Program-made: the position numbers and the translations under genes
In this document: positions 1-47,548 of the stretch, one piece after another
How the letters are laid out: every line of letters starts with the position of its first letter
How positions within the stretch are numbered: position 1 is the first letter of the stretch
Source of the DNA: Actinopolymorpha alba DSM 45243
GTDB taxonomy: Bacteria; Actinomycetota; Actinomycetes; Propionibacteriales; Actinopolymorphaceae
Length of the DNA stretch: 47,548 nucleotides
Assembly: GCF_000373925.1 (NCBI RefSeq)
Contig: NZ_KB892739.1
Span: 89,198 to 136,745 of the forward strand
Direction of reading: 5' to 3'
Notes under the pieces: generated by a model
What the model was told of the DNA's origin: nothing
Seen by the model: the letters and a program-made list of their open reading frames with translations, nothing else
Database searches by the model: none

Positions 1-690
1 GAGGTGCCACTGGAGGTACGCCGAGACCAGGCCGCTCGCCTCCCGCCGGTGACGGGCCCCGCTCACGTCGGCGACCGCCCACTCCCCCGTCAGCAGGGCA
101 CCGAGCAGCGTCACCGTCTCAGGCGCCGGCATCGCGACACCGGCCGGGCGGCAGTCGGCGCAGATCATGCCACCGGCCGCCGGCGCGAAGGCGCGGTGCG
201 GCCCAGACGTACCGCACCGGGCGCAGGCGTCGAACGACGGCGCGTAGCCACCGACCGCGAGCGACCTCAGCAGGTAGGAGTCGAGAATGAGGCCCGGATC
301 ATGGGCTCCCTCGGCGAGGGAGCGCAGCGCCCCGACGAGCAGCAGGAACTGCTGGGTCGCGGGTTCCCGCTCCTCGGCCGTGAGGCGTTCGGCCGTCTCG
401 AGCATGGCCGCCGCGGTGGTGTACCGGCTGTAGTCGGAATACATCGCCTCGGCGTACGGTCGCCGCGTCACCGCCTGCGTGATGACGTCCAGCGAACGCC
501 CGACCGCCAGCTGGACCTCGACGTAGGAGCAGGGTTCGAGGCGGGCGCCGAACCGCGAGGTGGTCCGGCGCACACCCTTGGCGACGGCGCGCACCCGACC
601 GTGGTGCCGGGTCAGCAACGTGATGATCCGGTCGGCCTCACCGAGCTTGTGGGTGCGCAGGACGATGGCCTCGTCGACGTACAGGGGCAC
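1..690 (-). CDS. recO: DNA repair protein RecO, N-terminal 230 residues (runs off the left edge)
   Basis: RecO mediates RecF-pathway recombinational repair, loading RecA onto SSB-coated single-stranded DNA. Reading from a GTG at 690, the protein begins [20 protein letters not shown], the usual RecO OB-fold opening, followed by a basic segment ([20 protein letters not shown]). Further in are CARC and CADC-type cysteine pairs of the RecO zinc-binding region. GTG 690 was chosen because the upstream ATG at 698 is out of frame. The frame is open to the window edge, so the C-terminus is missing. The CPBP protease gene lies immediately upstream on the same strand with a gap of 27 bp, so the two may be cotranscribed. 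In many actinobacteria recO neighbours leuA; here about 8 kb separates them. Confidence 0.9.
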
Positions 691-717
691 GCGGCCATTC
701 TCGCCTACGCCCCGGTC

Positions 718-1422
718 TCAGAGCAGGCTGAGCAGGCCGATGACCGCGATCGCGTTGACGACCAGGTGGGTGATGATCGCCGGGCCGAGCCGATCGGTCA
801 CCATCCGGACGAAACCCGCCGCGAGGCCGGCCGCGAACAGCAGCGCCGCGCGGGTGGGTTCGAGGTGCGCGACGGAGAACAGGATCGCGGTCACGAACAG
901 GGTCGGCCAGGGGCCAAGACCCTTGCGGCGTAGGGCGGACCACCACATGCCGCGAAAGTGGAGTTCCTCGACGAACGGCGCGGCCAGGGCGATGACGGCC
1001 AGCGCGATCACCTGCCAGTGCGCGTGCGCGGTCGCGGCCGCCGCGCCGAGTGCGGACGTCGGCTCCCGCCCGGTGACCTGGACGTAGATGAGGACGAACA
1101 CCACCGATGCGGCCAGGACGATGACGCCCCCGACCACGCCGATGGCGAGGTCGATCGCACGCAGAACCAGCGCCAGATCCGCGCGTGGGCCGTTGCCCCG
1201 CCGCTTGGACACGAGCAGCGGCCATCCACCCAGGGCCAGCCAGCCGACGGGCGTGGCAATGATGCCGGCTGTGACCGGCTCCACGCCCAGCGCGACGAGG
1301 AGGATGGACACGCCGAAGGACAAGACGACAAAGCCGAGAAGTGACCCAATTGCGTCAGGAATTCCCCATCGCGGGGGTAACTGAGCCGACTCCGGCGATG
1401 ACGGCTGATCGTTTGTCGTCAC
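718..1422 (-). CDS. CPBP family intramembrane metalloprotease (CAAX/bacteriocin-processing type)
   Basis: Predicted membrane protease of the CPBP (Abi/Rce1-like) family. From GTG 1422 the protein has 234 residues and is mostly hydrophobic, with helices around 26-46, 50-70, 95-115 and 135-150. Motif 1 is EELHFRG with the Glu pair at 152-153 and Arg157; motif 2 is FSVAH with His186; motif 3 is THLVVN with His219 and Asn223. These are the expected catalytic and metal-binding residues, so the enzyme looks active. A TTG at 1473 would add 17 polar residues; GTG 1422 is preferred because GGA lies a few bases upstream. The substrate cannot be told from context. Known family roles include prenyl-protein-type processing and bacteriocin self-immunity. 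A HesB-like gene diverges upstream. Confidence 0.8.
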   Translation of the reverse strand: MTTNDQPSSPESAQLPPRWGIPDAIGSLLGFVVLSFGVSILLVALGVEPVTAGIIATPVGWLALGGWPLLVSKRRGNGPRADLALVLRAIDLAIGVVGGVIVLAASVVFVLIYVQVTGREPTSALGAAAATAHAHWQVIALAVIALAAPFVEELHFRGMWWSALRRKGLGPWPTLFVTAILFSVAHLEPTRAALLFAAGLAAGFVRMVTDRLGPAIITHLVVNAIAVIGLLSLL

Positions 1423-1617
1423 TGTTCCATCATGACGCGCCCGGGGGTTTGACTGCTCAGGGATAAGGGGCAAGGGTGGATTGATCGGCAGCCAAGTGCA
1501 TCAGGGAGTGATTCACAACCTGCCAGCCGGCTCGGGCCCACCGGTCGCGCGTGGACGCGCACCGTATCTCTCGTGGGTCGCCCGCCATGACAATCCCACA
1601 AACCTGAGGAGCCAATC

Positions 1618-1923
1618 TTGCTTGCGCTCACGAACAACGCTGCCCTCGTCATCCAATCCCTGACGAACAGCCCAGACCTTCCCGGAAGTGCTGGTCTGCG
1701 CATCACCGCGCAACCTGAGGACCAGCAGAGCCTCAGCCTGGCCGTGGCCCCCGAGCCCACCGCGGGCGACGAGGTGGTCGAGGAGCAGGGTGCGCGGGTC
1801 TTCCTTGAGCCCAGTGCGTCCAGCATGCTCGACGAGATGGTCCTCGACGCCGAGGTGGACGCCCAGGGAAGCGTGCAGTTCTTCCTCGGTACGCAGTCGG
1901 GCAGCGGATCGCCCACCGCCTGA
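1618..1923 (+). CDS. HesB/IscA-like domain protein (cysteine-free actinobacterial type)
   Basis: A 101-residue protein starting at TTG with GAGGAG about six bases upstream. The sequence (LALTNNAALVIQSL..., GLRIT, LSLAVAPEP, GDEVVEEQGARVFLEP, ...VQFFLG) has the beta-rich layout of HesB/IscA A-type scaffold proteins. It has no cysteine, whereas true A-type Fe-S carriers use three. This cysteine-less form is common in actinobacteria and is usually annotated only as an Fe-S assembly-like or HesB protein; its role is unknown. It stands alone, divergent from the CPBP protease. Confidence 0.75.
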   Translation: MLALTNNAALVIQSLTNSPDLPGSAGLRITAQPEDQQSLSLAVAPEPTAGDEVVEEQGARVFLEPSASSMLDEMVLDAEVDAQGSVQFFLGTQSGSGSPTA

Positions 1924-2016
1924 GGGCGGGGCCCACGACGGCCCTCGTGGAGATGTGTGCCGTCGCGGCACCAAAGCGGCTGGACGCTTGTCCTGACCGG
2001 CAACGAAGATACGGCT

Positions 2017-2600
2017 GTGACAGACCTGGACGTCGCGACGCTCGCTCGTCTCGAGCGCTATTACGACCATGTTCCCCGCGCGAACGCGAAGGTGGAAGAC
2101 ATCGGACCGTTCACGCTGTTCGTGTCCACAGGCGCCTGGCCCTATTACGCGCGGCCGCGGCAGGGACATGCGGGTACCTCCACAGCGACGGATGTCATGG
2201 CCGTCCGGGTGCGTCAAGAAGAGCTTGACGTACCCGTCTCGTTCGAGTGGATAGACGAGGTTTCACCTGGGCTCGCCGGTGCCGCGACGGATGCCGGCCT
2301 GGTCGTGGAGAAGCGGCCGCTACTCGTCCTTGACAGCCTGGTCCGGTGTGATCCGCCGCAGGGCCGTGTCGATCCGGTTCCTGGAGCACGACGACCCGGA
2401 GTTCGCGGGGGCGCTCGCCGCAGTCGACCTTGGTTTCGCTACGCCTGGAGGCGAGGCGGGTCCGGCGGGTCCAGCGCAGCGGGACGATCTCGTGGCCAGC
2501 ATGCGCCCGGGTCGGCTCGCCTTCATCCGCGAGCGGACTCAGCGGGGTCTCACCCGGTGGGCAACCGCCGAGGACACCAGCGGGTCGGTGGGCGGCGGTA
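2017..2600 (+). pseudogene. GNAT-family acetyltransferase remnant, frameshifted and truncated
   Basis: From GTG 2017 one frame reads VTDLDVATLARLERYYDHVP... to ...VVEKRPLLVLDSLVRCDPPQG, then becomes arginine/glycine-rich nonsense. The next frame takes over at about 2360 with VSIRFLEHDDPEFAGALAAV and ...RERTQRGLTRWATAEDT. Joined, these resemble the N-terminal half of actinobacterial GNAT proteins. The expected second half, with the acetyl-CoA-binding R/Q-x-x-G-x-G/A motif, is absent: homology-like sequence stops near 2590. The gene therefore carries one frameshift (in the stretch around 2357-2367) and a 3' deletion. It ends just before a hairpin and the convergent binding-protein gene. Confidence 0.7.
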
Positions 2601-2655
2601 ACGCCGCTGACCAGAACAACGCGGCCCGACCCCGATCAAGCAGATCTCCTTCCGC

Positions 2656-2700
2656 GTCGGGGCACCCTTGTGCGGTCCTTCCGACCAAGGGTGTCCCGAC
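2656..2700. terminator. Inverted repeat between convergent genes, likely bidirectional terminator
   Basis: Arms GTCGGGGCACCCTTG (2656-2670) and CAAGGGTGTCCCGAC (2686-2700) pair with one mismatch around a 15-nt loop. The hairpin lies between the GNAT remnant and the convergent binding-protein gene. A close relative occurs at 8410-8464 in the same kind of position. Confidence 0.6.
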
Positions 2701-2717
2701 ACGACGAAGCTACGAAG

Positions 2718-4835
2718 CTACGAGGAGTGGCTTTCGGGGTCGTTCCAGTACCACGCCTCAGGGTCATACGCGGCTGGCATCGGGTGGTGCCAGTCGTTGA
2801 CGAGCCCACCGAGCGCGGTCTCGTCGCGGGTGGGTACGTTGCGCAACCCGTCCTTGACAAGCTCGATCCGCGGGAAGTTGGCCACCGCTCCCATGAAGAA
2901 CGGCCCTTCCTCGACGTGGATCTTCACCATGTCCCAGTACATCCGGTCGCGGGCGAGCGCATCGGTCTCGACCCGCGCCCGGTCCGCGAGCTTCCACAGG
3001 CGATCAATCGGGCCATCCGGCTCGGGTTCCATCCGGGGCGGCGTCCGCTTGTACGGATCGACGTCCTTCTGCTTCTTCTCCTCGGGCGTACCCCGCAACG
3101 AGTAGTACTGCCCCTGCAGTGGCGCCCAACGCGACGGCTCCATGGGCATCAACCACAGCATGTCGGCACCGAACGTCAGCGTGCTGCACTCCCATGCCGT
3201 GTTGCTCATGAGCCTGCCCTGTGCCCACTGGGCGGATGAGGAGGTCGGCGCGACCGGGTTGAGTTCGGTCTTGATACCGATGGCGTCCCAGTTCTTCTTC
3301 AGCAGGTTGTTCTTCTGCATGTGTTCGCCGCTCGGGTTGACGTCGGCGGGATAGTCGAGCCGGATGACGAGTGGACTGCCGTCAGGCAGCTCGCGCCAAC
3401 CGTCGCCGTTCTTGTCGCTCACGTCGATCTCGTCGAGCATCGACTTCGCCTTCTCCGGGTCGTAGGCGACCCAGGAGTCACGCCACCGCTTGTAGGTCTG
3501 GGGCCCGTCGCCGCGGTGGAACTCCCGCGTCTTGGGCCCATACGCCCCCGTGGTCAGCTCGCCGGAGTCGAAATAGATCGACTTTCGTACGTCGGCGCGG
3601 TTGTAGGCCAGGGAGAGCGCCTGCCGGAACTTCGGCATGCGGATGAGCCGCCGCAGCTTGGGTTCGTCGTAGTCCTGGTTGAAGAAGAAGATCGAACCCG
3701 TACCCGAACCGCTGTCCCAGAGAATCACCTGCATCCGGTGCTTCGACTCGGTGCTCTTGATGCCCGACACGTCCCCGAGGTTCAGCCCGGCGAACGCGCC
3801 GTGCACAAAGTCGAACTGGCCGTTCTGGATCTGCAGCTTCCGGGTCTCGATGTTGTCGACCGCACGGAACGTCAACGAGTCGACGTAGGGCAATTGGTTG
3901 CCCTTGGGATCGACGACCCAGTAGTAGGGGTTGCGCTCGAAGGTGCTGGAACTCCCCTCCTTGTACGTCGTGAGTCGCCATCCGGCCATCGTCGGCGAAT
4001 CGGGGTTGAGGATCGCGTTGCGCTTCTGGTCGAACGTCGCGGTCCAGTCCTTCGGAACGCTCTTATTGTATTTCGGATGGAACTTCCGCAGGTAGTGCTT
4101 GGGCTCCATCCAGGTCGCCGCGATTCCGCGGTTGACCCAGTTGGCGATCATTTCCGGCACCATCGGCGCGGGTGCGTCGAACGTCATGACGAGCGTCGTG
4201 TCGTCGGGTGCGGAAAACTCAGCGATCGTGCCCGTGCCCGAGCGGGCCTCGTCGGGGATACCTTCGGAGAACTCCTCGTTGAGGACCATGTCCTCCCACC
4301 AGAACATAACGTCCTGCGTGGTCCAGGGTTCACCGTCTGACCACTTCAGTCCCTTCCGGAAATGGAAGGTCCATTCCGAGGCGTCAGAGTTACTCTCCCA
4401 ACTCTCCGCGAGCCCGGGGCCGAGCGTGAGCCCGTCGTTGAGCCAGCGCAGCACGGAATGGCCGTACATGTATTCCTTGATCGCACCATCGTCGGTCCCA
4501 CTCGCGACCAACCGGAACGAGCCGCCGTACTTTCCGGTGCTGAGCCAGTTGTGGGGAACGACGTACGGATTCGCTGGGAGTCGCTCCCCCACGGGCGGGA
4601 GTTTGCCCTCCTTGACCAATGCCGCGAGTGCTGGCGCCTCCTTGAACTCCGCGGGAGGAGCCAGCGGCTTGGTCGCCGAGCCCTTCTTGGCTGGACCTTT
4701 CTTCGTACTCGAATTCGCCTTGGGTCGCGTGCCCTGGTCTTCGGTGGACGTGCACGCGCTGAGCGCCACACCGCCGGCCACCAGGGCCGCGCCATAGAGG
4801 AGCCGACGCCGGCTGAATACGTCGGGAGCTGCCAT
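2718..4835 (-). CDS. ABC transporter substrate-binding lipoprotein, family 5 (oligopeptide/dipeptide type)
   Basis: A 705-residue extracellular solute-binding protein of the OppA/DppA fold. The N-terminus has SRRRLLYG followed by a hydrophobic stretch and ALSAC (Cys28), a twin-arginine-style lipoprotein signal, then a Lys/Ser/Thr-rich linker. The mature part has the family's long body with segments such as LAESWESNSDASEWTFHFRKGLKW and NPYYWVVDPKGNQLPYVDSL. ATG 4835 is chosen over an in-frame GTG at 4850 because GGAGGG lies eight bases upstream. No permease or ATPase is adjacent, so its partners are elsewhere. The divergent LacI gene is its probable regulator. In actinobacteria such long family-5 proteins near LacI regulators are often linked to glycoside uptake; that is inference. 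Confidence 0.85.
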   Translation of the reverse strand: MAAPDVFSRRRLLYGAALVAGGVALSACTSTEDQGTRPKANSSTKKGPAKKGSATKPLAPPAEFKEAPALAALVKEGKLPPVGERLPANPYVVPHNWLSTGKYGGSFRLVASGTDDGAIKEYMYGHSVLRWLNDGLTLGPGLAESWESNSDASEWTFHFRKGLKWSDGEPWTTQDVMFWWEDMVLNEEFSEGIPDEARSGTGTIAEFSAPDDTTLVMTFDAPAPMVPEMIANWVNRGIAATWMEPKHYLRKFHPKYNKSVPKDWTATFDQKRNAILNPDSPTMAGWRLTTYKEGSSSTFERNPYYWVVDPKGNQLPYVDSLTFRAVDNIETRKLQIQNGQFDFVHGAFAGLNLGDVSGIKSTESKHRMQVILWDSGSGTGSIFFFNQDYDEPKLRRLIRMPKFRQALSLAYNRADVRKSIYFDSGELTTGAYGPKTREFHRGDGPQTYKRWRDSWVAYDPEKAKSMLDEIDVSDKNGDGWRELPDGSPLVIRLDYPADVNPSGEHMQKNNLLKKNWDAIGIKTELNPVAPTSSSAQWAQGRLMSNTAWECSTLTFGADMLWLMPMEPSRWAPLQGQYYSLRGTPEEKKQKDVDPYKRTPPRMEPEPDGPIDRLWKLADRARVETDALARDRMYWDMVKIHVEEGPFFMGAVANFPRIELVKDGLRNVPTRDETALGGLVNDWHHPMPAAYDPEAWYWNDPESHSS

Positions 4836-4937
4836 CTTGCGACCCTCCACTCAGGATGTGCCTAGACAGCTTGGGATCGTCGATTCGATTCGACATCCGA
4901 AACGTGGCCGAAACAGTAATCGTTCAGCGCGAGAACC

Positions 4938-5088
4938 TGTCAAGGCGAAGATCCCTCCTTGGCAGTCTCGATGTCCGTGACTGGCCGGCGGCCCCAGTGG
5001 GCGTCGGGCGTGGACGGTCGCGCCGTGCGGGTTCGTGCGCAACCCGCCCGAGGCCATCCTTGACAGGCTCACTCCCGCCGCCTAGCGT
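4938..5088. promoter_or_regulatory. Divergent promoter region between the binding protein and lacI-type gene
   Basis: Rightward: TTGACA (5060-5065), 17-bp spacer, TAGCGT (5083-5088), about 45 bp before the regulator's start; a good vegetative match. Leftward: TTGACA (reverse complement of 4938-4943) with a weak ATTACT 17 bp on. Both -35 boxes lie in the same 10-mer, CCTTGACAGG, in opposite orientation (4936-4945 and 5058-5067). Confidence 0.5.
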
Positions 5089-5133
5089 CCCGTCGCGTCG
5101 ATGTGAACCGACAATCCCAGAAGGGACAGCTGG

Positions 5134-6141
5134 GTGGCCACCATCGCTGACGTGGCCCGGCGCGCGGGTGTGGCTCCGAGCACGGTGTCGTACGTCCTCA
5201 CCAACCGCCGAAGCATCTCTCCGGCCACCCGGGAGGCAGTCGAGAAGGCGATCCGGGACCTCGACTACCGGCCGCACGCGGGCGCGCGATCACTCCGGGG
5301 TGCGCGGACCCGCGTGCTCGCGCTCTCCGAACCCCGGGACGCGGGCAGGTACCAATCGATCGGGTGGCGGTTCGTCCACCACCTGAGCAGCGCCGCGCGG
5401 GCGCACGACTACGACCTGCTTCTCCTCACCGGCGAGGACAACGTCGTCGACAACCTGCGCCGGGTGGCCGGTAGCCGGCTCGCCGACGGCGCGATGGTGA
5501 TGTCGCTGCATACGGACGACCCCCGCGTGCCCGCCCTGCGTGAGCTGCGGTTTCCGGCGGCACTCATCGGCAAACCCCGCAACGCGATGGGGCTGCCGTG
5601 GTGCGACTTTGACTTCGCCGGTGCCGCGGCCCTCGCCGTGCGGGAGCTGGCCCGCGCGGGACACCGGCAGATCGCGTTCGTCGGATCATCCGACGGGGAG
5701 TTCCAGCTCGGCCTCAACTACGCGCCCAGGGCCGTGGCTGGTGCGCGGGTGGAGGCGAAGGCGGCCGGGGTTCACCTCCACGTGATCCGGTCCTCGCGTT
5801 CCCATCGCACCATGGTCCGGCGTACCCGCGCCCTGCTCGCCAGCGATCCGGCGCCCACGGCGGTCATCATCCACTACGACGTTCCCGCGCTGCCCAGCAT
5901 CCTGCGCGGGGAGGGGTACTCCATCCCCGAGGACCTGTCCGTCGTCGTCATCGCGGCGACCCCGGACCTTTCGAGCGAGCTCCCCCTGGCCCGGTCCGAG
6001 CTTCCCGTGGAGGAGATGACACGGAACGCCGTCGAGCTGGCGTTGGCCGCCATCGAAGGCGATCCCTCCGATGAGCACCGGTTGATTCCGGCTCGCTTGA
6101 CAAAAGGTCAGAGCATCGCGCCACCGCGGAGACGGAGCTAG
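5134..6141 (+). CDS. LacI family transcriptional regulator
   Basis: A 335-residue LacI/GalR regulator. The N-terminal helix-turn-helix reads TIADVARRAGVAPSTVSYVL (residues 3-22), then the hinge-helix region, then a periplasmic-binding-protein-like effector domain (TRVLALSEP..., DGAMVMSL, GHRQIAFVGSSDGEFQLG). It starts with GTG 5134 behind AAGGGA. Divergent from the family-5 binding protein and upstream of the ThuA and oxidoreductase genes, it probably represses one or both in response to a sugar or glycoside. The promoter is at 5060-5088. Confidence 0.9.
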   Translation: MATIADVARRAGVAPSTVSYVLTNRRSISPATREAVEKAIRDLDYRPHAGARSLRGARTRVLALSEPRDAGRYQSIGWRFVHHLSSAARAHDYDLLLLTGEDNVVDNLRRVAGSRLADGAMVMSLHTDDPRVPALRELRFPAALIGKPRNAMGLPWCDFDFAGAAALAVRELARAGHRQIAFVGSSDGEFQLGLNYAPRAVAGARVEAKAAGVHLHVIRSSRSHRTMVRRTRALLASDPAPTAVIIHYDVPALPSILRGEGYSIPEDLSVVVIAATPDLSSELPLARSELPVEEMTRNAVELALAAIEGDPSDEHRLIPARLTKGQSIAPPRRRS

Positions 6142-6227
6142 CCCCGGACGGCTCGCCTGTCCAGCTCCGGCCGCCGGCCCACGACCTTATGGACACTCGC
6201 CCGCACGCATCGTTACGGTCATGTGTC

Positions 6228-6243
6228 GTCGAAACGGTTCGAC
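6228..6243. promoter_or_regulatory. Palindromic operator-like site upstream of the ThuA-oxidoreductase pair
   Basis: GTCGAAACGGTTCGAC has perfect GTCGAA/TTCGAC arms around ACGG. A related half, GCGTTTCGACGAT, follows about 17 bp later. Size, CG-centred core and location suit a LacI-family operator; the cognate regulator is unproven. Confidence 0.4.
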
Positions 6244-6319
6244 ACCTCAGGCCGAGGCGTTTCGACGATCCTCGGAGCACGGCCATGGAGCCTGTCAACC
6301 CGGCCTTGACGGAGGTGGC

Positions 6320-6450
6320 ATGCCGACGATCACTGACGTCGCCCACCGCGCCGGAGTTTCCGTCAGCACCGTCTCCCTCTTCCCCGTGAGCTCACCGAGG
6401 CCGCGCTGGTCGACGGCGCCGGTGTCACCGGTGGTGCCGTCAAAGACTAG
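6320..6450 (+). pseudogene. Fossil of a second LacI regulator: HTH only, joined to an unrelated C-terminal tail
   Basis: From ATG 6320 the reading is MPTITDVAHRAGVSVSTVSL, a textbook LacI helix-turn-helix, but LacI similarity ends after about 20 codons. In a different frame the following bases (6382-6450) read RELTEAALVDGAGVTGGAVKD then TAG, which looks like a natural protein C-terminus. The simplest reading is a deletion that joined the start of a lacI-type gene to the end of another gene. The TAG lies 12 bases before the ThuA start. Confidence 0.55.
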
Positions 6451-6462
6451 AAAGGACCCGTC

Positions 6463-7224
6463 ATGCCCTCGCACCCGATCCGGGTCACGGTATGGAACGA
6501 AAACGTCCACGAGCAACGCGAAGAAGCCGTCCGCGCGCGGTATCCCGACGGGATCCACGGGGCGATCGCCCAAGGAATCAAGGAGTTCCGGGGCGACCAG
6601 GTCCAGGTCCGTACCGCCACGCTCGACGAACCCGAGCACGGTCTCACCGAGGAGGTTCTCGCCAAGACCGACGTCCTCACCTGGTGGGGCCACGCGGCCC
6701 ACGAGAGGGTCTCGGACGAGGTCGTCTCTCGGGTCCAACAGCATGTGCTCGGCGGGATGGGCCTCGTCGTCCTGCACTCCGGCCACTTCTCCAAGATCTT
6801 CCGCACGCTGCTCGGCACCACCTGCTCCCTGCGCTGGCGGGGCGCCGACGACCGGGAGCTGGTATGGACGCTGAAGCCCCGCCATCCAGTCGCCGAGGGC
6901 GTACCGAACCCCATCGTCATTCCCGAGCAGGAGATGTACGGCGAGGTGTTCGACATCCCCGACCCCGACGAACTGGTGTTCGTCAGCTCGTTCAGCGGCG
7001 GCGAGGTCTTCCGCAGCGGGTGTGTCTTCCATCGAGGCAATGGCCGGATCTTCTACTTCAGTCCAGGCGACCAGGGCTACCCCGTCTACCATCACCCTGA
7101 CGTCCGGCGGGTGATCGCCAACGCGGTCGTCTGGACCGCGCCGGCGCAGGCCGCCCGCGACGTTCCAGCGCTGCGTCAGAGTCCGCTGGGCTGGTTTGAG
7201 GAGTCCGCGAAGGAGAGTCCGTGA
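6463..7224 (+). CDS. ThuA-like domain protein (trehalose-utilisation type)
   Basis: A 253-residue protein of the ThuA family, a class I glutamine-amidotransferase-like fold associated with trehalose and other sugar catabolism. Recognisable segments are [13 protein letters not shown] at the start, [33 protein letters not shown], and [20 protein letters not shown] near the end. ATG 6463 has AAAGGA ideally placed. Its stop overlaps the start of the downstream oxidoreductase, so the two are translationally coupled. ThuA proteins commonly pair with Gfo/Idh/MocA dehydrogenases, where the pair is thought to oxidise or modify a sugar. The reaction here is not known. Confidence 0.88.
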
Positions 7225-8384
7225 CCGAGTCAGAACCCGTCAACCGTCCCTTGCGGGCGCTGCAGGTCGGCGCCGGCGGCATGGGGCGCGGTTGGCTGCG
7301 TACGATCCAGGCCTACGACGAGGTCGAGTTGGTCGGCGTCGCCGACCTCAACGTCGCGACCGCGAAAGCCGCCCTTGACGACGCCGGCCTGTCCACCGTC
7401 CCGGTCGCCGAAACCCTGGAGCAGCTAGCCGACGAGGTGGCCGCCGACTTCGTGGTCGACGTGACGATCCCCGAGGCACACCACGCCGTGACGCTGGAAG
7501 CCTTGCGGCGTGGGCTTCCGGTGATCGGTGAGAAGCCGCTGGCGGCGACGCTGGCCGAGGCGCTGGAGCTGGTGGCGGCCTCCCAGGCGTACGACCGGCT
7601 CTTCATGGTCAGCCAGAGCCGTCGGTACAACTCCCAGCAGTTCGAGTTCCGCCGGCAGATCCAGCGGCTCGGCCGGCTCGGCATCCTCGCCGCGGAGTTC
7701 TTCAAGGCACCGCACTTCGGCGGTTTCCGGGACGCGATGGACCACCCGCTCGTGCTCGACATGGCGATCCACGCGTTCGACAGCGCGCGGTTCCTCGTGG
7801 ACGCCGAGCCGGTGGCGGTCTACTGCGAGGAGTACAACCCCGCCTGGAGTTGGTACGCCGGTGATGCTGCCACCACGGCGATCTTCGAGATGAGCGACGG
7901 GGTGCGGTACGTCTACACCGGAAGCTGGTGCAGCGAAGGGCTCGAAACGTCGTGGAACGCCACCTGGCGGGCCAGCGGCGAGCACGGCACGGCGCTCTGG
8001 GACGGCGACAGCCTCCCGACCTTCGAGGTCGTCGAAGGTCGGGAGACCGGGCCAGAAGGCGATCACAACCTGGTGTCTGAGTGGTTCCGGCCCCACACGG
8101 GCTCCGCCCGTCTGGGCCCACCCCCACCTCCGCACCAAGGGATCGCCGGCTCGTTGCGGGAGTTCGTCCACTCCCTGCGCACCGGCAGCACGCCGATGGG
8201 TGCGGCCAGCGACAACGTCATGAGCCTCGCGATGGTGCACGCCGCCATCGAGTCGTCGCGGAGCCGGCAGCGGGTGCTGGTGGCCGACGTCATGGAGAAG
8301 GCGTACGCGCAGGCGCGCGAGCGGGCTACCGGCCCGGTCGCGGACGCCCTCGCGCGGTGGACCAGCCTCACCCCGCCCGGCTGA
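7221..8384 (+). CDS. Gfo/Idh/MocA family NAD(P)-dependent oxidoreductase
   Basis: A 387-residue sugar-type dehydrogenase. The Rossmann motif VGAGGMG is at residues 16-22, the family EKP signature at 104-106 (GEKPLA), and DMAIHAFD at about 178-185 is the active-site histidine region. It starts at GTG 7221 inside the ThuA stop (GTGA overlap). Residues about 287-304 ([17 protein letters not shown]) are encoded by a palindromic DNA repeat also found in the lanthipeptide synthetase gene. This stretch sits between the substrate-domain strands and [12 protein letters not shown] and looks like an insertion that kept the frame. The sugar substrate is unknown. A hairpin terminator follows at 8410. Confidence 0.9.
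8081..8130 (+). repeat. Dispersed palindromic unit, copy 1, in frame within the oxidoreductase gene
   Basis: A 50-bp unit starting GTGGTTCCGGCCCCAC, with a central hairpin CGGGC-TCC-GCCCG and the palindrome TGGGCCCA. It matches the reverse complement of 40319-40368 at 47 of 50 positions. A weaker copy is at 40273-40317. Confidence 0.75.
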
Positions 8385-8409
8385 CGGGCGCGCCGCCGCC
8401 GAACTCGTT

Positions 8410-8464
8410 GTGGGTCGGGGAACCCTTTGTACGGCTCTCTTGCACAAGGGTGCCCCCGACCCAC
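8410..8464. terminator. Inverted repeat between convergent oxidoreductase and leuA, likely bidirectional terminator
   Basis: The arms begin GTGGGTCGGGGAACCCTTTGT and end ACAAGGGTGCCCCCGACCCAC, pairing almost fully. The hairpin lies just after the oxidoreductase stop and just after leuA on the other strand. The sequence is related to the hairpin at 2656-2700. Confidence 0.65.
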
Positions 8465-8486
8465 AGGACCCGGCGCCGCCCCGTCC

Positions 8487-10412
<1,926 letters not shown>

Positions 10413-10485
10413 TCACCAGCGCGGATGAAGGCTCCGCTGAAATCCCGTTGCCCGGCATCGGCCACGGGCACCACGCTTGGGTTTC

Positions 10486-11472
10486 ATGAACCTCGAGCGC
10501 CTCGACGCCTTCAACGAATCCGCCGTCCGCGACGCCATGGCGTTGGACGAAGCCGCCCGCGCGGTCGACGAGCCGCACGACCCGCCAATGAGCCTTCCGT
10601 CGTACACCGGCTCGCTGCGCCACGGCTGGGACGGCGAACCCGGCGAGCGCTGGCTGCTCCGGGACGGCGGGCAGGTGATCGGCGCTCTCGGCGTGCACTT
10701 TCCCCAGCGGGACAACACTCACAAGGCCAGCCTCGGCGTCGTGGTCCATCCCGACCATCGCCGCCAGGGGCTTGGCCGGGCACTCTTCGAGGACGGCCTC
10801 GCCCGGGTCCGAGCCGCCGGCCGGCGGCTCGTCACCAGCGGTTCCCTCGACGCCCCCGCACCGTCCGCGTTCGCCGAGGCGATGGGCTACACGAAGGCCA
10901 GCGTGGAGGTCCAGCGCCGGCAGGACCTCGCCGGTATCGACCACGACCGGGTGGCGAAGCTGCTGGCGGAGGCTCGCGAGGCCGCTCGTGACTACACCCT
11001 GCTGCGCTTTGTCGGGGCAATCCCTGACGAGCTCGTGGACGAGGTGGCCACCCTGACGGGGGCGATCAACGACGCTCCGACCGACGACCTCGACGTCGAG
11101 GACGAGATCTTCGACCGCGCGCGGATCCGGGGCTTTGAGGCCGCCCAGGCCGCCTCGGCCCGCCAGCTCTACCGCCTCGTCGTCCGCCAGGGCACCGATG
11201 GTCCGCTGGCCGGTCACACCATCGTCGGCGCTGCCACCGACATCCCCGCCTGGGCCTGGCAGTACGACACCGCCGTCCTCCGTGAGCACCGCGGGCACCG
11301 GCTCGGGCTGCTCCTCAAGGCGGAGATGATGGCCTGGCTCGCCGAGGCGGAGCCGAGCGTGCGTTGGCTCGACACCTGGAACGCCGAGTCGAACGCCCAC
11401 ATGATCGGTATCAACGAAGCGCTCGGCTACCAGATCGCCGCCCGCCACCTTGGATGGCAGCGCCCGGTCTGA
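10486..11472 (+). CDS. Tandem-domain GNAT family N-acetyltransferase
   Basis: A 328-residue protein with two GNAT folds. The first carries SLGVVVHPDHRRQGLGRALF, the acetyl-CoA pyrophosphate loop (RRQGLG). The second has TAVLREHRGHRLGLLLKAEM (RGHRLG) followed by WLDTWNAESNAHMIGINEALGY, a typical GNAT C-terminal strand-helix. Double-GNAT proteins of this type are common in actinobacteria, and the acceptor is unknown. ATG 10486 is used; a TTG at 10477 is possible. No strong ribosome site is visible. The gene is divergent from the leuA leader and convergent with era. Confidence 0.85.
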   Translation: MNLERLDAFNESAVRDAMALDEAARAVDEPHDPPMSLPSYTGSLRHGWDGEPGERWLLRDGGQVIGALGVHFPQRDNTHKASLGVVVHPDHRRQGLGRALFEDGLARVRAAGRRLVTSGSLDAPAPSAFAEAMGYTKASVEVQRRQDLAGIDHDRVAKLLAEAREAARDYTLLRFVGAIPDELVDEVATLTGAINDAPTDDLDVEDEIFDRARIRGFEAAQAASARQLYRLVVRQGTDGPLAGHTIVGAATDIPAWAWQYDTAVLREHRGHRLGLLLKAEMMAWLAEAEPSVRWLDTWNAESNAHMIGINEALGYQIAARHLGWQRPV

Positions 11473-11491
11473 GGCCAGGACGGCCGCGAGC

Positions 11492-11548
11492 CGCGAAGGC
11501 CAGAAGTCGCGAAGGCCAGAAGTCGCGAAGGCCAGAAGTCGCGAAGGA
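11492..11548. repeat. 16-bp tandem repeat adjoining the era stop codon
   Basis: Three exact copies of CGCGAAGGCCAGAAGT (11492-11507, 11508-11523, 11524-11539) and a partial fourth ending at 11548. The era stop is at 11552-11554. Confidence 0.9.
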
Positions 11549-11605
11549 CTGTCAGAACCCCAGCCGGCGCAGCTGCTTGGGGTCGCGCTGCCAGTCCTTC
11601 GCGAC
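11538..11605 (-). terminator. Inverted repeat straddling the era stop codon
   Basis: GTCGCGAAGGACTG (11538-11551) is the exact reverse complement of CAGTCCTTCGCGAC (11592-11605). The 40-nt loop holds the last codons and stop of era. It could form a long hairpin in the era transcript; no T-run follows, so a terminator role is uncertain. Confidence 0.4.
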
Positions 11606-12496
11606 CTTGACGTGCAGGTCGAGGTAGACCGGCGTACCCAACAGCGCCTCGATCTGCTTGCGCGCCGCCGTGCCGACCTCGACCAGCCGGCGTCCCTTGG
11701 CGCCGATGACGATCGCCTTCTGGCTCGGGCGTTCGATGTAGAGGTTGGCGTAGATGTCCAGCAGCGGCCGGTCTTCGGGCCGCCCCTCGCGTAGGCCCAT
11801 CTCCTCGACCACGACCGCGATGGAGTGCGGAAGCTCGTCGCGTACGCCCTCGAGCGCGGCCTCGCGGATCAGTTCGGCGACGAGCACCTCCTCCGGCTCG
11901 TCGGTCAGCTCACCCTCGGGATAGAGGGGCGGACCTTCGGGCAGCTTCGCCACCAGCAGGTCGGTCAGCAGGTCGATCTGGGTGCCTCCGGTCGCCGACA
12001 CGGGGACGATCTCGTCCCAGGTGACGCCGGTCTCCTCGCCCAGCTTCTGGACGGCCAGGAGTTGCTCCGCCATCCGCGCGGGGTCGACCAGGTCGGCCTT
12101 CGTCACGATCGCGAACGTCGGCCGGCGGCGTACCTTCGCGATCTGGTTGACCAGGTAGCGGTCACCGGGTCCGACGCGTTCGTTGGCCGGTAGGCATACG
12201 CCCACCGCGTCGACCTCACCGAGGGTGGTGAGCACGAGATCGTTGAGGCGTTCGCCGAGGAGGGTCCGGGGTTTGTGCAGCCCCGGGGTGTCGACCAGGA
12301 CCAGCTGCGCATCGGGCCGGTGGACGATTCCCCGCACCGTGTGCCGGGTCGTTTGGGGACGGGACGAGGCGATCGCGACTTTCCGCCCAACCAGTGCGTT
12401 CGTCAACGTCGACTTGCCCGTGTTGGGACGTCCGACCAGCGAGGCGAAGCCGCTCCGGAACTCCCCCGGCGCGTTCTCGCGCGTAGGCTCACTCAC
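11552..12496 (-). CDS. era: GTPase Era
   Basis: Era is an essential GTPase that binds the 3' end of 16S rRNA and assists 30S maturation. The 314-residue protein has the G1 loop GRPNTGKS at 22-29, a G2 region TTRHTVRG at about 49-56, DTPG at 69-72, TKAD at 132-135 and a G5-like SAT. The C-terminal KH RNA-binding domain includes IVIGAKGRRLVEVG. The end ...DWQRDPKQLRRLGF is standard. It lies downstream of the cytidine-deaminase-like gene on the same strand. A tandem repeat begins three bases past the stop. Confidence 0.97.
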   Translation of the reverse strand: MSEPTRENAPGEFRSGFASLVGRPNTGKSTLTNALVGRKVAIASSRPQTTRHTVRGIVHRPDAQLVLVDTPGLHKPRTLLGERLNDLVLTTLGEVDAVGVCLPANERVGPGDRYLVNQIAKVRRRPTFAIVTKADLVDPARMAEQLLAVQKLGEETGVTWDEIVPVSATGGTQIDLLTDLLVAKLPEGPPLYPEGELTDEPEEVLVAELIREAALEGVRDELPHSIAVVVEEMGLREGRPEDRPLLDIYANLYIERPSQKAIVIGAKGRRLVEVGTAARKQIEALLGTPVYLDLHVKVAKDWQRDPKQLRRLGF

Positions 12497-12565
12497 CCGG
12501 CCGATTCTCCCCTACGCCCCACCGTCGGCGTTGATCTGGTGCGCGCGTGGTGCTGGCGGCGTTCC

Positions 12566-12916
12566 TCAGCCGGCCGTGACGACGGCCCGCACCTCGCCGT
12601 CGGCGCCGGCCACGAACACCGGAATCGCACCCCCCGCGACGTCGACCACGGCAGCCCGGTCACCGTCCGCCACCTCCTCGGCATCCGTCACGACGGCGGC
12701 CGCCTCTAGACCCTCGGCGCCGCTGGACACCGCCATCGCGACGGCCAGTTGGAGCGCGGACAGCTGGAGTGACGGCAGGGTGACCGTCGCGGCGGTGTAG
12801 GTGCGTCCGGTGGTGTCACGGACGGCCGCGCCCTCGGCGGTACCCGCGCGGGCTCGGGTGGCCCGCGCCAACGTCACGATCTTGGCGTCTTCGGGATCAA
12901 GCTCCTGGCTGGTCAC
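12566..12916 (-). CDS. Cytidine-deaminase-like protein lacking catalytic residues
   Basis: A 116-residue protein from GTG 12916. It occupies the actinobacterial position of the deaminase-like gene upstream of era and has its pattern: DAKIVTLARATRARAGTAEGAAVRDTTGRTY, then LPSLQLSALQLAVAMAVSSGAEG, then VVDVAGGAIPVFV. Active cytidine deaminases need an H-A-E motif and a P-C-x-x-C zinc pair; neither is present and the protein has no cysteine. It is therefore probably not a deaminase. Conservation beside era suggests some structural or regulatory role, which is inference. Confidence 0.75.
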   Translation of the reverse strand: MTSQELDPEDAKIVTLARATRARAGTAEGAAVRDTTGRTYTAATVTLPSLQLSALQLAVAMAVSSGAEGLEAAAVVTDAEEVADGDRAAVVDVAGGAIPVFVAGADGEVRAVVTAG

Positions 12917-13114
12917 GCGGCGATCCTATGAGCTCGCACCTTTGGCCTCGCCACGTACCGCATCAGAGGAGACCATTGACACATTTCTGATACCTGACCA
13001 TGCTTGCTGGCAATCGATTTCTGGCCTCGACCGTAAGCGGTCAGTACCCAGCCTGAAGGAGTTCTGGAGCGACCCTTGGCGGGGCCCACAGGTAAGCATC
13101 GGGAAGGGCAAAGC
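12917..13114 (+). other. Intergenic region upstream of the sugar ABC operon
   Basis: About 200 bp separate the divergent deaminase-like gene from the ABC operon. TTGACA at 12976-12981 is a clear -35-like box with only a weak CATGCT 17 bp on. AATCGATT (13012-13019) is a small palindrome that might be an operator. GGGAAGG at 13101 is the ribosome site of the next gene. No regulator gene adjoins this operon. Confidence 0.35.
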
Positions 13115-14431
13115 ATGGATTCTCAGCAGAGCCTTTCGAGAAGGGCAGTACTCCGGGCGGCGATTGGGGCAGCCGCTTCAATGCCCGCAGCTGGTGCACT
13201 GACGGCGTGCGGCGGCACCAGCACTCGCGGCGGCGGCACCGAGAAGGGTGTCTTGAAGTTCGTCTACATGGGAGATGCCGAGCAGCAGGCACAGTTCAAG
13301 CAGCTGTTCGCGGAATTCAACAAGAAGCACCCAAACATCAAGCTCGAGCCGCAGGGCATCCCTTCCAACAACTGGGCAACCTTCGCGAACACAGTCTCGA
13401 CTCGAATCGCCGGCGGCCAGGTGCCGGACATCATCCAGATCGCCACCGAAGGCCAGCGCATCTTCGCGTCCAAGAACCTGCTCGAGCCGCTGGAAAGCTA
13501 CCTCGAGAAGGACCAGGATCTCGTCGACGACTACTTCAACGACATTGACCCCAACCTGGTGAAATGGAACACCGAGTACGCCTCACACGACGGAAAGACG
13601 TACTACATCCCAGGTGGCTTCAACACGGTTTGTCTCTACGTCAGCAAGGAGATATTCGATCGGGCGGGCGTGGAGATCCCCGCAGATGGCGCCTGGACCT
13701 GGGACCAGTTCCGCGCCGCGGGCGAGCAGATCAAGGCGAAGACCGGCGCGTTCCTGATACCTGCCGGCTCGGGGTATTTCACCGACGTCATGCCATGGTT
13801 GACGACGAACGGTGCCTCAACACTCAACGAGGGTTGGACGCAGGCAGCCTTCGCCAGCCCCGAGGCGATCGAGGCGGCAACCTTTGTCAAGGGCCTGATC
13901 GATGACGGTCTGGCACCCAAGCCGGGCGGTCAGTTCGACGCGCCAACTCAGATGAGCAAAGGCAAGCTCGCCACCCTGGCTGGTGGGCGCTGGCCGGTCA
14001 TAGACCTCCGGCGACTGAAGTTGGTCGATAAGACGGTCGTCGTTCCGTGGCCGACCAACAAGGGCAACGGCTCGCCGATCGGATGGGACGCGTGGCCCAT
14101 CACGAAGGTGTCGAAGAACAAGGCTGCGGCCTGGACATTCATCACGTTCCTCATGTCCAAGGATGCCGCGACCTACTTCGCCAGGATCGGTGGCACCATC
14201 GTGCCGGCTCGCAGGTCAGTGGCCGACAGTCCGGACTTCCTCGACAACGCGCCGGAGCACAGTGAGCGGTTGTCGGATGCGGCAAGCTACGCCACACCCA
14301 TTCCCGCCCCGGACCGCGGTTCCGAAACGCAAAAGGTGATCGAGGAGGCGTGGCTCAAGGTGCTGTCGGGCAACGGAGACCCGACTCAGACGCTCCAGGA
14401 GGCGAACGCCAAGCTGGGCACACTGCTGTGA
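13115..14431 (+). CDS. Sugar ABC transporter substrate-binding lipoprotein (family 1)
   Basis: A 438-residue extracellular binding protein of the maltose/multiple-sugar family. The N-terminus has a twin arginine (SRRAVLRAAIG, residues 8-18), a hydrophobic run and lipobox LTAC with Cys32, so it is an exported, lipid-anchored protein, possibly via Tat. The body includes FKQLFAEFNKKHPNIKLE and VPDIIQIA, standard for this family. ATG 13115 follows GGGAAGG; an upstream in-frame start gives a non-signal extension. It is first in an operon with two permeases and a membrane protein in overlapping frames. No ATPase is present, so a shared MsiK-like ATPase elsewhere probably energises it, as is usual in actinobacteria. 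Confidence 0.92.
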   Translation: MDSQQSLSRRAVLRAAIGAAASMPAAGALTACGGTSTRGGGTEKGVLKFVYMGDAEQQAQFKQLFAEFNKKHPNIKLEPQGIPSNNWATFANTVSTRIAGGQVPDIIQIATEGQRIFASKNLLEPLESYLEKDQDLVDDYFNDIDPNLVKWNTEYASHDGKTYYIPGGFNTVCLYVSKEIFDRAGVEIPADGAWTWDQFRAAGEQIKAKTGAFLIPAGSGYFTDVMPWLTTNGASTLNEGWTQAAFASPEAIEAATFVKGLIDDGLAPKPGGQFDAPTQMSKGKLATLAGGRWPVIDLRRLKLVDKTVVVPWPTNKGNGSPIGWDAWPITKVSKNKAAAWTFITFLMSKDAATYFARIGGTIVPARRSVADSPDFLDNAPEHSERLSDAASYATPIPAPDRGSETQKVIEEAWLKVLSGNGDPTQTLQEANAKLGTLL

Positions 14432-15372
14432 CCGCGGCTTCGGCACCTCAGGTGCTCGCGGCAGGCGAGCAGCAACCAGCCAAGCCCACATCGGTGCACC
14501 ATAAGCGCCAGGCGCTGTATGGGTACGCGTTCATCAGCCCAGCCGTAGTGTTGTTCGTCGCCTTCATCGCCGGGCCGATGGTGTTCGCCATCGGACTCAG
14601 CTTCGTCGCATGGGATCTGCTTACCCCTTCACAGTTCGTCGGTCTCGACAACTTCGCCCGCCTCGTCAACGATCCGTTGTTCGGCAAGGCCTTCGGGACG
14701 ACGTTCGTCTTCGCATTCGCCTCTGTCGTCACCCACATTGTGGGTGGACTGCTGCTCGCGCTGGCAGCGAATCGGGTGATGACTCGTGCACTGTCGTACT
14801 TCCTGCGAACAGCGGTGTTCTTCCCGTTCCTGATTTCCTGGGCCGCGGTCGCCCTGCTCTGGAAGTACATCCTTGACCCGACGTTCGGTCTGGTGGCGTA
14901 CTACCTGAGCAAGATCGGGATAACGGCTCCGTCGTGGTTCTCGGACCCGTCGTGGTCGCTGCCGGCCATCGTCGGGATCGACTTCTGGCACACGATCGGC
15001 TTCACTTTCGTCATCCTGCTGGCCGGCCTACAGACCGTTCCGTCCACACTGGTAGAGGCGGCCAGGACTGACGGCGCCAACACCTGGCAAGTGTTCTGGC
15101 ACGTGACGTTGCCGATGATGTCACCTACGGTGTTCTTTGCCACTGTGATCACGTTCATCGGGGCGTTTCAGATCTTCGAACCGATGCAGATCATCACTGG
15201 TGGCGGGCCGGACAACTCCACCATGAGCATCGTCATGTATCTCTACCAGAACGGTTTCCAGTCATTCCAGGTCGGCTACGCGTCGGCGATCGCGATCGTC
15301 GTCTTCGCCGTCATCATGGGTGTGACGATCTTGCAGTTCTGTTTCTCCCGGCGATGGGTACATGAGCAATGA
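14428..15372 (+). CDS. Sugar ABC transporter permease (MalF type)
   Basis: A 314-residue inner-membrane permease starting at GTG 14428 within the binding-protein stop (GTGA). It has about six transmembrane helices. The EAA loop EAARTDGANTWQVFWHVTLP precedes the penultimate helices and is the contact for the ATPase. ITGGGPDNSTMSIVMYLYQ is the usual MalF/UgpA-type periplasmic motif. It pairs with the next permease to form the channel. Confidence 0.93.
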   Translation: MTAASAPQVLAAGEQQPAKPTSVHHKRQALYGYAFISPAVVLFVAFIAGPMVFAIGLSFVAWDLLTPSQFVGLDNFARLVNDPLFGKAFGTTFVFAFASVVTHIVGGLLLALAANRVMTRALSYFLRTAVFFPFLISWAAVALLWKYILDPTFGLVAYYLSKIGITAPSWFSDPSWSLPAIVGIDFWHTIGFTFVILLAGLQTVPSTLVEAARTDGANTWQVFWHVTLPMMSPTVFFATVITFIGAFQIFEPMQIITGGGPDNSTMSIVMYLYQNGFQSFQVGYASAIAIVVFAVIMGVTILQFCFSRRWVHEQ

Positions 15373-16205
15373 AAATGAAGAGGCGTCTCAGCACCGGATC
15401 GCTGCTGCTCGACCTTGTTCTCCTGATAGTCGCGATCATTATGGTCGCGCCACTGGTCTGGCTGATCTCATCCAGCCTGAGCGATCCGGCGGACGCCTTC
15501 TCGCTGCCCCCGACCTGGATCCCGAATCCCCTCTCATTGCAGAACTTCAAGGACGTCCCCGGCCTGATCCCCTTCGGCCAGATGGCGCTGAACTCCCTGG
15601 TCGTCGCCACAGTCAGCACGGTGGGTTCGCTGTTCGTGAGCGTGTTGGCCGCCTACGCGTTCTCGCGACTGTCGTTCCGCGGTAACCGGGTGATCTTCGT
15701 GGGCATGCTCAGCGCACTCATGGTGCCGGTGCAGCTGACGATCATTCCAGTGTTCGTGTTGTTCCGGAACCTTGACGTGGTCGATACCCTAACCGCGCTC
15801 TGGCTGCCAGCGTTGATCAACGTCTTCGCGATCTTCTTCCTACGTCAGTACTTCAACTCGATCCCGCGGGAGCTTGACGACGCAGCAACGATCGACGGTG
15901 CCGGCCATCTGTGGATCTTGTTCCGCATACTGGTGCCACTATCCGGTCCGGCGCTCTCGGCCCTGGCGATCCTGACCTTCGAGGCTTCATGGAACAACTA
16001 CTTCGGGCCATTGATCTTCATCTCGAGCCCGGAGAACATGACGCTGCCGCTGGGTCTGGTAACCCTGCAAGGCGGTCAGGGCGGCAGCCCGGCAGTGGTT
16101 GTGTTCGCCGCGATCACGCTCGTCGTACTACCTGTGTTGATCTTGTTTCTGCTCTTCCAGCGTGCGTTCGTGGAAAGCATCGCTACAGCCGGGATTCGTG
16201 GATGA
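15369..16205 (+). CDS. Sugar ABC transporter permease (MalG type)
   Basis: A 278-residue permease starting at ATG 15369 in a 4-base overlap with the first permease. Helix 1 is followed by SSLSDPADAFSLPPTWIP, the typical MalG N-terminal loop. The EAA loop is ELDDAATIDGAGHLWILFRI, with the conserved Gly. Six helices are expected. It forms the heterodimeric membrane channel with the upstream permease. Confidence 0.93.
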   Translation: MKMKRRLSTGSLLLDLVLLIVAIIMVAPLVWLISSSLSDPADAFSLPPTWIPNPLSLQNFKDVPGLIPFGQMALNSLVVATVSTVGSLFVSVLAAYAFSRLSFRGNRVIFVGMLSALMVPVQLTIIPVFVLFRNLDVVDTLTALWLPALINVFAIFFLRQYFNSIPRELDDAATIDGAGHLWILFRILVPLSGPALSALAILTFEASWNNYFGPLIFISSPENMTLPLGLVTLQGGQGGSPAVVVFAAITLVVLPVLILFLLFQRAFVESIATAGIRG

Positions 16206-16876
16206 GCACGGAAGGCATCGATCTACGGCACTACTTCCGTTCGGCGTGGGGTGGCCTGCCTGCCCTGCTTGCCGGCAGTGTGCTGTCGTGTGTCGCGACC
16301 GCGTTGGTGATGGTGCTGAGCCCAGGGATCAACCCGGTGAGTGTGTTGTTGGCGGCCGTGTTGGTGGGCCCGACGTTCGCCGCTCTCGCCGACATCGCCA
16401 ACCAGCTGTGGGATGGGGCCGACGTCGGGATACACGACGCGGTTGTGGCGCTCAGAGGGCAGTGGCGCCGAGGAGTCGCCGCTGGACTGGTGCTGGCGGT
16501 TCCGCTCGCGTTGTTCCTCGTCGCGCTCGAGATGTTTCGCCAGACGGGCTCGCCTTGGGCGCTGGTGCCGATGAGCCTGAGCGGTGCGGTAACAGTGGTC
16601 GCTGCGCTGACGGCGGTGGTGGCATTGCCCCGGAGCCTCGGCACGAGTGCCAGTGGCTGGCCGCTGTGGATTGCATCCGCCCACGTCGTGGCCCGGAATC
16701 CGGCGCCGGCTCTCGCAGTGCACGTGCTGGCCGGCTTGGGTGTGTGGGCTTGCGTGATGTTAACTGCGTCCATCTATCTGGTCGTTCCTGGAGCCGTCGC
16801 CCTTGCGATGGTGGCCGCCGCGCGGACGTCGATGTTCCTGACGGCTTCCGCGCGACGCCAGGACACTGATCCCTAG
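16202..16876 (+). CDS. Multi-pass membrane protein, YesL/DUF624-like, last gene of the sugar ABC operon
   Basis: A 224-residue protein with about six hydrophobic segments, at 4-base overlap after the MalG-type permease. The N-terminal short amphipathic stretch, a helix pair, a cytoplasmic-looking segment with W and RGQWRRG, and three later helices resemble YesL (DUF624) proteins, which often accompany carbohydrate ABC transporters. Overall similarity is by pattern only. Its role is unknown; it may help assembly or regulation of the transporter. Its TAG stop overlaps the stop of the convergent PEP-hydrolase-family gene by two bases, leaving no space for a terminator. Confidence 0.65.
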
Positions 16877-17703
16877 TGCGTGATCTGGCTGAACTCCCGG
16901 GTCCGCGCGGTCAGCGCCTCCTCCACCGGCAGGCGTTCCATCGAGGACGCGCCGTAGAAGCCGTGGACGTCGCGGGCGTGGGTGAGGATGTACGCCGCGT
17001 CGGCGGGCTCGGCGATCGGGCCACCGTGGCAGAGCACGATCACGTCTTCGCGCACGGCACGAGCGGCCGCCGCCCACTCGTCGATCAACGTGACGCAGTC
17101 GTCGAGGGTGCGGGCGGTCTCCGCGCCGATGCTTCCGCCGGTCGTCAAACCCAGATGGCAGACCACCAGGTCGGCACCGGCCTCGGTCATCGCGGCGGCG
17201 TCGTCGGCGGAGAACACGTAGGGCGAGGTGAAGAGCCCCACCTCGCGGGCCTTGCGGATCATGTCGACCTCGAGGGCGAAACTCATGCCGGTCTCTTCGA
17301 GATTCGCGCGGAAGACACCGTCGATCAGCCCTACGGTGGGGAAGTTCTGAACGCCGGAGAAGCCGATCCTGACCAACTCGGGCAGGAACACGTCCGGGGA
17401 GTAGAACGGGTCGGTGCCGTTGACCCCGGCGAACACCGGCGTGTGCTGGACGACCGTCAGCACCTCCTTCGCCATGTCCACGACAATCTCGTTGGCATTG
17501 CCGTACGCCAACAACCCGGCGAGCGAGCCCCGCCCCGCCATGCGGTAACGGCCCGAGTTGTAGATCACGAGCAGATCGACACCACCGGCCTCCTGGCACT
17601 TCGCGGAAAGCCCGGTGCCGGCACCTCCCCCGATGATGGGTTCGCGGCGGGACACCTTCGCCCGTAGGCGTTCCAGCAACTCAGTCCGCGTGAAGCGTGG
17701 CAT
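16873..17703 (-). CDS. Phosphoenolpyruvate hydrolase family (TIM-barrel) protein
   Basis: A 276-residue protein of the PEP-mutase-like TIM-barrel group annotated as phosphoenolpyruvate hydrolase family. Marker segments are [67 protein letters not shown] and LCHGGPI. It almost always follows a Tm-1-like protein, as here, where the two genes overlap by 23 bp. The physiological substrate is not established, and the family name rests on sequence resemblance. Its gene ends against the ABC operon with overlapping stops. Confidence 0.85.
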
Positions 17704-18934
17704 CGCGTTCCCTCTCGTTGATCAGATCGTGCAGCCGTCGGGCGGCGGCCCTGGCGAACTCCGGGTCATTGATATCGGTGTCCAGCTCGACGAGTTCGAC
17801 CTGGCCTGCTTTGCCGCCGTCGCCCAGCCCGGCACGGATCGCCTCGAACAACGCGGCGTCCGCGGCAGGGTCGTAGAAGGGCCCGCCTTCGGTCGCGATC
17901 GCCGAGACTCCACGTAGGGGAAGGAACACCGCGGTCGGCGCCGTGCCGAGCGACACCCGCTGTGCGAGCCGGGCGCCCAGCTCTCGACACTCTTCCGGTG
18001 TGGTCCGCATCAACGTGACGGTGGGGTTGTGGACGTACAGGTTCCGATCGCGAAACCGCTCCGGCACGGTGTCCTTCGGGCCGAAGTTGACCATGTCCAA
18101 GGCGCCGACCGACACGACGCGGGGTACGCCGGGGAGGCCGGCCGACACCAAACGGTCAGGCCCAGCGGAGAAGACCCCACCCACGAGTTCGTCCGCCAGC
18201 TCCGTCGTCGTCATGTCGAAGATCCCCGCAAGGAGACCTTGCGCCGCCAGCGACTCGAGGGTGCGCCCGCCGACACCGGTCATGTGGAAGACGAGGGGTT
18301 CGTACCCCAACTCCTCCAGGGTCGCCCGACCGGCCGTCACGCACGGCGTGGTCACCCCGAACATGCTCGCCGCGACGAGCGGGCGTTCCGCCATCTGGGG
18401 AAGGGCCGGTGCGGTCACCATGCCCGCCACCGCGGCCGCCGCGTTGGCAAGGATCGGCGCGGAGATGCGATTGACACCGGCGATGTCCACCACGCTCGGC
18501 ACCAGCACCAGGTCGGTCTCCCCCACGTAGGGGTAGGTGTCCCCCGACGCCGCCGTCGACACGATGACCTTCGGAATGCCCAATGGCAGCTGGCGGAACG
18601 CGGCCGCCGCGATCGACGTACCACCCGTCCCGCCGAAGGCGAGGGCGGCGTCCAGCCGGCCCCGTGCCCGCAACTCGCCAACCACCGCGATTGCTCCTTC
18701 GGCCATCGCGGCGACGGCTCGCCCCCGATCCGCTGCGTCCACCAACGATTGGTGGTCCACCCCAGCGGCCGTGGCCACCTCGGCCCGGCTCACGTCGGGA
18801 GGGAACGCCGGCTCGCCGAGGACGCCGACATCGACCACGACGACCTCAACATCGGCCGTACGCAGGCGGTCCCGGACGAAGGCGTACTCCTGACCCTTTG
18901 TGTCGAGGGTTCCCAACAGGACGACGGTCGGCAT
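17681..18934 (-). CDS. Tm-1-like ATP-binding domain protein (UPF0261)
   Basis: A 417-residue protein starting [20 protein letters not shown], the hallmark of UPF0261/Tm-1-like proteins (tomato Tm-1 N-terminal domain). Other family segments are [21 protein letters not shown] and [15 protein letters not shown]. The domain binds ATP in Tm-1; the bacterial function is unknown. It heads the pair with the PEP-hydrolase-family gene, with overlapping frames implying coupled translation. ATG 18934 has a GGGGGA ribosome site. The promoter and boxes lie in the divergent region shared with the SRPBCC gene. Confidence 0.88.
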
Positions 18935-18987
18935 GGCGGTCCCCCTTCTCCGCGGTCACCTCACCTGAGAATCCCGGCTGCGTTTGC

Positions 18988-19113
18988 CAGGAAACTCCAG
19001 CATTCTCACAGCGAACCCCGCGATCTCGGTGCATACGCGACCGCATTCAGCCAGCACACCTCGATAACTCTGGTGCTGGAGTGGGAACTGTGGTCATTAT
19101 CAGGAAACTCCAG
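18988..19113. promoter_or_regulatory. Paired 13-bp boxes in the Tm-1/SRPBCC divergent region
   Basis: CAGGAAACTCCAG occurs exactly at 18988-19000 and 19101-19113, and a degenerate reverse version (CTGGAGTGGGAACTG) lies at 19075-19089. TGAGAAT (18966-18972) and ATTCTCA (19002-19008) form a further inverted repeat flanking the first box. This looks like an operator set for a regulator of both directions; no regulator gene is adjacent. Confidence 0.45.
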
Positions 19114-19142
19114 GTGGACCGCGCGAAGAGGAGCTCACTCCG

Positions 19143-19589
19143 ATGGCCAGAGCGTATGCGAGTGCCGTGATACCGGTCGAGGTCGAGAAGGTTTGGACGT
19201 TCGCCCGGGATTTCGACAACCTTCCCGCCTGGCACCCGGCGATCGTTTCCAGCCACATCGAGGATGGCAGTGTCGCCGACGCCGTGGGATGCGTACGCTC
19301 GTTGACCATGACCGATGGGGGCGTCGTACGCGAACGCCTCCTGCGCCTTGATGACCCGGCCCGGTGCTACACCTATTGCTTTGTTGAGAGCCCGTTCGCT
19401 GTGCGGCGGTACGAATCCACCATTCGCTTCACCCCAATCACCGAAACCGGGCATACCTTCGCCGAATGGTGGGCAGACTTTGACGCCGACGCCGCGGTGG
19501 AGCCAGAACTCCTGACCACATTCGGACAGGATGTCTTCGCCACCGGCCTCAAGGCGCTTCGTTCCACACTGGACACCTTGGCCGCGTGA
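19143..19589 (+). CDS. SRPBCC family protein (START/Bet v1-like ligand-binding)
   Basis: A 148-residue single-domain protein. VIPVEVEKVWTFARDFDNLPAWHP at the start and SHIEDG, GCVRSLTM, and VRERLLRLDDPARCYTY fit the SRPBCC polyketide-cyclase/dehydratase-like pattern. ATG 19143 follows GAGGAG. It lies 73 bp upstream of an SDR gene on the same strand, so the two may act on one small hydrophobic ligand. Function is otherwise unknown. Confidence 0.8.
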   Translation: MARAYASAVIPVEVEKVWTFARDFDNLPAWHPAIVSSHIEDGSVADAVGCVRSLTMTDGGVVRERLLRLDDPARCYTYCFVESPFAVRRYESTIRFTPITETGHTFAEWWADFDADAAVEPELLTTFGQDVFATGLKALRSTLDTLAA

Positions 19590-19662
19590 CGGTGTCCGAT
19601 AACGGTCCTGACCGCGTTCATAACAGTTTTGACCGAACCGAACGGATTCCTTGGAGTTCACG

Positions 19663-20439
19663 ATGGCAGGACGGGTAACCGGCAAGGTCGCGCTGATCAC
19701 CGGTGGCGGAGGGGGTATCGGCCAGGCAAGCGCCGAACTCCTCTGGGCCGAAGGCGCGAGCGTCGTACTGGTCGATGTTGACGCGGGCGAAGCCGAACGC
19801 GCCGCCGCCGAGATCGACCCCAGTGGCGAGCGGGCCCTCGCGATTGGAGCTCATCTCGACGACGAGACGCAGGCGCAACGTGCGGTTGACGAGACGGTAC
19901 GAAAGTTCGGGCGCCTGGACATCTTGGCCAACGTCGCCGGCGTGCGGGTGTGGGGACCGGTGACCGAAGCCGATCCAGCGTCGTGGGACTACGTGATCCG
20001 CGGCAACCTGCTCCAGGTCGGCTACTGCTCGAAGTTCGCCGTACCCGCGATGAGCGAAACCGGCGGTGGAAGCATCATCAACGTTTCCTCCGCGAACGCC
20101 CTCGCCGGCCGCCCGGGTATGGCGCAGTACGACGCGACCAAGGCGGCCCTGCTCGCGCTCACCCGGTCGATGGCGCATGACCATGCGGGGCTTGGGATTC
20201 GGGTCAACGCCGTCTGCCCGGGCCCGACTCTCACGACGTTCCATGTACGCCGCCGGGCCGCTTCGACCGGCGAAACGCTGGAGGAAGCGCGAGAGGCCCT
20301 CAGCACCGGAACGCCCACGCTGCTGCGCCGCCAGGCCGATCCGAAGGAGATCGGCTACGCCATCCTCTTCCTTGGCAGCGACGAAGCGTCCTACGTCACG
20401 GGCGCGACCCTGATGGTGGACGGCGGCCTGTCAGCCTGA
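19663..20439 (+). CDS. SDR family NAD(P)-dependent oxidoreductase
   Basis: A 258-residue classical short-chain dehydrogenase. The cofactor motif TGGGGGIG is at 13-20, DVD after strand 2 suggests NAD preference, NVAG is present, the catalytic Ser lies in NVSSANAL (about 142-143), and YxxxK is Tyr156/Lys160 (QYDATKAAL). The C-terminus SYVTGATLMVDGGLSA is typical of FabG-like enzymes. ATG 19663 is preferred because GGAG lies six bases upstream. Substrate unknown; it follows the SRPBCC gene. Confidence 0.92.
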   Translation: MAGRVTGKVALITGGGGGIGQASAELLWAEGASVVLVDVDAGEAERAAAEIDPSGERALAIGAHLDDETQAQRAVDETVRKFGRLDILANVAGVRVWGPVTEADPASWDYVIRGNLLQVGYCSKFAVPAMSETGGGSIINVSSANALAGRPGMAQYDATKAALLALTRSMAHDHAGLGIRVNAVCPGPTLTTFHVRRRAASTGETLEEAREALSTGTPTLLRRQADPKEIGYAILFLGSDEASYVTGATLMVDGGLSA

Positions 20440-20722
20440 GCCGCCACCCGTTGCCTCGACGCCGCGAAGAGATCAAACCGCCCAACCACCACGACTCCGG
20501 CTTGCGTCGGCTGTACTCGACGGGGGCCGGACAGCGATTGCGTGACCGTGGAATCCCACAGCACCCGTTTCGACGGTGGCCGTGATGCCGGTGCGACTGC
20601 CCTCACGCTCACCGGCATCGACCTCGCTCTGACGCAGCAATGGTTCACCCACTCCTACCATTCACAACCGACACTCAGCCACGGAGCTCCTTGTAAACAA
20701 GGGTTCTTGCGGTCGCCACTGA
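20440..20722 (+). other. Intergenic region before the DUF222 gene
   Basis: About 280 bp with no convincing gene; short open frames here have no recognisable motif. A compact inverted repeat (GAGCTCCTTGT-AA-ACAAGGGTTC, 20684-20706) resembles the inner part of the hairpins at 2656 and 8410 and may be a terminator for the SDR gene. Confidence 0.5.
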
Positions 20723-20751
20723 TTGCGGGAGCGATCTTGGCAATGTAAGAT
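20723..20751 (+). promoter_or_regulatory. Promoter giving an apparently leaderless DUF222 transcript
   Basis: TTGCGG (20723-20728), exactly 17 bp, TAAGAT (20746-20751). The ATG at 20759 lies seven bases after the -10 box, where transcription should begin, and no ribosome-binding site precedes it. Confidence 0.65.
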
Positions 20752-20758
20752 CGAACAC

Positions 20759-22444
20759 ATGAGCGACGGCGATGGTGTGCGGATCTCACCCCTCCCGCCC
20801 GGGTTTGGCGACATGCTTCCCGGCCCGAAGTTGGTGGCCGCGCTCGCTGGCGTCGATCGGTCTGCCTGTAACGGGTTCGAGGTGGGGGAGCTGGTCCGCG
20901 CGGGGCGCAAGGTTGCCCGCTGGGCTGAGGCGTTAAGCCTTGGCGACACACAGATCCTGGCGCACTGCCCACCCTGCTTCAAAGACGATGAGGCGGAACG
21001 CTCGTCTGTGCCGGAGCCGCGTGCGGCTGAACTGTTGTCGCCGATGTTGGGGTGGACCAACTACCGCGCCGATCAGTTCATGCTGATCGCTCTCGCCCTG
21101 TCTGACCTGCCGAACACCCGGCAGGCGTTGGAACGCGGGGAACTCGAATACTCCGAGGTGCGGACGATCGTCGACCGGCTCACCCTCCTAACCCCAGCTG
21201 ACCGCACCTTGGTGGATGAGGCGATCTTCCCCGAGGTGCTGAAACTGCGCGGCGGGCTGCTACGGCTTTACATCGAAGCCGAAATCATCAAGATCAACCC
21301 CGAGGCGGCGAAAGAGCGTCACAAGAAGGCCCGCGAAGACCGCGGTGTGGCCGTCTACCCCGACGTGGACAACGTCTCCACCCTCCGCCTCCACGGCATC
21401 CCCCACGACAAGGCAGCCCAAGCCTGGGCATATCTGGATGCGATCGCCCGCACCATGAAAACCGGCGGAGACGAACGCACCCTCCCCCAACTACGCGCCG
21501 ACATCGCCATCTCCATCCTCTCCGGCGAAGCCGACGTCATCATCTGCGACAGCGCGCCTGAATGTGGCGAAGAGGATGCCTGCTCCGGCGACGCCTGTCA
21601 GGACGATGTTGACGCCGCCGCTGCGGATGAGGGTGAAGCGAACGCCAGTGCCGAGGATGATGACGAGGCGCGCGGCTACTCAGCTGCCGACCAGGATGGG
21701 TGCCGGCACACCGGGTGCGACCACGACCACCACCTTGCGGGCTGCCCGTGTGAGGACTGCAAACCCGCCACCTACACCCACCCGCTTGACAGGCCCAGGC
21801 CGCAGCCCCGCGACGACCGTGCGGCCGGCAAAGCTGCTGGTGAAAGCGGTCCTGATCGGAAACCAATCCCCGAGCAGGAGATACCGGCCGCGTTCCGGTC
21901 CTGGAGAGCGGCGATCAAGGCGAAACTTCAGCTGAACGTGCCGATCACGACCCTGTTCGAGCTGGCGGAGCGGCCAGCGGAGCTTGGCGGGTTCGGGCCC
22001 GTGCTCACCGAAGTAGCGCGGCGGTTGATCGCGAACCATCTCGATAATCCCGATGCGATGTTGGCCATCGGTATCACCCATCCGGTGACGGGGCAGTTGT
22101 TGAGTTTGCATCCGCTGTCGAAACGCTTCCTACGCGGTCTCCCGGCGGAGTTCGTTCAGTCGTTGAACCAGCGCTGCACCTGGATGCTATGCCGACGCCC
22201 AGCCATTTCTTGCGACCTCGACCATACAAAGCCGTACTCCGAGGGTGGCGAAACGTCGGTGAACAACGTGGCGCCACTGTGCCGCCACCACCACCGAGTC
22301 AAAACTGAAGGCGACTGGAAGGTCGAGCAGACCAGTCCGGGCCACCTTCGATATACCGATCCGCACGGACGGGAGTACAAGGTCACCCCACCACGCCTCA
22401 CCGACCCGGTAGAACCAGACGATCCCGATCCCCCACCGTTCTAA
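20759..22444 (+). CDS. DUF222 domain / HNH endonuclease signature protein (13E12 repeat family)
   Basis: A 561-residue protein with an N-terminal DUF222 region (about 1-260, including YRADQFMLIALALSDLP and LRADIAISILSGE), an acidic Asp/Glu/Ala linker with Cys/His clusters (about 262-345), a second helical region, and a C-terminal HNH domain. The HNH part reads CTWMLCRRP, DLDHTKPYSEGG, and APLCRHHHRVKT, so the catalytic His and zinc ligands are present. These proteins occur in multiple copies in actinobacterial genomes and may be mobile or nuclease-related; function is unproven. The gene has its own promoter, an apparently leaderless start, and a strong 3' hairpin at 22479-22520. Confidence 0.88.
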   Translation: MSDGDGVRISPLPPGFGDMLPGPKLVAALAGVDRSACNGFEVGELVRAGRKVARWAEALSLGDTQILAHCPPCFKDDEAERSSVPEPRAAELLSPMLGWTNYRADQFMLIALALSDLPNTRQALERGELEYSEVRTIVDRLTLLTPADRTLVDEAIFPEVLKLRGGLLRLYIEAEIIKINPEAAKERHKKAREDRGVAVYPDVDNVSTLRLHGIPHDKAAQAWAYLDAIARTMKTGGDERTLPQLRADIAISILSGEADVIICDSAPECGEEDACSGDACQDDVDAAAADEGEANASAEDDDEARGYSAADQDGCRHTGCDHDHHLAGCPCEDCKPATYTHPLDRPRPQPRDDRAAGKAAGESGPDRKPIPEQEIPAAFRSWRAAIKAKLQLNVPITTLFELAERPAELGGFGPVLTEVARRLIANHLDNPDAMLAIGITHPVTGQLLSLHPLSKRFLRGLPAEFVQSLNQRCTWMLCRRPAISCDLDHTKPYSEGGETSVNNVAPLCRHHHRVKTEGDWKVEQTSPGHLRYTDPHGREYKVTPPRLTDPVEPDDPDPPPF

Positions 22445-22478
22445 CCGACGCGGGGAAGCGGAACAAGCAAACAAGACA

Positions 22479-22520
22479 GCAGGCTCGACAACCCTTGAAA
22501 GGAAAGGTTTTCGAGCCTGC
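22479..22520 (+). terminator. Hairpin downstream of the DUF222/HNH gene
   Basis: GCAGGCTCGA (22479-22488) pairs perfectly with TCGAGCCTGC (22511-22520); inside, AACCCTT and AAGGTTT can also pair. It lies 35 bp past the stop. Confidence 0.7.
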
Positions 22521-22670
22521 CGGCATGCGTATGGAGCACAGGTCGAGCCGGCCCGGCCGAGCCAGCCCCAGGACCAGCCAGGCTCACACCGAGCGGCCGG
22601 GACCGCAGCAGGGCAGCTCAGCGATCACCGCACCTGGAGCACCGCGATCGCCCAGCGGTCCGAGCCGCCC

Positions 22671-23162
22671 TCAGGCGTGGTCGTCTGAGCGGGCCAGAAG
22701 CTGACCAATCTTCTCAGCGGAGCGGCGGATCGTACGAAGGTCCCGTGCCGGCAGCCCCTCCAGGAGATCGGCGACAGCACGCACCCGCGCGGCCCGCCCG
22801 CGTTCGAGCACCTTCCGGCCGGCCCGGGTGGCGCTGACCAGGACCACCCGGCGATCGTGCGTGGCGATGGCGCGTTCGACCATCCCCTGCTCTTCCAGAG
22901 AGTTCACAAGCTTCGTAATGGCGGGTGCGGAGACCTGTTCGATCGCGGCGAGTTGGCTCACCGACCGAGGACCGCCAAAAACGAGGACCGCCAACAAAGA
23001 TGCCCGCGGACCATCAAGGTCCATCGTGCCGTCGACCGTGCGGGCGCGACGGAGCAGGCGGAGCGACGCCGAGTGCAGAACATTGGCGGTCTGGTGAAGC
23101 TCATCATCAGGAACTCCGGGCAGTCGCCCCGGCAAGTCACCCTGGCGAAGGTGGTTAACCAT
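22671..23162 (-). CDS. MarR family transcriptional regulator
   Basis: A 163-residue winged-helix regulator. The helix-turn-helix region reads GPRSVSQLAAIEQVSAPAITKLVNSLEEQGMVER, shown here only to locate residues of about 65-98; the wing has ATHDRRVVLVSATRAGRKVL. ATG 23162 is chosen because AAAGGAT lies just upstream; longer starts run into the divergent gene. TATACT (complement of 23184-23189) is a good -10 box. A perfect palindrome over the start codon suggests autoregulation. It is divergent from the VOC gene, which is the likely second target. Confidence 0.85.
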   Translation of the reverse strand: MVNHLRQGDLPGRLPGVPDDELHQTANVLHSASLRLLRRARTVDGTMDLDGPRASLLAVLVFGGPRSVSQLAAIEQVSAPAITKLVNSLEEQGMVERAIATHDRRVVLVSATRAGRKVLERGRAARVRAVADLLEGLPARDLRTIRRSAEKIGQLLARSDDHA

Positions 23163-23167
23163 GGTTA
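23156..23167. promoter_or_regulatory. Palindrome over the marR-type start codon (putative operator)
   Basis: TAACCATGGTTA is a perfect 12-bp palindrome containing the regulator's ATG, within the 37-bp space to the divergent VOC gene. MarR proteins bind such short palindromes; binding here is inference. Confidence 0.45.
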
Positions 23168-23199
23168 TCCTTTCACCCTGTTCAAGTATAGGAGGTGCC

Positions 23200-23586
23200 A
23201 TGGCACTAGGCCCGCTCGCGCAGGTTCACATCAGTGTCACTGACATCGACCGCGCGGTGGCGTTCTATCGGGACGTGCTGGAGATTCCGTTCCTTTTCCA
23301 GGTGCCCAACCAACCCATGGCGTTCTTTCAGACCGGGGAGGTCCGCCTCTATCTGGGGACTCCCGAGTCGCCAGAATTCACGACCAGGGTGATGCTCTAC
23401 TTCTCGGTCGATGACCTCGATGCGGAGTACGCTCGGCTCGCCGGGCGCGGAGTCAGCTTCCTCGACGAGCCGCACGTCGTTCACCGTAACGACGAGGGCG
23501 AGCTGTGGATGGCGTTCTTTCGCGACCCGGACGGCAACAACCTCGCCCTGACAGCCCTTCGCCCCACCGGCTCACCCGCGCCCTGA
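23200..23586 (+). CDS. VOC family protein (glyoxalase/dioxygenase-like)
   Basis: A 128-residue vicinal-oxygen-chelate protein. LAQVHISVTDIDRAVAFYRD at 6-25 gives the first metal-ligand His, and DPDGNNLALTAL near the end is the second half-domain signature. GEVRLYLG lies between. ATG 23200 follows a strong AGGAGG. Single-domain VOC proteins act as glyoxalases, isomerases, resistance proteins or dioxygenases; the pairing with a divergent MarR regulator suggests an inducible stress or detoxification role. Confidence 0.85.
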   Translation: MALGPLAQVHISVTDIDRAVAFYRDVLEIPFLFQVPNQPMAFFQTGEVRLYLGTPESPEFTTRVMLYFSVDDLDAEYARLAGRGVSFLDEPHVVHRNDEGELWMAFFRDPDGNNLALTALRPTGSPAP

Positions 23587-23594
23587 CGACCTCT

Positions 23595-23668
23595 CGGCCA
23601 CTCAGACCCGATCGGCCACTCAGACCCGATCGCCCAGCCAGACCCGATGATCGCTCAGGAGACCCGAT
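23595..23668. repeat. 18-bp tandem repeat across the corC 3' end
   Basis: CGGCCACTCAGACCCGAT at 23595-23612 and 23613-23630 (exact), a variant at 23631-23648 and a 20-bp diverged unit at 23649-23668 that overlaps the corC stop (23655-23657). In the corC sense the units carry GATCGGGTCT, matching its last codons, and two carry TGA. Confidence 0.85.
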
Positions 23669-24965
23669 CGTCAACGTCGCGATCCGCGACTTCCTCGGGC
23701 TCGCCGATACGGTTGACGAGGATGGTCGGGATCCGGTTACGCCGGCCGACAGGACCTTCGGCCAGCAGGCGTAGCCCGTCGATGGTGACCTCGGCACCCG
23801 GGATCGGCACCTTGTCGAGGTGCTTCGCCATCAGGCCACCCACGCTGTCGACATCCTCGTCGTCGAGCTCCAGATCAAAGAGCTCACCCAACTCGTGGAT
23901 CGGGAGTCGGGAACTCACCCGGACCGCTCCGCTGCCAAGCCGCTCCACCGCCTGCGGCGCGACGTCGTACTCGTCGGTGATCTCGCCGACGATCTCCTCC
24001 AGGATGTCCTCGATCGTCACCAGGCCGGCGGTCCCGCCATACTCGTCGAGCACGATCGCGAGGTGGGTGCGTTGCAGCTGCATCTCGCGGAGCAGCGAGT
24101 CGATCGGCTTGGAGTCGGGAACGAACGCCGGCGGACGCATCACCTGCTCGACCCGCTCCGTGGTCTCGGCCTCGCGGTTGTCGTAAACCCGCTGCGTGAC
24201 GTCCTTGAGGTAGGCGACGCCCACGATGTCGTCGAGGTTCTCACCGATCACCGGGATGCGGGAGAAGCCGCTCCGCAGCGCCAACGACATGAGCTGGCGC
24301 AGGGTCTTGTGGCGTTCGATGACCACAATGTCGGTACGCGGCACCATGACCTCGCGGACGATCGTGTCGCCCAGCTCGAAGACCGAGTGGATCATCTCGC
24401 GTTCGCCAGACTCGATCACCCGGCTGGCTTCGGCGATGTCGACCAGCTCGCGCAGCTCCGCCTCGGTCGCGAACGGACCTTCCCGAAAGCCCTTGCCAGG
24501 TGTCAGGGCGTTACCGAGCAGGATCAGCAGCTTCGGCAGCGGACCGAGCACCCGGGTCAGACCGATCACGAGGCCCGACGTCATCAACGCGACCCGGTTG
24601 GGGTGTTGCCGGCCAACCGTGCGGGGCGCGACGCCGACCACGACGTACGACACGACGATCATCACGCCCGCGGTGGTGAGGACGGCCGCCCACGTCGGGC
24701 CGATCACCCCGAAGAGCACCTCTGCCACGAGCACCGTCGCGGTCAGCTCACACGCCAGCCGCAGGAACAACGCCGTGTTGAGGTAGGGAGCACGGTCCTC
24801 CACCAGCATCCGGACGCGTTCGGCTCCGCGCCGACCGGCCGCCACCAGGGCGTCAGCCCGCGCCTTGGAGAACGCCGAGAACGCCGCCTCGGCGGAGGCG
24901 AGGATTCCGGCGATGAACACCAGGATCGCCGCGAGGATGAGGAGCGCCGTATCACCGCCCATCAA
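23655..24965 (-). CDS. HlyC/CorC (CNNM-type) transporter / hemolysin family protein
   Basis: A 436-residue membrane protein. Residues about 1-185 form the DUF21/CNNM transmembrane domain (small-residue-rich start [20 protein letters not shown], later helices). A tandem CBS pair follows ([20 protein letters not shown] and [20 protein letters not shown], the latter diagnostic) and then the CorC/HlyC C-terminal domain ending near [12 protein letters not shown]. The family is linked to magnesium and cobalt efflux. It overlaps ybeY by four bases, so translation is coupled. Its 3' end carries a tandem repeat. In related genomes the deaminase-like gene and era follow directly; here about 10 kb intervene. 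Confidence 0.92.
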
Positions 24966-25426
24966 CGACCACCCTCACGCTGCGGCTGCCACTCACCGAG
25001 CAGCCGCGCCTGCAACCCGAACATCTCCTGGTGCTCCTCGGGCTCGGCGTGGTCGTAACCCAGGAGGTGGAGGATCCCGTGAACAGCCAGGAGGTGCAGC
25101 TCGTCCTCGGCGCCGTGCCCGGCCTCCTTGGCCTGGCGTTCGGCGACCTGGGGGCAGAGCACGACGTCGCCGAGGAGACCGGTGGGAGGCTCCTCGCCAT
25201 CGCGGCCGGGGCGGAGTTCGTCCATCGGGAACGCCAACACGTCGGTCGGGCCGGGCTCGTCCATCCACCGCAGGTGGTGCTCGGCCATCGTGTCCTCGTC
25301 AACCAGGACCATGGACAGCTCCGCCTGTGGATGCACCCGCATCCGGTCGAGGACGAAGCGAGCCAGCCGTACCAGCTCGCGCTCGTCCACCTCCATGCCG
25401 GACTCGTTGGCGATATCGATGCTCAT
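24962..25426 (-). CDS. ybeY: Endoribonuclease YbeY (rRNA maturation factor)
   Basis: YbeY is a zinc endoribonuclease acting in 16S rRNA 3'-end maturation and 70S quality control. The 154-residue protein has the H-x3-H-x5-H motif as [11 protein letters not shown] (His116, His120, His126) preceded by [16 protein letters not shown], and [13 protein letters not shown] 25426 fits the usual N-terminus MSIDIANES; no strong ribosome site is visible. It sits between phoH and corC in the conserved operon order. Confidence 0.95.
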
Positions 25427-25526
25427 GAGCGAATTCTGTCGGGCCCGATCGGCGATGTCTGCACTCAGGGTCTCCCCAACCCCACGATCAAACAAGGGGA
25501 AGGTGTGATCACGACATCCTCCGGCA

Positions 25527-26555
25527 TCAGGGGCGGCGGGGTCCGGGAGGGCGACGCCGAGCCTCAGCCGGGCGGGGACCCGCGTCGGACTGCCGGGCTT
25601 CGTACTCGTCGTACGCCGAGACAATGCGTCCCACCAGCTTGTGCCGCACCACGTCCTGGGCGGTGAGCGAAGAGAAGTGGACGTCATCGAGCCCGGTGAG
25701 GATCTCCCTGACGATCTTGAGGCCGGAGTGGGTGCCGTTGGGCAGGTCGATCTGGGTGATGTCGCCCGTGACGACCATCTTGGACCCGAATCCGAGCCGG
25801 GTGAGGAACATCTTCATCTGCTCCGGCGAGGTGTTCTGGGCCTCGTCAAGGATGATGAACGCGTCGTTGAGGGTGCGGCCACGCATGTAGGCCAACGGCG
25901 CCACCTCGATCGTGCCGGCCGTGAGCAGCCGCGGGATCGAGTCGGGGTCGATCATGTCGTGCAGGGCGTCGTAGAGGGGCCGGAGGTACGGATCGATCTT
26001 TTCCGACAGAGTGCCCGGGAGGAACCCAAGACGCTCGCCGGCCTCGACGGCGGGACGGGTGAGGATGATCCGGTTGACCCGCTTGGCCTGCAGCGCCTGC
26101 ACGGCCTTCGCCATGGCGAGGTAGGTCTTACCTGTGCCCGCGGGGCCGACCGAGAAGATGACCGTGTGCTTGTCGATCGCGTCGACATAACGCTTCTGCC
26201 CAACGGTCTTGGGGCGGATCGTCTTGCCACGGCTGGACAGGATGTTGAGCGTCAGGACGTCGGCTGGACGCTCCGACTCCCGGGAACGCAGCATGGCAAC
26301 GCTGCGCTCCACCGCATCCGAGGTCAAACCATGACCAGACCGGACAACCGCGATCAACTCGTCAAACAACTGCTCGACGAGGATCCGCTCCTCCGGTGCG
26401 GCGGTGACGGTGATTTCGTTACCGCGGACATGGATCTCCGCGGCGAACTCCTTCTCCGCGACCCGGAGGAATTCATCGCGTGGCCCCAACAAGCTCACCA
26501 TCGAGATGCTCGTGGGAACAACGATCTTGGCCTGTGATGGGTTGCTGTTGACCAT
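25527..26555 (-). CDS. PhoH family protein (ATPase/RNA helicase-like)
   Basis: A 342-residue PhoH protein. Walker A GPAGTGKT is at 137-144 and Walker B ILDEAQN at about 235-241, with [17 protein letters not shown] between them. [11 protein letters not shown] is the sensor region. An N-terminal KH-like segment precedes the ATPase, and the C-terminal tail is Arg/Pro-rich. The neighbour ybeY supports a role in RNA metabolism, as known for PhoH-YbeY pairs. There are about 100 bp between the two genes. Confidence 0.95.
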
Positions 26556-26673
26556 GGGCGGCCTGTCCGGCCTTCCTCCGTGTACTCAGGACGGTGAAAC
26601 GTCGTTCATGGTAGCCCGCTCCGCGCCGGACCGGGACTGATATTTGCCGTGGAGTCCAGCGTGCCGTCCCCGC

Positions 26674-27027
26674 TCAGCCGAGTTGGTCGGCAAGTTGGCG
26701 GCCGCCCAGCACGTGCGCGTGGCAGTGGTGGACCGCCTGGCCGCCTTGAGGGCCGCTGTTGAAGACCACTCGGTAGCCCGAATCGGCGACCCCCTCCTCG
26801 ACGGCAACCACCACGCACTCCTCGAGTAGGGCGCTCAGCAGTCCCGGACCCTCCACCGCTACCGAGCCCACGTCGGCGAGGTGGACTTTAGGGATAACCA
26901 GGACATGGACCGGCGCCTGCGGACTGATGTCGCGGAACGCCAGCGTCCGATCGGTCTCGCGGACGATCGTGGCCGGGATCTCCCCCGCCACGATCCGGCA
27001 GAACAGACAACCGGGCTCCGTCGCCAT
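26674..27027 (-). CDS. HIT family (HINT-like) nucleotide-binding protein
   Basis: A 117-residue histidine-triad hydrolase. CLFCRIVAGEIPA at 7-19 is the HINT start, HVLVIPKVHL follows, and the triad HCHAHV (His101, His103, His105) is the nucleotide phosphate-binding catalytic motif. HINT proteins hydrolyse adenosine phosphoramidates. ATG 27027 has a strong GGAGGGG. It stands between dnaJ and phoH; the 16S rRNA methyltransferase gene rsmE that often lies here in actinobacteria is absent. Confidence 0.92.
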   Translation of the reverse strand: MATEPGCLFCRIVAGEIPATIVRETDRTLAFRDISPQAPVHVLVIPKVHLADVGSVAVEGPGLLSALLEECVVVAVEEGVADSGYRVVFNSGPQGGQAVHHCHAHVLGGRQLADQLG

Positions 27028-27044
27028 GCCACCCCTCCTTCGAT

Positions 27045-27113
27045 CGCCGGTCAGCGGTTGTCGAAACCCGCTGGTCAACGGTCGTTGAACCCGCCGGTCA
27101 GCGGTCGTTGAAC
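27045..27113. repeat. 23-bp tandem triplication of the dnaJ 3' end including its stop codon
   Basis: Units at 27045-27067, 27068-27090 and 27091-27113. Read in the dnaJ direction each begins GTTCAACGACCG or a close variant and contains TGA. The unit at 27091-27113 holds the real stop (27098-27100); the other two repeat the final FNDR-stop coding text downstream. Confidence 0.9.
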
Positions 27114-28225
27114 GCGTCCCGGATCCGGGAGAAGACGCCCCTGCGCTCCGTCGAGAACTGACCGCTCGCCTTCTCCTCCCCGCGGAGGCGAGCCAGCTCG
27201 GTGAGCAGATCGCGTTGCGCACCGTCCAGCTTGGTGGGCGTCTCGACGACGATGTGGACGATCAGGTCTCCGCGGTGGGACGAGGACAGATGGGGTACGC
27301 CGCGACCGGCGACCACGGCCTGGTGACCCGACTGGGTGCCCGCTCGGACCTCCACCTCGACGGTGTCCTTGTCGAGCGTCTCCAGCGAGATGGTGGTGCC
27401 GAGCGCGGCGGCCGTCATGGGCAGGGTCACCGAGCAGTGCAGGTCGGGACCGCGCCGGGTCCACACCTCGTGCGGGGCAACCTGGATCTCGACATACAGA
27501 TCACCCGCGGGGCCACCGCCCGGCCCGACCTCGCCCTGGCCGGACAGCTGGATCCGGGTGCCGTCGTCGACCCCGGCGGGGATGCGGACAGCGAGAGTAC
27601 GCCGCGACAGGACCCGCCCCTCACCCGCGCACTCCGGGCACGGGCTGGGAATGATCGTGCCGTAGCCCTGGCAGCGCGGGCACGGACGCGTGGTCATGAC
27701 CTGTCCCAGGAAGGACCGCTGGACCGAGCTCACCTCGCCGCGTCCTTCGCAGACGCTGCAGGTCGTCGGCGATGTCCCCGGCGCGGCGCCGCCGCCCGAA
27801 CAGCTGGGGCAGACCACCGCCGTGTCGACGTTGATCTCCTTGACGGCACCGAAGACCGCCTCGGCCAGGTCGACGGTCAGCCGGAGCAGGGCGTCCTGAC
27901 CGCGACGGGTGCGCGGCCTTGGCCCACGCGATCCGGCCGAACCGAAGAACGCGTCCATGATGTCGGTGAACGAGAAGCCCGTCCCGAATCCCGCGCCCTG
28001 CCCGGCCGCCGCCAGCGGGTCGCCGCCGAGGTCGTAGACCTCACGCTTCTTGGGGTCGGAGAGGACCTCGTAGGCGCGGGTGACCTCCTTGAAACGCTCA
28101 TGCGTCTCGGGGTCGGGGTTGACGTCAGGATGGAGGGTTCGCGCCAGCCGACGGTATGCCTTCTTGATCTCCTCGGGAGAGGCGTCGCGGCGAACGCCGA
28201 GGAGTTCGTAATAGTCCTGGCTCAT
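27098..28225 (-). CDS. dnaJ: Chaperone DnaJ (HrcA-linked DnaJ2 type)
   Basis: A 375-residue type I J-protein co-chaperone of DnaK. The J domain has HPD at 32-34, a short Gly/Phe region runs about 66-100, and four CxxC zinc modules have Cys at 139/142, 156/159, 182/185 and 196/199. C-terminal client-binding domains follow ([20 protein letters not shown]). It starts [20 protein letters not shown] at ATG 28225. It follows hrcA by 37 bp and shares its CIRCE-controlled transcript. The last codons and stop are triplicated in tandem just downstream. Confidence 0.95.
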
Positions 28226-28262
28226 GCTCTGGGTGGCCTCGTGCACTGACTCATTCCCTGGG

Positions 28263-29282
28263 TCATTCTCCGGCGAGGATCTGGCTGACATACCGGGCGA
28301 CGGCACGAACCGCGCTCATCGTGCCCGGGTAGTCCATGCGGGTGGGTCCGACAACCGCGAGATTCGCGACTGTCTCGTCCCCAGGACCATAGCCTGTCGC
28401 GACAACGGAAGCCGTGGAGAGTTCGGCGTATGGATTCTCGTGGCCGATCCGGACAGTGAGCCTGGACGGGCCGGTCGCCTCCCCTAGCAACCTGAGCAGC
28501 ACGACCTGCTCCTCGAGGGCCTCCAGGACCGGGCGGATGGAGTAGTGGAACTCCTGGCCGAGCGGGATCAGGTTGGCGGTGCCGCTGACGGCGATGCGTT
28601 CGTCGGGGCGTTCGACGACGGTTTCGAGGAACGTCGACACGATCGAGGCGACGTAGGGCCGGTCGTCCTCGGTGAACCTCTCCGGAAGGTCCGACACGAC
28701 GTCCTGGAGGTCGGACAGCTTCATTCCGACGACGGCGGCGTTGAGCCGGGCCCGGATGTCACCGAGTACCTCGTCGGCGACGGACCCACCGACGTCGACG
28801 ACTCGCTGCTCGACCCGACCGGTGCTGGTGATCAGGACGAGGAGGAGGCGGGTGGACGAGAGCGTCACCAACTCGACGTGACGGACGGTCGACCGGGAGA
28901 GGCTGGGGTACTGCACCACGGCGACCTGGCGGGTGAGCTGCGCGAGTAGCCGGACGGTGCGGTTGACCACGTCGTCGAGGTCGACGGCGCCTTCGAGGAA
29001 GGTGGAGATCGCCCGGCGTTCGGCCGTGGACAGCGGCTTGATCGTGGTCAGCCGGTCGACGAAGAGCCGGTAGCCCTTGTCTGTCGGGATCCGACCCGCG
29101 CTCGTGTGCGGCTGGGCGATGTAGCCGTCCTCCTCCAGCGCGGCCATGTCGTTGCGGACCGTCGCCGGGGAGACGCCGAGGTTGTGCCGATCGACCAGCG
29201 CCTTGGACCCGACCGGCTCCTGGGTGTGCACATAGTCTTCGACGATGGCGCGAAGCACCGCCAACTTGCGTTCGTCGAGCAT
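28263..29282 (-). CDS. hrcA: Heat-inducible transcription repressor HrcA
   Basis: HrcA represses class I heat-shock genes by binding CIRCE. The 339-residue protein starts [20 protein letters not shown] with a winged helix-turn-helix ([20 protein letters not shown], about 36-55), then [20 protein letters not shown], and ends [20 protein letters not shown], the family C-terminal signature. ATG 29282 has GAGGAGG upstream. It is first in hrcA-dnaJ; a CIRCE box lies about 150 bp upstream. Confidence 0.96.
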
Positions 29283-29434
29283 GGCCCCCACCTCCTCGCG
29301 TCCCTGCCACCACATCCCGCGTTAACGGCGGCAACGCTGCCGCCACCTTCCGTTGCCCTGCTCACGGACGGCACCCCGCCGCCGGACCTCCCTCGTGGGA
29401 CGACCGCCGACGGGTACCTTCCTAGATCGGAGAC

Positions 29435-29461
29435 CTGGCACTCAATCGAACCGAGTGCCAG
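29435..29461. promoter_or_regulatory. CIRCE element (HrcA operator)
   Basis: CTGGCACTC-N9-GAGTGCCAG is a perfect inverted repeat with the diagnostic 9-bp spacing and core GCACTC/GAGTGC. On the minus strand TAGACT (complement of 29460-29465) overlaps its edge as a -10 candidate, so HrcA would block initiation. The MBL-fold gene starts 42 bp away in the other direction and could also be affected. Confidence 0.9.
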
Positions 29462-29503
29462 TCTACGTGGAGCGACCCGGATTGTGCGCGGTGCACGCGT
29501 GCC

Positions 29504-30379
29504 ATGCTGTCGGGCGTGAACACGCGTGCGACCGGATGGACCGAAGTAGGCCCGGGCTGCTTTGCCCGGAGATACCCCTCCTTCGACGTGACGGTGGGTG
29601 TCGTGGTCGGCGCCGACGGGCTCCTCGTCGTCGACACGCGGGGCAGCCTCGGCGAGGCAGACGAGCTGCGCGCCGACCTGGTCGCGCTCTCGAGTGCGCC
29701 GGTGCGCTGGGTGGTCGACACGCATTGGCATTTCGACCACTGTTTCGGGAACGCGCGGTTTACCGAGGCCGCCATCTACGGGCACGAGACGGTGCCCGAG
29801 ATGCTCGCGACCGAAGCCGAGGCTGTACGGGCGTCGCTCGCTGAACGCTCCCCGGAGTGGGCGCGGGAGATGGGCGAACTCGTCGTCGTGCCCCCGTCAC
29901 GGACGTTCTCCTCCGTCGCGGTGGTCGACCTGGGTGACCGGCAGGTCGAACTCGTCCACCCGGGACGGGGGCACACCGCCGGCGACGTGGCGGCGCGGGT
30001 TCCCGACGCGGACGTCGTCTACGTGGGCGACCTCATCGAGGAGTCCGGCCCACCGATGTACGGCGAGGACTCGTTCCCGCTGGAATGGCCGGCGACCCTC
30101 GACCTCCTGACGGGCCTCCTCACCGAACGCACCGCGGTCGTGCCGGGCCACGGAGCCGTCGTCGACCGGGCCTTCGCGCAGGCGCAGCGGATCGAGGTCA
30201 GCAACGTGGCCGAGACGGTACGCCACCTCGCGGCCGAAGGTGTTCCGGTCGACAAGGCGCTCGACGCCGGTGAGTGGCCGTATCCGCGCGAGTCACTGGC
30301 CCATGCCGTACGCCGGGGCTACGAGCATCTGGGGTCGACGGGCGCGGGTCGGCGTTCGCTGCCGCTCCTACCGCCCTGA
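29504..30379 (+). CDS. MBL-fold metallo-hydrolase
   Basis: A 291-residue metallo-beta-lactamase-fold hydrolase. The metal motif THWHFDH places His74, His76, Asp78 and His79; further ligands are in GRGHTAGDVA, VYVGDLIEE and VVPGHGAVVD. The set is complete, so an active hydrolase is expected. ATG 29504 is used; GTG 29516 is equally plausible, and neither has a strong ribosome site. The substrate is unknown. The gene diverges from hrcA and precedes the DUF3097 gene. Confidence 0.85.
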   Translation: MLSGVNTRATGWTEVGPGCFARRYPSFDVTVGVVVGADGLLVVDTRGSLGEADELRADLVALSSAPVRWVVDTHWHFDHCFGNARFTEAAIYGHETVPEMLATEAEAVRASLAERSPEWAREMGELVVVPPSRTFSSVAVVDLGDRQVELVHPGRGHTAGDVAARVPDADVVYVGDLIEESGPPMYGEDSFPLEWPATLDLLTGLLTERTAVVPGHGAVVDRAFAQAQRIEVSNVAETVRHLAAEGVPVDKALDAGEWPYPRESLAHAVRRGYEHLGSTGAGRRSLPLLPP

Positions 30380-30479
30380 CCGTCGTGCGCCCCTGACGCG
30401 ACGGGACCCGCCACGCCGTTGTCGCCTCGGGCGTGGCGCGATCGGCGTGCCGGTGGTCAAGCCGGTAGCCTCGCCGGAC

Positions 30480-31340
30480 ATGGCTGGACCACGTGATCGC
30501 TACTCGCAGGACGTGCTCGCCACTGACTGGCGGGTCCCCAAACGCGGCCGGACGGTCGACGTCGAGGTCGAGCCCGACATGGTGCTCGAGGACGCCACCA
30601 ACGGGTTCTGCGGGGCGGTCGTCGCGATCGAACGCGACCTGGTGGTCCTGGAGGACCGCTTCGGCGCTCGGCGCAGCTATTCGTACGGCCCGGGCCTGCT
30701 GCTCGAGGGCAAGCCGGTCGCCGTCCGTCGGCCGGCGGTCCAGGCTCCGAAGGGTCCGCAGCGTACGGCGTCCGGCTCGATCGCGGTCCGTGACGCCCGC
30801 GCCCGGGTCGCCCGCGCCAGCCGCATCTACGTCGAGGGACGCCACGACGCCGAACTGATCGAGAAGGTCTGGGGTGACGACCTGCGGATCGAGGGGGTCG
30901 CAGTCGAGTACCTCGCCGGCGTGGACGACCTGAGCGCGGTGGTCGCGGAGTTCAGACCAGACCCGCGCCGCCGGCTCGGCGTCCTGGTCGACCATCTCGT
31001 CGCGGGGAGCAAGGAGAGCCGGATCGCCTCCGAGGTCGCGCGCGGTCCGTACGGCGCGCACGTGCTCGTGGTCGGTCACCCGTTCGTGGACATCTGGGAG
31101 GCGGTCCAGCCAGAACGCCTCGGACTGGACGCCTGGCCGACGATCCCGCGGACGATGTCCTGGAAGCACGGCATCTGCGCCGCGCTCGGCTGGCCGCACG
31201 CCGACCAGGCCGACATCGCCCAGGCGTGGCGCCGGATCCTCGGCGTGGTCCGCGACTACCGCGACCTGTCCCCCGAACTCCTCGGTCGGGTCGAGCAGCT
31301 CATCGACTTCGTCACGGCGCCGGACGAGGACGGCGCGTAG
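30480..31340 (+). CDS. DUF3097 family protein with Toprim-like motifs
   Basis: A 286-residue protein of the actinobacterial DUF3097 family, normally near hemW as here. Function is unknown. The middle reads SRIYVEGRHDAELIEKVWG (Glu119, Asp123), followed by LGVLVDHLVAGSKES with Asp171-His172. This spacing resembles a Toprim domain (E-G-x-x-D then a hydrophobic strand ending in acidic residues) as in primases, OLD nucleases and RNase M5. The N-terminal 90 residues form a separate beta-rich module (VVAIERDLVVLEDRFGARRSY). The start is ATG 30480. Confidence 0.85.
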   Translation: MAGPRDRYSQDVLATDWRVPKRGRTVDVEVEPDMVLEDATNGFCGAVVAIERDLVVLEDRFGARRSYSYGPGLLLEGKPVAVRRPAVQAPKGPQRTASGSIAVRDARARVARASRIYVEGRHDAELIEKVWGDDLRIEGVAVEYLAGVDDLSAVVAEFRPDPRRRLGVLVDHLVAGSKESRIASEVARGPYGAHVLVVGHPFVDIWEAVQPERLGLDAWPTIPRTMSWKHGICAALGWPHADQADIAQAWRRILGVVRDYRDLSPELLGRVEQLIDFVTAPDEDGA

Positions 31341-31411
31341 GCCCGAGCCCGGATAGGGGCGGGGTCTGAGCGCTGGCATGAGCCGGCGACGGACCCGGGT
31401 ATATACCCCGC

Positions 31412-32056
31412 ATGACGGAGCCGACCCCGGAAGAACGCCGTTCCGCTGGTCCGAGCCCGGCGAAGGCGCGACCCCCGAGTCAGGGAGACGGCGACTCCCC
31501 GAGCCCGAGAATTCCGGGCACAGTGCCCGAAGGCCCGGCCGCACCCCCGAAGGTCCTCGGTCCAAGGTTCGAAGGCCCGGCCAGACCTCCGAAGGTCCCC
31601 GCCGGTCCTCCGTCGCCGGAACGCCCGTCCGCGAGTCCCAGGGTCCCCGACCCTCCGCCGGAACGATCGTCCCCAACCCCCAGGGTCCCTGGCCCGGCAC
31701 CCGAGCGCCCGTCCACGATTCCTTTGGAGCAGGAGCGCACCTGGGCGATGGCCGCCCACCTCGGCAGCTTCATCGCGGCCCTGGTGGTGCTCGGCTTCCT
31801 CTGCCCGCTCCTCGTCCTGCTGGTCAAGGGTTACCGGTCGCGTTATGTACGCCACCACGCGGTCGAGTCGTTGAACTTCCAGCTCACCGCCCTGGGCGCC
31901 ACCCTGGTCGCCTCGCTCCTGGCGTTCGTGATGATCGGGCTGGTGCTGTTGCCGTTCATCGGCATCATCTACGTCGTGTTGGTGATCCAGGCCAGCGTCG
32001 CCGCCCGCCGCGACGAGTGGTACCGCTACCCCGTGAGCCTCCGCATCGTCCGCTGA
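31412..32056 (+). CDS. DUF4870 domain membrane protein with proline-rich N-terminus
   Basis: A 214-residue protein. Residues about 1-100 are Pro/Ser/Arg-rich with degenerate repeats of the type PERPSASPRVP / PERSSPTPRVP. The rest is DUF4870: an amphipathic WAMAAHLGSF, a helix at about 117-138, the conserved basic loop RSRYVRHHAVESLNFQ, and two more helices. The family function is unknown. The hairpin at 32064 ends the transcript. Confidence 0.85.
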   Translation: MTEPTPEERRSAGPSPAKARPPSQGDGDSPSPRIPGTVPEGPAAPPKVLGPRFEGPARPPKVPAGPPSPERPSASPRVPDPPPERSSPTPRVPGPAPERPSTIPLEQERTWAMAAHLGSFIAALVVLGFLCPLLVLLVKGYRSRYVRHHAVESLNFQLTALGATLVASLLAFVMIGLVLLPFIGIIYVVLVIQASVAARRDEWYRYPVSLRIVR

Positions 32057-32063
32057 CGTCGAC

Positions 32064-32107
32064 TTGTCAGAGGTTTCTCGGCTAAGAGACCGACAAACCT
32101 CTGACAA
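32064..32107. terminator. Strong hairpin between convergent DUF4870 and hemW genes
   Basis: TTGTCAGAGGTTT (32064-32076) and AAACCTCTGACAA (32095-32107) are perfect 13-bp arms, with GACTTG and CAAGTC further out. Symmetric, so probably a bidirectional terminator. Confidence 0.75.
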
Positions 32108-32130
32108 CCGGGCAAGTCTTGGCAGCAGGC

Positions 32131-33399
32131 TCAGCTTGCCGAGAGCGTCGCTTCCGCCTCGTCGGAAACGTCCCAGCCGAGCAGCCGGCGCACCAGCGCG
32201 TCAGCGAGCAGCCGTCCGCGGGTGGTGAGGACCGCATGACCCGCGGCGAGGGCAGCGGGTTGGAGGAGCCCGTCGCGTGCGGCGACGCCGGCAGCCGCCA
32301 CCCCGGCGGGATCGAGGGCACCCGTGTCGAGACCGTCCACGAGGCGCAGCTCCAGCATGATCTGCTCGACCCGGCGGGTCTCGGTGTCGAGGGTCTCCCG
32401 CCCGTGGGCGGGGCTCGCGCCGGCCGCGAGCCGGTCGGCGTACGCCGCCGGGTGCTTGGCGTTCCACCAGCGAACGCCGCCCACGTGGCTGTGCGCTCCG
32501 GGTCCGATCCCCCACCAGTTGGCGCCCGTCCAGTAGAGGAGGTTGTGCGCACAGCGGTCGCCCGGCTGCCTCGACCAGTTCGACACCTCGTACCACTCGT
32601 ATCCCGCGCGGGTGAGTGTCTCGTCGGCCTGCAGGTAGCGATCGGCGAGTACGTCGTCGTCCGGTGCGGCCAGCATTCCGCGACGGATCTGCGCGGCCAG
32701 GCGGGTGCCTTCCTCGACGATCAACGCGTACGCCGAGAGGTGGTCGGGTCCGGCCGCGACCGCCGCGTCAAGGCTGGCTTGCCAGTCGGCGGCGGACTCC
32801 CCCGGCGTTCCGTAGATCAGGTCGAGGTTGACGTGCGCGAACCCCGCCGCGCGCGCCTCCTGGACGCACTGCTCCGGGCGGCCAGGCGTGTGCTGCCGGT
32901 CGAGGGTCGCGAGCACGTGCGGTCGGGCGCTCTGCATACCGAACGACACCCGGGTGAAGCCCTGGGCGCGTAAGCGTTCGAGATAGTCCCGGTCCACCGA
33001 CTCGGGGTTGGCCTCGGTCGTCACCTCGGCGCCCTCGACCAGCCCGAACTCCGACTCCACCGCCCGCAGGATCCGGCCGAGGTCCTCCGGAGGGAGCAGC
33101 GTGGGGGTCCCGCCACCAACGAACACAGTCGATGCGGGGACGCGTGCCTCGCCGAGTACGTCGCCGGCCAGGCGTACCTCGGCGATGGCCGCGTCGGCGT
33201 AGGAGCTACGGGACGCACCGGGGGCCGGCCCGAGTTCCTCCGCGGTGTAGGTGTTGAAGTCGCAGTAACCGCACCGGGTCACACAGAACGGGACATGTAC
33301 GTAGATCCCGAAGCCACGACCGGCCAGCTCAGCCAGCGCTGACGGCGGGAGGGCACCGTCGCGCGGCGCGGGGTCGCCGTCAGGAAGGGTGGAAGGCAC
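32131..33399 (-). CDS. hemW: Radical SAM heme chaperone HemW
   Basis: HemW is a radical SAM family heme-binding protein formerly annotated as coproporphyrinogen III oxidase. The 422-residue protein has the cluster motif C39-x3-C43-x2-C46 (FCVTRCGYCDFN), the VFVGGGTPTLL segment, EANPESVD, and the C-terminal HemN-like region. GTG 33399 is used; upstream in-frame sequence is not HemW-like. No strong ribosome site is seen beyond GGGAG at short spacing. It lies downstream of the acyl-CoA ligase with hairpins between. Confidence 0.93.
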   Translation of the reverse strand: MPSTLPDGDPAPRDGALPPSALAELAGRGFGIYVHVPFCVTRCGYCDFNTYTAEELGPAPGASRSSYADAAIAEVRLAGDVLGEARVPASTVFVGGGTPTLLPPEDLGRILRAVESEFGLVEGAEVTTEANPESVDRDYLERLRAQGFTRVSFGMQSARPHVLATLDRQHTPGRPEQCVQEARAAGFAHVNLDLIYGTPGESAADWQASLDAAVAAGPDHLSAYALIVEEGTRLAAQIRRGMLAAPDDDVLADRYLQADETLTRAGYEWYEVSNWSRQPGDRCAHNLLYWTGANWWGIGPGAHSHVGGVRWWNAKHPAAYADRLAAGASPAHGRETLDTETRRVEQIMLELRLVDGLDTGALDPAGVAAAGVAARDGLLQPAALAAGHAVLTTRGRLLADALVRRLLGWDVSDEAEATLSAS

Positions 33400-33430
33400 G
33401 CTCCCATTCTGCGGAGCGCCGCCAAACCGG

Positions 33431-33460
33431 CCCCGCCGGGTCCGACTCGCACCGGCGGGG
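33431..33460 (-). terminator. Hairpin between the acyl-CoA ligase and hemW
   Basis: CCCCGCCGG (33431-33439) and CCGGCGGGG (33452-33460) are perfect 9-bp arms with a 12-nt loop. A second short hairpin, GGACGC/GCGTCC, lies nearer the ligase stop. No T-run, so a factor-dependent or partial terminator is likely. Confidence 0.45.
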
Positions 33461-33512
33461 TGCTGCGGCGGCCTGCCAGCAAGGACGCCGGCGGAGCGTC
33501 CGACCTGCCGGC

Positions 33513-35372
33513 TCAGGTGGTGTAGAAGCTGTCCAGCAGATCGGCGTACCTGGTCTCGACGACCTTGCGCCTGACCTTCATGCTCGGGGTCATCTCGCCG
33601 TCGTCGACGGACAGGTCGTGGTCGAGGACGGTGAACTTCTTGATCGTCTCCCAGCGGTTGAGCTTGGAGTTCAGCTCGTCGATGTAGCCCTGCACCATCT
33701 GGCGGGCCGCGTCGGAGGTGACGATCTCGTCGTACGGTCGGCCACCGAGCCCGACCTCGCGCGCCCACCCGACGATCGCGTCGACATCAAGGGTCACCAG
33801 GGCCGAGGCGAAGTTGCGGCCCTCGCCGTGGACCAGGATCTGGCTGGCGTAGGGGCAGATCGCCTTGAACATTGTCTCGATCAGCTGCGGTGCGACGTAC
33901 TTGCCGCCCGACATCTTGAAGAGGTCCTTCTTGCGGTCGGTGATGCGAAGGCAGTCGTCATCGATCTGGCCGATGTCACCGGTGTGGAACCATCCGTCAG
34001 GTTCGAGGACTTCCTCGGTCAGCTCGGGGAGGCCCTGGTAACCGCGCATGACACCCGGCCCCTTCACGAGCACCTCACCGTCGTGCGCGATCCGCAACTG
34101 GGTGCCGGGGAACGCCGGACCTACCGTGCCGAAGCGGAAGCGTCCAGGCAGGTTGACACAGGTCGCCGCACTCGTCTCGGTGAGGCCGTACCCCTCCACG
34201 ATGAGGATCCCGGCGCAGTGGAACCACTCCGCGAGTTCGGGGCTCAACGCCGCGGCCCCCGAGACGAAGAACCGCAGCCGGCCGCCGAAGCGGGCCCGGA
34301 TCTTGCTGAAGACGAGCGTGTCGGCCAGCTTGTACCGCAGCGCGAGCGCGCCGGTGGCCTCCTTGCCCTGTTGGCGCAGCTCCGAGACCTGACGACCGAC
34401 GCCGAACGCCCAGCGGAACAGCCGCGCCTTCAGACCACCCTCGTGCTCGACGGTCGACACGATCCGGCCGTGCGCCTTCTCGAAGATCCGGGGCGCCGCT
34501 CCCATGAACGTCGGCTGGACGACGGCCAGGTTTTCGACGATCTTGTCGGCCCGACCGTCCACAGCCGTGGCGAAACCGATCTGGAGCTGGGCTGTCAACA
34601 ACACCTTGCCGAACGAGTGGGCCAGCGGCAGCCAGAGGTACTGCAGGTCGTCTTGGCTCAGGATCTTGACCGCGTCGATCGCTGCACCCGTGTAGGTCCA
34701 GCAGTCGTGGGCCAGCCGGACGCCCTTGGGCTTGCCGGTGGTGCCGGAGGTGTAGATGAGGGTCGCGAGGCTCTCGGGGCCGATCGCGGCGATCGCGTCC
34801 TCGATCGCGGTGGGGTGTGCCTCGAGATGCTTGCGGCCGCGGTCCTCCAGATCCGCGAGAGTGAGCAGGTCGTCCCCTTCGCCGGAGGCGCCGTCGAACG
34901 TCACGATCGTCGTGAGGTCGGGGAGTTCGGACCGGTGCTCGCGGACCTTCTTGACCTGCTCGTCGTTCTCGGCGAACACGATCCGGCTGTGGGAGTCGCC
35001 GAGGATGTACGCGACTTCCGCTGACGTGGTGGTGGGGTAGATCGTCGTCGTCGCCGCACCGGCACACATGATCGCGAGGTCGCCGAGCACCCATTCGTAC
35101 CTCGTGCTCGCCGCGATCGCGACCCGCTGCTCTGGGGCGATGCCGAGCGCGATGAGGCCGGCCGCCATTAGGCGGACACGCTCGCCCGCCTCCCGCCAGG
35201 TGACGGATGCCCAGATGTCGCTCTTGTCGCCCACGGGATGGCGGAACGCCTCGGCATCAGGCGTGGCCGCCACCCGGTCGAGGACCATCTGCGCCACGGT
35301 GGACGCCCTGGTGTCGACCTTGGACTGGTCTGGCTGGCCAGGATTGGTTCCCCAGATCAGGTCACTGGACAT
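33513..35372 (-). CDS. Long-chain fatty-acid--CoA ligase (AMP-binding)
   Basis: A 619-residue adenylate-forming enzyme that activates fatty acids as acyl-AMP then acyl-CoA. The P-loop YTSGTTGKPKG is at 207-217, VEGYGLTETSA is the A5 motif, GWFHTGDIG the A7 motif and ITDRKKDLFKMSGGKYV the A8 hinge. It ends with an extended FAA1-type C-terminal region. ATG 35372 is preferred, with GGAGG nine bases upstream, over a longer non-homologous start. It lies between lepA and hemW. Confidence 0.93.
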   Translation of the reverse strand: MSSDLIWGTNPGQPDQSKVDTRASTVAQMVLDRVAATPDAEAFRHPVGDKSDIWASVTWREAGERVRLMAAGLIALGIAPEQRVAIAASTRYEWVLGDLAIMCAGAATTTIYPTTTSAEVAYILGDSHSRIVFAENDEQVKKVREHRSELPDLTTIVTFDGASGEGDDLLTLADLEDRGRKHLEAHPTAIEDAIAAIGPESLATLIYTSGTTGKPKGVRLAHDCWTYTGAAIDAVKILSQDDLQYLWLPLAHSFGKVLLTAQLQIGFATAVDGRADKIVENLAVVQPTFMGAAPRIFEKAHGRIVSTVEHEGGLKARLFRWAFGVGRQVSELRQQGKEATGALALRYKLADTLVFSKIRARFGGRLRFFVSGAAALSPELAEWFHCAGILIVEGYGLTETSAATCVNLPGRFRFGTVGPAFPGTQLRIAHDGEVLVKGPGVMRGYQGLPELTEEVLEPDGWFHTGDIGQIDDDCLRITDRKKDLFKMSGGKYVAPQLIETMFKAICPYASQILVHGEGRNFASALVTLDVDAIVGWAREVGLGGRPYDEIVTSDAARQMVQGYIDELNSKLNRWETIKKFTVLDHDLSVDDGEMTPSMKVRRKVVETRYADLLDSFYTT

Positions 35373-35540
35373 CGCAAGCCTCCACGTCGAGGAGCTGCTT
35401 CGTATATGGCGACGAAGGGTACGGCACGGATTGACCTCACCGTCATGAAACGACACACTCCGCCGTGCTCGGGCCGGGACCACAACCTTCGCAGCGGGCC
35501 AGACGGGCACGACGGAACGGCCAGCCACCAGCCTACGGCG

Positions 35541-35560
35541 GCCGCGCCCCTCAGCGCGGC
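35541..35560 (-). terminator. Short hairpin downstream of lepA
   Basis: GCCGCGC (35541-35547) and GCGCGGC (35554-35560) pair perfectly around a 6-nt loop, about 55 bp after lepA. No T-run. The remaining lepA-ligase gap (about 240 bp in all) shows nothing else recognisable. Confidence 0.3.
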
Positions 35561-35615
35561 GGATCAGCCCCAGCCGCCGATCATGTTCGTGCGTGGTGAC
35601 CGCCGCATCCGCTGG

Positions 35616-37574
35616 CTACTTCTTGCCGGCGCCCTGGCCGGGACCAGAGTCCGTGGTCGACAGAGCGGCGACGAAGGCTTCCTGCGGCACCTCGACCCGG
35701 CCGACCATCTTCATCCGCTTCTTGCCTTCCTTCTGCTTTTCCAGAAGCTTGCGCTTACGGGTGATGTCGCCGCCGTAGCACTTGGCGAGGACGTCCTTGC
35801 GGATGGCACGGATGCTTTCCCGCGCGATGATCCGGGACCCGATCGCCGCCTGGATGGGCACCTCGAACTGCTGGCGCGGGATGAGCTCCTTGAGCTTCTG
35901 CGCCATCGAGACGCCGTACGAATAGGCCTTGTCCTTGTGCACGATCGCGCTGAACGCGTCCACCGTGTCACCGTGCAGCAGGATGTCGACCTTCACCAGG
36001 TCGGCCGCCTGCTCGCCGGTGGGTTCGTAGTCGAGCGAGGCGTATCCACGCGTGCGGCTCTTCAGCGCGTCGAAGAAGTCGAACACGATCTCGGCGAGCG
36101 GCAGTGTGTAACGCATCTCGACCCGGTCGGTGGAGAGGTAGTCCATACCCTGCAGCTGGCCCCGCCGCGACTGGCACAGCTCCATCACCGCGCCGATGAA
36201 GTCGGCGGGCGTCAGGATCGTCGCGCGTACGACGGGCTCGTGCACCTCCGCGATCTTGCCCTTGGGCATCCCCGACTGCTGCACCGGCGCGCCCGTCCCG
36301 CCGGGGAACTCGCTCGGGTTGGTCACCACAACCTCACCGCCGTCTTCCATGACGACGCGGTAGACGACATTCGGTGCGGTGGAGATGAGGTCGAGGTTGA
36401 ACTCGCGTTCCAGGCGCTCGCGCACGATCTCCATGTGGAGCAACCCGAGGAACCCGCAGCGGAAGCCGAATCCGAGCGCACCGGAGGTTTCTGGTTCGTA
36501 CAGCAACGCCGCGTCGTTGAGCTGCAGTTTGTCGAGCGCGTCGCGCAGGTCGGGATAGTCGTCGCCGTCGACCGGATAGAGCCCGGCGTAAACCATCGGG
36601 TTGGGGTGGCGGTAGCCGGCGAGTGGCGTCTCCGCGCGGTTGCCGGCGAGGGTCACTGTGTCACCGACGCGGGACTGCCGGACTTCCTTCACCCCGGTCA
36701 TGATGTAGCCGACCTCGCCGACGCTGATCGACTCCGACCGGGTGGGTTCCGGTGAGATGACGCCCACCTCGAGGGTCTCGTGGGACGCCTTGGTCGACAT
36801 CATCAGCACCCGCTGGCGGTTGCCGATGGCGCCGTCGACGACCCGGATGTAGGTCACGACGCCGCGGTAGGTGTCGTAGACCGAGTCGAAGATCAGCGCC
36901 CGCGCCGGGGCGTCGGCCTCCCCCTGCGGTGCCGGAACCTGCGCGACGATCTCGTTGAGGAGATGCTCGACCCCTTCACCGGTCTTGGCCGAGACCCGGA
37001 GCACGTCGCTCACGTCGCAGCCGATGATGTGGGCGAGTTCGGCGGCGTACTTGTCCGGCTGCGCCGAGGGCAGGTCGATCTTGTTGAGCACCGGGATGAT
37101 GTGCAGGTCGGCGTCGAGGGCGAGGTAGAGGTTCGCGAGCGTCTGCGCCTCGATGCCCTGCGCCGCGTCGACCAGCAGCACCGCACCCTCGCAGGCGGCC
37201 AGCGACCGGGACACCTCGTAGGTGAAGTCAACGTGGCCGGGGGTGTCGATGAGGTTGAGGATGTACGTCTCGCCCGTGCCGGCGCCGGCGGTGGCCTGCC
37301 AGGGCAACCGGACCGCCTGGCTCTTGATCGTGATGCCGCGCTCGCGCTCGATGTCCATCCGGTCGAGGTACTGCGCCCGCATCGCCCGCTCCTCGACGAC
37401 GCCGGTGAGCTGGAGCATGCGGTCGGCCAGCGTCGACTTGCCGTGGTCGATGTGGGCAATGACGCAGAAATTCCGGATCAGCGCCGGATCGGTGTGGCCG
37501 GGCTGCGGCGCGGATGCGGGAGCGACGGGCACGGATGATCCATTCGGTCTGGTCGGGGGAACGTCGTTCATCAT
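35616..37574 (-). CDS. lepA: Elongation factor 4 (back-translocating GTPase LepA)
   Basis: LepA/EF4 is a ribosome-associated translational GTPase. The 652-residue protein carries an N-terminal Pro/Ser extension, then AHIDHGKST at 40-48 (G1), [12 protein letters not shown] (G2), DTPGHVDF (G3) and VLNKIDLP (G4). The C-terminal LepA-specific part has [23 protein letters not shown] and the tail [26 protein letters not shown], both diagnostic. ATG 37574 and the adjacent ATG 37571 are both possible starts. The divergent neighbour is the lanthipeptide synthetase, whereas rpsT is the usual neighbour. Confidence 0.97.
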
Positions 37575-37766
37575 CCCACGCGCCGCCACCACCCCGCCCG
37601 GCAGCCGAACGCTGACCGGCACAAGAGCGAGCGGCATGAGGCACTCAGGCGAATGTGGCCGTTCCGTTGCCGTGTTGACACGTGCCGTGTCTTGCAGAGC
37701 GCATTGCGCCGTTGGTAGTGATATGCGTACTGATTGTGAGCCGCACCATTGGCAGGGGGGTCAATT

Positions 37767-40700
37767 GTGGGCGGACACCTGTCCTCGTCAGTCCGTGCGG
37801 CCGGCGGCCGAGCGGCCGGCACGAAGGTTTCACCCGCCCAACCAGCCACGTCCGACCCAACCGCCACGTCCGACCAGGCGCATGACGCCGGGAGTTCGCA
37901 CAGACCCGCTGGCGCGAACCCCGACCTGGCGGAGCAGGCGCGAGCGCTCCTTCCCGAAGGGACGTGGGAGTTCCGGGTCGGCCCCCGCTGGTGCGTCGTC
38001 CGCCCACCTGACCGCCCTGAGCGGACGCAGGGCTGGAAGCTGCACCTGTCGGCCACACCGCTGACGGCGCCGCAGGTGCTCGCCCGCGCGATTCCGGTGC
38101 TTCGGGCGTACGGCGTGGCGTTCAAGTTCGCGCCCACCATCGAGGCGGTCCGTCGCCTGACCAGCCGCGACTGCGAGCGCGGCGAGTCGGGCAAGTTCCT
38201 CACGGTCTATCCGAACGACGATCCGCAGGCACCGCGGCTCGCGGCCGACCTCCACGCCGCGACGCAGGGGCTGACCGGCCCACGCATCCTCACCGACCGC
38301 CAGTACCGCCCCGGCAGCGTCGTCCACTACCGGTACGGCGGGTTCGGCGGCGAGCATCGGCTCGACGACGACGGAGTCCGCCGGTACGTGCTGACCGCGC
38401 CCGACGGCAGCCACCTCGAGGACCGGCGCGAGGCGTGGTTCACCCCGCCCACCTGGGCTCCGTCGCCGTTCGGCGCCGACCCGGAGGGTACGCGGAGTCC
38501 GGCGAGCCAGCCCGGCGCACCAGGCCAGGCGGGCGGCGGCCAGCACCCGATCGCCACCACGGCACGTACGTCGAACGCGGTGCTCCTCGGCGGGCGGTTC
38601 GTCGTACACCAGGCGATCCGCCACTCGCCCAAGGGCGGCATCTACCTCGCCACGGATCGCGAACGGGCTATCGAGGTGGTCGTGAAGCATGCCCGTGCCT
38701 ATGTCGAGGCCGACGTGGGAGGGACGGACGTTCGCGACCGGTTACGCCACGAGGCCGCGATGCTGCACCGCCTGGCCGGGCAGGTGCCGGTACCCGCGGT
38801 GGTGGAGTTCTTCCAGCAGGACGGTGACGCGTTCCTCGCCGAGGAACGCCTGGCCGGCCAGCCGTTCCGCCGGTGGGTGCGGACGTCGACCGGAGGCGCG
38901 TCGACGATCCCGACCGGTCAGATCCTGACGATGGCGCGGCACCTGGTCGCGGTCGTGGCCGGCGTGCACTCCGTCGGTGTCGTCCTCCGCGACCTCAGCC
39001 CCGGCAACGTCCTGGTCGCACCGAATGGCGGGCTCGCCCTCGTCGACCTCGAGGCGGCTGCGCCCGCGGGCGTTCCAGCGCCCGTCATCGGGACGCCGGG
39101 CTACCGGGCGCCGGAGAGCCAGCACCCCCGCCAGCCGGTGACCGCGGCGTTCACCGAGGATCTGTGGAGCCTCGGCGGGTTGTTGTTCCTGCTGGCCACT
39201 GCCAACGATCCGGTGCTCGCGGACGACCAACCGGCGGACCGGCCGCTCTCCGACCGCCTCGCCTCCTGGCTGCTTGTGGTGGCGCGGGACAACCTGGCGG
39301 CCCGGCTTCTCACGCCGCCCATCCTCGGACTGCTGGCCATGTCGCCGGACCGTCGCTGGAGCCTCACCCGCGTCGAGAAGTACCTCGCCGAGCTCGCCGA
39401 AGTGGCCAGCCAGCGGGCCGGGTCGGCAGTCCGTGCAACGCCGCTCCCCGACCGCCGGCCCCTTCCCGCCGCGGCCCTCGCCCCGCCGATCCCGCCACCT
39501 TCGGCCGAGCGCCTGTGGACCGACGGGCTCGACTACCTCCTCGCGACCATGACTCCGGACGAGGGAAGCGCCGAGCGGCTCTGGCCCACCCACGCGTTCG
39601 GCCGGCGTACCGATCCCGGCAACGTCCAGCACGGTGCGGCCGGAATCCTCGCGGTCCTGCTCGAGGCTCTCCCCCACGTGACCGATCCCACCCCGCTGAG
39701 GGCCGCCATCCAGCGGGCGGCCGGGTGGCTCGCCGCCCACCAGCCCGCCCGCGACCCGGTCCGCGCAGTACCCGGCCTGTATTTCGGCCGGTCGGGTACG
39801 GCCTGGGCCCTCGCCGACGCGGGCCGCGCCCTCCAGGACCCCGATTTGGTGTCGCGAGCTGTCAACCTGGCCTTGTCACTTCCGGTGGCGTGGCCCAACC
39901 CCGACGTCACCCACGGGCTCGCCGGCGCCGGCCTGGCGCACCTCCACCTGGCCCGCCACACCGGCGACCCGCGGCTTGCCGAACGGGTGAAGGGGTACGC
40001 CGACGCCGTCGTCGCGGCCGCTGACAAGACTGACCTCGGGCCGCTGTGGCCGATACCCGCCGACACACCGTCCCGGCTGGCCGGCGCCCGCCATTACGGT
40101 TTCGCGCACGGGGTCGCCGGCATCGGCTACTTCCTGCTGGCAGCCGGCCGGGCCACGGGTACCCAGGCCTACCTCGACCTCGCCGTCGAGGCCGGGCACA
40201 CCCTGTGCCGGACCGCCACCACTGACGCGCACGGCGCGGCCTGGTGGCCGGTCGGCCCCGACGACCAGCCGCGGGTGTGGGGCCAGGCGGGCGAAGCCCG
40301 GGCAGGAGCGGAACCACAGAGGCGGGGGTGGGCCCAGGCGGGCGGAGCCCGCGTGGGGCCGGAACCACACAGCCGGTTGCCGCACTGGTGCAGCGGGGCG
40401 TCCGGTGTAGGCACGTTCCTGCTCCGCCTGTACGCCGTCACCGACGTGCCGGCGTTCGGTGCCTATGCCGCGGCCGCCGCGGTCGCGGTGCACCGGGCCC
40501 GCTGGCAGGCGGCTCCCGCCACCTGCCACGGGCTCGCCGGCGACGGACAGTACCTCCTCGACGCCGCCGAACTCCTCGCGGAGGACAGCTACCGCGGCTG
40601 GGCCGGCGACCTCGTCGAAGCGATGGCGGTACGCCACTGCCGGCGGGACGGCCGGCTACTCATCCCCGACGAGAGCGGGCAGGCGGTCGTCGCCGACTAC

Positions 40701-40817
40701 CAGGCCGGGGTGGCCGGCGTCATCGCGTTCCTGCAGCGGTTCACCTACGGCGGTCCACGCCCCTGGATGGTCGACGCCTGCCTCACCGAAACCCTCGGAC
40801 GGTCGCGGGCATGCTGA
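37767..40817 (+). CDS. Lanthipeptide synthetase with lyase, kinase and zinc-cyclase domains (LanL / class IV-like)
   Basis: A 1016-residue enzyme predicted to phosphorylate, dehydrate and cyclise a precursor peptide. The phospho-Ser/Thr lyase domain is about 60-250 (WKLHLSATPLTAPQVLARAI). The kinase domain is about 270-560, with Lys307, the catalytic loop LRDLSPGNVL (Asp409, Asn414) and DLE at 427-429 in place of DFG. The LanC-like cyclase is about 590-1010, with WCSGASG (Cys875) and CHGLAG (Cys920, His921), a complete zinc set. Class III LanKC cyclases usually lack these ligands, so it is closer to class IV LanL. GTG 37767 has AGGGGGG upstream. Residues about 836-868 are encoded by two palindromic repeat copies. 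Its stop overlaps the next gene by seven bases. Confidence 0.88.
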   Translation: MGGHLSSSVRAAGGRAAGTKVSPAQPATSDPTATSDQAHDAGSSHRPAGANPDLAEQARALLPEGTWEFRVGPRWCVVRPPDRPERTQGWKLHLSATPLTAPQVLARAIPVLRAYGVAFKFAPTIEAVRRLTSRDCERGESGKFLTVYPNDDPQAPRLAADLHAATQGLTGPRILTDRQYRPGSVVHYRYGGFGGEHRLDDDGVRRYVLTAPDGSHLEDRREAWFTPPTWAPSPFGADPEGTRSPASQPGAPGQAGGGQHPIATTARTSNAVLLGGRFVVHQAIRHSPKGGIYLATDRERAIEVVVKHARAYVEADVGGTDVRDRLRHEAAMLHRLAGQVPVPAVVEFFQQDGDAFLAEERLAGQPFRRWVRTSTGGASTIPTGQILTMARHLVAVVAGVHSVGVVLRDLSPGNVLVAPNGGLALVDLEAAAPAGVPAPVIGTPGYRAPESQHPRQPVTAAFTEDLWSLGGLLFLLATANDPVLADDQPADRPLSDRLASWLLVVARDNLAARLLTPPILGLLAMSPDRRWSLTRVEKYLAELAEVASQRAGSAVRATPLPDRRPLPAAALAPPIPPPSAERLWTDGLDYLLATMTPDEGSAERLWPTHAFGRRTDPGNVQHGAAGILAVLLEALPHVTDPTPLRAAIQRAAGWLAAHQPARDPVRAVPGLYFGRSGTAWALADAGRALQDPDLVSRAVNLALSLPVAWPNPDVTHGLAGAGLAHLHLARHTGDPRLAERVKGYADAVVAAADKTDLGPLWPIPADTPSRLAGARHYGFAHGVAGIGYFLLAAGRATGTQAYLDLAVEAGHTLCRTATTDAHGAAWWPVGPDDQPRVWGQAGEARAGAEPQRRGWAQAGGARVGPEPHSRLPHWCSGASGVGTFLLRLYAVTDVPAFGAYAAAAAVAVHRARWQAAPATCHGLAGDGQYLLDAAELLAEDSYRGWAGDLVEAMAVRHCRRDGRLLIPDESGQAVVADYQAGVAGVIAFLQRFTYGGPRPWMVDACLTETLGRSRAC
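40273..40317 (-). repeat. Dispersed palindromic unit, copy 3 (diverged), within the lanthipeptide synthetase gene
   Basis: The reverse complement matches the unit consensus at about 37 of 45 positions. It adjoins copy 2 with one base between them, in the same orientation, and keeps the reading frame. Confidence 0.6.
40319..40368 (-). repeat. Dispersed palindromic unit, copy 2, within the lanthipeptide synthetase gene
   Basis: A 50-bp unit; its reverse complement equals 8081-8130 at 47 of 50 positions. The central GGGCGGAGCCC and the GGGCCC palindrome are retained. In this orientation it encodes [14 protein letters not shown], whereas copy 1 encodes [14 protein letters not shown]. Confidence 0.75.
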
Positions 40818-41845
40818 CACGTACCAGCTTCCGGTTCTCCCCGAGCGGCGACTACGCCGCATGTGTCACCTCAACCGACCCGTCGACGTGGTACGTCGAA
40901 CGCTGGTCGCTGCGCTCCCCAGCCCCTGACAGTGACGGCGCGGACGACGGTGCCGCCGATGCGCTGGCGCGACCCGAGGCAGTACCCGGGCTGACGCCCA
41001 GCGGTTCACAGACCCGCCTGCTGCCACTCGACGACGGGGCCGTCCTCCTCCATCGCCCCAGGATCGACCGGCACGAGATCGTGCTGGGTCGGCCGAACGA
41101 CGCGACCCACGTGGTGGTCGCCGTGCCGGCGCTCGGACTCCAACTCCTGCCCCATCCCGCCGACGACGTTCTGGCGCTCGTCATCACCACGCAGCCGGAC
41201 CCGTCGTCGACCCTCTGGCTCCTGCGGGTGCGGAGCGGCGCCCTCGAGCCCCTCCTCACCATCCCTGGCCTGGTGGTCGGGGGTACCTGGTTGGACCGGA
41301 ACGCCGGTCGCCTCGCCGTCAACCGCGCCCACCAGGGCCGGCTCAGCTGCGTCGCGATCGATCTGAACACCGGCTCCCTCGCACCCCTCTGGCCGGCCAA
41401 TCCGTCCCTGCGGCTGCTGCTCACCGACACCACGGCTGGTGGCGGGGCCGAAACCACGCTGTTCGTCGTGGCGGACAAGTCCGGCCGGATCGGTTGGGCC
41501 AAGGCGGAGGGTGACGAGCCGCAGTGGCCTTCTGACCTCCAGGCCCGGCACAACCCGTGGCCGCTCGCGATCGACCCAGCCGGAGAACAGATCGCCGTAC
41601 GCCTGGACCACGGTGCGCGTTCCGGACTGCTGCTCTACCGGCGCCACACCGACAGCTCTGTCAACCTTCCCTTACCGGCGGGGACGCTCGGAGGGACCGC
41701 ATCCTGGACCTCTCGCGGGCTGCGGGTGCCGTTCTCAGGTCCTGACCATCCGGCGGGGATCGCCGAGGTCGCCCCGGGCAATGTGCGCATGCTCGTCCCG
41801 CCGGACGATCCCGCCAGCCAGCAGCCGACCGGTGAACTGCCATGA
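40811..41845 (+). CDS. Stand-alone beta-propeller protein of the lanthipeptide locus (S9-peptidase propeller-like, no hydrolase domain)
   Basis: A 344-residue soluble protein without signal peptide or membrane helix. It begins LTRTSFRFSPSGDYAACV and shows repeated blade-like strands, including LQLLPHPADDVLALVIT, LDRNAGRLAVNRAHQGR, and WPLAIDPAGEQIAVRLDHG. This resembles the propeller half of prolyl oligopeptidases or TolB-like proteins. There is no C-terminal alpha/beta hydrolase and no G-x-S-x-G serine. Its ATG overlaps the synthetase stop and its stop overlaps the precursor ATG, so the three genes form one translational unit. It could be a scaffold for the precursor or for the synthetase; no activity can be assigned. 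Confidence 0.7.
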   Translation: MLTRTSFRFSPSGDYAACVTSTDPSTWYVERWSLRSPAPDSDGADDGAADALARPEAVPGLTPSGSQTRLLPLDDGAVLLHRPRIDRHEIVLGRPNDATHVVVAVPALGLQLLPHPADDVLALVITTQPDPSSTLWLLRVRSGALEPLLTIPGLVVGGTWLDRNAGRLAVNRAHQGRLSCVAIDLNTGSLAPLWPANPSLRLLLTDTTAGGGAETTLFVVADKSGRIGWAKAEGDEPQWPSDLQARHNPWPLAIDPAGEQIAVRLDHGARSGLLLYRRHTDSSVNLPLPAGTLGGTASWTSRGLRVPFSGPDHPAGIAEVAPGNVRMLVPPDDPASQQPTGELP

Positions 41846-41973
41846 ACCAACTCATGCTCGATGTCGCCGCGCTCGAGCAGCTTCCCGAGGTGGACTCCAC
41901 GGGACCGCCCGACTACTACTGCGACCCCGCCTCCTGTGCGGCGAGCTGCCTGCTCAGCGTCACCACCAGGTGA
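41842..41973 (+). CDS. Predicted lanthipeptide precursor peptide (LanA)
   Basis: A 43-residue peptide whose ATG overlaps the propeller stop (ATGA). Residues 1-18 (MNQLMLDVAALEQLPEVD) look like a leader: amphipathic and acidic, with an L-x-L-D...LE pattern reminiscent of class III/IV leaders. Residues 19-43 are the probable core: STGPPDYY, then Cys27, Ser31, Cys32, Ser35, Cys36, Ser39, Thr41, Thr42, ending VTTR. Three Cys and seven Ser/Thr could form up to three rings. The length matches SapB-type precursors. The Cys mostly precede their nearest Ser, unlike the usual S-x-x-S-x(3-5)-C arrangement. No export gene is adjacent. Confidence 0.8.
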   Translation: MNQLMLDVAALEQLPEVDSTGPPDYYCDPASCAASCLLSVTTR

Positions 41974-42016
41974 GTGCCCGGCCCGTCGCCGACGACGGCC
42001 CGAAGCCGGGGCGTTG

Positions 42017-42048
42017 GGCTGGGTGCTTGGCTGGGTGTTTGGCTGAGG
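42017..42048. repeat. 12-bp short tandem repeat after the precursor gene
   Basis: GGCTGGGTGCTT, GGCTGGGTGTTT and a partial GGCTGAGG run from 42017 to 42048, in the 139-bp gap between the precursor and the phosphotransferase gene. Confidence 0.6.
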
Positions 42049-42112
42049 CATCGGGCCGGGCCCACCTGACCCGGCGCCACACCGACCCGCGGCGGCCTGC
42101 CAGGATCGCCAG

Positions 42113-43069
42113 GTGACCGCTCCGCACGCACCGGACCTTCCGTACGGCGCCACCGCACAACGCCCCCTGTGGCCCGACCTCCCCGAGGCGATCCAGACAC
42201 GGATCGAGGAACGCCTGGGCGGCAAGGTCGTGGCCGTCGCGAGTCAAGGCTCCGGATTCACGCCCGGGTTCGCGTCCCGCCTGGTCTACGGCAGGGGCCA
42301 GCGCGCGTTCGTCAAGGCCGCATCCGAGACCGCCAGCCCGTCGGTCGCCGACTCCTACCGCGTCGAGGCCCGCACCGTGCCATCGCTGCCGGCCGGCGTT
42401 CCCGCGCCCGCCCTGCGCTGGACGCTGGAGGAGGACGGTTGGGTCGTCCTCTGCTTCGACGACGTACCCGGCCGTCCGCCCATGCGGCCATGGCAGCCGC
42501 GTGAACTCACCGACGTCCTCACCGCTCTGACCGACATGGCGCAGGCGCTGACACCGGCACCGGCTGGCCTCGTCGTACCCGAGATCCGGGACTGGATGGG
42601 CGAGGACTTCGGCTACTGGGACCAACTCCGATCAGAACTCCCTGATCCGGACCGTCAGGTGGCCGAACTCGCCGCGCTGGAGTCCGGCGCGCTCGACGGC
42701 CTGCGAGGGGACGCCGTGGTGCACTGCGACCTCCGTGACGACAACCTGATCATCGGCGACGACGGACGGGTCTGGGTCTGCGACTGGAACTGGCCGAGCC
42801 GCGGCGCCCCGTGGTTCGACCTGCTGACGTTGCTGATCTCCGCGCGGGGAGACGGGTACGACGCGGACGCGTTGTTCGCCGTACACCCGCTCGGCGCCGG
42901 GGCCGACCCTGACGCGGTGGACGCCGTGCTCGCCGGTCTCAGCGGCTACTTCACCGGCGCGTCCCTCCAGCCCGCGGTGTCCGGATCGCCGCACCTGCGT
43001 ACCCACCAGGCCTGGTGCGCGCAGGCCACACTGTCCTGGCTCGCCGTCCGGCGGGGCTGGGTGGGGTGA
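42113..43069 (+). CDS. Phosphotransferase family protein (APH/choline-kinase-like)
   Basis: A 318-residue protein with the aminoglycoside-phosphotransferase fold. The catalytic loop is HCDLRDDNLII (His204, Asp206, Asn211) and the metal-binding loop WVCDWNWPSRGAPWFDL. The N-lobe has RAFVKAAS with the ATP Lys. It starts at GTG 42113 and ends in a GTGA overlap with the next gene. Such proteins phosphorylate antibiotics or small metabolites. Being codirectional and 139 bp after the precursor, it may belong to the lanthipeptide locus; that is not shown. Confidence 0.85.
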   Translation: MTAPHAPDLPYGATAQRPLWPDLPEAIQTRIEERLGGKVVAVASQGSGFTPGFASRLVYGRGQRAFVKAASETASPSVADSYRVEARTVPSLPAGVPAPALRWTLEEDGWVVLCFDDVPGRPPMRPWQPRELTDVLTALTDMAQALTPAPAGLVVPEIRDWMGEDFGYWDQLRSELPDPDRQVAELAALESGALDGLRGDAVVHCDLRDDNLIIGDDGRVWVCDWNWPSRGAPWFDLLTLLISARGDGYDADALFAVHPLGAGADPDAVDAVLAGLSGYFTGASLQPAVSGSPHLRTHQAWCAQATLSWLAVRRGWVG

Positions 43070-43731
43070 GCGCGGCCCGCCTGTCACTGCCGCCGCCGCG
43101 GGTCGGCTGGTGGGTGCTCGCCGGGAGTAGTGCAGGCCTGTGCGTGGGCTCGGTGGCCGCGACGCTGATCCCGTCGTGGCTCGGCACGCTGGTGGGAGTG
43201 CTGGCGATCCCGTGCGCCTTTCCGCTCTGGTACGCGGTGTACGTCCTCACCCGGGGCCGTCGAACCATCCTCGCGTTGTTCGTGGTGGTCGCCGGCATGC
43301 TCGCGACCCCCGCGATCCGTGAACTGGTGCCCGCGTACGCACTGGGGAAGGTCGGCGAGACCGTCACCTGCACAGTGACCGATCGCGACATCGCCGGGCG
43401 GCGGACCTTCCATTACGTGTACACACTCGACTGCCCACAGGGGACGCCGGCGGCGGTGAGGACGGTCGCGAGCACGCGGGAGCTCCACCGGCGGTGGGCG
43501 GCAGTGGGCCCCAGCGTGCGGGTGCTCCGTGACCCCGGCGACTGGTGGACCGCCGACACCCTGGCGAGCCAGCGCATCGTGGTCAACTCCCCGGGTGCGG
43601 CATGCCTTCCTGCTGCCGTTGCCGTGCCTGCTTCTGTGGGCGCTGCTCGTGCCCCCGCGCGAGTGACCGCACCACGCGGAACGCCAGGAGAGCTCCCCGT
43701 GCGGCGAGGCTGTCCCGTATGGCACCGTTGA
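43066..43731 (+). CDS. Membrane protein of unknown function, C-terminus probably frameshifted
   Basis: From GTG 43066 (overlapping the previous stop) the frame encodes 221 residues. Two or three helices are clear (VGWWVLAGSSAGLCVGSVAATLI, TLVGVLAIPCAFPLWYAVYV, LALFVVVAGMLA), followed by an extracytoplasmic-looking domain with TVTCTVTDRDIAG. After about residue 175 it becomes Ala/Pro/Arg-rich. The next frame from about 43595 reads VRHAFLLPLPCLLLWALLVP and stops at 43664-43666, a convincing final helix. A one-base slip in the CCCCGGG tract at 43589-43595 would explain this. No family was recognised. Confidence 0.55.
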   Translation: MSAARLSLPPPRVGWWVLAGSSAGLCVGSVAATLIPSWLGTLVGVLAIPCAFPLWYAVYVLTRGRRTILALFVVVAGMLATPAIRELVPAYALGKVGETVTCTVTDRDIAGRRTFHYVYTLDCPQGTPAAVRTVASTRELHRRWAAVGPSVRVLRDPGDWWTADTLASQRIVVNSPGAACLPAAVAVPASVGAARAPARVTAPRGTPGELPVRRGCPVWHR

Positions 43732-43869
43732 TGCTGGTTCACCGGTCGGGCGGTAGCGGATTTAGGTCTTCGTCCCGGTGGCTGGTAGGCTCTCTCTTCG
43801 CGTGCTGAGAGTTCCGAGGCACGCAAACACTCCCATTCCCGTACGACGTGCGATCGAGGCCTTAGCTCC

Positions 43870-44130
43870 GTGGCGAACATCAAGTCCCAGATCAAGCGGA
43901 TCAAGCAGAACGAAAAGCACCGACTCCGCAACAAGTCGGTGCGGTCGTCCGTGCGGACGGCGATTCGCAACTTCCGCGAGGCCGCCGAGGCTGGCGATGC
44001 CGCCAAGGCGCAGGACCTCGCACGCGTGGCCGGCCGCTTGCTCGACAAGGCGACGTCCAAGGGCGTGATCCACAAGAACCAAGCGGCCAACAGGAAGTCC
44101 GCGATCTTCCGGAAGGCTTCCGCGCTCTAA
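43870..44130 (+). CDS. rpsT: 30S ribosomal protein S20
   Basis: S20 binds 16S rRNA early in 30S assembly. The 86-residue basic protein [20 protein letters not shown]... with [11 protein letters not shown] and the end [19 protein letters not shown] is full length and typical. It begins with GTG 43870. It is convergent with holA and followed by a good hairpin terminator. In actinobacteria rpsT usually lies close to lepA; here the lanthipeptide locus intervenes. Confidence 0.97.
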
Positions 44131-44181
44131 GGCCTCAGGCCGAGCGCGCCCCTCCAGAGATACAGGCTCCAAAGACACAGG

Positions 44182-44207
44182 GCTGTTCGGCCTTCGGGCC
44201 GGGCAGC
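44182..44207 (+). terminator. Rho-independent-like terminator of rpsT
   Basis: GCTGTTCGGCC-TTCG-GGCCGGGCAGC: an 11-bp stem (two G-U pairs) with a UUCG tetraloop, followed by TCTTTGTG. It lies 51 bp past the rpsT stop. Confidence 0.8.
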
Positions 44208-44292
44208 TCTTTGTGCTGTCTCAGCCCTGGTGCTGCCTCCTGGTGCTGCTTCAGTCTTCTGTGCTGCTTCAGTCTTTGTGCCAGCTCAGCCC
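44208..44292. repeat. Degenerate 18-20 bp tandem repeat at the holA 3' end
   Basis: In the holA direction, GCTGAGCTGGCACAAAGA (holding the true stop) is followed by CTGAAGCAGCACAGAAGA, CTGAAGCAGCACCAGGAG, a partial GCAGCACCAGG, and GCTGAGACAGCACAAAGAG. Several units carry CTGA, as at the stop. Confidence 0.75.
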
Positions 44293-45278
44293 TCTGACCG
44301 GGCCCGGCTCACCGCCAGCACAGCGCGTTCCAAGGCATAGTCGGCGTCATCGGCGCCGCCCTTGACGTCGGCGTCGGCGCGCGCCACCGCCTGGATAGCG
44401 GTCGCGAGCCCCTCCTGGCTCCATCCGCGGAGCTGACCGCGCAGTGTCTTGACCTTCCACGGGGGTACGCCGATCTCCCGCGCCAGGTCGCCGTCGCGGA
44501 GCCCGCGGGGAGCGCCCGCCAGCTTCGCGAGCCCACGAAGCCCCGAGGCGAGCGCCGATGTCACCAACACGGGTGCGACGCCGGATCGCAGCGCCCAGCG
44601 CAACTGCTCCAACGCGTGTGCGGTGCGCCCGGTGACCGCCGCGTCGGCGACCGCGAAGCTCGTCACCTCGGCACGGCCGGCGAAGTAGGCGCGGATCGCC
44701 TCCTCGGTGATGACCCCACCCGCGTCGGAGATCAACTGCGATGCGGCTCCGGCGAGGGCCCGCAGGTCGCTGCCCACCGATTCGATCAGGAGCTGAGCGG
44801 CCTCCTCGCTGATCCGCCCACCCGCGCCGCGTGCCTCACGGATGACGAACGTTGGCAACTCGTAGCTCTTGAGCGCCTCGCAGGCGACGACGCGCACGCG
44901 AGCCTTGCGTAACTTGTCGAGGAGTCCGCGGCCCTTCTGTCCCCCACGGTGGGTGAGAACGAGGGCGACGTCGGGCTGAGGGTCTTTGGCATAGCTGAGG
45001 ACTGCGTCAGCCGCCTCAGCGGGAAGGGTGTCCAGACCACGCACCACCACTGCTCTCGCGGACGCGAACAGGGACGGGCTGGTGAGCTCCGCCAGCGCTC
45101 CCGGAGCCAGGCTCGCAGCCTCCAACTCCGTGAGGTCAGCATCGGGGTCAGAGGCGCGGACGGAGGCGACCGCGGCAGCCACCGCCCGGTCGACGAGGAG
45201 GTCCTCGGGACCCAGCACGAGGGTGACTCCGCCGAGCGCTTCGCCCTCGGAGGGTGCGGAACGAGCCTTCGTTGCCAT
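44286..45278 (-). CDS. holA: DNA polymerase III subunit delta
   Basis: The delta subunit opens the sliding clamp within the clamp loader. The 330-residue protein from ATG 45278 shows the pattern LVLGPEDLLVDRAVAAAV, ARAVVVRGLDTLP, VALVLTHRGGQKGRGLLDKL, and the C-terminal AREIGVPPWKVKTLRGQLRGW with DYALERAVLAV. Starts at 45290 or 45308 are also in frame. It follows the comEC remnant, as in other actinobacteria where comEC precedes holA. Its stop lies in a tandem repeat. Confidence 0.93.
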   Translation of the reverse strand: MATKARSAPSEGEALGGVTLVLGPEDLLVDRAVAAAVASVRASDPDADLTELEAASLAPGALAELTSPSLFASARAVVVRGLDTLPAEAADAVLSYAKDPQPDVALVLTHRGGQKGRGLLDKLRKARVRVVACEALKSYELPTFVIREARGAGGRISEEAAQLLIESVGSDLRALAGAASQLISDAGGVITEEAIRAYFAGRAEVTSFAVADAAVTGRTAHALEQLRWALRSGVAPVLVTSALASGLRGLAKLAGAPRGLRDGDLAREIGVPPWKVKTLRGQLRGWSQEGLATAIQAVARADADVKGGADDADYALERAVLAVSRARSEG

Positions 45279-45582
45279 CGGGCTCAGCATCCCACGTCCC
45301 ACGGACAAGCCGGGACGACGACCTGCCCGGCGACGCGGATTCGCGGGACCGGGCGACCAGCCCGAGCCCCTGCCGGTCGATCACCACCGCAGCGGTCCTG
45401 CCTGGTCGGTCCGGCCGATAACCGCACCAGACGACGAGAGCAGGCTGATCGTCGCGGGCGCCGGGTGGCCGTAGTCGTTGTCCTCTCCCGCACTGACGAG
45501 CGCGATCCTGGCGCCAACGGCGGTCAGGAACTCAGGATGCTGATACCGGGAGCCGTGGTGAGGTGGCTTAACATAAGACGCC
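45279..45582 (-). pseudogene. comEC: comEC 3' remnant, cut by a serine recombinase element and frameshifted
   Basis: On the minus strand one frame reads KPPHHGSRYQHPEFL, then GARIALVSAGEDNDYGHPAP and GAVIGRTDQAGPL, which is the C-terminal metallo-beta-lactamase-like part of the DNA-uptake channel ComEC. It then hits TGA at 45381-45383. The next frame continues naturally as VVIDRQGLGLVARS, so one base appears lost at 45390/45391. Upstream, comEC similarity stops at about 45560-45575, where the recombinase gene begins. The rest of comEC should lie beyond the element to the right, outside the window. Confidence 0.8.
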
Positions 45583-47001
45583 ATGGTCGGAACTGGACAA
45601 ATCGAAGCCAAATCCGCCGCCCTGTACCTGCGCATCTCCGACGACCGTGAAGGCCGCGCCCTCGGCGTCGCCCGCCAGGAAACCGACTGCAGGGCACTCG
45701 CCGAACGACGCGGGTGGACGATCGTCGACGTCTACCCCGACAACGATGTCTCCGCATCCAAGAGCAAACCGCGCCCTGAGTACAACCGGATGCTCGAGGA
45801 CATCCGTACCGGGCGGATCGACGGCGTGATCGTCTGGGACATTGACCGCCTAGTCCGCAAGCCGGCCGAGCTCGAAGAGTTCATCGCCCTAGCCGAACTC
45901 CACCAGGTCGCCCTTGCATCCGTCGGCGGCGAGATCGACCTCGGAACCCCGCAGGGCCGACTCACGGCCCGCATCAAGGGCTCAGTGGCCCGCCACGAGA
46001 CCGAGCAGCAGCAGCGCCGAATCCTCCGCAAGGTCGACGAGCTCGTCGCCGCGGGCCTCCCCCACGTCGGCGGGGGCAGCCGACCTTTCGGCTACACCAA
46101 GGACCGGATGAGCATCGTCGAGGATGAGGCCGAACTGATCCGCGAGGCCGCCAAACGTGTCCTCACCGGCGAATCCAGGAGCGCCATCGTCCACGAGTGG
46201 AACGACCGTGGACTCCGCACGACCGCCAACAACGCCTGGACTCTCCAGACACTGACCTGGATGCTGCGCTCAGGTCGCATCGCAGGCCAGGTCGAACGGC
46301 ATCGAAAGATCGTGGGACCTGCCGCCTGGCCAGCCATCATCGACTTGGAGACGCACACCCGGCTGAGGGAGACGCTCGCCGCGAAGACACCATTCACCCG
46401 ACCGCCTCGCCTCCTGCTGTCCGGCATCGCCATCTGCAGCCGGTGCGAGCACTACATGCGCGGCCACAAAGGCAACAACGGCCGACCCAACTACATCTGC
46501 CCGCCGAAGGTCAGCGGCGGCTGCAACGGCGTGGTGATCAAACGCATCCCCACCGAGGCCCATGTGGTGGAACTGCTGCTACGGCACATCGAACAGATCG
46601 CGGATGCAGAACTCGGGCCAGATGATGTCGAGGACCCACGGCTTGCGAAGATCCGCGAGTTGCAGGCGGTCGTCGACCGACAGCAAATCAAGCTCGACAA
46701 GCTCAAGCTGGCGTACGCCGATGATGATGACGCCGAGGCCGTCGACTTCCGCGATGCTTCTCGACTCATCCGCGAGCGGATCCAGGCGACGCAGGTGGAG
46801 ATCGCGCGGGAGACTGCCCAGCTTGGGATTCAACTCGACGACCCGGCCGCGGTGCGGGCCAACTGGGATGACGAAGAGATCACGCCGTTAGCCCGCAAGC
46901 GGCAGTATGTCGGCGCCTTCATTGAGCGGATCACGATCCTGCCGGCGTCGCGCCCCTCGTCACTCTTCGACCCTAAGCGCATCAGAATCAACTGGCGGTA
47001 G
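45583..47001 (+). CDS. Large serine recombinase / integrase
   Basis: A 472-residue site-specific recombinase. The N-terminal resolvase domain has ALYLRISDDREG with catalytic Ser19, then QETDCRALAERRGW and GVIVWDIDRLVRKPAELEEF. The recombinase domain (about 165-275) includes GGGSRPFGYTKD. A zinc ribbon follows with Cys at about 285/288 and 306/314 (CSRCEHYMRGHK, CPPKVSGGC). A coiled-coil segment (about 335-420, RIRELQ-type heptads) precedes the C-terminus. Large serine integrases typically sit at the edge of their element next to the attachment site; this one abuts the comEC break. It may have been acquired with a phage or conjugative element. Confidence 0.93.
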   Translation: MVGTGQIEAKSAALYLRISDDREGRALGVARQETDCRALAERRGWTIVDVYPDNDVSASKSKPRPEYNRMLEDIRTGRIDGVIVWDIDRLVRKPAELEEFIALAELHQVALASVGGEIDLGTPQGRLTARIKGSVARHETEQQQRRILRKVDELVAAGLPHVGGGSRPFGYTKDRMSIVEDEAELIREAAKRVLTGESRSAIVHEWNDRGLRTTANNAWTLQTLTWMLRSGRIAGQVERHRKIVGPAAWPAIIDLETHTRLRETLAAKTPFTRPPRLLLSGIAICSRCEHYMRGHKGNNGRPNYICPPKVSGGCNGVVIKRIPTEAHVVELLLRHIEQIADAELGPDDVEDPRLAKIRELQAVVDRQQIKLDKLKLAYADDDDAEAVDFRDASRLIRERIQATQVEIARETAQLGIQLDDPAAVRANWDDEEITPLARKRQYVGAFIERITILPASRPSSLFDPKRIRINWR

Positions 47002-47163
47002 CTCCACCCCGTGCGGGACATCTGGCATCAGCGTTGGCAGCTGCCGCAGCGTAGGCAGCGACGTCGGCGGGAAGCCGCCTCGGCAATGGCGGAAGAGGCG
47101 GCACAGTTACGGTCACGGTCGGGAGCAGCGATGCTGAGATCACAGCTGTCGGCACCGGCTGAG
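47002..47163 (+). other. Short region between the recombinase and the IS21-type end
   Basis: About 160 bp with no convincing gene. A minus-strand open frame across it (AVISASLLPTVTVTVPPLPP) is low complexity and was not called. Confidence 0.4.
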
Positions 47164-47210
47164 TGTCAACGATCACGTAATTCCCCTGGGCTGCGATCAA
47201 GTTATTCCCC
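47164..47210. repeat. Terminal repeats of an IS21-family element
   Basis: TGTCAACGATCACGTAATTCCCC starts a likely element end, written here as TGTCAAC then GATCACGTAATTCCCC (47171-47186). A second copy, GATCAAGTTATTCCCC, is at 47195-47210. IS21 elements carry several such tandem end repeats for transposase binding. It lies 25 bp past the istB stop, as expected. Confidence 0.65.
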
Positions 47211-47234
47211 AGGTCCTGGCGTTGGTTGATGCTG

Positions 47235-47548
47235 TCAGGTGTTGCTGGTGGACGTGGGGACGACACGCCCGGGTCTGTTGTTGGGTCGGTAGCTTGCTCC
47301 GTTCATGAAGATCTGGTGGCTGTTGTTGATGAGTCGGTCGAGCAGTGACTCGGCCACGACGGGGTTGGGGGAACAGCGGGTACCAGTCGCTCGGTTTCCT
47401 GTTGCTGGTAAGGATCATCGAGCTGCTGCTGGCGGTGCGTTCGCTGATGAGTTCGTAGAGGTCATCGGCCTGTGGTGGGGTGAGCTCGCGCATGGCGAAG
47501 TCGTCGAGGATGAGCACGGCGGGTTTCGTCAACTCTTTAAGGCGTTTG
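47235..47548 (-). pseudogene. istB: IstB-type ATPase of an IS21-family element, 3' part, frameshifted
   Basis: The frame entering from the right edge reads KRLKELTKPAVLILDDFAMR, with Walker B LILDDF, then DLYELISERTASSSSMILTSN and SDWYPLFP. It then shifts: the next frame continues NPVVAESLLDRLINNSHQIF and ends VPTSTSNT with a stop at 47235-47237. The switch is at a five-base G run (47367-47371 on the plus strand); four bases would restore the frame. IstB is the helper ATPase of IS21 transposition, so this copy is probably inactive unless the shift is a sequencing error. The istA partner would be outside the window. Confidence 0.85.

Follow-up and report, generated by a model that had tools for sequence, protein, structure and literature searches.

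The window, that is, the whole 47,548-nucleotide stretch of Actinopolymorpha alba DSM 45243 that was analysed, contained three overlapping frames of 1016, 344 and 43 residues, joined by overlaps of 7 and 4 bases, confirming the layout described in the original prediction. The locus and its flanks comprised the following features:

35616..37637, minus strand: LepA-type GTPase, the divergent neighbour on the other side (LepA_C 166.8 bits, GTP_EFTU 183.4)
37712..37730, plus strand: conserved upstream element TTGGTAGTGATATGCGTAC, from an element scan of the genome itself and its congeners
37767..40817, plus strand: lanL1, class IV lanthionine synthetase (lyase-kinase-cyclase), 1016 aa, GTG start (LanL NF038150 and domains)
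40266..40367, plus strand: tandem pair of 51-nt repeat units, in frame within lanL1 and just ahead of the HWC zinc motif
40811..41845, plus strand: beta-propeller gene, 344 aa, corresponding to the propeller half of an S9-type peptidase, hydrolase domain absent (homology and structure model)
41842..41973, plus strand: lanA precursor gene, 43 aa, MNQLMLDVAALEQLPEVDSTGPPDYYCDPASCAASCLLSVTTR (homologue directly after the G007 peptidase gene)
42113..43069, plus strand: APH-type phosphotransferase, the next gene downstream (PF01636, 41.0 bits)

The locus is a recognisable class IV lanthipeptide operon with the usual gene order. LanL1 scored 989.7 bits against the LanL model NF038150 (cut-off 650), covering profile positions 1-851 of 851, and contained RamC_N, Pkinase and LANC_like domains. 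K91, H93, K307, D409, N414, D427, C875, C920 and H921 were all kept, and 18 positions between K91 and H921, which presumably serve the lyase, the kinase and the zinc cyclase, were identical in LanL1 and six other LanLs (two from G007, one from a Streptomyces plasmid, and L114, L133 and L160). The zinc ligands lay where they had been predicted, with CH at 920-921 and the WC Cys at 875, the last residue of the HWC that starts at 873. By its sequence, LanL1 is a class IV LanL in which every catalytic residue checked is present, and the predicted lanthipeptide system, with its zinc ligands and its precursor, held as one of class IV. A class III LanKC would have the lyase-kinase-cyclase order common to both classes, but the score against LanKC NF038151 was 452.5 bits, under the cut-off of 575, and the zinc ligands were present; this identity was rejected and is almost certainly wrong.

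The second copy of the 51-nt unit in lanL1 was 80% like the first. The stretch 40277-40376 had at least 41 matches in its own genome, itself included (40 of 164 candidates scored), and the unit is a dispersed repeat of this genome; the insertion was not found in the other six LanLs of the alignment. If this 102-nt insertion beside the zinc site had impaired LanL1, the locus would be a relic in a genus that is losing class IV biosynthesis. The in-frame position just before HWC, the lack of lanL1 and lanA at this site in all five congeners and the missing lyase and kinase residues in the second LanL of the genome are consistent with such decay. However, the lanL1 frame is open, all residues checked are intact and the aligned LanLs differ by a few residues in the stretch where the insertion lies; we regard a relic as unlikely.

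The upstream element TTGGTAGTGATATGCGTAC had three sites in its own genome at up to 1 mismatch vs none for the reversed control, and two of the three lay upstream of the two lanL genes. In G001-G007 it also preceded lanL2 or the lanL2 counterpart, with 0-3 mismatches. A G-run at 37755-37760 lies just 5' of the lanL1 GTG (37767), and a similar G-run followed by GTGGG was observed upstream of the second LanL in the same genome and in congener G003. GTG 37767 was favoured over TTG 37749 because this pattern recurs at lanL2 and in G003.

The precursor was rich in Cys, Ser and Thr (3, 4 and 3 residues), as first noted. G007 has a homologue of it in the corresponding position, 48% identical (E 6.2e-6). 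Together with the LanL score and the confident propeller model, this homologue indicates that the three frames are no chance assembly. Against the VenA family model NF038147 (cut-off 35) the precursor scored 14.6 bits and the G007 homologue 29.6 bits, both under the cut-off. The operon resembled class IV clusters in which a LanL accompanies VenA or ALQxL precursors, both in the catalytic and zinc residues of its LanL and in a downstream precursor whose leader carries LxxLxxLP and whose core reads C...(S/T)C..(S/T)C... It differed from them in a middle peptidase without the hydrolase domain and in a precursor under the VenA cut-off.

The gene order had been thought unusual; a survey of 80 named LanL loci corrected this view. 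A strict scan for precursors, reaching 3 kb on each side (shorter downstream in L136 and L141, shorter upstream in L118, L132 and L162), placed the precursor downstream in 60 loci and upstream in 0, with none in 20. A looser scan gave upstream candidates in L127, L156 and L172, each beside a downstream candidate; as the strict scan retained none of them, they were put down to chance. In 45 of the 80 loci, an S9-type peptidase began no more than about 0.4 kb past lanL, and the propeller was absent in 35. The GxSYG Ser motif was present in 41 of 44 peptidase frames and missing in the frame read for L156, L170 and L175, and L122, with propeller and hydrolase in separate frames (46 frames for the 45 loci), was counted as complete. 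The window's arrangement is thus the usual one. The predicted lack of a local ABC exporter agreed with a search covering the PF00664 family only: this membrane domain was absent within the window, and its single match on the contig was at C33:18526-19326, outside the window.

The propeller had been recognised from the start and left without a role; it can now be assigned, by homology, tree and structure, as the propeller domain of an S9-type peptidase, the hydrolase being absent. The protein gave no match against Pfam, and two complete homologues matched Peptidase_S9 PF00326 (55.3 and 80.4 bits). Its identity with the propeller portion of the complete G007 peptidase was 42-46%, depending on the alignment. 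The genus propellers and this LanL-linked peptidase had near-identical starts (MLTRTSFRFSP), the same slot and the same 7-base overlap. In a structural ranking of the propeller model (mean pLDDT 89.2, pTM 0.87), peptidase propellers took every place from 1 to 14 (Z 24.0 to 20.8); the non-peptidase propellers followed from Z 19.9 down, a margin of only about one Z unit.

A search of the window and the five congener stretches for a remnant of the hydrolase gave nothing better than E 0.38, and a hydrolase broken by a frameshift was rejected on this basis; as the site lacked a complete S9 protease, the earlier remark that no leader protease was visible stood. Transfer of the hydrolase to another place in the genome was also rejected, as no lanP-like copy was found: the best match to the G007 hydrolase had 48 bits and 33% identity, vs 218 bits for the second copy of G007. 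Five S9-type hydrolase matches (48 bits being the best) and two Peptidase_M1 places were present elsewhere in the genome, and a first scan of the genome contigs with the propeller protein alone as query gave no match. By type, the window protein resembles S9 (prolyl oligopeptidase type) leader peptidases such as FlaP, as its propeller is homologous to that of the complete peptidase which occupies the post-lanL slot in 45 of 80 loci. Unlike them, it is not a peptidase, because the catalytic-Ser domain is absent. A search of the open-access literature, including passages of PMC7268733, PMC10885120 and PMC8960859, showed no class IV cluster described as having an S9 propeller that lacks its hydrolase, which is weak evidence of absence as most subscription papers were out of reach.

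The propeller-locus survey gave 58 rows, of which 17 were repeats of other loci, leaving 40 loci and the window. A hydrolase was present in 12 of the 12 non-window loci with a LanL in the stretch examined and in none of the 28 without one, the LanL check reaching only about 1.5 kb in 11 of these 28. Of 49 non-window propeller matches, 32 were examined for a hydrolase. The window was the only propeller locus with a LanL but without a hydrolase. In the tree, the six genus propellers grouped with the G007 peptidases (97/90), apart from a separate clade of 23 hydrolase-less propellers (100/100); the sister place of the L019 peptidase was weak (84/56). None (0%) of 200 bootstrap trees needed only one hydrolase label change, and a single clade of all hydrolase-less propellers was rejected by the AU test (p-AU 0.0073). 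The tree thus divides the hydrolase-less propellers into two separate groups, one being this genus. The 23 stand-alone propellers examined in f22:g32, which we take to be Streptomyces, lie near a NIF3-type gene and are related to the window propeller and likewise without a hydrolase (28-31% identical over the matched part in 12 longer stretches). They differ in clade and genomic site, and none had a LanL in the stretches examined. Such stand-alone relatives, together with TolB among the Foldseek matches, would suit a TolB-like protein, common in another actinobacterial genus, that landed by chance between lanL and lanA. The AU result and the resemblance to the LanL-linked G007 peptidase in identity, start, slot and overlap disfavour this origin, which we consider very improbable.

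Within a family sample of 8 genomes, five congeners were compared. All five had the propeller at the same site and behind the same upstream element, and lanL1 and the precursor were absent there in all five. The APH-type gene also followed the propeller in 5/5 congeners (68-72% identity). The LepA-type GTPase also lay upstream of it in congeners, with one extra gene between in G003; its pairwise identity was 0.90-0.91 in G001, G002, G004 and G005, and tblastn matches were obtained in L014 and L016 (n=2 congeners searched). The original prediction was to be refuted if precursor and propeller were absent beside orthologous synthetases, and here the outcome was mixed. The closest LanLs outside the genus (G007, L019 and L020) adjoin a complete peptidase and a precursor; in the five congeners the propeller stood alone, with neither lanL nor precursor at this locus. 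Pairwise dN/dS (Nei-Gojobori) of the propeller was 0.18-0.30 among congeners and 0.35-0.38 vs the window (dS about 0.9-1.0), and the neighbouring APH gene had 0.21-0.35. Values between the genus propellers and the two G007 peptidases were 0.53-0.83, at or near saturation. These ratios indicate that the propeller is under purifying selection in the congeners.

Our main reading, to which we give a probability of roughly 70%, is a class IV operon of lanL1, a lanP remnant and lanA in which the hydrolase was lost in the genus, the propeller was kept by selection in a non-catalytic role, and lanL1 and lanA were later lost in the congeners. LanL1, judged from its residues, would phosphorylate Ser/Thr of the precursor, eliminate the phosphate and close thioether rings at the zinc site. 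The middle gene would once have encoded a complete S9-type leader peptidase (LanP), as it still does beside lanL in many actinobacteria, and its hydrolase domain would have been lost in the genus before the sampled species split. With that loss, the propeller could not cut the leader, and leader removal would need a peptidase encoded elsewhere, as in other class III/IV producers. The available parts of PMC10885120 describe S9 peptidases and leader proteases encoded outside the cluster in class III/IV systems, and an AplP-like enzyme from outside the cluster that removes a class IV leader. The propeller would have been kept as a non-catalytic, probably peptide-binding protein, and in the lineage of the five congeners it would have remained alone behind the old lanL upstream element.

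The propeller might still act within the pathway, binding the leader or the modified precursor for transfer to a peptidase of the S9 or M1 type encoded elsewhere, which would make the leader protease a two-part system. The overlap of its gene with lanL1 and lanA, the S9-type and Peptidase_M1 places elsewhere in the genome and the outside AplP-like enzyme in PMC10885120 (available part) are in keeping with such a division, which is possible though on the improbable side. However, 5/5 congeners keep the propeller without lanL1 and lanA, so a pathway role cannot be its only job there. Under the main reading, this retention suggests that at least part of the propeller's job is independent of the lanthipeptide, and the half-protease has probably gained such a role.

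DPP6 and DPP10 retain a dead hydrolase domain, whereas in the window propeller this domain is absent altogether. In the available parts of PMC4350108 and PMC4873792, these pseudo-peptidases are S9 relatives without enzyme activity that serve as binding subunits, a precedent for a non-enzymatic S9 relative acting by binding. The loci form a natural series of states, from the complete lanL-peptidase-lanA operon through an operon with a hydrolase-less propeller to the propeller alone, raising a testable question as to the role of a RiPP leader-peptidase propeller that cannot cut. Binding of the leader or the product would make it an accessory protein of RiPP biosynthesis without catalytic activity; otherwise, a biosynthetic protease would have been recruited to another job, apparently twice in actinobacteria.

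LanL2, the second LanL of the genome, had altered lyase and kinase residues and an intact zinc cyclase, and was reduced to a kinase remnant and cyclase in four congeners. LanL2 and the propeller both lie behind the same rare element, are both under purifying selection and both persist without lanL1 and the precursor. The two could be stripped remnants of lanthipeptide biosynthesis turned to a new co-regulated function in the genus, with LanL2 adding thiols in the manner of a LanC and the propeller binding peptides as its partner; we hold this as a speculative idea that is distinctly doubtful.

In G003, a 30-codon frame (VGG...RSRPC*) was found where lanL1 runs VGG...RSRAC*. The stub is short, and its closing TGA follows necessarily from the ATGCTGA with which the propeller begins. 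Its alignment score was 62, while the highest among 200 base shuffles was 49; G001 scored 48 vs 47, and the other three congeners scored below the shuffles. G003 may retain a 30-codon stub of lanL.

The window locus is an ordinary class IV locus in gene order and enzyme; what is unusual is the halved peptidase and its fate in the genus. Its three reading frames were arranged head to tail, all on the + strand:
37767-40817, + strand, lanL1, GTG start, 1016 residues
40811-41845, + strand, propeller protein P0002, 344 residues
41842-41973, + strand, lanA peptide, 43 residues
The original prediction had described overlaps of 7 and 4 bases and zinc motifs in the synthetase (WC 875, CH 920-921); both were confirmed, the former on reading the frames and the latter in the protein sequence. 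The lanL1 product carried RamC_N, Pkinase and LANC_like domains and scored 989.7 bits against the NCBI LanL model (cut-off 650) and 452.5 bits, under the cut-off of 575, against the LanKC model. Its checked residues were the same as in six other LanLs. Judged from its sequence, it is a class IV synthetase.

A scan with a LanL alignment (one genome per GTDB species) gave 252 confirmed places, and the following counts refer to the best 80 of these. A complete S9-type peptidase (propeller plus hydrolase domain) began no more than about 0.4 kb after lanL in 45 loci, including L122, counted as complete with propeller and hydrolase in separate frames; a propeller was not found in 35. In a strict precursor scan, candidates were downstream in 60 loci, upstream in none and absent from 20. 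Because of these counts, the order lanL, peptidase, precursor is normal and a terminal position of the precursor is unremarkable, contrary to the unusual gene order claimed originally. A hydrolase-less propeller beside LanL occurred in 0 of the 80. Precursors of such loci are already named by NCBI (VenA, ALQxL), and the leader and core of the window lanA share their plan, with a score of 14.6 bits against the VenA model, under the cut-off of 35. Its homologue was present in G007, a further genome of the family (E 6.2e-6); the precursor search matched only this and the own genome, besides weak matches at E of at least 0.03. Up to three different precursor candidates stood in a row after the peptidase gene in class IV loci L107, L111, L117, L127, L130 and L134. 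On a Streptomyces plasmid (L003, 10687-10905), an unannotated 72-aa Cys-rich precursor, flanked by the S9 peptidase on one side and an ABC transporter on the other, scored 23.1 against ALQxL, over the cut-off of 19.

P0002 had no match in Pfam or NCBIfam. Its homologous stretch on the Streptomyces plasmid was part of a longer protein adjoining lanL, which in full reading had 603 residues including the hydrolase and matched Peptidase_S9; the annotation there misses about 240 codons at the start of the gene. G007, which has two clusters in the order lanL, complete peptidase, precursor, likewise encodes a complete homologue that matched Peptidase_S9. The end of P0002 coincided with the propeller end in the complete peptidases of the plasmid and G007. 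The best structural matches of its predicted structure (mean pLDDT 89.2, pTM 0.87) were 14 peptidase propellers (Z 24.0-20.8), with unrelated propellers at Z of 19.9 or less; TolB was also ranked high by Foldseek. Neither a hydrolase remnant near the P0002 gene nor a close hydrolase copy elsewhere in the own genome was found.

In the most likely working, LanL1 would form the rings, and removal of the leader of LanA, encoded last in the operon, would fall to an enzyme from another locus and not to the propeller, which would be incapable of cutting. Such cleavage has precedent: for a class IV peptide, PMC10885120 reports an AplP-like enzyme encoded away from the gene cluster, and it implicates S9 peptidases in classes III and IV. 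The own genome had two Peptidase_M1 places and distant S9 hydrolases.

A class-wide propeller-alignment search matched 48 of 394 genomes, own genome counted; 32 of its 49 non-window matches were examined for a hydrolase. Besides the window, 40 propeller loci (class-wide, family and plasmid, after removal of 17 repeated rows) were compared. All 12 with LanL in the examined stretch had the hydrolase and all 28 without LanL lacked it, the LanL check being limited to about 1.5 kb around the propeller in 11 of those 28. The window was the only examined locus with LanL but without hydrolase. In the tree, hydrolase-less propellers fell into two groups: six of the genus Actinopolymorpha, together with two G007 peptidases (97/90), and 23 from f22:g32, another actinobacterial genus, presumably Streptomyces (100/100). 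A single clade of both was rejected (p-AU 0.0073). The f22:g32 propellers were near a NIF3-type gene in most examined stretches and not near LanL. This stand-alone form was common (L086-L090, L092, L093, L095-L097, L099, L081), in some genomes also beside a divergent Peripla_BP_2 gene.

Within the family sample of 8 genomes, the propeller was kept in all five congeners (57-61% identity) between LepA-type and APH genes, with one extra gene on the LepA side in congener G003, and lanL1 and the precursor were absent from this site in all five. Propeller dN/dS was 0.18-0.30 between congeners and 0.35-0.38 when congeners were compared with the window, resembling the APH gene (0.21-0.35); against the G007 peptidases it was 0.53-0.83, near saturation. 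Since the propeller persists without lanL1 and lanA, selection probably keeps it for a role other than the lanthipeptide, at least in congeners; its fold suggests peptide binding. An element (TTGGTAGT..TA.G.GTAC) lay upstream of lanL1 in the window and upstream of the propeller in all five congeners. A 30-codon frame in G003 had a VGG start after a G-run and an RSRPC* end, compared with VGG and RSRAC* in lanL1; stub alignment gave 62 vs 49 for shuffles in G003 and 48 vs 47 in congener G001, the other three not exceeding shuffles. As a lanL1 stub, the G003 frame is suggestive only. Because the element precedes congener propellers and this frame resembles the lanL1 ends, the change looks like loss of lanL1 in congeners.

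The own genome (G000) encodes a second LanL, LanL2:
G000:C2:358000-376000, LanL2 locus L004 (counterparts L032-L037)
37712-37730 (window) and G000:C2:370307-370325, rare upstream element before both lanL genes
LanL2 was flanked by Beta-lactamase2-type and enolase-superfamily (MR_MLE) genes; neither propeller nor precursor was found at its locus. Lyase positions 91 and 93 were Q and Q, kinase positions 409, 414 and 427 were G, S and G, and the zinc ligands were retained. LanL2 and its relatives formed a single clade of seven (100/100) with cyclase-part dN/dS of 0.115-0.357; counterparts in G001, G002, G004 and G005 covered model positions 272-851 only, a kinase remnant plus cyclase. The element preceded LanL2-type genes with 0-2 mismatches (3 in G007). 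Only three sites with at most 1 mismatch occurred in the own genome, two of them at the lanL genes. The element, common to both own lanL genes and the congeners' orphan propellers, and the retained LanL2 cyclase support a repurposed, co-regulated pair of propeller and LanL2, which we nevertheless consider unlikely; G006, another family genome, had a LanL2-type LanL and no propeller, counting against an obligate pair.

Adjoining the zinc-site codons, lanL1 contained an inserted repeat:
40266-40367, two tandem in-frame units of a 51-nt GC-rich repeat (17 codons)
Another copy lay at 8082-8130 in the window, and at least 41 matches, the lanL1 copy counted, occurred across the own genome, resembling dispersed palindromic elements that invade reading frames.
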